Below, one piece after another: positions 1-37,152 of a DNA stretch of 37,152 nucleotides (the stretch's first letter is position 1; every line of letters starts with the position of its first letter). Below the pieces are notes generated by a model. That model searched no databases and was not told the origin of the DNA. It saw nothing but the letters and a program-made list of their open reading frames with translations. Both the position numbers and the translations under genes were made by a program. The stretch comes from a virus, in IMG/VR virus record IMGVR_UViG_3300010371_000073, positions 1 through 37,152 of that record; one strand, 5' to 3'.

Positions 1-1
1 A

Positions 2-124
2 GCCCATGCCAGGATGTATTTGGTAGATAAAAACCATTATGATCAATATGGTTTTTCGGCTGTGGAGGAGTGGGAGAGATTAGACCAAAAAACCAAAGAT
101 GAATTTATTTTAAAATGGAAGTAG
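2..124 (+). CDS. C-terminal end of an unidentified protein (cut by window edge)
   Basis: An open frame runs from the left edge to a TAG stop and encodes the last 40 residues of a protein, ending in EFILKWK. It is charged and rich in aromatic residues, with AVEEWERLDQKTKDEF in its second half. Codon use is the A/T-ending pattern of the rest of the phage. No family is recognised. The start lies outside the window. It reads in the same direction as the small genes that follow. Confidence 0.55.
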   Translation, partial: AHARMYLVDKNHYDQYGFSAVEEWERLDQKTKDEFILKWK

Positions 125-169
125 CCGAATTTATCTTTGTGAAAATAGTACTGCACGATTTCAACTGGT

Positions 170-187
170 AGTAGAATTTATTCTACT
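170..187. repeat. Perfect hairpin upstream of the 197 gene
   Basis: AGTAGAA, a four-base TTTA loop, then TTCTACT form a perfect 7-bp stem ending 9 bases before the ATG at 197. There is no T-run after it, so it is not a classic terminator. It could control access to the start of the following gene. Confidence 0.4.
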
Positions 188-196
188 GGAAACAAA

Positions 197-382
197 ATGA
201 AAAATAAAATACCAACAGTTCAGGAACTGATAGAAAAATTACTAACATTTCCGTTAGACGCTAAAGTAAACTGGCCAGTAGTTCATTATGGAGCATCTAA
301 TGATGCGTGGGAAGAAAATGCTACATTAGATCAAATTGTTTATGATAAAGTAGATAATATGGTTTATTCAGAACCAGATTAA
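197..382 (+). CDS. Small conserved phage protein
   Basis: This 61-residue protein begins MKNKIPTVQELIEKLLTFP. The pattern 'v.eLiekLl.fP.dakV' is one I recognise from many small hypothetical phage proteins of unknown function. The C-terminal half is acidic (DAWEENATLDQIVYDKVDN). It has no membrane segment and no catalytic motif. A hairpin lies just upstream, and no clear Shine-Dalgarno sequence is present. It stands at the head of a run of small + strand genes. Its function is unknown. Confidence 0.6.
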   Translation: MKNKIPTVQELIEKLLTFPLDAKVNWPVVHYGASNDAWEENATLDQIVYDKVDNMVYSEPD

Positions 383-384
383 AA

Positions 385-429
385 ATGAAACTTGGATTTA
401 CTGGTGCAAAAATTGGGATGGATCGGTAG
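385..429 (+). pseudogene. Possible remnant of a SLOG-type protein
   Basis: Three bases after the previous stop, an ATG opens a 14-codon frame, MKLGFTGAKIGMDR, ending in TAG. The 'K(L/I)GFTG...GM' start resembles the N-terminus of small phage SLOG/DprA-like nucleotide-binding proteins, where a glycine-rich loop follows the first strand. Everything after that loop is missing. The reading as a truncated remnant is an inference from one short motif. It could also be a chance short ORF. Confidence 0.25.
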
Positions 430-441
430 AAGAGGAATAAT

Positions 442-595
442 ATGCATTCATTTAAAATAGGTCAAAAGGTCAAAGTAATAAATCCAGGTAATGAATATGT
501 TGGAAAAATTGGTAAAGTGTATACTTTCCTTTCATAATCATGTTATTATGGTTGAATTTATTGGATACCGAGAATTTCCTTGGTTTTCTGATTAA
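442..595 (+). pseudogene. Frameshifted small KOW-like protein
   Basis: The ATG at 442, preceded by AGAGGAATAAT, opens a 31-codon frame, MHSFKIGQKVKVINPGNEYV and on, which stops with TAA at 537. 'FKIGQKVKVINPG...GKIGKVYTF' looks like a KOW/SH3-type strand pattern found in small phage proteins. A second frame shifted by one base carries on from 539 (HVIMVEFIGYREFPWFSD) to a TAA at 595 and reads like the missing second half. This suggests one gene broken by an indel, either real decay or a sequencing error. The first 31 codons may still be expressed. Confidence 0.4.
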
Positions 596-616
596 CTGTA
601 GCGAGTATAAATTAGA

Positions 617-1036
617 ATGATTGAAATATCACAATTTTCTGGTGATTACAGGTGGTTATCTAATTTCTATATTGAACCAGATGGTACTCATGTGGAAGGG
701 GAATACCAATCTTCTAAATGTTTGGATCCAAAGGATAAAGAAAAATTCATTGGTTTAACTCCAGGTCAATGTAAAAAACTTGGTAAAACCATTTCAATAC
801 GTTTGGATTGGGATATTATTAAAAATGACATTATGTATCAGCTTGTAAGGAAAAAATTTACTGAACACGCCGGATTAACCGAGAAATTACTTTCTACAGG
901 TGATTCAATATTGATAGAAGGTAATAATTGGAATGATACCTATTGGGGAATTTGTAATGGTATTGGATCCAACCATTTAGGTAAAATTTTAATGATGATT
1001 CGGAATGAATTGGTTTTTCATCCATTTTTCTCTTGA
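617..1036 (+). CDS. NADAR-domain (YbiA-like) protein, probable ADP-ribose glycosidase
   Basis: A single NADAR domain fills this 139-residue protein. The family start FSGDYRWLSNFY is at residues 7-18, the YQSSK helix follows near residues 31-35, and the C-terminal signature YWGICNGIGSNHLGKILM is present. NADAR proteins are N-glycosidases; some remove ADP-ribose from guanine in DNA and act as antitoxins to DarT, while YbiA/RibX acts on riboflavin intermediates. In a phage, a role in undoing DarT-type defence or in NAD metabolism is plausible but not shown. The usual 'EHxYQ' motif reads GEYQ here, so the histidine is missing and activity should be checked. The TGA stop lies inside the -35 box of the next promoter. 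Confidence 0.8.
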   Translation: MIEISQFSGDYRWLSNFYIEPDGTHVEGEYQSSKCLDPKDKEKFIGLTPGQCKKLGKTISIRLDWDIIKNDIMYQLVRKKFTEHAGLTEKLLSTGDSILIEGNNWNDTYWGICNGIGSNHLGKILMMIRNELVFHPFFS

Positions 1037-1061
1037 CTTTTTTACCAGATGATGGTATATT
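1033..1061 (+). promoter_or_regulatory. Sigma70-like promoter with TTTACCA motif, leaderless
   Basis: TTGACT (1033-1038), a 17-base spacer and TATATT (1056-1061). The spacer opens with TTTTTACCA. Exactly 6 bases separate the -10 box from the ATG at 1068, so transcription should start at or next to the start codon. The same layout occurs at 25955, 26371 and 26797. Confidence 0.75.
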
Positions 1062-1067
1062 TTAATC

Positions 1068-1421
1068 ATGACATACGAACAACTTGAAGCAATCAAAGCT
1101 ACCAAACCGCAAGGTTGGACAAAACTCAAACTTGGTGAATACTTTAAAGAAATTGATGGTGAATTGGTCACACTGAAGTTTGAGCGGAGTTCTTATTACT
1201 ATGTTAAAAATAGGTTGAGAATACCATCTAAAACAAAGAACACCTGGGCAATTGTATTGTTAGCTCCCGGTGGTCAATGGGGTATCAGTACAACGGTTTG
1301 GTACAAATCTTTTACTGGTGAAAACCAATTTGATAAAGAAAAAAATAATTATGCGGCCGGCGCTAAAATTGCAAAAAAGTTTGGTATTGACTTAGACCGA
1401 TACGAATGGACTTGGAATTAA
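1068..1421 (+). CDS. Hypothetical protein expressed from a leaderless promoter
   Basis: This 117-residue protein starts MTYEQLEAIKATKPQGWTKL. It is basic in the middle (YVKNRLRIPSKTKNTW) and ends with KIAKKFGIDLDRYEWTWN. No family is recognised. There is no signal peptide, membrane segment or cysteine cluster. The promoter at 1033-1061 places the probable +1 at the ATG, which supports this start and explains the lack of a Shine-Dalgarno sequence. It shares its promoter class with the accessory genes at 25990, 26406 and 26832, so it is probably expressed at the same early stage. Confidence 0.7.
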   Translation: MTYEQLEAIKATKPQGWTKLKLGEYFKEIDGELVTLKFERSSYYYVKNRLRIPSKTKNTWAIVLLAPGGQWGISTTVWYKSFTGENQFDKEKNNYAAGAKIAKKFGIDLDRYEWTWN

Positions 1422-1463
1422 AAAATGCTCTATTGGAGGAGCGCGAGGAATAAGGAAGTGAAC

Positions 1464-1631
1464 ATGTACAGTGACATAATGGACGACCCTCCCTATACGG
1501 GAGAGACATACAAGCGCCTGCTGAAGATGGCGGTGGAGGCGCTGGAATACATATCTCAATGGGGATTCCATGAAGCAGGCGGTCGCGCGTGTAAGGCTCT
1601 CGCCGCAATCAGGAAGGAGTTGGAGGAATAA
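1464..1631 (+). CDS. GC-rich foreign-looking small helical protein
   Basis: I place the start at the ATG at 1464, preceded by AGGAATAAGGAAG, rather than at the upstream in-frame ATG at 1425. The product is 55 residues and ends ACKALAAIRKELEE. The helical pattern 'YKRLLKMAVEALEYI...AC.ALAAIRKEL' is common in small phage and bacterial proteins of unknown function. The DNA is strikingly richer in G and C than its surroundings (CGCCTGCTGAAGATGGCGG, GCAGGCGGTCGCGCG) and uses G/C-ending codons, unlike neighbouring genes, which points to recent acquisition. The region just upstream, from about 1430, is GC-rich too. Confidence 0.65.
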   Translation: MYSDIMDDPPYTGETYKRLLKMAVEALEYISQWGFHEAGGRACKALAAIRKELEE

Positions 1632-1649
1632 TGGCTAATTCACAAATGA

Positions 1650-1880
1650 TTGGTAGACAAATGTAAGAATGAGAATGGTTTATTACCATTCTCATTCTTA
1701 CATTATCAAGAATTTAAATGTGATATACCTGATAGATGGACAATATTACATTGGTTAGGGAAACCTATTATTGTACCAAGTTTTCAAATCCAACCTAAAA
1801 ACCATTCATATGGTGGTACAATCACCGTTAAAAATGTTTTGGAAGTAATTGGTTTTTTTGAATCTTTTGAGCACATTTAA
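1650..1880 (+). CDS. Doubtful ORF carrying a perfect hairpin; may be a gene remnant
   Basis: This 76-codon frame starts at a TTG and includes the whole 1660-1704 hairpin, which encodes its first part. After the hairpin comes a plausible protein tail (DIPDRWTILHWLGKPIIVPS ... VIGFFESFEHI). It overlaps the 3' end of the convergent gene at 1828 by 53 bases. The segment after the hairpin may be the 3' end of a gene whose start was lost. A separate short frame (MANSQMIGRQM, 1631-1666, overlapping the previous stop as TAATG) is cut off at the hairpin's left arm. No family is recognised. Confidence 0.3.
   Translation: MVDKCKNENGLLPFSFLHYQEFKCDIPDRWTILHWLGKPIIVPSFQIQPKNHSYGGTITVKNVLEVIGFFESFEHI
1660..1704. 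repeat. 20-bp perfect inverted repeat (hairpin)
   Basis: The 20 bases at 1660-1679 (AATGTAAGAATGAGAATGGT) are exactly complementary to 1685-1704 across a five-base loop. It lies downstream of the GC-rich gene and near the meeting point of convergent genes, so transcription termination is possible, but no T-run follows on either strand. A fold-back scar from recombination or a cruciform is an alternative. Confidence 0.8.
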
Positions 1881-2178
1881 TCAATTTTGTTTGAGCTTCC
1901 AAATTGGTAGAAACAATTATAGAATAATAACCACAGGTTTTATTGTAAAAATACACATGATTATTCACCATTCCACCAATATGTTCTTCACTATTGGTAT
2001 CAATTAAATCATGATTATTAATACCTAACCATTGGTCTTCATATGATAATTCACTCCATCTATAACCATTTGGTGCTGGTAGTATTTTTAGATTAAAATG
2101 TCCAAAGATTTGGAAAATACCAAAACAAATGAATATAATACCGAATATTACGTAAGTATTGAATGTATAATGTTCCAT
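1828..2178 (-). CDS. Small membrane-anchored protein
   Basis: This 116-residue protein has one hydrophobic segment near the N-terminus (about residues 9-27, VIFGIIFICFGIFQIFGHF), followed by a soluble domain with YRWSELSYEDQWLGINNHD and a cysteine pair further on (TCGYY, KCAQK). It is probably anchored in the inner membrane with the C-terminal domain on one side; the topology is not clear. Its first nine residues (MEHYTFNTY) nearly repeat those of the neighbouring gene at 2211 (MENYTFNAY), including the DNA around the start, which suggests a local duplication of the 5' end. No family is recognised. Confidence 0.65.
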   Translation of the reverse strand: MEHYTFNTYVIFGIIFICFGIFQIFGHFNLKILPAPNGYRWSELSYEDQWLGINNHDLIDTNSEEHIGGMVNNHVYFYNKTCGYYSIIVSTNLEAQTKLIKCAQKIQKNQLLPKHF

Positions 2179-2210
2179 TTTTTCTAATTTACTTTATATT
2201 AGTAAGGTTT

Positions 2211-2576
2211 CTATATTTGAATTTGGTATGGTAATATCACGGTTAATTCAATGTGTTTATATTCATTATAGTCTATACTCAAAACTTTTTTATGAAATTC
2301 TGTATAACCACCTGCAGGTAATTTTGGAGTAACCATGAAATAAACTTTGGAATCAGATTCTAATTTACCTGGAGGATCTTTCCAAAACAATATAGTAATT
2401 TCTGAATTATCTGGTAATTCCTGGAGAAAGTCTTTTTTATTGGTTTTAGTTTGGATCCAAAGGTCTATTAAATCTGGTATAGTTTTACCATATATACTTG
2501 CAATATCTTCCGACATTTCACATGTAAATGTTATGGTAAAATTTTTATCGTAAGCATTGAATGTATAATTTTCCAT
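2211..2576 (-). CDS. Hypothetical protein with duplicated N-terminus
   Basis: This 121-residue soluble protein starts MENYTFNAYDKNFTITFTCE and continues with acidic and helical stretches (IYGKTIPDLIDLWIQTKTNK) and beta-rich C-terminal segments (HIELTVILPYQIQI). No known domain is visible. The first nine codons match those of the 1828 gene almost exactly, although the proteins then diverge. It lies directly downstream of gene 16 in the transcription direction, where T4 has gene 17. Function unknown. Confidence 0.65.
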   Translation of the reverse strand: MENYTFNAYDKNFTITFTCEMSEDIASIYGKTIPDLIDLWIQTKTNKKDFLQELPDNSEITILFWKDPPGKLESDSKVYFMVTPKLPAGGYTEFHKKVLSIDYNEYKHIELTVILPYQIQI

Positions 2577-2582
2577 TTATTA

Positions 2583-3080
2583 TCATTTTTCTTTCTTTAT
2601 TGCGGCTATTACATCTTGGACTCTAGCAGAGACGGCCAGATTTGGTCCAGTTCTCTGGTCAATAGTTACGTTTATTAGTTGATCATTTGATGAATTTTCA
2701 TTATTACGTAATTCTTGGACCGTTTTATGGATATTGAGTAATCTTTCCGATTGTTCTCCAACGGTTTTCATCAAATTTCCTAGGACTTCGAAGGCCCGTG
2801 GATGACCGGATTCTTGAGCAAACTCCAAACAATCCTTTACCGCCATCATACCGGTATCAATCAAATTGTTTATGGTATTCCTAGCGGTCGTGTAATCCTT
2901 TGGAATATCTTCCCTGGTGGTTGCTAGATATTGCTCTGAATTTTCATGTATTTGGATTGATTTTTGGCGTCTTCCTAATGAGTCGGAAGAAATTTCCTGG
3001 CTTCCGCTAGGAACTGGTAAAGATAAATCAACATTTTCATCGATTAAAATTGAATTCGGTATTATATTTTTTTCTTCCAT
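2583..3080 (-). CDS. 16: Small terminase subunit (gp16)
   Basis: This 165-residue protein has the T4 gp16 core: KDYTTARNTINNLIDTGMMA, then AQESGHPRAFEVLGNLMKTV and EQSERLLNIHK (roughly residues 60-130). The family pattern 'DY..AR..l..lI..G..Al...l..A..s..PRA.EVl..L.K' is well matched. The small terminase forms a ring, recognises viral DNA and regulates the large terminase gp17 during packaging. The N-terminal 50 residues are variable and polar. The ATG overlaps the stop of the upstream gene by one base (TAATG), suggesting translational coupling. Unusually, gene 17 does not follow; two small genes and a strand switch do. Confidence 0.85.
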   Translation of the reverse strand: MEEKNIIPNSILIDENVDLSLPVPSGSQEISSDSLGRRQKSIQIHENSEQYLATTREDIPKDYTTARNTINNLIDTGMMAVKDCLEFAQESGHPRAFEVLGNLMKTVGEQSERLLNIHKTVQELRNNENSSNDQLINVTIDQRTGPNLAVSARVQDVIAAIKKEK

Positions 3081-3460
3081 TAATTATACTTAATTCTATT
3101 TTTTATGAAATTATCATACCCGGGACAATTTTTGGAGGGTAAACCATTACATGGACCATCATGATATTGTTCTCTTGTACAAGAAGCGGTAAAAATTCTT
3201 TTCTGTAACGATTGTTCTCTTTGGTCTTTTAATCCATTGTAAATGTTAATATTACATAATATATCCAGAAAACCCAACATACAGGCAGGTACAATCCAAT
3301 CTTGGTAAATACATAATAGGGTTATGGTGGTAAATAAAACACATTTACACAAATATGACAATGGTATCTTACTTATACAACCAAATTTACTAACAATATA
3401 AAATTCAAATACAACGGAAAAACTTGCTAATATAGTAATAATTAATGGTAACATGGCCAT
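3080..3460 (-). CDS. Membrane protein with cysteine-rich tail
   Basis: In this 126-residue protein the first 80 or so residues hold two to three hydrophobic segments (MLPLIITILASFSVVFEFYI, CKCVLFTTITLLCIY, and IVPACMLGFLDILCNI). The C-terminal tail has a Cys/His/Pro-rich stretch, CTREQYHDGPCNGLPSKNC, typical of small phage proteins of unknown role. It sits between gene 16 and a zinc-site protein in a run of small genes and is probably an inner-membrane protein. An alternative ATG lies two codons downstream (MLPLI). No family is named with confidence. Confidence 0.65.
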   Translation of the reverse strand: MAMLPLIITILASFSVVFEFYIVSKFGCISKIPLSYLCKCVLFTTITLLCIYQDWIVPACMLGFLDILCNINIYNGLKDQREQSLQKRIFTASCTREQYHDGPCNGLPSKNCPGYDNFIKNRIKYN

Positions 3461-3469
3461 GTTTTTATT

Positions 3470-3760
3470 TTAGAAATAATCTGGTAAGTCTACAGTTTGT
3501 GATTGATATTCATGGAAACAATCTGGAAGATAATGTATTTTACCGTCGATTAGGTAAAAATGACAATGTTTATCTGGTTGTTTATTGTTAATATCAACTG
3601 ATGGTAGAACGGATGGAGAATTTACATTACCATTCCAAAAGAAATGATTACTATTATCCAAATTTTTATTTAATGGTATAGAATGAATTTTTTGACATCC
3701 AGGACAATGGATATCTAAAGTGGAGGCGGCATCGTTATGCCTAATTTTACTCATATTCAT
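3470..3760 (-). CDS. DUF6527-like zinc-site protein
   Basis: This 96-residue protein has an N-terminal CPGCQKIH motif (about residues 20-27), followed by FFWNGNVNSPSVLPSVDI, KHCHFYLIDGKIHYLPDC and a final QSQTVDLPDY. This matches the DUF6527 pattern (CPGC..H, W..NG...PS..PS, CH.F...G.I..L.DC.H...G..V.LP.), a family common in phages and often mislabelled 'ammonia monooxygenase'. The Cys and His residues probably bind zinc. Its function is unknown. A GTAAATAA late-promoter-like element lies just upstream. Confidence 0.7.
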   Translation of the reverse strand: MNMSKIRHNDAASTLDIHCPGCQKIHSIPLNKNLDNSNHFFWNGNVNSPSVLPSVDINNKQPDKHCHFYLIDGKIHYLPDCFHEYQSQTVDLPDYF

Positions 3761-3767
3761 AATTTAT

Positions 3768-4034
3768 TTACTCGAACTTTTTTATTTTAAAAGAAAATGG
3801 CTTGACAGATTCACCACGATCAAATTGATTAATAAATCTTAAAGCTTTTAAAGGTAAAGCATATTTACAAAAATCAATCTGGACAGCATTAGAAACGGTC
3901 ACAATATTATTTGGAAATAAATCTTTAATTGCAAGTGCAATCGGACAAAGAATACATATGTGATCTATTCCATTATCAATATGGTCTTGAGTAACATTTA
4001 CCTTTACTTTTTTAGGTAATACAGAATTGTTCAT
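3768..4034 (-). CDS. Conserved phage protein with CPIALAIK motif
   Basis: This 88-residue protein has KVKVNVTQDHIDNGIDHICI, LCPIALAIKDLF in the first half and RFINQFDRGESVKPFSFKI at the end. The combination 'V.vt..dI..G.....CPiAlAik' plus 'FI..FDrG..V.PF.F.l' belongs to a widespread family of small phage proteins whose role is unknown; I recognise the pattern but give it no function. It overlaps the upstream gene by four bases, so the two are probably co-translated. Confidence 0.7.
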   Translation of the reverse strand: MNNSVLPKKVKVNVTQDHIDNGIDHICILCPIALAIKDLFPNNIVTVSNAVQIDFCKYALPLKALRFINQFDRGESVKPFSFKIKKFE

Positions 4035-4231
4035 AATAAATAATGTTTTACTGACTCATCAATATGGTAACCGGTACCACAATTTTCAATATGAATATTT
4101 GTTATCGTACCATTTGTTTCGCTAGTAGTATATTTTACACTATCAGTTTTGTGGATTGTTTTGCGAATTGGTAATATAAATCCACCAAATGGTATTAAAA
4201 AGAATAATTTAAAAAATTGTTTTCGACTCAC
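4031..4231 (-). CDS. Small exported or membrane-anchored protein, GTG start
   Basis: This 66-residue protein starts at GTG. The N-terminus SRKQFFKLFFLIPFGGFILP has basic residues followed by a hydrophobic stretch, so it is either a signal anchor or a signal peptide. 'SRKQFFK' resembles a twin-arginine motif, though with RK instead of RR. The rest (TSETNGTITNIHIENCGTGY) is polar, with one cysteine. No family is recognised. The stop overlaps the next gene's start. Confidence 0.55.
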   Translation of the reverse strand: MSRKQFFKLFFLIPFGGFILPIRKTIHKTDSVKYTTSETNGTITNIHIENCGTGYHIDESVKHYLL

Positions 4232-4235
4232 TTCA

Positions 4236-4946
4236 CTATTTTACTACAATCCGGCCGGATTGAGCAACAGAAAATGTAATAGTTAAATTATTATTGTCTA
4301 TGATTTGGATTGAATTTGGTATAATAATGGTTCCAGTGGTATCATATACAGCAACAACTACATTTTGGTGATTTAAAAAATGAGGAACAGATAATGTGGT
4401 AACGTTTTCAAACAATTGTGAATAGGTACCAGATGTAATGGAAATTACTCTACCTTTACTATCTACATTAATAATTGGTTGAAAATACTGGCCAGCAGTT
4501 AAACCTTGAATGGAAGCCAAGAAAAGATTTGGAAGATTACCTGTTAAATCACCAGAAACACTGGAACCTTTTAATGTGATATTCTCCCCATTAATACCTA
4601 AAAATATTTGAATGGCTTTGATTTCTGCGGCTAATTGATTGAACTGGTAAGCAAATACGTTTGACGAAACCGCTTCATTTGTTGCATGTGCTATAGCGGT
4701 TGTACCACCCATACCACGAATACAATTTAATAATGTGGTACCGCTATTAGACTGAGCTAATATAATTTCACTGCGAATTAATAAAAGACATGGTAAATGT
4801 AATCCATTTACAGAATTTACAATGATTGTAGTAGTTTGAGAATCAATTGGTTGTGATAAGAATGTAGTAAAGGCATCAGAAGCTACGGTTAAATCGTTAT
4901 CGGATGCAATAGAGGTAGGAAACTTTGCTGTATTTGGATTTGCCAT
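4236..4946 (-). CDS. Tail fibre-like virion protein
   Basis: This 236-residue protein starts MANPNTAKFPTSIASDNDLT and has the conserved fibre N-terminal domain with LLLIRSEIILAQSNSGTTLL and CIRGMGGTTAIAHATNEAV, then YQFNQLAAEIKAIQ. This N-domain occurs in many phage adhesion proteins. The C-terminal 50 residues (HQNVVVAVYDTTGTIIIPNS ... ITFSVAQSGRIVVK) form a beta domain also found at the end of the protein at 10606. It probably belongs to the receptor-binding apparatus. An AATAAATA element three bases upstream of the ATG resembles a late promoter. Confidence 0.75.
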   Translation of the reverse strand: MANPNTAKFPTSIASDNDLTVASDAFTTFLSQPIDSQTTTIIVNSVNGLHLPCLLLIRSEIILAQSNSGTTLLNCIRGMGGTTAIAHATNEAVSSNVFAYQFNQLAAEIKAIQIFLGINGENITLKGSSVSGDLTGNLPNLFLASIQGLTAGQYFQPIINVDSKGRVISITSGTYSQLFENVTTLSVPHFLNHQNVVVAVYDTTGTIIIPNSIQIIDNNNLTITFSVAQSGRIVVK

Positions 4947-4949
4947 TCT

Positions 4950-4957
4950 TATTTATT
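4950..4957 (-). promoter_or_regulatory. Late promoter-like element (AATAAATA)
   Basis: On the - strand, TTAAATAAATAAGA immediately precedes the ATG at 4946. AATAAATA resembles the NATAAATA late promoter of T4-like phages read by gp55, which is encoded in this window. It is close enough to the ATG that a transcript would have almost no leader. Confidence 0.35.
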
Positions 4958-4959
4958 TA

Positions 4960-5066
4960 ATGTGGGTTGGATTCGACAGCTAACTGGGGGATTCCTTTTC
5001 GCGGATGGTTAACAAACCCTCAGACACCATCAAGTACGTTTCCTTCAACGTCGGCGCATTTAGTTT
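4960..5066. other. GC-rich intergenic island of unknown nature
   Basis: Between the fibre gene at 4946 and the small membrane gene ending at 5067 lies about 100 bases much richer in G and C than the flanks (CTAACTGGGGGATTCC, TTCAACGTCGGCGCATT). All frames are short. It contains GGATTCGACAG, which matches the conserved 5' segment of tmRNA, but no partner T-arm or CCA end is found nearby. It may be a decayed foreign gene or an RNA. Confidence 0.35.
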
Positions 5067-5186
5067 CTATTTAGAAACAAGAAAAATAATTACAATAAAC
5101 AATAATTCAATTACAAATCCAGCACCTACACCATATAAAAAACTTCGTAATTCGTTATCTGGTGAATTATTGGGATCGGATGGCAT
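5067..5186 (-). CDS. Small single-span membrane protein
   Basis: This 39-codon gene is nested against the 3' end of the 5167 gene: its ATG lies 20 bases inside that gene, in another frame. The product begins MPSDPNNSPDNELRSF and then has one hydrophobic span, FLYGVGAGFVIELLFIVIIF, before a terminal LVSK. The polar, proline-containing N-terminus and single span are typical of small phage membrane proteins. The codon use fits the phage. The overlap suggests translational coupling. Function unknown. Confidence 0.5.
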   Translation of the reverse strand: MPSDPNNSPDNELRSFLYGVGAGFVIELLFIVIIFLVSK

Positions 5187-5709
5187 ATAAATTCCAATTT
5201 GAACCTGAAGATACTTTTAATGGATAAGAATTCCATTGTGCACCGTTAAACACCTTCGCAACTGGTGCATATAAGTTTACAGCATTAAATGTTATTTGCG
5301 GATTGGAGATAAAACCAGAAAAAGTAATTTGGATCTGTGAGAGTAAACCAAATTGAGTATAATTTAATAACGCTTGGTTTGAATCGTGCAGTGTACCAAC
5401 AGAAACATTATTTAAAAGAAAATTACCAATAGAATTTTTTACAGTAACATTAATAGATGCTGAGGATTGAGTAGCAGAATTTGGTAGCGAAAATAATAAG
5501 GAAATTGCATTTGATACTAACTGAGAATCATTACTATTTGCATTATACGTTAATGTTTGTGTTCCAGAACCAATTTGGTAAGTAACTGATGAACCTGAGC
5601 CACCACCAGAAACTGGCGTAATTCCTGAGGATGTAATCCAATCAGGTGTAAATGCCTTAGCAACATTTACTAACGGATTTGTTGTACCCCATCTACGGAT
5701 TATTCCCAT
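5167..5709 (-). CDS. Fibre or adhesin-like virion protein
   Basis: This 180-residue protein starts MGIIRRWGTTNPLVNVAKAF. It has a Gly/Ser linker (SGGGSGSSV), a beta-rich middle and a C-terminal VAKVFNGAQWNSYPLKVSSG followed by SNWN. The final pattern 'k.fnG..W....lKv..Gs.W' is common in phage tail and fibre-associated proteins. It sits among fibre genes, so a place at the tail tip or in a fibre is likely. Its ATG overlaps the stop of the upstream 45-residue gene (ATGGGAATAA), suggesting coupling. Confidence 0.65.
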   Translation of the reverse strand: MGIIRRWGTTNPLVNVAKAFTPDWITSSGITPVSGGGSGSSVTYQIGSGTQTLTYNANSNDSQLVSNAISLLFSLPNSATQSSASINVTVKNSIGNFLLNNVSVGTLHDSNQALLNYTQFGLLSQIQITFSGFISNPQITFNAVNLYAPVAKVFNGAQWNSYPLKVSSGSNWNLYAIRSQ

Positions 5710-5837
5710 TTTATTGATCTATATTGATGTACATCTACGTGGGTGATACCAGCTTCACGAAATTCTTTTAATAATAGAAAGGCATTATGATGGACTCTAT
5801 GTCGTTTGATAAATAATACCTTTAAAAAATGGAACAT
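5700..5837 (-). CDS. Small histidine-rich hypothetical protein
   Basis: A longer open frame exists upstream, but it overlaps the preceding fibre gene; the ATG at 5837, just after that gene's stop, gives a 45-residue product, MFHFLKVLFIKRHRVHHNAF..., rich in basic and histidine residues and ending EAGITHVDVHQYRSIKWE. The close packing (7 bases after the upstream stop, 10-base overlap downstream) supports a real gene. No family is recognised; it could be a fibre-assembly accessory, purely from context. Confidence 0.5.
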   Translation of the reverse strand: MFHFLKVLFIKRHRVHHNAFLLLKEFREAGITHVDVHQYRSIKWE

Positions 5838-5844
5838 TTTATTT

Positions 5845-7233
5845 TTATGATAATGGTACTGATGTGTCAATCCACACGGTATAACCTGTAATTGGTGCAA
5901 TTGGTGCGGTTGTTCCAACAAATAATTTCTTTGCATCCATATAATTTTTGGTCATAACATCCTGTGGTGCAGCAGGATCTTGTAATTGTGTTCTACCATT
6001 AGAATCACGTAACATTAATGTAGAAGGTGTTGGTGATGATGTTCCTTGACCGCCAATCGAAGAGACTTGTGTATCCACATAATTTTTATTAGCCACATCA
6101 TTTAATGCAACCGGTAATGAAACTTCACATCTTCCATTAGAATCGCGTAACATTAATGTGGAAGGTGTTGGTGTGAATGATGAAGATGGGATAGATCCAA
6201 AAACAGTGTCTACATAACCTTTATTAGCAGCGGCGGATGATGTGGTAGGTGTTGCTACGTTTGTTTGTCCAGTAGAATCACGTAAACATGTAGTATTTGG
6301 TGTTGCTCCAATTGATGGTGTTGATGCTACAGTGTTAATTTGTGTATCTACATAATTTTTATTAGCAATATCTTGAGAATTGGAAGGATCAATAACCTGG
6401 GCTCTACCATTTATATCCCTTAAAATAACTGTTAATGGATTTGGACTGGCAGTTTCTCTACCACCAAGACTTTGTACACCAGAAGCAGCACCCAAAAAAG
6501 TAACACTATTTGGTATTGCACCGGTTAATTTACTTGCATCTAAAGATGTTATCCATGGTGGATTTGAATATGAACCAATAGAAATAATATAACCAGCATC
6601 ATTGACAAAAGCACTTAATCCTGTAGGTCGATTTAAAATAGAAGACCATGAAATACTACCAGAAAAGGCTACATTTGATGGTATGATACCGGTTAATTTA
6701 CTTGCATCTAGAGATGTTATCCATGATGGATTTGAATATGAACCATTACTTACAATACCATTTGTAACTGTATTGGCATTACCCGTCAAATTACCAATAA
6801 ATGCAGCGGCGGTAATATTTTGGGCTGAAAATGACCCAGCAGAATCTCGTAATACTAATGTATTAGGTATATTTGATGAAGATTGGGGTCCAGTTCCACC
6901 ACCTGTATTATTACCACCTGGAGGAATACTATCTAATTTTGTTTTATCACCAGCAGACATTAAACCATCGATTGTTTCTGTAGCTGTTGGTATATTTGCT
7001 GGTAAATTATGAATAATATTATAGTCTGCGGCTGATAAAAACCCCGCAGTTGTTCCATTTGCATTTGGATGTGTATGATCAAAACGTGCCATTGGAATAC
7101 CACCAACAGTTTGTCCGTCATGTAATACCAATGTCATTTTGGTGGTATCAATACTAATATCACCTAATTTACCAATACAATGAGCTAGTTCAGTGGTTAA
7201 GAAAAATCGTTTTTTATACGCTTGAAATGCCAT
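5845..7233 (-). CDS. Repeat-containing tail fibre protein
   Basis: I choose the ATG at 7233 (MAFQAYKKRFFLTTELAH), just after the upstream gene and its GATAAATA element; a longer frame overlaps that gene. The 462-residue product has an N-terminal attachment-like domain with RFDHTHPNANGTTAGFLS and DGLMSAGDKTKLDSIPPG, as in many phage tail fibres. It then has two copies of YSNPxWITSLDASKLTGxIP and at least five 'LRDSNGR' units alternating with 'ANKNYVDTQ'. These form an elongated, probably trimeric shaft. The C-terminus (APITGYTVWIDTSVPLS) is short. It is probably a host-recognition fibre, with repeats that allow recombination and length change. Confidence 0.8.
   Translation of the reverse strand: MAFQAYKKRFFLTTELAHCIGKLGDISIDTTKMTLVLHDGQTVGGIPMARFDHTHPNANGTTAGFLSAADYNIIHNLPANIPTATETIDGLMSAGDKTKLDSIPPGGNNTGGGTGPQSSSNIPNTLVLRDSAGSFSAQNITAAAFIGNLTGNANTVTNGIVSNGSYSNPSWITSLDASKLTGIIPSNVAFSGSISWSSILNRPTGLSAFVNDAGYIISIGSYSNPPWITSLDASKLTGAIPNSVTFLGAASGVQSLGGRETASPNPLTVILRDINGRAQVIDPSNSQDIANKNYVDTQINTVASTPSIGATPNTTCLRDSTGQTNVATPTTSSAAANKGYVDTVFGSIPSSSFTPTPSTLMLRDSNGRCEVSLPVALNDVANKNYVDTQVSSIGGQGTSSPTPSTLMLRDSNGRTQLQDPAAPQDVMTKNYMDAKKLFVGTTAPIAPITGYTVWIDTSVPLS
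6520..6577. repeat. 58-bp direct repeat, copy 1 (partner 6688-6745)
   Basis: The block starting ACCGGTTAATTTACTTGCAT recurs 168 bases downstream at 6688-6745 with two mismatches. It encodes the repeated fibre unit around SLDASKLTG. The DNA-level identity suggests recent duplication within the fibre gene. Confidence 0.75.
6688..6745. repeat. 58-bp direct repeat, copy 2 (partner 6520-6577)
   Basis: Second copy of the fibre repeat at 6520-6577; the two differ at two positions (AAAGAT/AGAGAT and ATGGTGG/ATGATGG). Confidence 0.75.
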
Positions 7234-7243
7234 GGAATAATAA

Positions 7244-7251
7244 TATTTATC
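7244..7251 (-). promoter_or_regulatory. Late promoter-like element (GATAAATA)
   Basis: GATAAATA on the - strand is ten bases upstream of the fibre ATG at 7233. It matches the NATAAATA late-promoter pattern of T4-like phages. It overlaps the last codons of the 7247 gene, and no Shine-Dalgarno sequence is present. Confidence 0.4.
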
Positions 7252-7690
7252 GTTTAATCCAAGGAATACCAACAGGTAAATATGCTACAGTTTGATTATT
7301 TTCATCATAAAAGAAAGAACCATATTCAGGAAACACCTTGACAGTATAATAATGAATTACATCTGTACCATCAGCAAATATTATAGTAGCGGTAAATTTA
7401 GGAATTGGTTTATCTGCATTTGAAAGTTTATAATTTATATTTTCCTCTGATATTCCTAAAGGATCATTAAACGAAAAATGATTATCACTTTCTATAGCTT
7501 GGAGAATAGTTTCTCTTTCTTGTTCATATGGTGTTTTTATATCCACTTTCTTTTCTAACACCTCTTGAATATCTCCCAATAAATTGAAATCCAATTTAGA
7601 ATTTAATATGGTTTTTGGTCCAGAACTAATTTCAGATAATTTTCTAACAGCTTCTTTTTTAGTAAGCGGTCTAATATCAATTTTAGCCAT
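7247..7690 (-). CDS. Hypothetical protein between gp15 and the fibre gene
   Basis: This 147-residue protein starts MAKIDIRPLTKKEAVRKLSE. The first half is helical and charged (EVLEKKVDIKTPYEQERET), and the second half is beta-rich (FTATIIFADGTDVIHYYTVK, TVAYLPVGIPWIKR). No family is recognised. GAGGATAAAACAGATG provides a Shine-Dalgarno sequence. The eight-base overlap with gp15 suggests co-translation, and the position points to a virion or virion-assembly role. Confidence 0.65.
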   Translation of the reverse strand: MAKIDIRPLTKKEAVRKLSEISSGPKTILNSKLDFNLLGDIQEVLEKKVDIKTPYEQERETILQAIESDNHFSFNDPLGISEENINYKLSNADKPIPKFTATIIFADGTDVIHYYTVKVFPEYGSFFYDENNQTVAYLPVGIPWIKR

Positions 7691-8534
7691 CTGTTTTATC
7701 CTCTATATTTTCTTGAATAGTCCAATTAGAATCTGGTTGTGCGCCAGTTGGTTGAACTGTTTCTGTAAATATCACTTCCGAATTTGTTTGATTACTTGAT
7801 ACATTATCTGTACCATTTGATGGTAAAGTAGTTTCATCAAAATTATATGATGTTGCAATCAAAGAAATTTGGGCTTGTGTAATTAACTTAGGTGTTTCAA
7901 TGTAACCATATATTCTACCCTTTAATAAAAAATCTAATTCATATAGAATATAACCAGGATCTGGTTGAAAACTGGATGTTTGTTGGTCATTAAAATTACC
8001 ACCCACTAACAAAATTGAAACATCTTGATTTGTCAAATTCATTAAAGGATCAGATTCTTCAATAGTTACTGAGAAATCTGGTTGAAAATATGGTAATATT
8101 TGTTCAACGATTTGGAATAAATCTTCTAATGTTGTAGTTGCAATTGATAAGGTAAATGGGAAATTATACGGTACAGGTACGAATTGCTTATTTATTATTG
8201 TACCATCAGTATTTCTTGCATAAATTGGTTGAATTGCATTAAATTTACGTTCGGTATCATATTGTAAGGTACTTAAATCATAAGACATTGCAGGTAATAC
8301 TATCTGGACTTGCCTTTGTTTATTATCATCTGTCACATTACCCGCATTTGGATCGGCAATTAATTTTTGATAAAATTTTCTTTTTTGGCCAAATGAAATA
8401 GGTACTTTAATATTTTGGCCAGTGATTGCATTACCATTTGTATCTATTCTTTGGATAGATATATCCTTAAAAATTACACCAAATGCACCTATATAATTTT
8501 TAATAGCGGAATAATAAAATTGCTGATTAAACAT
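7683..8534 (-). CDS. 15: Tail sheath terminator / tail completion protein (gp15)
   Basis: This 283-residue protein is close to the T4 gp15 size. The gp15 signature runs from the start: FYYSAIKNYIGAFGVIFKDI, then KVPISFGQKRKFYQKL, IVLPAMSYDLSTLQYDTERK, and PVPYNFPFTL with TTLEDLFQIVEQILPYFQPD. gp15 caps the contractile sheath at the head-proximal end and joins the tail to the neck. The C-terminal 60 residues are a polar, Asn/Thr/Gln-rich tail. gp14 and gp13 lie upstream in the same direction, as expected. Confidence 0.88.
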   Translation of the reverse strand: MFNQQFYYSAIKNYIGAFGVIFKDISIQRIDTNGNAITGQNIKVPISFGQKRKFYQKLIADPNAGNVTDDNKQRQVQIVLPAMSYDLSTLQYDTERKFNAIQPIYARNTDGTIINKQFVPVPYNFPFTLSIATTTLEDLFQIVEQILPYFQPDFSVTIEESDPLMNLTNQDVSILLVGGNFNDQQTSSFQPDPGYILYELDFLLKGRIYGYIETPKLITQAQISLIATSYNFDETTLPSNGTDNVSSNQTNSEVIFTETVQPTGAQPDSNWTIQENIEDKTDG

Positions 8535-8537
8535 TGA

Positions 8538-8714
8538 TTACCAATCACCAAATAATTTATTGGTACCAATCATTCTTTTATTTAAACCACATTTCGGATG
8601 TTTCTTCCAAAGATACCGACGTTTTGCATTATATACCTTATTATCTAAGCAGGAATAAGGATATAACCAAATAGAACACCAATTCAATACCGATTTATCT
8701 ACCCATTGAATCAT
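8538..8714 (-). CDS. Small basic hypothetical protein between gp14 and gp15
   Basis: This 58-codon gene ends three bases before the gp15 start. The product begins MIQWVDKSVLNWCSIWLYPY and has CLDNKVYNAKRRYLWKKHPK in the middle. It is rich in Trp, Lys and Arg with three cysteines, and ends NKLFGDW. TTATAAAT lies a few bases upstream of the ATG and may be a late promoter. No family is recognised. Without this gene the 8535-8738 stretch would be an empty gap inside a tightly packed block, which supports it. Confidence 0.6.
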   Translation of the reverse strand: MIQWVDKSVLNWCSIWLYPYSCLDNKVYNAKRRYLWKKHPKCGLNKRMIGTNKLFGDW

Positions 8715-8738
8715 AACATTTATAATTATAACACAGGA

Positions 8739-9416
8739 TTAGTATTGGTCTAAACTGAAAGGATCTGGTTCGGTTTTATTTAAAATTGAATCTACCGAAT
8801 TTTGAAGATTGGTATTATCTGCTATTGGATTATTAACGATGGAATTATTATTTTGATATCTGGTTGCTATTGAATCAATATCAGAAAAACCAGTATTAAA
8901 TACATGATTTGCATATTTGAGTTTCTCAATTGTCAATTCCCAAACATAATTTTTACCAAGCTGATAAAAGATAGTTTCAGCATCAAAGTCCGTAATTTCA
9001 AATATATCTTTCGTTAAAGGCCAATAAATCAAGTCACCAATTTTTGGATTTTCTCTTTGGTCGATAATATTTGTGGATGGTATATTATATGGACCCTTTT
9101 GAATTTCTTCATTGAATCTTTTAATACTCATAATCAAACTAGCAGTTTTTTGAATTTGTAAACCAAATTTACTTAAAAGATTCTTTTCACCACCAAAACC
9201 CATAATATTATTAGGATAACATTCAATAATATAATAGGTATTATAAGATTTTACAGTAGATTCACCAAGTATTTGGTTAGTGTTTACAAGTGTTTGTGGT
9301 AAATAATAAAAATCTTGACCCCTACATTGAATTGCTTCAATCATAAGGGATTCTAATAGATTTTGTTCGTTTACATTGGTAAAGGTCTGTTGATAACCAA
9401 ACCATTTATTTACCAT
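8739..9416 (-). CDS. 14: Neck protein (gp14)
   Basis: This 225-residue protein has the gp14 pattern: LLESLMIEAIQCRGQDFYYL, PQTLVNTNQILGES, YYIIECYPNNIMGFGGEKNL, LSKFGLQIQKTASLIMSIKR, NPKIGDLIYWPLTKDIFEI, then FYQLGKNYVWELTIEKLKY and FNTGFSDID. gp14 forms part of the neck ring under the portal together with gp13 and connects the head to the tail. The C-terminus is a short Asn-rich linker. A good Shine-Dalgarno sequence (AGGATTAATATG) precedes the start. Confidence 0.87.
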   Translation of the reverse strand: MVNKWFGYQQTFTNVNEQNLLESLMIEAIQCRGQDFYYLPQTLVNTNQILGESTVKSYNTYYIIECYPNNIMGFGGEKNLLSKFGLQIQKTASLIMSIKRFNEEIQKGPYNIPSTNIIDQRENPKIGDLIYWPLTKDIFEITDFDAETIFYQLGKNYVWELTIEKLKYANHVFNTGFSDIDSIATRYQNNNSIVNNPIADNTNLQNSVDSILNKTEPDPFSLDQY

Positions 9417-9622
9417 ATTAATCCTATTGTATTAGAAAAACTTCTTCCAATGTTAAAATATTGTGTTTTTATTCTCTTATTACATTCTGTACACAATTCA
9501 CAACAATGGATAGGACCATCAATTTTATGAGGATATTTTAAACATTCCATATAATCCTCATGATTACATTTTTTTATTTTCTTTGGTTTTCCAGTTTGTG
9601 GATCTATAATCTTGGTGAACAT
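9410..9622 (-). CDS. Small cysteine-rich protein
   Basis: I choose the ATG at 9622; a TTG three codons upstream is an alternative. The 70-residue product has a possible zinc site, CNHEDYMECLK followed by IHCCELCTECNKRI (about residues 20-54). It overlaps both neighbours by a few bases, which suggests translational coupling between gp13 and gp14. It is a phage zinc-binding protein of unknown function. Confidence 0.6.
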   Translation of the reverse strand: MFTKIIDPQTGKPKKIKKCNHEDYMECLKYPHKIDGPIHCCELCTECNKRIKTQYFNIGRSFSNTIGLIW

Positions 9623-9825
9623 TGTGGACAAGGACAGGATATGTAAACAGGTTGGCCGATTTGATCTGGATTTCTTTTATAATATTCTCTCACTTGACAA
9701 ATTTCCTCTGTTAATTTAGGAATCATTCCAGGTTGATAAAAACTTTTATTTGTACATTTTTCACAGGATTGTACAAATGGAGAGTATATTGTATGACATT
9801 TTGGACATTGCCAACCTATGGACAT
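9604..9825 (-). CDS. Zinc-ribbon protein
   Basis: This 73-residue protein starts MSIGWQCPKCHTIYSPFVQS and continues CEKCTNKSFYQPG. The CPKC...CEKC pair with 'IYSPFV' between is a zinc-ribbon pattern often seen in small phage proteins. A second pair, CPCPQC, lies at the C-terminus. Together with the 9410 gene it forms a two-gene zinc cassette between gp13 and gp14. Function unknown; binding to nucleic acid or to a virion protein is possible. Confidence 0.7.
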   Translation of the reverse strand: MSIGWQCPKCHTIYSPFVQSCEKCTNKSFYQPGMIPKLTEEICQVREYYKRNPDQIGQPVYISCPCPQCSPRL

Positions 9826-9835
9826 AGTTTATTTT

Positions 9836-10594
9836 TTAACCAATTAAAAATCCGAGAGGATTTGTATCCAATCCGCTTCTTAATCTTTCTTGCAATTCTT
9901 TAATTTCTTCATTTGCTTCATTGATAATATCCTGGGCATTCACAAAAGCACCACCTGGTATTTGTAAATTATTAAATAACAATAAATTTCTACCCCATTG
10001 TTGTTTAATCAATTGGGTAGCGTATTCTTTTAACCATCTATCATTCCAAATTCCAGGAATATTATCAGGAGACAATGCTAAAGTAGTTTCAAAAACAATC
10101 CAATCACCAACTTTTGGAAATGTTGACCAATCCCAATTAATATAAATTTTCTTTTCATACCTTGAAAATTGAAACGTCCATTTTACATTTAACATAAAAT
10201 CCAACAAATCTAAATGATTCATTACCATGTTATAATGAATCATAGAAATATCAGTAAAGTTCCAAAATTCTTGTAATCGAAATTGATAATTCACACTCCA
10301 TAATGAAGAACTAGAATCGTCCAATTGACCTGTTAGAATTCGATTAATTGATATAATTTTGTCTGCATCACTTACTGGAATATACTTATTATCAATATCA
10401 GTTTGAGTAATTTGATATTTTAAATAAAATGTTTGTGTTCCTTCATAATAATAATCCTGCCAATATTGTATCGCCTCATCTACACGGTCCTCAATTTGTT
10501 CTGGAGCCACATTAATGGTAACTACTGGTCGACCAAGCTTTCTTAAACACCAGTCAATAAATTCCGCTCTATTATTAATAATATTACTTGGCAT
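9836..10594 (-). CDS. 13: Neck protein (gp13)
   Basis: This 252-residue protein matches gp13 throughout: EFIDWCLRKLGRPVVTINVA, PEQIEDRVDEAIQYWQDYYY, ITQTDIDNKYIPVSDADKII, SVNYQFRLQEFWNFTDISMI, and near the end NDRWLKEYATQLIKQQWGRN, IPGGAFVNAQDIINEANEEI and PLGFLIG. gp13 forms the neck with gp14, sealing filled heads and allowing tail attachment. The length is typical of gp13 from marine T4-like phages. Confidence 0.9.
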   Translation of the reverse strand: MPSNIINNRAEFIDWCLRKLGRPVVTINVAPEQIEDRVDEAIQYWQDYYYEGTQTFYLKYQITQTDIDNKYIPVSDADKIISINRILTGQLDDSSSSLWSVNYQFRLQEFWNFTDISMIHYNMVMNHLDLLDFMLNVKWTFQFSRYEKKIYINWDWSTFPKVGDWIVFETTLALSPDNIPGIWNDRWLKEYATQLIKQQWGRNLLLFNNLQIPGGAFVNAQDIINEANEEIKELQERLRSGLDTNPLGFLIG

Positions 10595-10605
10595 TTTTTA
10601 AAAAA

Positions 10606-11181
10606 TTATTGAAGTACAACTGCTGTACCAGTTTGAGGTGTTACAAAAGTAATAGTAGCCGTATTTAAATTAACTAATTGGATAGATCCTTGTATTTGGT
10701 TTCCATTAGAATCATAAGTAACAATAACAATATTTAACGTGTTCAGATTATGATTAATTGTCCAAGTTGATTGTGGTGTATTAAATATAAAATTCATAGT
10801 TGGTGATAATGTTTCATCCGAAGGAATAAAAGTGTATTTACCTCTAGTATTGATTCCAGGAATAACTCGAATCAAACCAGTTAATATTTGATATGTATTT
10901 GTACCATTTGTTATCATTACCTCATAATAATAATTATCCAAAGCTAATAATAATGTTTGGTTTGAACCTAATGATAAAGTAATATTACCTGTTGTGGGAT
11001 TAGAATTTACTGTAACTACAAAATTTAAAGGATTTTCATTTGGATCTGTATAACTTCGTATTAAGGATGCAGAAACAGTATATCCGGTTAAATTAAATAC
11101 ACTTCCATTTGCATTCTTAATAATATAGTTTAAAGAAACTTTTTCTCCCTGAACTATGGTAAAATTAGAATATCGTGCCAT
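10606..11181 (-). CDS. Fibre-like virion protein with BppU-like N-terminal domain
   Basis: This 191-residue protein starts MARYSNFTIVQGEKVSLNYI. The N-terminal part (NLTGYTVSASLIRSYTDPNE, LLALDNYYYEVMITNG) resembles the immunoglobulin-like domain of phage baseplate upper (BppU-type) proteins. The C-terminal 50 residues (STWTINHNLNTLNIVIVTYD ... TITFVTPQTGTAVVLQ) repeat the C-terminal fold of the fibre protein at 4236. It is probably a tail-tip or fibre component that joins an adhesion module to the baseplate. Confidence 0.65.
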   Translation of the reverse strand: MARYSNFTIVQGEKVSLNYIIKNANGSVFNLTGYTVSASLIRSYTDPNENPLNFVVTVNSNPTTGNITLSLGSNQTLLLALDNYYYEVMITNGTNTYQILTGLIRVIPGINTRGKYTFIPSDETLSPTMNFIFNTPQSTWTINHNLNTLNIVIVTYDSNGNQIQGSIQLVNLNTATITFVTPQTGTAVVLQ

Positions 11182-11187
11182 TTAATT

Positions 11188-11508
11188 TTAACTAACTACT
11201 GCATCTTTTAATCCATATACTACAATAGAGAGATTATTAGTGTCACTTTGGATATAGATATTATCTCCTGCCTGTAGAGGTACACCAGGAATCATCAATC
11301 GATCTTTTGGTAGCACTGGTGTATCATATTCAACCCACCATGAGTCATCAAATGTTCCAGAAGGAGGAAAAGCCACTCTAACGTGTGCCTCCTGACTTGC
11401 ATTTCTATTCACAATGTTAATGGTTAATGTAACTTGAAATGAATCAGGTACTTGGTAGATAAATACTTTTGAATTGGTAGTTTGTAAATCTAAATTAGCT
11501 AAAATCAT
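11188..11508 (-). CDS. Small beta-rich virion protein
   Basis: This 106-residue protein is beta-rich: VTLTINIVNRNASQEAHVRV, WWVEYDTPVLPKDRLMIPGV and LQAGDNIYIQSDTNNLSIVV followed by YGLKDAV. The pattern 'nivNrn.s.a.vrva....iEyd..l.p...l...gi.l..gd.i.v.s....v.v.vyGi' occurs in small structural proteins of T4-like marine phages. It sits between fibre genes, so a fibre-associated or decoration role is likely. The exact function is unknown. Confidence 0.65.
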   Translation of the reverse strand: MILANLDLQTTNSKVFIYQVPDSFQVTLTINIVNRNASQEAHVRVAFPPSGTFDDSWWVEYDTPVLPKDRLMIPGVPLQAGDNIYIQSDTNNLSIVVYGLKDAVVS

Positions 11509-11509
11509 A

Positions 11510-11806
11510 TTAATATAACGTATTATTTAAATTAGAGAAAAAGAATGTTCTAGAATTAAAAGTATTTTGTCCTGCTGTTGCGGCTATTTCTGCCTCGATT
11601 GAAGCCAAACTTACATTAGAAAATACTTGACCGGCGCTATTATAAATTAAAATATCCTGATTATTTATTGGTTGATTCAAAGAAAAAATAATTTGAGGGC
11701 TTGGATTTTGACTAAAAAAATTATTTAATAAGGTCACAATTGCATTAATTTTTTGTCGTTCAATATCGAAATTATCTTGAGTATTAACTGGTAGTAGTGC
11801 CGACAT
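11510..11806 (-). CDS. Small hypothetical structural protein
   Basis: This 98-residue protein starts MSALLPVNTQDNFDIERQKI and then has NAIVTLLNNFFSQNPSPQII and DILIYNSAGQVFSNVSLASI. The latter resembles the 'iL.y.s....f.n.sl..i...i' linker of phage fibres that leads into a coiled coil. It overlaps the start-side gene by 23 bases. A role in fibre attachment is inferred from context only. Confidence 0.6.
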   Translation of the reverse strand: MSALLPVNTQDNFDIERQKINAIVTLLNNFFSQNPSPQIIFSLNQPINNQDILIYNSAGQVFSNVSLASIEAEIAATAGQNTFNSRTFFFSNLNNTLY

Positions 11807-11993
11807 TTATTTTTTCCTGAAGTAAAATTTTAATTTCTTTCATTTCTTGCCTTAGTTGGTTTACATCATAAGTCAATTTACTAATTACCTGTTGCCTTAA
11901 TCTATTTTGTTGATATTCATTTTTGTCCACATTTATTACAGCAAATGATTTTGGATCTCTTTTATATTTTTTGTGACCATGAATATCAATCAT
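11784..11993 (-). CDS. Small coiled-coil protein
   Basis: This 69-residue protein has an N-terminal basic part (MIDIHGHKKYKRDPKSFAVI) followed by a heptad-like helix (LTYDVNQLRQEMKEIKILLQ). It is probably a short coiled-coil protein that bundles with fibre or baseplate components. GTAAATAA lies nine bases upstream of the ATG. No known family. Confidence 0.6.
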   Translation of the reverse strand: MIDIHGHKKYKRDPKSFAVINVDKNEYQQNRLRQQVISKLTYDVNQLRQEMKEIKILLQEKINVGTTTS

Positions 11994-12002
11994 AAAAATT
12001 CC

Positions 12003-15000
12003 TTATTTACTTAATGTTACAATTCTAAACGTTTTTATTTGAGGTACTTGCGTTGAATCACTAGATCGGAAAGCAATTTTTACTTGAATTTGTGTAAAAT
12101 TATCTATATTATTTACTTCATAAACCAAATCATTAAATGTAGTATTTGATGAATTATCAACATAACCAGGAGATAATTCTAATTTAGTGTACTGTAACGA
12201 ATCAAGTGTTCCAGTGAATGAAACTGGTAAAACTCTATAATATACATCTACTTTTGCTTGAGAAGGTCTTAATAATTCAAAATAAACACGTAATGAATTC
12301 GCAGGTGAAGATAATGTAATAGATTTTTCAATATATTGTGATGGATTTGTACAATTTCCTGCTGCCAGATCGGAAACAAAACCATTATAATAATTAATTG
12401 TGATTGTGTCACCTGCGGTATGTGTACCTAAAGTAATGTCATTAGTATCTAAAATAATTTTTTTGTTGATTAAATCTATAGAGGCAATTCGAATGAGATT
12501 TGGATAAGCCTTATTATTACCTGTAACACTAGATCCTGATATTGAAATATATCGATCAGGTAAATAATTATTAAAATTAGAAGAGGTCCAATTAATGGAA
12601 TTATCTGTATTATTAAAGGAAATATCCGTACCAATAACCTTATTTTCTAATTTATTATCAAAACCATCAATATTCACTGATGATGGAATACAATTATTAA
12701 TTTTATTAGAAATAGCTATTGTACCAATTCTTGTTAAATCAATTACAGGACTAACATTGGTATTATTAGATGTTAAAACAGCCTTTAAAACCAATGATTT
12801 TTTATCTAATACTGTAATACCACTAATATTATTTTGTTCATTTAATGTAGAGGCTATTACCTTTGGTGATTTTTGTACAATATTTTGATTTACATTAATA
12901 TTTGAAAAATTAATATCTTTAATATAAGGTACTTGATCACCATCAACACTTTTTGTTGAAGTTGTTTGGATTGACCATGTAATATCGGTATCACGTGGTA
13001 CAATTTGATCTATATAAGGATATAATAAATCATAAGGGACATTTTTTGTAATTTGGATTGCATTTGTTGGTCCAGTTAATCCAGAAGCATATGCGGAGGT
13101 ATTAGGAATTTGGATTGTAATCCAATCATTACCAATATTTTGTACCTGATAATTTTGAGAACCAAGTAAAACTGGTGAAATATTAGGTGTAATTGATTGA
13201 GCAGGAATACCATTATATAAAGATGTATATTCAGATGATGGAATAGTAATATTAACTGTAGATCCAATAGTTAAACCATGTGAATAAGTATTCAAATTCA
13301 TATCACCAGTTTTTCTAAAATATATTTTTAAAAGATTACTATTTTTTGAAGTTTCAAAGGGTAATTCACCTAATGGCCATAATAATTCTCCTCCTAATAA
13401 TGCTCTTTGGACATCATCATTAGTAAAATATAATGTAGCTGAAGATGAAAATTGAGCATAATCAAGGGTTAAATAAAGAAATTCATCATCAACAGGTATC
13501 CATTGTGTAAAATTGGTTGGTTTATATAAACTACCAAGATTTGCAGCTTTATATGCAACAGTTTGGACATTTGTTGCTGTTTGACCTACAACCGCAGTGG
13601 CAATTTGATATTGATTAGAATTAGTTATGAATGAAATTGCGTAAGATGTATTATTTTGTAAATAAATTGGTTGTTTAAAAACAATTCTTGAAATAGTAGG
13701 TAAAACATATGCAAAATTAACCGAAGGATTACCTGATGTGATACTAGGGTATAAAACTACCTCAGATCCAGGAATAATTGTAGAACTTGGAATACCATTT
13801 TGCAATTCTCTCAATTGAACGATAACTGGAAATGTAGTATCTACATTTGTAAATGCTACGTTCATCGCTGTTAAGAATATTCCACCTGGCTTATTTTGTA
13901 CAGAAAAAATTTGGCTTAATGGATTAGATCCTTCATTTCGAATAATATTAGATTCTTGCGTACTAACTATGTTTTGTTGGTTAGAATCTAGTAAACCAGC
14001 CATTGTGTAATAAGAATTGGCCGCGGTAGATGGTAAAGTTAAACTGTCAGTTAATTGGAATAATTTTTTACCAGTTTTAATATTCATTTTTTCATTCACA
14101 TATAAGTAACCAGAATATTGTCCTAATGGGTTTGTAATTAATACATTAGTGGTATTGGGTGCTAATGCTTTTGGTAAAGCAGTCACCCTATAATTAACTA
14201 ATAATCCACAAGGACCAGAATTTGATCCAGTATTAGTCAATACAAAATCTAAAGTATTCAAACCAAATTTAAAAGCTGAGGTATTTTGTAAATTAATAAT
14301 AACAAAATTTTCTATATTTACCGCAAAAAATCCACCTTGGGTTGCGATTTGTTCACCATTCAAATTAATTTGTGTAATATTGTCCGAACCTATTCTAATA
14401 GAAAGAATAGCTGTAGCAGCTTCAAAATTTGTTAAATCAAAAGTAGTTCTGAAAGTAAAAGTACCGGCGCTTGTTAACCCAGCAGGACTAGGTGAAATCC
14501 ATCTCCAAGTTCCATCCTCAGGTGCCCATGGAGGATTACCAAAAACAACGGCAGGATTTATTACATATGCTGATGGACCTGGATGCAAAACATCTGTACT
14601 AGATGTTATTGTAAATGTCTGATCAATTGATAGATACGGTAATAATGTACCATCACTCTTAGTTCCAGTTGCTCCTGATTTAACTAATGAAGAAATCCAT
14701 TGTGTAACATCAGTATTATCCAAAAATGCACGGATTGGGGTATAAGGTTTTAATCCATCTGCTTGAATTCTAATAAGCTGTTTATCAGGAAAAGGAATAT
14801 AATCAATACCAATACTATTATTATTAACTATATGAGTAATAGAATTTGAATTAACTGGTATACTATTGACAGGAGTACCAAACCATTCAGTTTGCCATTC
14901 GTTCCAAACAGTTGATATTGCTTTTGTTTGATCTGGGGTATTTACCACACCATCAAACATATTATTTTGATTATAAACAATGTTTGGTCTAATATCGGTA

Positions 15001-18000
15001 TTTTTCCAATAATCACTATATTTGGAAAGCCAACATGTACCAATATATGATTTTAAATTAAATGGATTTAAATTTTCACTATTTGTAATAAATGGACTAT
15101 TTAAATATGGTACTGAATTATAATCAATTGTTACTAAATTATTATCATTCATACCAGTATCAAATTGACCGGCTATAACTGGTTGATGTAATTTATAACC
15201 CGAACTAAAATTTTCTTGGATAACTAAAGGAACATTAGTAGATTCATAGCTTGGTCTACAAATTTTATAATTTGGATCAATCGAAACTTTGTAATCTCCA
15301 TTTTGAGTATCAGCGATATTGGTACCATTAAACGGATCAACAATGAAACCGTTTTTAAATAATTCCAATCCACTTTCATTATCCGTAATAACTAAATTCG
15401 CTGTTTCTTGTTCTAATAAATTTAGGGAAGCATAATATTCTAATGTCGAGACTCGCCGTTCTATGGAACCAATTTCTCTAAATGTATATCTTTTATTTTC
15501 AATGAAGGTTACCTGGACATCACTTGGTGAAAAAGTATAAGGTGGTATATTAAGGACATATAATACCATTCCATCATCTGGATCTGCTGGAGAAATAGGA
15601 TTATCTGCAGATAATCCTTTAATAACATTAAATTTCCCAGTTCCATCTAATGAAATTTTATCAATTCTACCTAAATAATATTGGTAATCTAAAATAATAT
15701 TAGTATTAAAATCAATGTAATTAATTAAATTAGAACCAGGACTCCAAGTGTCATCAATATCTGGTCTAAAATCTAAACAATCTCGTAAATTAAAATCTTG
15801 AAAAGAAGGAATATTTTCATACCATTCTGATGTACCATCAAAATTGGTATAAGAGTCTACACTAAAATAATCACCATTTCCAGTATGGGAAAAATAAGAA
15901 AAGGTAATTTTGATACTAGAAGTAGAAGCAGGTGATTGTTGGTTTGGTGATAAAGTAATTTTACCTTTTGTATATCTAGTATCTCTCTGACCATTATCCA
16001 AAATATATCGTGTTGTAATATCTTGTTGTAAACCAGAGACAGGTACCTCTATGACACTAATTAATTTATAAATATCAAATTGATCCAAAGAAATTTCATT
16101 TGAAGGTGATGCTGTAATTGTTGTATTTGTTAATGTTTTAGTTTTCTCGGCCGATGTTTTGAAAATAGTTGCACTTAATTTAACAATGTGGTTTCCTGCT
16201 GGAATATTAAAAGTTACAGTAGTTTCACCGTTTGATATTTGAAAACTAGCTGTAGATAAATCTAAAATTTCTCCCGTATCATCAAGAGAAGCAATATAAT
16301 CATTTACTGAAAATGGAACAAATGTTTCATTTGTTCCACAATTAAATGAAACATTTGTTCCATTTGTGTTTGTAGTAAACGTTCTACGAATAAAATAGGC
16401 GGTATCAGTTAAGCCATTATCCGAACGTAAGGTACTAATTCCAGTGCGATCTAGAGAATAAATCATAGAATTTTCACTAGAATTAAAAACATTAACATAT
16501 CCTACGATTGTGGTTGTTGAACCACTTCCAGTTGTGGCTACTGCACCTGGAAAAAATCGTCCGGAAGTCGGTTCAACTAAAATTTGAGATTTATTTGCAT
16601 CATAAGTGATAACCCTATGGCTTACACTGTTTAAAGTAAGAATATCACCTGTATTAATGGGTCCGACAGTGTTTCTCACATTCATAGCTAAAACCATATT
16701 AGCAGTACATGAAACTGTACCAATTAAAGCATTTTGGACAAAAATGGATCCAGCGTTAGCAGGATTACTGGAAGGACCAGGAGGAAAAGATATATTTTTA
16801 ACATATAATTTATAAACAGGATAAGGAAATGAATCAGAACCTATTGTACCACTAACATATTCACAACCAATAACATTTGCAGTTCCCATAGCTATACCTG
16901 AAGCAACACCGTCTGAAGATATCAAATTATTATAAAAAGTTAAAATTGGTGTTTTTTCAAAGGAAGGAAATGAAAATAATCTATCAACCAAAATATAAGG
17001 AGCATCAGGTATAGAAACTAATGAGTTTTGAATTTGTTTTGTATCTCTGGCTTTATCTACCGATACAAATTGGGTAGCGATAGTTTGAATACGTTTACCA
17101 TCTACATAAGCAGTAGATGGTTCTAATCCAACAGCTAATTTTGTAGGATCACCTCCTTGTGATAATGTAAATATTCCATCAGGAGTTTCATCAGATAATA
17201 AATGTTCTCTAATATCAATTTTAAAAGGATTTAAAGTGAAATTTCCATTAGTTTCAAAAGTTCTTTGATCGATTTGGTCTTCAATAACATTAAACTGAGT
17301 TTGTGTTACTTGTGATTGAATAGCACCATTAACAACCTGCATTAATTGGACAAATTTTGATCCATCAATTGTTGTATTTGGTAATTCTTTGGATAAAACT
17401 AAATCAATTTGGTATCTATCTGCACCAGGTGCTAAAAAATTTGTAGTACCTGAAGCATTATCAAATAATGAATTATCTTCATCCACGGTAATAATATTTT
17501 CATTTACAGCCAAACCAACAATATAATTTGAAATATTTGTATATTTGTCTAAAATAATTGTTTGGGCATCAAAATAAACAAAATAACCGTTAATATAAAT
17601 TACACCTGAATCAATAGAGGCGGCCGAGCCATTTCCTACTACACTTGTTGTTCCAATTGAAGGTGTGGTAGAAACATTTGCTACTAAGGCATTTGTATTA
17701 ACTAATGTTAAACTATCACCAGTATTAAAAGTTTGAGAGAAATCTGAACCAGATGCAGCATATTTAACAAATATAGTATCTAAATCATTTCCTAATGCAC
17801 GTGTAGCATTAACAATAGTAGCCGAAACTCCTAATGAATTAACTAAAGTTAGTTGTTTACCAATATTAGAAGCATCATTTGGATTAATTACAGCAAATTG
17901 TGTATCCGTTAAAGATGCTAATTGTACATAAGAATATTTGGTATCTAAAGTAATATGACCAGGGACAATTATTGATCCATTAACAAAAATATTATTACCA

Positions 18001-18152
18001 AATCTTTTAATTTGATTAGCAATAATTGATTGAAGTTGGTTTAATTCTCTTACTTGTACTGATACTCCAGGTTTAAATAAGATTTGGAAAAACTTCTTAT
18101 TTTCCTGATAATCATCAAAATAAGGATTTACACTAAATGGCTGTAAAGACAT
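12003..18152 (-). CDS. Giant DUF4815 virion structural protein
   Basis: This 2049-residue protein is the largest gene in the window. The N-terminus (SVNPYFDDYQENKKFFQILF, KPGVSVQVRELNQLQSIIAN, QIKRFGNNIFVNGSIIVPGH) is the DUF4815 signature found in large structural proteins of T4-like marine phages. The middle is beta-rich, with Ser/Thr/Asn-rich repeats and a likely jelly-roll carbohydrate-binding segment around WRWISPSPAGLTSAGTFTFR. The C-terminus (AKVDVYYRVLPVSF ... FTQIQVKIAFRSSDSTQVPQ) is a receptor-domain-like fold. It follows gp8, so it probably attaches to the baseplate wedge as a fibre or fibre-anchoring protein. A 22-bp perfect inverted repeat lies within it. Confidence 0.8.
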   Translation of the reverse strand: MSLQPFSVNPYFDDYQENKKFFQILFKPGVSVQVRELNQLQSIIANQIKRFGNNIFVNGSIIVPGHITLDTKYSYVQLASLTDTQFAVINPNDASNIGKQLTLVNSLGVSATIVNATRALGNDLDTIFVKYAASGSDFSQTFNTGDSLTLVNTNALVANVSTTPSIGTTSVVGNGSAASIDSGVIYINGYFVYFDAQTIILDKYTNISNYIVGLAVNENIITVDEDNSLFDNASGTTNFLAPGADRYQIDLVLSKELPNTTIDGSKFVQLMQVVNGAIQSQVTQTQFNVIEDQIDQRTFETNGNFTLNPFKIDIREHLLSDETPDGIFTLSQGGDPTKLAVGLEPSTAYVDGKRIQTIATQFVSVDKARDTKQIQNSLVSIPDAPYILVDRLFSFPSFEKTPILTFYNNLISSDGVASGIAMGTANVIGCEYVSGTIGSDSFPYPVYKLYVKNISFPPGPSSNPANAGSIFVQNALIGTVSCTANMVLAMNVRNTVGPINTGDILTLNSVSHRVITYDANKSQILVEPTSGRFFPGAVATTGSGSTTTIVGYVNVFNSSENSMIYSLDRTGISTLRSDNGLTDTAYFIRRTFTTNTNGTNVSFNCGTNETFVPFSVNDYIASLDDTGEILDLSTASFQISNGETTVTFNIPAGNHIVKLSATIFKTSAEKTKTLTNTTITASPSNEISLDQFDIYKLISVIEVPVSGLQQDITTRYILDNGQRDTRYTKGKITLSPNQQSPASTSSIKITFSYFSHTGNGDYFSVDSYTNFDGTSEWYENIPSFQDFNLRDCLDFRPDIDDTWSPGSNLINYIDFNTNIILDYQYYLGRIDKISLDGTGKFNVIKGLSADNPISPADPDDGMVLYVLNIPPYTFSPSDVQVTFIENKRYTFREIGSIERRVSTLEYYASLNLLEQETANLVITDNESGLELFKNGFIVDPFNGTNIADTQNGDYKVSIDPNYKICRPSYESTNVPLVIQENFSSGYKLHQPVIAGQFDTGMNDNNLVTIDYNSVPYLNSPFITNSENLNPFNLKSYIGTCWLSKYSDYWKNTDIRPNIVYNQNNMFDGVVNTPDQTKAISTVWNEWQTEWFGTPVNSIPVNSNSITHIVNNNSIGIDYIPFPDKQLIRIQADGLKPYTPIRAFLDNTDVTQWISSLVKSGATGTKSDGTLLPYLSIDQTFTITSSTDVLHPGPSAYVINPAVVFGNPPWAPEDGTWRWISPSPAGLTSAGTFTFRTTFDLTNFEAATAILSIRIGSDNITQINLNGEQIATQGGFFAVNIENFVIINLQNTSAFKFGLNTLDFVLTNTGSNSGPCGLLVNYRVTALPKALAPNTTNVLITNPLGQYSGYLYVNEKMNIKTGKKLFQLTDSLTLPSTAANSYYTMAGLLDSNQQNIVSTQESNIIRNEGSNPLSQIFSVQNKPGGIFLTAMNVAFTNVDTTFPVIVQLRELQNGIPSSTIIPGSEVVLYPSITSGNPSVNFAYVLPTISRIVFKQPIYLQNNTSYAISFITNSNQYQIATAVVGQTATNVQTVAYKAANLGSLYKPTNFTQWIPVDDEFLYLTLDYAQFSSSATLYFTNDDVQRALLGGELLWPLGELPFETSKNSNLLKIYFRKTGDMNLNTYSHGLTIGSTVNITIPSSEYTSLYNGIPAQSITPNISPVLLGSQNYQVQNIGNDWITIQIPNTSAYASGLTGPTNAIQITKNVPYDLLYPYIDQIVPRDTDITWSIQTTSTKSVDGDQVPYIKDINFSNINVNQNIVQKSPKVIASTLNEQNNISGITVLDKKSLVLKAVLTSNNTNVSPVIDLTRIGTIAISNKINNCIPSSVNIDGFDNKLENKVIGTDISFNNTDNSINWTSSNFNNYLPDRYISISGSSVTGNNKAYPNLIRIASIDLINKKIILDTNDITLGTHTAGDTITINYYNGFVSDLAAGNCTNPSQYIEKSITLSSPANSLRVYFELLRPSQAKVDVYYRVLPVSFTGTLDSLQYTKLELSPGYVDNSSNTTFNDLVYEVNNIDNFTQIQVKIAFRSSDSTQVPQIKTFRIVTLSK
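16311..16365. repeat. 22-bp perfect inverted repeat inside the DUF4815 gene
   Basis: Bases 16311-16332 (starting AAATGGAACAAATGTTTC) are the exact reverse complement of 16344-16365, with an 11-base loop. The encoded peptide is itself repetitive (FTTNTNGTNVSFNCGTNETF). The left arm also contains an internal palindrome, GGAACAAATG-TTT-CATTTGTTCC. In the mRNA it would form a very stable hairpin in the middle of a long coding region. Confidence 0.85.
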
Positions 18153-18173
18153 AGTTTGTATAATAATATTTAA

Positions 18174-19970
18174 TTAAAATTGTACGGTAATAGCAAAGGA
18201 TTCCGCTTGATTTTCTGAACGAATGATTGGTTGACGATTTTCCACTGTTAAAAATGAACCTGAATTCTTTTTTAATTCAGGAGTAAAAATATTAGCAATA
18301 GAATAAACACTAGTTGTATCTAAAGGAATTTGCCAATCTGAATCTACCGTAACTATTTTTGTAGTTGCATCATTCGCTAAAATTGTTTTTTGTTGATTTA
18401 CACCAGTTCCACCAACAATTCTAATTTGATATCCAACATATTGATTAGTAGAAGCAGGATCAATACCTGAAATACGGACTTGAGAAAAGCCAGTATCCAT
18501 AACTAAACCTGAAGAAGTTTCTAATTTACCCATATGGCTTGTATCAGAATTAGCAATTAATTCACCAGGAACAAAACCAGATCCACTTACAGAAATAACT
18601 CTTAATATAAAATTCACACTGTCATAATCCAAAACAATACCTTGCGTACCTGTAGTTAAACCCGAAACATGTTCATCCTGAGAAAAAATACCAGTAACGT
18701 TGGTAGAAAGTTGTAATGTATATGCTTGGGTATAAATAGTTTTTAAAGCTATTTGATTAGTTTTAACATCAATAGGATTTAATAATAAACCAATTCTTCG
18801 AAAATCGTTATTTACAGTAAATACCTTATTTTCATCATAAAGAAATTTACCTGTAAACATTCCAGTAAATCCACCTAATTCATATACAGGATTTGATCCA
18901 TGACCACCAGGAGGAGAAATAATAGCTGTAAGACTTGCACCTCCAGAAATTATAGGATTGCCTTTGGCAGTAATACCTGAATTTGGATCACTTATTATTA
19001 CTGTTGGTGTTGAAGTGTAATCCTGACCAACATTAGTCATTTGAATAGACGTAACAGATCCATTAGTGATATTAGAAACCGCGGTGGCTCCAGATCCACC
19101 ACCACCGGTTATAGTTACTGTAGGAGGTGAAATGTATCCTGATCCTGGATTAGTCACTTGAATACCTGTTATTTGACCTGAAGATACAGAAACATTAGCA
19201 AAAGTATAATTTTCACCACTATTTACCAAAATTATTGATTTAATAGATCCATTTTGAATTGTACAAATAGCAGATGCATTTTGACCATCTCCGGTAATTG
19301 TAATTGTTGGTGGAGTTATATAACCAAATCCACTATTTTCAACATTAATAACACTTAATGCTCCAGGAATTGCTGCCTGTTGAACAGACCATTGAGGAGA
19401 ATTATCAGCAATAGTTAATGTTTTTACTGGAATCCATTCATTAGTAACAAATTTTTCAATATCCTGAGATGATATATTATACATGAATTTCCATATATAA
19501 CCATCACTTGTTCTAACTGAATTAATAAACGTTCCTGTAGGTTTAACAAAACTTGGTTGATTAAAATTATTGTATAAACACTTATATACATTAAATTCAT
19601 CGGTAACTACATACATAGGAACTAATGAAATTAAAGGGTCAAAAAAATCTATACTTGTATCATATTGGCGATAAACTTGATTTTTTGTCCAATTATATCT
19701 TTTAATAGCTAAGGTACAATCGGTTGGAGAAATCTTTTTTACATGAAACATTTCTTTCCAAACATTGTAGATTAAAGCATCATCATCAGTAGAAAACGGT
19801 GGCGAATTATCATTTACTATTTGATTTTCGTTTACATCATCTTGAGGAATCCATGAGGTAGTTCTAGCAATATAACAATACAGATTTCTAACAGGATTTG
19901 CTTGGCTTAATCCATCCAAATATGCCTTTGCCGCATCACATCTTAGCCTATTTGTTGAAATTCCTGGCAC
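18174..19970 (-). CDS. 8: Baseplate wedge protein (gp8)
   Basis: This 598-residue protein starts at GTG (MPGISTNRLRCDAAKAYLDG), with GAGGAATG upstream. The gp8 pattern is seen in NLYCYIARTTSWIPQDDVNE, LIYNVWKEMFHVKKISPTDC, LAIKRYNWTKNQVYRQYD and SDGYIWKFMYNIS (first 180 residues). gp8 is a wedge subunit that dimerises in the T4 baseplate. It is longer than T4 gp8 (334 residues) because of an insert at about 205-345 with two or three 'GSGYxxPPTVTITG' beta repeats. A C-terminal module (YVGYQIRIVGGTGVNQQKTI ... VTVDSDW) recurs in the 19974 protein. Confidence 0.82.
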   Translation of the reverse strand: MPGISTNRLRCDAAKAYLDGLSQANPVRNLYCYIARTTSWIPQDDVNENQIVNDNSPPFSTDDDALIYNVWKEMFHVKKISPTDCTLAIKRYNWTKNQVYRQYDTSIDFFDPLISLVPMYVVTDEFNVYKCLYNNFNQPSFVKPTGTFINSVRTSDGYIWKFMYNISSQDIEKFVTNEWIPVKTLTIADNSPQWSVQQAAIPGALSVINVENSGFGYITPPTITITGDGQNASAICTIQNGSIKSIILVNSGENYTFANVSVSSGQITGIQVTNPGSGYISPPTVTITGGGGSGATAVSNITNGSVTSIQMTNVGQDYTSTPTVIISDPNSGITAKGNPIISGGASLTAIISPPGGHGSNPVYELGGFTGMFTGKFLYDENKVFTVNNDFRRIGLLLNPIDVKTNQIALKTIYTQAYTLQLSTNVTGIFSQDEHVSGLTTGTQGIVLDYDSVNFILRVISVSGSGFVPGELIANSDTSHMGKLETSSGLVMDTGFSQVRISGIDPASTNQYVGYQIRIVGGTGVNQQKTILANDATTKIVTVDSDWQIPLDTTSVYSIANIFTPELKKNSGSFLTVENRQPIIRSENQAESFAITVQF

Positions 19971-19973
19971 GTT

Positions 19974-22520
19974 TTAGACTTTCATTCCTCTGGATGATAA
20001 TTTGGATTGAACATATCGAAAGGTATTATTATAATCATTATCCAATAGATATTTATTCCAAAACATTACATAAGCTATTTCTCCAAAAAAAGCATTTGTT
20101 GTTATTTCTGGCGTAAAAACCAAAGGATTACCTAAATAAGGATCTGTATTGAATGTATTTTTACCAAATAATGTATTGGATTGATAAGATGTGGAAGGAA
20201 TGGGTCTTAAATGACCATAAGGTGTTCTACCATAAAATGAAGTATCATATAAAGAACTAACACTATAAGGTACAATTTTACCTTGATTTCCTAAATAATA
20301 TCCGGAAGAATTATTTAAAATTCCAATTTGTGAAATGTCGAATCCATAAGAAATATTTAAATCTAATGAAAGATTTAAATTTCCAATTAGGGTATTATCT
20401 ACAAATCGTAAACAAGCAATATAATAAGTATTTTCTATTATTGAGCCTAATGGAGTAGTTATTGTTAAATTAAAAGTTTGGGTTGAATTTCGCTTTTGTG
20501 AACGAAATTCAACCTGACCATGTTCTAATATACTAATTGTATATCCTGTAATGATACCATCTTTTTTGAAATCAATACAACCTACTATACTCTGTTTGGT
20601 ACCTATTTGATATGTTTTGAATGCAACTAAAATTGTTTGTTCTAAAGGATTAACTGGAATTTGTGAAATATCAATAAATTCATTACTATTATTAAATTTA
20701 ATATCTAATCCTCTAATATACGTCGGATAATTATTTTGATAACCACCAAATACACCATCATATTTTGGTCCTGGTGTTGTTTTAACATCTTTTAAAATAT
20801 TAGAAGATGTTTCATCACTAATTGTTATATTTGAAGATTGTCTATAATAATAATTTCTATATTGAGAAATACCATATAATGCGCCAAGTGTTCCTGTATA
20901 ATTTATAGTACTTAAACAATCATATTCTGCTAATATTTCTGCAGGTGTACCACCGGACACAATATTGGATTTAATATATGCATCTGGTATTTGTTTTAAT
21001 AATCTATATGGATATTGTTGAATATCACCAATAATCAAATTATCAAAACCAAATAATTGAGTATTTGGAAATGATCCATTTATAGAATCTGGAGTAAATC
21101 CTTCATAAGGAGGAAAGAAAAATTTATTTCTTTCTAAATTTCTATTTTGTGATCCAATGATATAATTTAAAAAGAAATCCACTTGACCAAAGAAAATCAT
21201 TCCTGCAGGATGAACTAATTGTTTTACAATATCTTTATATAAAGAAATGGATTCTTGTGCATGAATAACATATGAATAATCTTGCCAAAATGTACCATCA
21301 GGTAAAACATTCACAGAACTTAAAAATCCTTTAGTATTTGAGAAGTAGCCAGGATATTCACCAACTACACCTAATTCCACTGTTGCTGTAGCATTTCCAT
21401 CACCAGATTGTGAAAAGTTCGGAACTGGTAGATTATTTTGTGTATATCCTATACCAAAATCTTGAATTACTAATTTTCGAATTTCTCCTAAAGAAATAGA
21501 AAAATTATTTCCGGGTTGTGGTAATACATTCCAATCGGAATTCACCGTAGCAGTTCTAGACGCACCATTGTATGCAATTATTGTTTTTACATCATTTAAA
21601 GCTGGTCCATTTCTCAATAAAATTTGCATACCGGTATAAAAATCATCAGTTGCACTTGCAGTTTGGTCTAAAACAATATTAGGTAAAATAGTAAATTCGT
21701 TTGATTGACCAGGATTTACAATTGTAATATTTGAAGAATCTACTACAATACCATATACATTACCAAATGTAGATTGAATTTTTGCGGTTGCGTTGATTCC
21801 ATTTGTAGCTACAATAGGTATTAAATCATTTACATTATACCTAGTTCCTGGGTTAATTATATTAATCTTGGTAATCAACGTAAAAAGGTTTTCCTGTAAA
21901 TAGGTATTATTTACCGGATCAACCAATACTTTAACAGATTCACCAATTTTAAAATTTCCTTTTATGTGACTAATATAAATTTCAGAAACGTTATTATTAC
22001 CCAAATTTAATTGAAGAACATTCTCTACAATTGCTGATGCATTAGATTCAATTCCCGTTATTACATTACCAATAAATTGGAAAGTATCATTATTAGTAGT
22101 TGTTCGTAATACAAAATTTTGATTCCATGTACCGTCAGAAGGTTTTAAAAGATTTTCTTTTGGATAGGTAATTTCAATGTCATCATTATAAAGAATTCGG
22201 AATAAAAACTTAAAAGATTCTTCCGTTCCGCGGGTTTTGTAAAAATCACGGATATGTTTTATAAGTAATTTTTTATTACATAAAACTGATTCTGGAATAT
22301 TTTTAATAAATGTATTTTGAAAATGAGAAATAAATGAATCTAATGTAGTATCAATATCACGATTGGATAAAAAATTATTAACATTTGCAATTACCTGGCC
22401 ATTTGTTTCCAAATATTCAAAATATGCCTTTAAAAATGCAATAAAATTAGGATATTGATAGGAGATTACACCAGGTAACCGAGACGTAATAAAAGGCGAT
22501 GAATATTTGATTAAGGACAT
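19974..22520 (-). CDS. Baseplate wedge protein (gp7-like) with C-terminal LamG-like domain
   Basis: This 848-residue protein has the N-terminal pattern of a T4-like marine-phage baseplate protein (RLPGVISYQYPNFIAFLKAY, FEYLETNGQVIANVNNFLSN, RDIDTTLDSFISHF, IRDFYKTRGTEESFKFLFRI). It lies between gp6 and gp8, where T4 has gp7, so I take it as the gp7 equivalent on position. From about residue 600 to the end it has a concanavalin-like LamG fold (FNNSNEFIDISQIPV, YTISILEHGQVEFRS, and near the end FFGEIAYVMFWNKYLLDN), a carbohydrate-binding module. It may add glycan binding to the baseplate. A 12-bp inverted repeat lies in the LamG part. Confidence 0.7.
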   Translation of the reverse strand: MSLIKYSSPFITSRLPGVISYQYPNFIAFLKAYFEYLETNGQVIANVNNFLSNRDIDTTLDSFISHFQNTFIKNIPESVLCNKKLLIKHIRDFYKTRGTEESFKFLFRILYNDDIEITYPKENLLKPSDGTWNQNFVLRTTTNNDTFQFIGNVITGIESNASAIVENVLQLNLGNNNVSEIYISHIKGNFKIGESVKVLVDPVNNTYLQENLFTLITKINIINPGTRYNVNDLIPIVATNGINATAKIQSTFGNVYGIVVDSSNITIVNPGQSNEFTILPNIVLDQTASATDDFYTGMQILLRNGPALNDVKTIIAYNGASRTATVNSDWNVLPQPGNNFSISLGEIRKLVIQDFGIGYTQNNLPVPNFSQSGDGNATATVELGVVGEYPGYFSNTKGFLSSVNVLPDGTFWQDYSYVIHAQESISLYKDIVKQLVHPAGMIFFGQVDFFLNYIIGSQNRNLERNKFFFPPYEGFTPDSINGSFPNTQLFGFDNLIIGDIQQYPYRLLKQIPDAYIKSNIVSGGTPAEILAEYDCLSTINYTGTLGALYGISQYRNYYYRQSSNITISDETSSNILKDVKTTPGPKYDGVFGGYQNNYPTYIRGLDIKFNNSNEFIDISQIPVNPLEQTILVAFKTYQIGTKQSIVGCIDFKKDGIITGYTISILEHGQVEFRSQKRNSTQTFNLTITTPLGSIIENTYYIACLRFVDNTLIGNLNLSLDLNISYGFDISQIGILNNSSGYYLGNQGKIVPYSVSSLYDTSFYGRTPYGHLRPIPSTSYQSNTLFGKNTFNTDPYLGNPLVFTPEITTNAFFGEIAYVMFWNKYLLDNDYNNTFRYVQSKLSSRGMKV
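20481..20514. repeat. 12-bp perfect inverted repeat in the LamG-like region
   Basis: GGTTGAATTTCG (20481-20492) and CGAAATTCAACC (20503-20514) are exact complements around a ten-base loop. It lies in the coding region for VEFRSQKRNST. This is longer than expected by chance in AT-rich coding DNA, but function is unknown. Confidence 0.7.
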
Positions 22521-22523
22521 TTA

Positions 22524-24341
22524 TTAATTATTTACAACCGTTTGCATAACAATATTAATATCCGAAGGATCAATAGTAACAATGGTATTTCTAACTGGTA
22601 TTACATCCAAATTAACCGGATTAGCTATTATTCTAATTTCGTTTGTACCATCCAAAATTTGAGATGGGGAAAGAGCATTGATAGTAATGAATCCATTATC
22701 ATAATTGACTTTACCGATATTGGATACAACTTTGGTAGTAGATGTTCCAGATACTCGATTTAAATTAATATTACCTACACCATCATCACTTATATAATTA
22801 TAATCCCCTTGGCCAAGTACAAATCCAACTTGTAAAGAAATAAAATTATTACTTCTGATACTACCAGGTACCAAAGGATTATCATTAGAAAAATCAAAAC
22901 TAAAAGATTGTTGTATTCCTAATGTTGGAACGGCCCTTTTTTCTAATTGAATTGTAGTGATATTACTGATAACTGATCGATCGGCATGATTAATTGCTTC
23001 CAACAATGTTGAATAATATAAAGATGAGTCAAATTTTGATAGATTTAAAACAGAAAAATCAACAATTGCATTATTAATAATAAATTTAATCTGATCTACA
23101 GTTAAAGTGGTTATTTGTGGATTGAATTTAATATTACTATTAATCTTCACATAAAGATAATCTGGATCAATGATGATTGGTTTAACAGTCAATACATTTT
23201 TCCTAGATAAAATTGTATCTATAATTTGTTGCTTTTGAGTATTTGTTAAAACAAATCCATTCGAAGGCTTAATAGAAATGAAAATACTGCCGTAAACAGG
23301 CGGAACATTATCTTGACCTCCCCAAACATTTAAAGATCCGATGTTTGGAAAATTTTCTTTTAAAATAGTTTTATAATCTGATTCTGTGACACATCTATTT
23401 TGTGCCTCATATGCTAATGGTGCTTCAAATCTTATTGAATCTGTATCCTGGCGCTCTGTACCTCCAGCCGCATTGGATAGAGTTTCTACTGAAATATTAC
23501 CATATCCATTTATTGTTTGTGAACATGTAAAAGAATTAGCAAAGTTGGCAGCATCAGCAGAAGATACTATATAATCAACGATAATGATATTTCCATTAAT
23601 AACATCCTGACCTAATATTCCATCACCAAAATAAATTTCATAGTGAGTATTTTCAACTTCTTGAATAAAATAAGCTGGTGTAGTAGGTGTTAATAAATTA
23701 ATATCATCAGGTACAGAAAATGTGGTAACTGTAGTATCGTTTTCAGAATTTTGTACTCTAACCGTAATTGTGGATATGTCTACACTGGAATTAGGAATAA
23801 TGAATCTTTGATTAGATAAGGAAGAATCAACCACAAAATTGAAAGTATATGGTAAACCTTCAATTAAAGTAACATTTGGAAATGAATAATTACCTAATGT
23901 AGGATTAAAATTCGCAACATAAGTTTGATCAGAACAGAAAGTGTAAGTGTTACCACCTATGGAAGTTGAAAACTTAGTATTTTTTGGTAGAGTAATAACA
24001 GGTGGTGCAATAGCAATATCATCAGGAATAACGGTTATATTAACTATGGATCTTGCTGAATATCTGGACCTTGGTACATATCCTAATTCTTTAACAATAG
24101 AAACTAAATTGTCACGAATTTGGGCAGAATCCAAATATGCTTCCGATGATGCGGCTGATATTTGATATGACATATAAGCGCCGAATCCAGCCAGTAAATC
24201 GGCTAAGATATTTAAAGCATCACCGGTAAAATTAAAGCTAGTAAAAGTATTTTGAGATTGCAACCACTGTAAAAAAGATTGTTTAATACCATCTTTTGTC
24301 AATGGTGTTACTGTAGGTAAAGTATTGGGTAAATTTGCCAT
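22524..24341 (-). CDS. 6: Baseplate wedge protein (gp6, Baseplate_J-like)
   Basis: I choose the ATG at 24341 (MANLPNTLPTVTPLTKDG), one base after the gp25 stop; a TTG 18 bases upstream would overlap gp25. The 605-residue product has the gp6 pattern FTGDALNILADLLAGFGAYM, EAYLDSAQIRDNLVSIVKEL and GYVPRSRYSARS (about residues 35-95), and the J-like core HYEIYFGDGILGQDVINGNI and GGTERQDTDSIRFEAPLAYE. gp6 forms the wedge-to-wedge ring of the baseplate. It is close in length to T4 gp6 (660 residues). Confidence 0.88.
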   Translation of the reverse strand: MANLPNTLPTVTPLTKDGIKQSFLQWLQSQNTFTSFNFTGDALNILADLLAGFGAYMSYQISAASSEAYLDSAQIRDNLVSIVKELGYVPRSRYSARSIVNITVIPDDIAIAPPVITLPKNTKFSTSIGGNTYTFCSDQTYVANFNPTLGNYSFPNVTLIEGLPYTFNFVVDSSLSNQRFIIPNSSVDISTITVRVQNSENDTTVTTFSVPDDINLLTPTTPAYFIQEVENTHYEIYFGDGILGQDVINGNIIIVDYIVSSADAANFANSFTCSQTINGYGNISVETLSNAAGGTERQDTDSIRFEAPLAYEAQNRCVTESDYKTILKENFPNIGSLNVWGGQDNVPPVYGSIFISIKPSNGFVLTNTQKQQIIDTILSRKNVLTVKPIIIDPDYLYVKINSNIKFNPQITTLTVDQIKFIINNAIVDFSVLNLSKFDSSLYYSTLLEAINHADRSVISNITTIQLEKRAVPTLGIQQSFSFDFSNDNPLVPGSIRSNNFISLQVGFVLGQGDYNYISDDGVGNINLNRVSGTSTTKVVSNIGKVNYDNGFITINALSPSQILDGTNEIRIIANPVNLDVIPVRNTIVTIDPSDINIVMQTVVNN

Positions 24342-24342
24342 T

Positions 24343-24744
24343 TTATCGGACTCGGGCAAGAATCATAGAAAAAACCTGTTCATTTGCGGAATTTACAATA
24401 TAATATTTGATATTAATGGAAATACTATTATCATTGAGTATTTCCACATCCAATTTAGATAATTGGACTCTTGGTTCGAAATTTCTAATACAATTTTCAA
24501 CCTGTTGTTGGATAATAGATGTTTCTCCGATTGTATTTAAACCAAAAAGTAAATTACCAACATTTCCACCAACCAAGGGATCAAAAGATCGTTCGAAGAA
24601 ATTAGTTTGGAGTAAAACTGTCAAAGCTTGGTTAATATCATCAATTCCTTCCAGAGGAATTAAATTTCCAGAAACTGGATGTGGAGTAAGGCTCAAATCT
24701 AATGTTTTGAATTTTAATCCATTTTGGTTGGAAGGCATTCTCAT
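24343..24744 (-). CDS. 25: Baseplate wedge protein (gp25)
   Basis: This 133-residue protein has the gp25/GPW family pattern: DLSLTPHPVSG near the start, ALTVLLQTNFFERSFDPLVG, GNVGNLLFGL, then NCIRNFEPRVQLSKLDVEIL with the conserved EPR. gp25 is a small wedge protein next to gp6 that binds the sheath initiator. A second ATG two codons downstream (MPSNQ) fits the GATAAATA late promoter better, since it is seven bases from the element. gp25-gp6 adjacency is shared with other T4-like phages. Confidence 0.88.
   Translation of the reverse strand: MRMPSNQNGLKFKTLDLSLTPHPVSGNLIPLEGIDDINQALTVLLQTNFFERSFDPLVGGNVGNLLFGLNTIGETSIIQQQVENCIRNFEPRVQLSKLDVEILNDNSISINIKYYIVNSANEQVFSMILARVR
24417..24446. repeat. 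10-bp perfect inverted repeat inside gene 25
   Basis: TGGAAATACT (24417-24426) and AGTATTTCCA (24437-24446) are exact complements around a ten-base loop. It is inside the last third of gene 25. It could be a chance hairpin in AT-rich DNA; I include it because similar hairpins recur in other genes here. Confidence 0.5.
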
Positions 24745-24745
24745 T

Positions 24746-24753
24746 TATTTATC
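24746..24753 (-). promoter_or_regulatory. Late promoter-like element (GATAAATA) for gene 25
   Basis: GATAAATA on the - strand lies just upstream of the gp25 start. The intergenic space to the divergent gene at 24769 is only 24 bases, and that gene has TTAAATAA at 24755-24762, so late transcription probably starts in both directions from this point. Confidence 0.4.
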
Positions 24754-24768
24754 ATTAAATAATGGTGA

Positions 24769-25332
24769 ATGAATGTAAATCCAAACACATTAGGTGTTTT
24801 AAATCAGCAACCAAAAACTTTTAATCTTTCACAAGCCGGATTAAAATTTAGAGTATTAATTGATAGATTACCAAATACCGTTTTCTTTTGCCAAAATGTA
24901 ACACTACCTGGTATGAGATTACATATTGCTACTCAACAAACACCTTTTCAACCAATACCGCATCCTGGTACCAGTTTGGAATATGATGAATTTCAAATGG
25001 AATTCATGGTGGATGAATTATTTCAAAATTACATGGAAATTTGGACATGGATGAATGGTTTAGGTGCACCAGCGGACAGAAGTCAATATGCATCTTTAAA
25101 AAATGAAAATTTGGAATTAACTAGTCAATTTGGTGGAATTAAATCACCAGTCACTTTATTAATGTTGGATTCTCAGTACAATCCAATTGTAAAATTTACT
25201 TACACAGATGCATTTCCAGTATTTTTGAGTAATTTGGATTTAGATACCAAAAAAACTGATAGTGGATATTTAATGTGTTCTGCATCTTTTGCCTATACCT
25301 TACAAGAAGTTGACAACCAAGGTCCTTTTTAG
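24769..25332 (+). CDS. Tail-tube-fold virion protein
   Basis: This 187-residue protein has KFRVLIDRLPNTVFFCQNVT, LPGMRLHIATQQTPFQPIPH, EFQMEFMVDELFQNYMEIWT and FTYTDAFPVFLSNLDLDTKK. I recognise this as a conserved virion protein of marine T4-like phages; the beta pattern and the 'lPG...F.VDE...NY..I..W' region suggest the gp19/gp48/gp54 tail-tube fold. The exact T4 counterpart is uncertain (gp54-type tube initiator is possible). It is divergent from gp25 and is the only structural gene on the + strand. Its 3' end overlaps a strong promoter. Confidence 0.6.
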   Translation: MNVNPNTLGVLNQQPKTFNLSQAGLKFRVLIDRLPNTVFFCQNVTLPGMRLHIATQQTPFQPIPHPGTSLEYDEFQMEFMVDELFQNYMEIWTWMNGLGAPADRSQYASLKNENLELTSQFGGIKSPVTLLMLDSQYNPIVKFTYTDAFPVFLSNLDLDTKKTDSGYLMCSASFAYTLQEVDNQGPF

Positions 25333-25338
25333 TATAAT
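25310..25338 (+). promoter_or_regulatory. Consensus sigma70 promoter for tRNA-Asn and uvsY
   Basis: TTGACA (25310-25315), 17-base spacer, TATAAT (25333-25338): a perfect match to the bacterial consensus. It overlaps the last codons of the tail-tube-like gene. Transcription should start near 25345. The next 78 bases contain possible small hairpins (AGTCG...CGACT, GAACGTACGGTTC) before the tRNA. Confidence 0.85.
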
Positions 25339-25423
25339 AAAAGAGTATTAATAGCATTGTTTCCAAGATCGAAAGTCGGAGTTTAACCTTTACACGACTA
25401 CACGAACGTACGGTTCATAATAT

Positions 25424-25499
25424 TGGCAGGTACTTTAATAGGTAGAAGGACGGTCTGTTAAACCGTTAGTTGTAGGTTCGATTCCTACCCTGCCAGCCA
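25424..25499 (+). tRNA. tRNA-Asn (GTT), CCA encoded
   Basis: This folds as a standard 76-base tRNA. The acceptor is TGGCAGG with CCTGCCA, followed by discriminator G and an encoded CCA (25497-25499). The D arm is CTTT...AAGG, the anticodon stem ACGGT/ACCGT with loop CTGTTAA (anticodon GTT, 25457-25459), and the T arm GTAGG-TTCGATT-CCTAC. It reads AAC/AAU asparagine codons, which are very common in this Asn-rich virion proteome. It is cotranscribed with uvsY from the 25310 promoter. Confidence 0.95.
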
Positions 25500-25508
25500 A
25501 TTTTTTTT

Positions 25509-25946
25509 ATGACATTAGATCAAATCTTTGATGAAATCAAAAAAGACTTAGGTAAATTAGATTTATCACGTCTAGCTGAATATTCCGCAGAAAATACCTA
25601 TCTATTTAATAAATATCACAAAACCTACCGAATTGCTCGAAAAAAATTAAGACAATTACAAAAGCAAGAAATCATACTATTATCAGAATTGGATCAATAT
25701 TATGAAGGGACGGCGGATGAAGAAGTTGTCAAGAGAAAAGGTATTCTTGATAAAAGATTCAAATTTAAAGATGGTCGAGATAAAGCCATAAAAAGTGATA
25801 ATGAATACATAGATTTATCTGATAAAATACATGACCAGGAGGAGATTGTAGAGACTCTAAAAGAGACCATGCAAGCAATCCGAGATAGGCAATGGAACAT
25901 CCGAAATGCAAATGAATCCTTGAAGTTTACTCAAGGAAATGTTTAG
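25509..25946 (+). CDS. uvsY: UvsY recombination mediator
   Basis: This 145-residue protein is close to T4 UvsY (137). Matching features are LAEYSAENTYLFNKYHKTYR, LRQLQKQEIILLSELDQYYE, GTADEEVVKRKG, and the C-terminal ETMQAIRDRQWNIRNANESL with KFTQG. UvsY helps UvsX recombinase load on gp32-coated single-stranded DNA and is needed for recombination-dependent replication. It is helical and basic in parts. It starts ten bases after the tRNA and is probably cotranscribed with it. UvsX is not in the window. Confidence 0.85.
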   Translation: MTLDQIFDEIKKDLGKLDLSRLAEYSAENTYLFNKYHKTYRIARKKLRQLQKQEIILLSELDQYYEGTADEEVVKRKGILDKRFKFKDGRDKAIKSDNEYIDLSDKIHDQEEIVETLKETMQAIRDRQWNIRNANESLKFTQGNV

Positions 25947-25954
25947 ATTTTTAC

Positions 25955-25983
25955 TTGACAATTTTACCATAACAATCTAAAAT
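25955..25983 (+). promoter_or_regulatory. Sigma70-like promoter with TTTACCA motif, leaderless
   Basis: TTGACA (25955-25960), a 17-base spacer opening with ATTTTACCA, and TAAAAT (25978-25983). Six bases separate it from the ATG at 25990. Same architecture as 1033, 26371 and 26797. Confidence 0.75.
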
Positions 25984-25989
25984 GTGTTC

Positions 25990-26157
25990 ATGAGTATTGA
26001 AGATTTATCAAAATTAACTCTAGAAGAAGTGTATCCAAACCCACATCTGGAAGATTTAGATGATGATTTGGATTTACCACCTATTAATGATGATTCACAA
26101 TATTTTGATTTGTGGATTCAAGAGGATGAATATGCCAGTAGCGAATCAAGTTTTTAA
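25990..26157 (+). CDS. Small acidic protein expressed from a leaderless promoter
   Basis: This 55-codon gene starts MSIEDLSKLTLEEVYPNPHL and is strongly acidic (DLDDDLDLPPINDDSQYFD), ending YASSESSF. Small, very acidic phage proteins often act as DNA mimics or bind basic host proteins, but nothing here shows that. The promoter at 25955 puts the +1 at its ATG, which supports the start. The 3' end overlaps the start region of the next gene. Confidence 0.6.
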   Translation: MSIEDLSKLTLEEVYPNPHLEDLDDDLDLPPINDDSQYFDLWIQEDEYASSESSF

Positions 26158-26347
26158 ACTTTTTCATGAATGGAAAGTATATTATCAAGGTAGAGTCTGT
26201 TGTCCATCTTTCAATTCAAAAGGTGCGGCACAGGTTTATCTTGATATGATTCTAAATGGTCAACGTAAGCCAGAGTACGGTATTTCAAGCAAGGAAGCTT
26301 TAGCCATGGCAAATAAAACCATGGTTGATATAAAAAGTGGTATTTGA
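26132..26347 (+). CDS. Hypothetical small protein
   Basis: I choose the ATG at 26132 because AGAGG lies six bases upstream; an ATG at 26126 and a longer upstream frame are alternatives. The 71-residue product starts MPVANQVFKLFHEWKVYYQG and contains CCPSFNSKGAAQVYLDMILN and YGISSKEALAMANKTMVDIK. It overlaps the acidic gene by 26 bases. No family is recognised. A TTTACCA promoter follows its stop. Confidence 0.55.
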   Translation: MPVANQVFKLFHEWKVYYQGRVCCPSFNSKGAAQVYLDMILNGQRKPEYGISSKEALAMANKTMVDIKSGI

Positions 26348-26370
26348 ACCATTTTTGTTGGTTTTAGATA

Positions 26371-26399
26371 TTGACAAATTTACCATTTGGTGTTTCAAT
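26371..26399 (+). promoter_or_regulatory. Duplicated TTTACCA promoter (weak -10)
   Basis: TTGACA (26371-26376), a 17-base spacer opening with AATTTACCA, and TTCAAT (26394-26399), six bases before the ATG at 26406. The upstream segment (TTGGTTTTAG(A/G)TATTGACA) is shared with the promoter at 26797, so this looks like a duplicated copy whose -10 box has drifted. Confidence 0.55.
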
Positions 26400-26405
26400 T
26401 GATAT

Positions 26406-26723
26406 ATGAGATACCCAAAAAGTTATGTTATACCGTTTGAAGGAATTGATTATTATACCCGGAGACCTTTGCAAATCTTGGAACGAAGGCCCAAGACCCC
26501 TCTAGATGAAAAATGGATCGACGCAATCGTGAAGTTAGGGCCTACTGCCTCATTCACCGTCAATGTGATCGAACTTTTGAGCGGCTGGTTTAATTCGCAT
26601 ATGATTCGAATTACGATTCAACTTGCTCGCCAAACCAGCCGCTCATTGGAATACCATCAATACGCGTTCTATACGCATAGGGATATACGGAAAACCTTAG
26701 ATAAAATGATCGCTGGTCTTTGA
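26406..26723 (+). CDS. Chimeric ORF: duplicated phage segment fused to GC-rich DNA
   Basis: This 105-codon frame starts MRYPKSYVIPFEGIDYYTRR. The part VIPFEGIDYYTRRP is encoded by a 45-bp exact copy of a piece of the gene at 26832. From about 26470 the DNA becomes GC-rich, with the product LQILERRPKTPLDEKWIDAI and on to THRDIRKTLDKMIAGL, which has no relation to the rest. It holds a 14-bp perfect inverted repeat. No family is recognised. It may be a non-functional scar of illegitimate recombination, a new fusion gene, or an insert whose real product is in another frame or is an RNA. Confidence 0.45.
   Translation: MRYPKSYVIPFEGIDYYTRRPLQILERRPKTPLDEKWIDAIVKLGPTASFTVNVIELLSGWFNSHMIRITIQLARQTSRSLEYHQYAFYTHRDIRKTLDKMIAGL
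26425..26469. repeat. 45-bp exact direct repeat, copy 1 (partner 27436-27480)
   Basis: The block starting ATGTTATACCGTTTGAAGGA is identical, base for base, to 27436-27480 and is read in the same direction. It is followed here by GC-rich DNA and in the partner by the normal continuation of the 26832 gene. Confidence 0.9.
26578..26645. repeat. 14-bp perfect GC-rich inverted repeat with 40-base loop
   Basis: TGAGCGGCTGGTTT (26578-26591) and AAACCAGCCGCTCA (26632-26645) are exact complements. The loop holds TTCG-rich segments. It lies inside the GC-rich insert. It could be a terminator from a donor genome, mobile-element ends or a structured RNA. Confidence 0.8.
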
Positions 26724-26796
26724 AATTTCACAGAACAGGACCACAGTTTTGCGGAATATTAAATTAGTAAAAGTTTAAAAAAATTGGTTTTAGGTA

Positions 26797-26825
26797 TTGA
26801 CAAATTTACCAGTTTAGATTATATT
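26797..26825 (+). promoter_or_regulatory. Sigma70-like promoter with TTTACCA motif, leaderless
   Basis: TTGACA (26797-26802), a 17-base spacer opening with AATTTACCA, and TATATT (26820-26825). The ATG at 26832 is six bases further on. Same architecture as at 1033, 25955 and 26371. Confidence 0.75.
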
Positions 26826-26831
26826 GGATAC

Positions 26832-27668
26832 ATGATGAACGAAACACCAAAACATGAATTTGAAAAAGCTGGTCTTGGTCAGTATCCATATGTATTTCGT
26901 GGCATACAAGAAAAGAAATTCCAAGCGGTTCCTGGAGACAAGGATTGTCCAATTCAACCAGGTTCTTCATGTGATTATTGCGGAACCGCCATCATGTATG
27001 AATTTTGGTTGGAATCTGCTGATGGAAAACGGTTCAAAGTTGGCTGTGATTGTGTATGTAGAACAAACTCCGATCCAGCATTGAAAGCCCAAGCAAAAGC
27101 GGAACAAAAGCGAATTGCAAAAGAAAATCGTGTAAATAAAGCAATTGCCCGACGGAATATTCAAAGAGCAAAATGGCAAGAAGAAAAAAAGGCGGCTCAA
27201 GAAAATTTTGTTAAAGACAATGCGGAATTGATTGAAAATCTTCAAAAATATTCTGAAACTAATTATTTCCTGAAAAACCTACTGTTCAATTTCAATAAGT
27301 ATGGTTCATTGACCGAAAAACAGGTTTCTGCGGCGGTGATTGCTATTGACAAAATGAAAATGGAATTAAACAAAAAACCGTCAGAACATGTTGGAAATAT
27401 TGATCAACGAACAACGTTTACTTTAACTGTTAAAAATGTTATACCGTTTGAAGGAATTGATTATTATACCCGGAGACCTTGCACACAGTATATTACGATT
27501 CTTGAAGATGAAAGTTACAATGTATTTGTTTACAAATCATTTCTTGAAAAAAAGGGTACTGTATTAGAAGTTACGGCAACCGTTAAGGATCATACAGAAT
27601 ATAAGGGTGTAAAGCAAACGATTATCCAAAGACCAAAAGTGGTAAAGATAATCAAGGAGGAAGAATGA
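26832..27668 (+). CDS. Zinc-finger phage protein with C-terminal OB-like domain
   Basis: An upstream TTG would extend it through its own promoter, so I choose the ATG at 26832; the product is 278 residues. Near residues 30-70 is a zinc-binding segment, CDYCGTAIMYEFWLES followed by RFKVGCDCVCRTN. A long charged helix follows (QAKAEQKRIAKENRVNKAIA). The C-terminal part (TTFTLTVKNVIPFEGIDYYT ... VTATVKDHTEYKGVKQTIIQ, ending near RPKVV) is beta-rich, of the type seen in phage proteins that carry 'h..y.g.kqT...RPk'. Function unknown; nucleic-acid binding is plausible. It overlaps the next gene by four bases. Confidence 0.7.
   Translation: MMNETPKHEFEKAGLGQYPYVFRGIQEKKFQAVPGDKDCPIQPGSSCDYCGTAIMYEFWLESADGKRFKVGCDCVCRTNSDPALKAQAKAEQKRIAKENRVNKAIARRNIQRAKWQEEKKAAQENFVKDNAELIENLQKYSETNYFLKNLLFNFNKYGSLTEKQVSAAVIAIDKMKMELNKKPSEHVGNIDQRTTFTLTVKNVIPFEGIDYYTRRPCTQYITILEDESYNVFVYKSFLEKKGTVLEVTATVKDHTEYKGVKQTIIQRPKVVKIIKEEE
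27436..27480. repeat. 45-bp exact direct repeat, copy 2 (partner 26425-26469)
   Basis: Second copy of the 45-bp block. Here it is inside the conserved C-terminal domain of the 26832 gene, so this copy is probably the original and the one at 26425 the duplicate. Confidence 0.9.
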
Positions 27669-27934
27669 TTGCATCTTGTTATTCAATGGATTTATATTGC
27701 AGACACTGGGAAAATATAAAACATCCTTATAATTATTTTCCACACCAATTTACCGGTGAAACGTTGTCAGAATGCAAGAAACAAGCAATTAAAAAGGGCT
27801 GGATTTTTCATAAAGATGGTGAAGTAACCTGTCCATTATGTGCAAAAAATCATAAAAAGGAAAAGATAGGATTTAAACCAAAGAAAATTGACAACCAAAC
27901 ATTTGGTTGGACTGATGTCATAAAAAGGAATTAA
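27665..27934 (+). CDS. Small zinc-site phage protein
   Basis: This 89-residue protein starts MIASCYSMDLYCRHWENIKH and contains FTGETLSECKKQAIKKGWIF, HKDGEVTCPLCAKNHKKEK. The pattern 'YsMDLYC......f.geT..eC.k.A...GW....dG...CP.C' is shared with many small phage proteins. The cysteines and histidines probably bind zinc. It is translationally coupled to the upstream zinc-finger gene (ATGA overlap), suggesting a joint role. Function unknown. Confidence 0.7.
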   Translation: MIASCYSMDLYCRHWENIKHPYNYFPHQFTGETLSECKKQAIKKGWIFHKDGEVTCPLCAKNHKKEKIGFKPKKIDNQTFGWTDVIKRN

Positions 27935-27939
27935 AAAAA

Positions 27940-28248
27940 ATGAAATTATTAGAAGCCTTACAGAACGCTTTAGAATTTATGGAAGCAAATGGATATAAAA
28001 ATGGTGGTGATATCCATGATGATTTACAGTTGGCTATTCACACTATTCAAAACAAATTTCTTAAAGTAGGAAATGAAGAAATTTTATCCAATTATGAAAA
28101 AGAACAACCTACCAACTATATAGGTGAAATGAAACATAGATTTTTACCAAGAGCAAATAGTTGGAATTTCAAATCTGATAAACAAAATTGTATATTATGT
28201 GGTTACCGAAAAACAGATGCAATTCATGATTTAAATGATCCATTATAA
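27940..28248 (+). CDS. Hypothetical protein with C-terminal CxxC
   Basis: This 102-residue protein begins with a helical part (MKLLEALQNALEFMEANGYK) like small phage helical proteins. The middle holds EEILSNYEKEQPTNYIGEMK, and near the end is a possible zinc site, CILCGYRKTDAIHDL. It is the last gene of the + strand accessory cluster and converges with the gene at 28254 across a shared hairpin. Function unknown. Confidence 0.6.
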   Translation: MKLLEALQNALEFMEANGYKNGGDIHDDLQLAIHTIQNKFLKVGNEEILSNYEKEQPTNYIGEMKHRFLPRANSWNFKSDKQNCILCGYRKTDAIHDLNDPL

Positions 28249-28268
28249 ATCTGTTAATGGATAGTTTT
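28238..28268. terminator. Likely bidirectional terminator between convergent genes
   Basis: ATCCATTA (28238-28245), a nine-base loop and TAATGGAT (28255-28262) form a perfect 8-bp stem, followed by AGTTTTT on the + strand. Both neighbouring stop codons lie within or beside it. The T-run serves the + strand transcript best. Confidence 0.55.
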
Positions 28269-28808
28269 TCTATGTTTTCGATCAATAGGAACAGTCAAAT
28301 TATCATCTGGCTCATTAATAATTTTTAATAGTTCATCCTGTTCCTTTTTCTTTTTTTCAGCCTCTTCTATTTCTTTTTTAGATTCGTCATCCAACTGTTG
28401 CATTTTGGCAACATAAGAATCCAATAATTCATCATTTGGAAATGCGGTGGTTAAAATATGTTGACGATGGAGGACATAACATTCATCGTCAGACATTTCT
28501 ACCAAAGGATGGAAGCAAGGAAATATTTTTTTACCAAACAAATTGTATTGGATATCAGTGGCTAATTCCAAATGAAACATATATGGATCAAAAACTGTTA
28601 ATAAATTTATTTTTTCGTCCATAAAAGCCATAAAATCGTCTTCATCAATATGTCCGATTACATTTGTACCATTTGATAAAACTAATACCATTGGTATATA
28701 CTTATAATCTGGTTCTTCAATTTGTTGTATTTCTTTTTCTTCCAACTTCTTTAAAACCTCATTTCTTGTATAAATTACTATTATACTATTTCGGAACCTT
28801 ATTGTCAA
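28254..28808 (-). CDS. LSm-like conserved phage protein
   Basis: This frame encodes 184 residues from a TTG that overlaps the 3' end of uvsW. The core (VLVLSNGTNVIGHIDEDDFM, LLTVFDPYMFHLE, and PCFHPLVEMSDDECYVLHRQ followed by HILTTAFPNDELLDSY) matches a family of marine T4-like phage proteins with an Sm/LSm-like pattern ('l.nG..viG.i...', 'i.i...hIlt...P...l...Y'). The C-terminus is a Glu/Lys-rich coiled coil. The start is uncertain: a consensus promoter at 28780-28808 covers the first codons, so a shorter form starting downstream may be made from that promoter. Role unknown. Confidence 0.6.
   Translation of the reverse strand: MTIRFRNSIIVIYTRNEVLKKLEEKEIQQIEEPDYKYIPMVLVLSNGTNVIGHIDEDDFMAFMDEKINLLTVFDPYMFHLELATDIQYNLFGKKIFPCFHPLVEMSDDECYVLHRQHILTTAFPNDELLDSYVAKMQQLDDESKKEIEEAEKKKKEQDELLKIINEPDDNLTVPIDRKHRKTIH
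28780..28808 (-). promoter_or_regulatory. Consensus sigma70 promoter (- strand) in the uvsW 3' end
   Basis: On the - strand, TTGACA (28808-28803), a 17-base spacer, and TATAAT (28785-28780): a perfect consensus. It overlaps the uvsW stop. Its expected +1, near 28773, falls inside the annotated start of the LSm-like gene. Confidence 0.8.
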
Positions 28809-30300
28809 TTTTTACCTTATGAAAGGTAATTTTATATTTCTCTTGAAAGTAAATCTTAACACAATACAGAAAATGCTTATAGGTAGTATTGGACTTTTTC
28901 TTATAAACTAAATTATCACCAATATGGTAAATAGTGGCAGTAGTTTTGGTTTCAGAAATTCTTCCAGTTCTACCTAAGGATTGCTTTAACCGAATCAACG
29001 ATTTTACCGGATGAACCAAAATTAAATTGTGAAGATTACGGATCGATACTCCTGCTTGAAATACTTGAAAAATAGCTAAGATGATGGCATCTTTTTCGGT
29101 TTCTACAATCTCACGAATTTGATTTCTAATATCTGCTTTTGTTTTACCATTCACTAAAAATACATTTTGCTTACCAGATTTCTTGACAATTTCATCATGC
29201 AAATACTTACCATGTGAAAGCCTACCAAATAAAATCAATGTATTACCAGATTCTTTACATACTTTCAAAGTTAAATTCCGGATAAATTGATTTCTACTTT
29301 TGTGTGCAATTAACCAATTGATTTCATCCGCATATTTTATTCCTTGGAGTTTTTTACATGTTTCTTCGGGATATTGTAATTCAAGAGTTTTAATAGTGGT
29401 ATCAGCTACTTCACCACGATCCATTAATTCTTTCGTAGTACTGAATACCTTTGCCTTACCTAATACCGCTTCAATGGCTAAAGAATGTGCTTTAGCTTCC
29501 TGGAGTGATCCAGTGGTACCAATTCTATATCTAGCATTCACACATTTATTAGCAATACCTTGCAGGCTTTTAGCTGCCGCGGTCTGTACTTCATCAATAA
29601 TCAAACAATCAAAATTCTTAAACCAAATTGGTTTTAAATTGTATAATGATTGCCATGTAGAAATTACCACTTTTTTATTAGTGTTTTTTTCTTTACCAGA
29701 ATAAATTTGATGGCAATACTTTTCAACCTTAAATCCATTATGAGATGAATAATCCTGAAAATCGGTATACATTTGACCAACTAAGGATATTGTTGGTACA
29801 ATCAAAAGAATATTTGCATTCTCTTTTTCAAGTAATCTTCTGGTAATCATATATAAAACTAAGGATTTACCGGAAGATGTTGATGATACAATAACACCTC
29901 TTTTATTTTCTACTATATAATGAGTAGAGGATATTTGATAATCTCTAGGAGTAATTGCTTTCTTTTTTGAATGTACATTAAGAGAATTACAATATGTTTC
30001 AATTTCTTGTAAAGTAATTTTATTTGGTTTTAAAGTGTTTTCAATGTCAAGAGAATATCCATTCTCTTGACAAAAGGACTCTAGGTAAGAAATTAAACCA
30101 TTTGGAAACTGTAATGTTTTTCTTTGGAATAAATGAATATTACCATCCCAAACACCCAATCTGTACTGCGGCATGAATTGGTAATTTGGAACACGGAAGG
30201 TAAATTGAGAATCTATTTCATAAAGAATACCTTCATTAGACACATGAAGTTTGGAATATACTTCATTAATCTTTTCCAATCTTATGGTATCTTTATCCAA
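28786..30300 (-). CDS. uvsW: UvsW-like recombination DNA helicase
   Basis: This 504-residue SF2 helicase matches T4 UvsW (503) in length. Motif I is SSTSSGKS (residues 139-146), motif II IIDEVQ (235-239), motif III GTTGS (261-265), and motif VI QSLGRTGR (about 455). The N-terminal part (YRLGVWDGNIHLFQR) is the typical UvsW substrate-binding domain. UvsW unwinds R-loops and branched DNA, helping the switch from origin to recombination-dependent replication. The start is a TTG, since a stop lies five codons upstream and there is no ATG. A hairpin sits just before it, and a strong promoter lies at 30388-30416. Confidence 0.9.
   Translation of the reverse strand: MDKDTIRLEKINEVYSKLHVSNEGILYEIDSQFTFRVPNYQFMPQYRLGVWDGNIHLFQRKTLQFPNGLISYLESFCQENGYSLDIENTLKPNKITLQEIETYCNSLNVHSKKKAITPRDYQISSTHYIVENKRGVIVSSTSSGKSLVLYMITRRLLEKENANILLIVPTISLVGQMYTDFQDYSSHNGFKVEKYCHQIYSGKEKNTNKKVVISTWQSLYNLKPIWFKNFDCLIIDEVQTAAAKSLQGIANKCVNARYRIGTTGSLQEAKAHSLAIEAVLGKAKVFSTTKELMDRGEVADTTIKTLELQYPEETCKKLQGIKYADEINWLIAHKSRNQFIRNLTLKVCKESGNTLILFGRLSHGKYLHDEIVKKSGKQNVFLVNGKTKADIRNQIREIVETEKDAIILAIFQVFQAGVSIRNLHNLILVHPVKSLIRLKQSLGRTGRISETKTTATIYHIGDNLVYKKKSNTTYKHFLYCVKIYFQEKYKITFHKVKIDNKVPK
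30045..30072. repeat. 12-bp perfect inverted repeat inside uvsW
   Basis: TGTCAAGAGAAT (30045-30056), loop ATCC, then ATTCTCTTGACA (30061-30072). It lies in the N-terminal coding region, near residues 77-86. The right arm ends in TTGACA, but no suitable -10 box follows. Confidence 0.7.
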
Positions 30301-30305
30301 TTCAT

Positions 30306-30325
30306 AAAGTATTTAAAGATACTTT
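30306..30325 (-). promoter_or_regulatory. Hairpin in the uvsW leader next to the TTG start
   Basis: AAAGTAT, a six-base loop and ATACTTT form a 7-bp hairpin five bases upstream of the TTG at 30300. It sits in the approximately 80-base leader of the transcript from the 30388 promoter and could limit ribosome access. No Shine-Dalgarno sequence is visible. Confidence 0.45.
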
Positions 30326-30387
30326 AGAGATATGATAGAATAATGATTGAAAAAGAATAAAAATACACATTAATACAGACATTAATT

Positions 30388-30416
30388 AGTATAGCAACCT
30401 GAATCCCAGAAGTCAA
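30388..30416 (-). promoter_or_regulatory. Sigma70-like promoter (- strand) for uvsW
   Basis: TTGACT (30416-30411), a 17-base spacer, and TATACT (30393-30388) on the - strand. The expected +1 is near 30381, giving a leader of about 80 bases before the TTG start. It faces away from the promoter at 30481. Confidence 0.75.
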
Positions 30417-30480
30417 GTAGGGTATCCAAGATTTTTAAAAATATGTTTTCAATAAAATCAATGACTTATAAAAAATTTGT

Positions 30481-30510
30481 TTGATTTATAGGTTTAAAAA
30501 ATGTTAAAAT
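30481..30510 (+). promoter_or_regulatory. Sigma70-like promoter for the HNH gene
   Basis: TTGATT (30481-30486), an 18-base spacer and TAAAAT (30505-30510). It precedes a strong Shine-Dalgarno sequence (AAGGAG) and the TTG start at 30542. The rest of the 30301-30541 intergenic stretch holds the divergent uvsW promoter and hairpin; I see no gene in it. Confidence 0.55.
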
Positions 30511-30541
30511 AGACTCTGACAAAACTTGACAAGGAGATAAT

Positions 30542-31144
30542 TTGTTGGAATTTACAGAGATTTATAAAAAAGATTTGGATTTTAGATATAAAAAACCATC
30601 AAAATATGCTTTTAAATCTTTATTTGAGGTTTTTAAAATAGAAACCAAAATAGAAAATGGTTGTTATGTTTGGTATGGTGAAACTATTAATAGTGGATAT
30701 GGAAGAGTTTATATTCCAACTATAAAAAAGAGATTATTAACTCATAGAGTATCTTATGCTTTTCATAATGGTTATTGTCCAGGAGATATGTTAGTTTGCC
30801 ATAGATGTGATAATCCACCATGTATTAATCATGATCATTTATTTTTAGGTACCGTTAAAGATAATTTAGATGATTATCATCAAAAACAAAATTTAAAAAT
30901 AAAAAAAGAATTAGAAAAATTTGAATTAATTAAAAATGTGTATGGTAATGATTCTTTAATCAGTAAAGTTGTTTATGATTTTTACCATAATAAAATTACT
31001 TTAAATGAATTAGCCAAAAAATATCATACTACGGTACTTGAAATTAGTAAAATGATACGTATGGAATATAACAATATTATTTCAGATCCAAAACCTTGGA
31101 CGGTTCGTGATCTTAATAAATTATATGATAAGGTTAAAGAGTAA
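30542..31144 (+). CDS. HNH endonuclease (homing-type)
   Basis: This 200-residue protein starts at TTG with AAGGAG five bases upstream. HNH core: LTHRVSYAFHNG, then CHRCDNPPCINHDHLFLGT (residues 86-104), with likely catalytic H87, N96 and H99 and zinc-ligand cysteines. A helix-turn-helix-like segment follows (ITLNELAKKYHTTVLEISKM, about 152-171), suggesting sequence-specific binding. It is a free-standing mobile endonuclease of the type scattered through T4-like genomes, here between uvsW and the gp55 operon, with its own promoter. No intron or intein is seen in the neighbouring genes. Confidence 0.88.
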   Translation: MLEFTEIYKKDLDFRYKKPSKYAFKSLFEVFKIETKIENGCYVWYGETINSGYGRVYIPTIKKRLLTHRVSYAFHNGYCPGDMLVCHRCDNPPCINHDHLFLGTVKDNLDDYHQKQNLKIKKELEKFELIKNVYGNDSLISKVVYDFYHNKITLNELAKKYHTTVLEISKMIRMEYNNIISDPKPWTVRDLNKLYDKVKE

Positions 31145-31149
31145 AAGAT

Positions 31150-31178
31150 TTGACATTAGAAATGAAATTTAGTATACT
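31150..31178 (+). promoter_or_regulatory. Sigma70-like promoter for the 31187 gene and operon
   Basis: TTGACA (31150-31155), a 17-base spacer and TATACT (31173-31178). The ATG at 31187 is eight bases downstream, so the leader is only one or two bases. The spacer lacks the TTTACCA motif. It probably drives the whole gp55-gp47-gp46 operon. Confidence 0.7.
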
Positions 31179-31186
31179 GTATTTGT

Positions 31187-31369
31187 ATGCTTAAAATTGG
31201 TGATAAGGTTAAATTAAGAACTACCAAAGCTAGAGAAACACATGATTATAAAATGTCTACAGTAACCGAATTATATAAGGATATTCCTGGTGGGGTGAAA
31301 TTAAAAGACAAGATTGGTGGATTTTATAGTTGGAATGAAAAAGATTTACAATTGATAAAACAGGATTAA
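31187..31369 (+). CDS. Small SH3/KOW-like phage protein
   Basis: This 60-residue beta-rich protein has MLKIGDKVKLRTTKARETHD, followed by MSTVTELYKDIPGGVKLKDK and GGFYSWNEKDLQLI. The 'GdkVkLr...V..l....ggv.L...igG...W...dL' pattern is common in small phage proteins with an SH3-like barrel. It is nearly leaderless. It stands first in the gp55 operon. Function unknown. Confidence 0.65.
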   Translation: MLKIGDKVKLRTTKARETHDYKMSTVTELYKDIPGGVKLKDKIGGFYSWNEKDLQLIKQD

Positions 31370-31396
31370 AAAAACAAATTTAAGGAGAAATACAAT

Positions 31397-31423
31397 ATGA
31401 ATTATATGATCCAATATGGTTAA
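31397..31423 (+). CDS. Eight-codon leader peptide coupled to gp55
   Basis: AAGGAG at 31382-31387 precedes an ATG at 31397 that opens MNYMIQYG and stops with TAA at 31421-31423, overlapping the ATG of gene 55 (TAATG). gp55 has no Shine-Dalgarno sequence of its own, so ribosomes probably reach it by reinitiation after this leader. Inferred from sequence only. Confidence 0.5.
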   Translation: MNYMIQYG

Positions 31424-32031
31424 TGGCATCTAAAAGAAATTATATTGATAATGATAAACTGGATAAAGAATTAATTCAATATGTAAATCAATGTAATTTG
31501 GCTAAATCTCAAGGTATTGTAGCACATTCTGATAATTGGCCAAGAATTAACGATTATTTAGCAGATTCAATAAACAAATTGGTAACTCATATGAGTTACA
31601 ATGGTTCTTTCATTTCTTACACCTATAAAGAAGAAATGATTGGTAATGCCATTATCAATGTTTTAAAATATCTCCATACCTATGATTATACCAGAGTAGG
31701 AAAAGAAGGTCAACCTCGCCGCGCATTCGCGTGGCTCTCTATGATTGTTTGGAGGTCATTTTTACAAACAATCGATGAAGAAAAAACCCAAACCTATATT
31801 AAATTTAAATTGATTGATGAAGGATCCTATTTGGATGAATATTCCACACAGGATACCGATTCTGGTAATTATAATAATACCTATATTGATTTTTTGAGAG
31901 ATAATAAAACCGATATTATCTCTAATTTTGAGAAAAAGAAACGAGAAAAGAAACAAAAGGTATTAGAAGCAATTAATAAGAAAAAAGAAAAGAATATTTT
32001 GGACAATTATTTTGATGATTCGGAGAAATAA
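31423..32031 (+). CDS. 55: Late transcription sigma factor (gp55)
   Basis: This 202-residue protein matches gp55 in RNYIDNDKLDKELIQYVNQC, INDYLADSINKLVTHMSYNG, SFISYTYKEEMIGNAIINVL and RRAFAWLSMIVWRSFLQTID, followed by EEKTQTYIKFKL. gp55 is a divergent sigma70-family protein that directs host RNA polymerase to late promoters with the gp45 clamp and gp33 co-activator. This fits the (N)ATAAATA elements upstream of virion genes here. The C-terminus is Lys/Glu-rich. Translation appears coupled to an eight-codon leader, and its stop overlaps the gp47 start (TAATG). Confidence 0.85.
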   Translation: MASKRNYIDNDKLDKELIQYVNQCNLAKSQGIVAHSDNWPRINDYLADSINKLVTHMSYNGSFISYTYKEEMIGNAIINVLKYLHTYDYTRVGKEGQPRRAFAWLSMIVWRSFLQTIDEEKTQTYIKFKLIDEGSYLDEYSTQDTDSGNYNNTYIDFLRDNKTDIISNFEKKKREKKQKVLEAINKKKEKNILDNYFDDSEK

Positions 32032-33089
32032 TGTTAGTTGCTATATTAGCGGATTCACATTTTAATGTCCGAAATGGATCTATCCAATTTCAAACATATT
32101 TTGAGAAATTCATAACTAATCATATTATTCCAACTCTTGATAAAATGAATATTAAAAAGATTATTCATTTGGGAGATTTTACGGATAATAGAAAATATGT
32201 GAATACTCAAATTATGTCCAGAATTCGTGAAACATTTATTGAACCAATTGTAGCCAGAGAAATTGAAACTGATTTCATTCTTGGTAATCATGATGTATAT
32301 CTAAAAAATACCAATAAAATTAGTAGTCCAAATGAATTTTTACGAACATATCCAAAATTTCGGATTTTTGATGAAACGACTCATATAAAAATTGATAATT
32401 TGGATTGTTTATATATTCCATGGATTAATTCAGAAAACCAAGAAAAAAGTTTAAATACCATTAAAAATTCTTATGCTTCTGTTGTATTTGGACATTTAGA
32501 ATTACAATCATTTTTAATGTATCCTGGTGTTTATTGTGAACACGGTTTAGATAAGACATTATTTAAGAAATTTAAACAAGTTTGGTCAGGACATTTTCAT
32601 ACATCATCTTTTCAAGATAATATTTTTTATTGTGGTAATCTTTGGCAATTAACCTTTGCGGATATGTTTGGTGATAAAGGTTTTTATATTTTGGATACAG
32701 AAACATTGGAACGAACATTTGTTAAAAATCCCTATAAAATGTTTAATCGTATTGAATATAATGATAAGGATAGAAATTTATCCGATGTAATGCAAATGGA
32801 TTTTTCAATACTCAAAGATTCTTATGTCAAAATTGTGGTAAATTCAAAAACAAATCCTTATTATTTTGATAGATTTATTGATGCTATCCAAAAATGTGAA
32901 CCTTTTAATTATAGCGTAATTGACAATACTCAACTTGGTATTACCGAAGATGATGTGGCATTAGAAACAGAAGATACCATTACCATTTTAAATAAGTCGA
33001 TTGATAATTTGGATACTGAATTAGATAAGAATAAGTTAAAACAAATGATCCAGAGACTTTATACGGAAGCTAGTGGAATGGAGAATTAA
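32031..33089 (+). CDS. 47: Recombination endonuclease subunit (gp47, SbcD-like)
   Basis: This 352-residue protein is a Mre11/SbcD-type metallophosphoesterase. Metal-binding motifs are DSH (8-10), GDFTDN (48-53), GNHD (85-88), and later FGHLELQ and SGHFHTSS. It matches T4 gp47 (339 residues). With gp46 it resects DNA ends to make single-stranded substrates for UvsX and degrades host DNA. Its ATG overlaps the gp55 stop. Gene 46, which normally follows closely, is separated from it by a methyltransferase gene. Confidence 0.9.
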   Translation: MLVAILADSHFNVRNGSIQFQTYFEKFITNHIIPTLDKMNIKKIIHLGDFTDNRKYVNTQIMSRIRETFIEPIVAREIETDFILGNHDVYLKNTNKISSPNEFLRTYPKFRIFDETTHIKIDNLDCLYIPWINSENQEKSLNTIKNSYASVVFGHLELQSFLMYPGVYCEHGLDKTLFKKFKQVWSGHFHTSSFQDNIFYCGNLWQLTFADMFGDKGFYILDTETLERTFVKNPYKMFNRIEYNDKDRNLSDVMQMDFSILKDSYVKIVVNSKTNPYYFDRFIDAIQKCEPFNYSVIDNTQLGITEDDVALETEDTITILNKSIDNLDTELDKNKLKQMIQRLYTEASGMEN

Positions 33090-33092
33090 AAA

Positions 33093-33872
33093 TTGATACC
33101 AATTAACCAAATTTATAATATGGATTGTTTGGAAGGAATGAAACAAATTGATGATAAATCTGTGGATATGATTCTTTGTGATTTACCATATGGTGTTACT
33201 GGTATGAATTGGGATTGTCTCATACCTTTAGAAATGCTTTGGAAAAATTATAAACGTATTATTAAACCTTATTGTCCAATTATTTTAACTTCAACTCAAC
33301 CATTTACTACTATACTAATAAATTCTAATTTCAATTGGTTCAAATATAGTTGGATTTGGATTAAATCGATTCCTGGGGATTACTTAAATGCAAAAAATAA
33401 ACCAATGAGAAAACATGAAGATGTTTTATGTTTTTCTTTAGGAAATACAGCTAATGGATCAAAAAATAAAATACCATATTATCCTCAAGGAATTATTCAA
33501 ATTGATCGCAAAAGCCATACTGATACTAAATTTAGAGCATTTTTTCAACCGAGACCAAGTCATCAACAAACATTTATTCAAACACATACGAATTATCCAA
33601 CAACTATTTTAGATTTTGCAAATGATCAAGATACTTTCCATCCAACTCAAAAACCAGTTGCTCTTTTTGAATATCTAATCAGAACATATTCCAATGAAAA
33701 TGATTTAATATTGGATAATTGTATGGGCTCCGGTACCACTGCGGTAGCAGCAATCCAATCTAAACGTAATTTTATTGGTTTTGAAATGAATAAAGAATAT
33801 TATGATAAAGCGGTGGAAAGAATTGAGGTAGCAAAAGAAAAATCCAAAAATTCAGTGGAGAATTGGTTTTAA
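33093..33872 (+). CDS. DNA methyltransferase, beta class (N4/N6)
   Basis: This 259-residue protein starts at TTG (MIPINQIYNMDCLEGMKQID). Motif IV DLPY is at residues 30-33 and the SAM-binding motif I (DNCMGSGTT, about 208-216) is near the C-terminus, so the order IV...I marks a beta-class amino-methyltransferase acting on adenine N6 or cytosine N4. The DLPY form differs from DPPY but is known. There is no restriction enzyme partner nearby, so it may protect phage DNA from host restriction. It is inserted between genes 47 and 46, and its stop overlaps the gp46 ATG. Confidence 0.88.
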   Translation: MIPINQIYNMDCLEGMKQIDDKSVDMILCDLPYGVTGMNWDCLIPLEMLWKNYKRIIKPYCPIILTSTQPFTTILINSNFNWFKYSWIWIKSIPGDYLNAKNKPMRKHEDVLCFSLGNTANGSKNKIPYYPQGIIQIDRKSHTDTKFRAFFQPRPSHQQTFIQTHTNYPTTILDFANDQDTFHPTQKPVALFEYLIRTYSNENDLILDNCMGSGTTAVAAIQSKRNFIGFEMNKEYYDKAVERIEVAKEKSKNSVENWF

Positions 33873-35581
33873 TGACTATCTTTAAAAAAATTCGATATAA
33901 GAATTTTTTTTCTGTAGGTAATAATTTTATTGAAATTGATTTCCAGAGAAATCCAACCACTATTATATTTGGAAAAAATGGATCTGGGAAATCAATATTT
34001 GTAGAGGCTCTTTCATTTGTTTTGTTTGGTAAACCTTACAGAAATACAAATAAACCATCATTATTAAATTCTATTAATGATAAGGATTGTTTGGTAGAAG
34101 TTGAATTTGAAATTGGTAAAAATAAGTATTTGGTTAGACGCGGAATTAAACCAAATATTTTTGAAATTTATAAGAATAAGAAATTAGTAAATCAAGAAGC
34201 AAAAAGTAAAGATTACCAAAAATACCTAGAAGAAGATATTTTAAAATTTACTTGGAAGGTATTTCGTCAAATTATTGTACTTGGATCTGCTACATATACT
34301 CCATTCATGCAATTAACCGCTGCTGATAGGAGATTTGTAATTGAAAATCTTTTGGATATTCAGATATTTTCATCTATGAATGTTCTTTTAAAACAGCAAG
34401 TTTCGGACAATAAAGAACAGGAATTATTAGTTAATAATAAATTGATTTTAATTGAGGAAAAAATTAAATTACAACAGAAGTATTTGGATGAATTGAAAAA
34501 GGATGTTAACTTACGAATCCAAACGTTGAAAAAACAAACTAATGATACCATAGAAAAAAAGAAAAAATATATTGAAGATGTAATACAATTAAGAAATAAG
34601 ATTAACGAATTAGAAACAGGTTCTACGGATTTACCAACCAGAATCATGAAAGCCAATTCATTACTTTCTCAATTTGAGAGTAAATTGGTAAAAATGAATA
34701 GTGAAATTGATTTTTTTAAGGAAACATCTAATTGTCCAACATGTAGACAAAACATTACTGAAAACCATAAATGCCAAATGGTTGATAGTAAAAAACAAAA
34801 GATTGATGAAACTATTAAGGCAAAAGGAGAATTGGAAGAAAAACTTAGTAATCTGAATAAAGATTTGGAAGTTTATCAGAATAAACAAACAGAAGTTACC
34901 AGATTACAAAAGAATATTACCAAAATTCAATCTCAAATATTGGCTTGTGATAATTTACAAACCAATTATCAAAATGAAATTTCAACCTTAGAAAATCAAA
35001 CTGATGATACTGGAGAAAAAACCAAAGAATTAAAAGTATTTGAGAAGGACAAAAAGAAATATACTAAAGAATTAAATGAATACCAGAATAAGAAACATTA
35101 TTTTGATATTCTATCCATAATGTTAAAGGATAGTGGTATTAAAACAAATATCATCCGGCAATATTTACCAATTATTAATAAACAAATCAACAAATATTTG
35201 GCAGATATGAACTTCTTTGTGGATTTTAAACTAGACGAAAATTTCAAAGAATGTATAAAATCGCGTGGTGTGGATGAATTTACCTATGAAAGTTTTTCAG
35301 AAGGTGAAAAATTGAGAATGGATTTATCTATTTTGATGACTTGGAGAGAAATTACCAAGTTGAAAAATAGTGTAAATACCAATCTTATTGTAGCGGATGA
35401 AATATTTGAAAAAGCTTTAGACCAAGAAGGAATTGATGATTTAGTTAGAATTATGAAAAGTGTTTGGAAAAATTATAACGTATTTATTCTCAGCCCTCGG
35501 GGAGAAACAATGTTGGATAAGTTCGATGAATATATTAAATTTGAGAAAATAAATGGATTTACAAGGATGATAGATGAATAA
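33872..35581 (+). CDS. 46: Recombination endonuclease subunit (gp46, SbcC/Rad50-like)
   Basis: I choose the ATG at 33872 (TAATG overlap with the methyltransferase) over an upstream TTG; the product is 569 residues, close to T4 gp46 (560). Walker A FGKNGSGKS is at residues 33-41, a coiled coil runs from about 180 to 430 with the zinc-hook CPTC at 288-291, the ABC signature is near FSEGEKLRMDL (about 475), and Walker B NLIVADEIFE is at 504-513. The ATPase works with gp47 in end resection. Coiled-coil length is typical of phage gp46. Confidence 0.92.
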   Translation: MTIFKKIRYKNFFSVGNNFIEIDFQRNPTTIIFGKNGSGKSIFVEALSFVLFGKPYRNTNKPSLLNSINDKDCLVEVEFEIGKNKYLVRRGIKPNIFEIYKNKKLVNQEAKSKDYQKYLEEDILKFTWKVFRQIIVLGSATYTPFMQLTAADRRFVIENLLDIQIFSSMNVLLKQQVSDNKEQELLVNNKLILIEEKIKLQQKYLDELKKDVNLRIQTLKKQTNDTIEKKKKYIEDVIQLRNKINELETGSTDLPTRIMKANSLLSQFESKLVKMNSEIDFFKETSNCPTCRQNITENHKCQMVDSKKQKIDETIKAKGELEEKLSNLNKDLEVYQNKQTEVTRLQKNITKIQSQILACDNLQTNYQNEISTLENQTDDTGEKTKELKVFEKDKKKYTKELNEYQNKKHYFDILSIMLKDSGIKTNIIRQYLPIINKQINKYLADMNFFVDFKLDENFKECIKSRGVDEFTYESFSEGEKLRMDLSILMTWREITKLKNSVNTNLIVADEIFEKALDQEGIDDLVRIMKSVWKNYNVFILSPRGETMLDKFDEYIKFEKINGFTRMIDE

Positions 35582-35708
35582 TTATCAAACTACATCTTGG
35601 TATAATATTACTCATAAGGATAGAAATGGTAAATATAAAAACAAAATTATATATGGGAGATTCTTGGTATTTAATGAGTTATTTTACTATAAAAATTATA
35701 GCCGTTAA
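35574..35708 (+). CDS. Small hypothetical protein overlapping the gp46 stop
   Basis: An ATG within the last codons of gp46 (ATGAATAA overlap) opens a 44-codon frame, MNNYQTTSWYNITHKDRNGK and on to NELFYYKNYSR. It is basic and rich in Tyr and Asn. The overlap and A/T-ending codons fit the operon, but no family is recognised and it may be a chance frame. Confidence 0.4.
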   Translation: MNNYQTTSWYNITHKDRNGKYKNKIIYGRFLVFNELFYYKNYSR

Positions 35709-35764
35709 AAAAATGTATGAGTATCAAAGAAAATTTCATTTGTCTTGTATCATAGATTAAAAGT

Positions 35765-35842
35765 ATGACAACAGCTAATTACAAATTATTAAATGGTTTA
35801 ATCCATACCCAATTTGGATTTGACAAGGAGGTGAAGATTTGA
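35765..35842 (+). CDS. Possible tiny coupled ORF
   Basis: A 25-codon frame, starting MTTANYKLLNGLIHTQFG, ends with TGA one base before the ATG at 35844. It contains the strong Shine-Dalgarno sequence AAGGAGGTG of the next gene, so reading it would couple the two. There is little evidence beyond position. The 35709-35764 stretch before it holds nothing I can support. Confidence 0.25.
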   Translation: MTTANYKLLNGLIHTQFGFDKEVKI

Positions 35843-35843
35843 C

Positions 35844-36065
35844 ATGATTTCTTTGAGAGAAAAAGAACAGTTTCTTAAACGTCCATGGTGTCAAAATTGC
35901 GGTGCATATTTAATGGATGTTACTTTAGATATTTTATATCTAAATGTGGTAGGTATACATCCAAATAAGGGAAATATTTCTAATGGTTTTCCTTGTGCTT
36001 ATCGAAATAAACATTTAATTTTTAATTATTATAATTTAGAACAAAAAGAATTTAAAAATGGCTAG
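35844..36065 (+). CDS. Small hypothetical protein with CxxC site
   Basis: This 73-residue protein starts MISLREKEQFLKRPWCQNCG. The WCQNCGAYLMD motif near residues 15-25 may bind zinc with C51 or a histidine. The AAGGAGGTGAAGATTTGAC upstream is a strong ribosome binding site. It overlaps the metallophosphoesterase gene by eight bases, suggesting coupling. No family is recognised. Confidence 0.6.
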   Translation: MISLREKEQFLKRPWCQNCGAYLMDVTLDILYLNVVGIHPNKGNISNGFPCAYRNKHLIFNYYNLEQKEFKNG

Positions 36066-36594
36066 ATGGTGGACATCCGATACTCATTTTGGACATTCTA
36101 GGATTATTCAATATTGTAATCGTCCATTTGCAAATCATGAAGAAATGGATGAGGAGATTTTAAAACGATTTAATGAGGTAATTAAACCTGGGGATGAATT
36201 ATATCATCTTGGTGATTTATCTTGGTCATCCTATGATCTAAATAAATTTTTCTCAAGATTAAACACTAAACAAGTCCATTTGATTTATGGTAATCATGAT
36301 ACAAAGAAAACAAAACATCCAAATATTGTCAGTTATTCTGATATCAAATCAGTAACAATAGATGGACAAACAATGATTCTTTGTCATTATCCAATGCGGA
36401 GTTGGAAAAACCAATCTCATGGATCTTTTCAATTATATGGTCATTGCCATGGTACATTATCAGGTATTGGTAGACAAATGGATATCGGAGTAGATACAAA
36501 TAATTTTTATCCCTATTCATTTGAACAAATAAGAGATACTTTAAAAGAAAAACCAATTTATATTAAGGAGAAAGAAAAGATTGCATTGGAATAG
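36058..36594 (+). CDS. Calcineurin-like metallophosphoesterase
   Basis: This 178-residue protein starts MARWWTSDTHFGHSRIIQYC. Metal-binding motifs are DTHFGH (8-13), GDLSW (52-56), GNHD (78-81) and GHCHG (about 129). This is the small phage/bacterial phosphoesterase type ('sDtHFgH..ii.ycnRPf'). It may hydrolyse a nucleotide or RNA phosphoester; the substrate cannot be inferred. It overlaps the dCMP deaminase gene by 14 bases in the nucleotide operon, hinting at a role in nucleotide turnover. Confidence 0.85.
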   Translation: MARWWTSDTHFGHSRIIQYCNRPFANHEEMDEEILKRFNEVIKPGDELYHLGDLSWSSYDLNKFFSRLNTKQVHLIYGNHDTKKTKHPNIVSYSDIKSVTIDGQTMILCHYPMRSWKNQSHGSFQLYGHCHGTLSGIGRQMDIGVDTNNFYPYSFEQIRDTLKEKPIYIKEKEKIALE

Positions 36595-37060
36595 TTATTT
36601 TTTAAATATGTTGGATCAAATTGCTTCCAAAAGTAAGGATCCAAATACTAAGGTTGGTTGTATTATTGTAGACCAAGATCATATTATCCAATCTACTGGT
36701 TATAATTCCTTTCCACGTGGTTTAAAGGATAATGTTCCCGAACGTTTAATAAGACCAGAAAAGTATAGTTGGATTGAACATGCAGAAAGAAATGCAATTT
36801 ATCAAGCAGCAAGAAATGGTAAATCATTGCGTAATTGTAGAATTTATTTGCCATTCTTTCCATGTTTAGATTGTGCTAGAGGTATTATCCAATCTGGTAT
36901 TAAAGAGATTATTTTAAATGAAAAAACTTATGTAGAACGATTGAAAAATACAGATACTATCTATAATACCGAAATTGGAAAAGTTGCTATCATGTTGGAT
37001 GAATGTGATGTAGCAATTTCCACTTGGGATTTAAAAACAGAAAAATTGGAGTGGTTATAG
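36581..37060 (+). CDS. cd: dCMP deaminase
   Basis: This 159-residue protein starts at TTG, with AAGGAG ten bases upstream. Zinc and catalytic site: HAERNA (67-72) and PCLDC (94-98); the early SKDPNTKVGCIIVD region is typical of deoxycytidylate deaminases. It converts dCMP to dUMP, feeding thymidylate synthesis. Some T4-like enzymes are larger (T4 Cd is 193 residues). The next gene is thymidylate kinase, so the two lie in one thymidine-nucleotide pathway. Confidence 0.88.
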   Translation: MHWNSYFLNMLDQIASKSKDPNTKVGCIIVDQDHIIQSTGYNSFPRGLKDNVPERLIRPEKYSWIEHAERNAIYQAARNGKSLRNCRIYLPFFPCLDCARGIIQSGIKEIILNEKTYVERLKNTDTIYNTEIGKVAIMLDECDVAISTWDLKTEKLEWL

Positions 37061-37152
37061 ATGGAACGTTTAGGAAAATTGATTGTATTTGAAGGTATTG
37101 ATGGAACTGGTAAAGGTAGTCTAATACAACGTTTAGCGATTGAATTAGTAAA
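37061..37152 (+). CDS. tmk: Thymidylate kinase, N-terminal part (cut by window edge)
   Basis: This gene begins directly after the dCMP deaminase stop. The visible 30 residues, MERLGKLIVFEGIDGTGKGS and LIQRLAIELV, have the P-loop typical of thymidylate kinase (FEGIDGTGKGS). The usual lysine and serine/threonine of the P-loop are present. The enzyme phosphorylates dTMP to dTDP. The rest lies beyond the window. Confidence 0.85.
   Translation, partial: MERLGKLIVFEGIDGTGKGSLIQRLAIELV

Follow-up and report, generated by a model that had tools for sequence, protein, structure and literature searches.

How does a phage come to carry a short open reading frame (ORF) whose promoter resembles that of the next gene, whose front part contains an exact copy of a piece from inside that gene, and whose remainder is unlike the phage's own genes in composition? 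The question is raised by a 105-codon ORF in the contig analyzed here, a stretch of 37,152 bases that we refer to as the window. A preliminary description had proposed a duplication of the following gene with an internal deletion, combined with the capture of foreign DNA. Our analysis leads us to a different history. We think it rather likely that the ORF is a young chimera, put together by recombination within the plastic uvsY-uvsW region of a T4-like phage. Most likely, the patchwork is not a new system but a side product of recombination in the phage.

The ORF lies in a variable interval of a T4-like phage

The window has a T4-type gene content, including UvsY, a UvsW-type helicase, a late sigma factor, gp46 and gp47 homologues, a tail tube protein, and baseplate proteins. 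The locus sits between uvsY (25509-25946) and uvsW (28786-30300, minus strand), and its features are collected in Table 1. The UvsW protein shares 40 to 41% identity with its counterparts in Methylophilales phage Melnitz and Pelagibacter phage HTVC008M, and single-protein and alignment searches of all collections used returned nothing closer than 45% identity in UvsW. Exact DNA patterns taken from the copied block and the tail likewise found no close relative of the phage. The uvsY-uvsW interval varies among relatives, being empty in Melnitz, occupied by one unrelated gene in HTVC008M, and occupied by one small ORF in S-CAM7. The HTVC008M gene was considered as a homologue of the neighbor gene that follows the chimeric ORF and was rejected, as the two are not homologous. 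In T4, the origin ori(uvsY) consists of a middle promoter and an unwinding element (PMC3016281), and the location of our locus led us to consider such an origin here. A tRNA-Asn gene (25424-25499) lies directly 5′ of uvsY, and a perfect TTGACA-17-TATAAT promoter is found at 25310. An HNH endonuclease gene (30542-31144, plus strand; PF13392, E = 4e-10) adjoins uvsW and the late sigma factor gene, and a NADAR-domain protein is encoded at 617-1036 (plus strand; Pfam PF08719, E = 2.4e-20).

Table 1. Features of the chimeric ORF, the neighbor gene, and the promoter-start modules (window coordinates)
Feature	Position	Strand	Remarks
Promoter-start module of the chimeric ORF	26358..26405	+	27/28 match to 26784-26811; architecture as in the three other modules
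Chimeric ORF, 105 codons	26406..26723	+	7-residue start, 14-residue copied piece, 84-residue tail
45-bp block, exact copy	26425..26469	+	45/45 identical to 27436-27480, same frame
Compositionally foreign in-frame tail	26470..26720	+	84 codons counting the junction codon at 26469
14-bp perfect inverted repeat inside the tail	26578..26645 (arms 26578-26591 and 26632-26645)	+	about 1 such in 10 shuffled windows
Promoter-start module of the neighbor gene	26784..26834	+	TTGACA 26797-26802, TATATT 26820-26825, ATG 26832
Neighbor gene, phage family of unknown function	26832..27668	+	phrog_2319, E = 1e-20
45-bp block, source copy in the neighbor gene	27436..27480	+	variable stretch of the C-terminal domain
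Third promoter-start module	25955..25989	+	TTGACA-17-TAAAAT-6-ATG
Fourth promoter-start module	1033..1067	+	TTGACT-17-TATATT-6-ATG

The start of the ORF belongs to a family of four promoter-start modules

The promoter and start codon of the chimeric ORF follow the pattern TTGAC-W3-TTTACCA-N8, -10 hexamer, N6, ATG. The TTGAC-W3-TTTACCA core occurs at 1033, 25955, 26371, and 26797, that is, four times in the window against 0.01 expected. In all four modules the ATG begins 35 nt after the first T of the core, and the -10 position starts 17 bases past the -35 hexamer and is followed by six bases and the ATG. In the chimeric ORF, the -35 hexamer TTGACA (26371-26376) and TTTACCA (26379-26385) are followed by TTCAAT (26394-26399) at the -10 position, six bases, and the ATG at 26406. 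The other three modules have good -10 hexamers (TATATT, TAAAAT, and TATATT), whereas TTCAAT matches TATAAT at only 4 of 6 positions, and this weak -10 makes expression of the ORF uncertain. The two modules flanking the ORF are identical at 41 of 52 positions (26358-26409 versus 26784-26835), mostly owing to 26358-26385 and 26784-26811, where a single base differs. They also share 12 of 14 bases in the stretch upstream, compared with 4 to 6 of 14 for other module pairs, which makes them the closest pair of the four. The promoter had been described as duplicated from the following gene. The similarity is real, but with a core that occurs four times, each with an ATG at a fixed distance, the promoter is not specific to that gene.

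Transcription from a sigma70 promoter begins about six bases past the -10 hexamer. With a -10-to-ATG spacing of six, it is predicted to begin at the A of the ATG, which would make the mRNAs from the four modules leaderless. Leaderless mRNAs from sigma70-type promoters are known, for example that of lambda cI from PRM. The modules resemble this case in having the -10 six bases from the ATG and a predicted start at the start codon; they differ in recurring at no fewer than four places of one T4-like genome fragment and in being leaderless by prediction. Among T4-like relatives, a strong promoter followed by an ATG at 6 to 8 nt was enriched over other short distances, with several cases before uvsY, although these counts are not independent because the sequences are related. 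Before uvsY itself, a -10-to-ATG spacing of 6 to 7 nt was seen in several of these relatives. We found no direct report of leaderless transcripts in T4-like phages or cyanophages in the literature searched, which does not prove their absence. For Melnitz, sigma70-type early promoters and no identifiable middle promoters have been described, and leaderless starts are not discussed (PMC9004378). If a start codon can work without a ribosome-binding site, nearly any fragment joined to it in frame could be expressed, and the promoter-to-ATG module with its predicted leaderless transcripts is therefore probably the more general observation made here.

A 45-bp block shared with the neighbor gene precedes the tail

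The preliminary description had noted an identical 45-bp block in the ORF and in the neighbor gene, and the two copies indeed agree at every position, lie on the same strand, and share a reading frame in which both read as VIPFEGIDYYTRRP. No exact repeat in the window is longer than this block (the maximum was 15 to 18 bp in 30 shuffled windows), and its flanks are identical at chance level, at 6 of 30 positions upstream and 5 of 30 downstream. In the neighbor protein, it precedes the conserved C-terminal motif ATVKDHTEYKGVKQT and lies outside it, in a variable stretch, and it thus looks like incidental filler that is unlikely to carry the function of the neighbor protein. The neighbor family is widespread, with 348 phage records found by tblastn. 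Its conserved C-terminal motif (phrog_2319 and related) is absent from the 105-aa ORF, which contains only the 14-residue variable piece and is therefore not a member of the family. One Roseobacter phage, CRP-902, encodes a shorter protein with homology to the neighbor protein in the C-terminal part only.

The ORF stays open across both junctions. The tail (26470-26721) has a G+C content of 44%, compared with a window mean of 30 ± 4%, and the term “GC-rich” that had been applied to it therefore holds only in a relative sense. Its in-frame continuation from the copied block and its difference from phage genes were both borne out: GC3 is 0.50, versus 0.19 ± 0.05 in 46 other ORFs, or about 6 standard deviations off, and a random tail of the same composition would be open in the given frame 1.4% of the time. 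A third junction placed at 26723 was merely the stop codon, and composition returns to the phage level nearer 26740-26770. The central claim is thus supported: under a phage promoter, the ORF joins a 45-bp piece of the neighbor gene in frame to DNA of foreign composition.

The 105-aa product had no match in Pfam, PHROGs, NCBIfam, PDB sequences, phages, plasmids, viral contigs, or bacterial and archaeal genomes. A known family matching the whole product, which the preliminary description had named as evidence to the contrary, was among the things sought and was not found. Nor did the phage, plasmid, viral-contig, or bacterial and archaeal genome collections yield a donor for the tail, although the scans of viral contigs and genome contigs used exact short peptides, so that distant relatives could be missed. 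Of the proposed capture of foreign DNA, the composition is therefore the part that points to a foreign origin. The tail was also considered as a diverged copy of the neighbor gene, which was rejected as the alignment was no better than shuffles, and as a segment of reverse-strand origin, which was dropped as genomes contained no relative of the 54-aa reverse ORF. An AlphaFold single-sequence model of the product (pLDDT 47; best Foldseek E = 0.23) was too low in confidence to count as a match to a known fold. A second small ORF of odd composition (1425-1631, plus strand; 68 aa, GC3 0.67) lies directly after a module-driven gene, and it had no relative in phages, viral contigs, Pfam, or NCBIfam.

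Proposed history of the locus

The flanking modules have diverged at 12 of the 34 bases that lie outside the promoter core, whereas the two copies of the 45-bp block differ at 0 of 45 (Fisher p = 1.1e-5). Diverged promoter copies next to an identical patch suggest that the two had different histories or were under different constraints. One duplication with an internal deletion would give both a similar divergence, and with this contrast and a promoter family of four the single-event origin proposed earlier is unlikely. In the simplest history, which we infer, the promoter module was in place earlier and the templated patch at the junction with new DNA is more recent; since no close relative without the insert turned up in the collections, the ancestral state and the direction in which the block was copied are likewise matters of inference.

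Transcription would start from the recurring promoter-start module, which would also provide the predicted leaderless mRNA with its ATG, and a compositionally foreign coding fragment would have been joined in frame behind the module. The join would carry the 45-bp filler, copied exactly from the neighbor gene about 1 kb downstream, possibly through template switching or strand invasion during UvsX/UvsY-type recombination. The phage encodes the recombination genes UvsY, UvsW, gp46, and gp47, and T4 UvsX together with the Dda helicase has been reported to be active in template switching (PMC3016280). As a gene, the ORF would be transcribed from the module at 26371 into a leaderless mRNA and yield a 105-aa product of no known fold. 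This product has probably acquired little, if any, selected function so far. The phage has UvsY, UvsW, and gp46/gp47, and the 45-bp block is present in it twice as a direct repeat; recombination between the two copies is therefore expected at some rate, and with it instability of the arrangement. Through such an event 1,011 bp would be lost, and the predicted product, in frame and 83 aa long, would consist of a short start and the C-terminal domain of the neighbor protein. If real, the locus shows with good resolution how recombination gives birth to a gene in a T4-like phage, in that its promoter, the templated piece at the junction, and the captured segment are individually recognizable. A far-reaching extension strikes us as quite improbable, namely that this T4-like lineage builds genes from foreign fragments behind a mobile leaderless promoter-ATG module that can do without a ribosome-binding site, that its recombination machinery mends the junctions with pieces of neighboring genes, and that the 105-codon ORF is one such gene caught mid-process.

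The most serious alternative, though an unlikely one, is that assembly, or template switching while the metagenome library was amplified, brought together the promoter, the 45-bp block, and the GC-rich piece. The record is a virus contig with abrupt joins; exact DNA patterns found its junctions in no other record, in a search from which the closest records may have been left out, and it contains a second compositionally odd small ORF at 1425-1631. However, two artificial joins would both need to preserve one reading frame, the ATG stands at the exact spacing of the other three modules, and phage sequence continues on both sides. The longest k-mers commonly used by assemblers exceed 45 bp, and the repeat is thus shorter than these. 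Also unlikely, and ranked next, is an older, ordinary small phage gene that was acquired whole with its own start and into which the 45-bp patch alone was later written by gene conversion. The intact promoter-ATG spacing fits this account, as does the identity of the patch next to diverged promoter copies, which would make the patch a later event. Yet the searches returned no homologue of the tail from which a native N terminus could be read, and conversion normally needs flanking homology, of which none is left (6/30 and 5/30).

Two functional readings of the locus carry much less weight. That the direct repeats are a selected switch, by which the phage would alternate between the full neighbor protein and a short C-terminal version expressed from the promoter at 26371, is very unlikely. 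The in-frame 83-aa deletion product would keep the conserved C-terminal domain, and some phages, such as CRP-902, have the C-terminal homology only, in a shorter protein; but the deletion is one-way and loses most of the neighbor gene, no recombinase site is recognizable, and the short product would start mid-domain. Least probable of all is that the GC-rich segment is a structured RNA built around the 68-nt hairpin at 26578-26645, with the 45-nt block serving as a sense decoy of the neighbor mRNA. The 14-bp perfect inverted repeat is rare in shuffles, and the fold z-scores are -2.0 on the plus strand and -2.7 on the minus strand. These scores are modest, however, no Rfam family was matched, other hairpins of the same size occur in the window, and the open frame and GC3 favor coding.

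Comparison with cassette shuffling in T4-type phages

Recombination giving rise to a chimeric ORF, as in the preferred reading, is similar to the promoter-cassette shuffling known from T4-type phages. The primary descriptions of these promoter-early stem-loop cassettes (PeSLs) are reportedly those of Arbiol et al. 2010 and Comeau et al. 2014. According to two published accounts, repeated cassettes of a promoter and a stem-loop promote the shuffling of small genes (PMC4503421, PMC3950731). The locus shares with PeSLs the T4-like phage background, the repeated promoter cassettes between small ORFan genes, and the position in a region of gene turnover; the repeated intergenic promoter is present in four modules, and copies of it flank the probable foreign ORF. 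The differences are that the module includes an ATG at a fixed spacing, that the join carries a templated 45-bp coding piece, and that no consistent terminator stem-loop accompanies the promoters. No terminator-like site was found on the plus strand in 25300-28300, and upstream of the four promoters there are only weak to moderate hairpins, which are mutually unrelated and lie mostly within the preceding coding sequence. Since the repeated promoters around an orphan ORF match and the stem-loop does not, we describe the locus as working like a PeSL rather than being one.

The turnover of orphan ORFs is also reminiscent of the “ORFanage” of the T4-like cyanophage S-PM2, where orphan ORFs are gained and lost and illegitimate recombination has been proposed (PMC4503421). 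There, a large block was lost and mispackaging was proposed, whereas here a single ORF carries a traceable 45-bp piece.

Besides the hairpin at 26578-26645, the window has two other long hairpins. A long perfect inverted repeat at 1660-1704 forms a 20-bp hairpin after a small-gene cluster, and the long ORF at 12003-18152 contains a 22-bp palindrome (15597-15618) and a hairpin with 22-bp arms (16311-16365).
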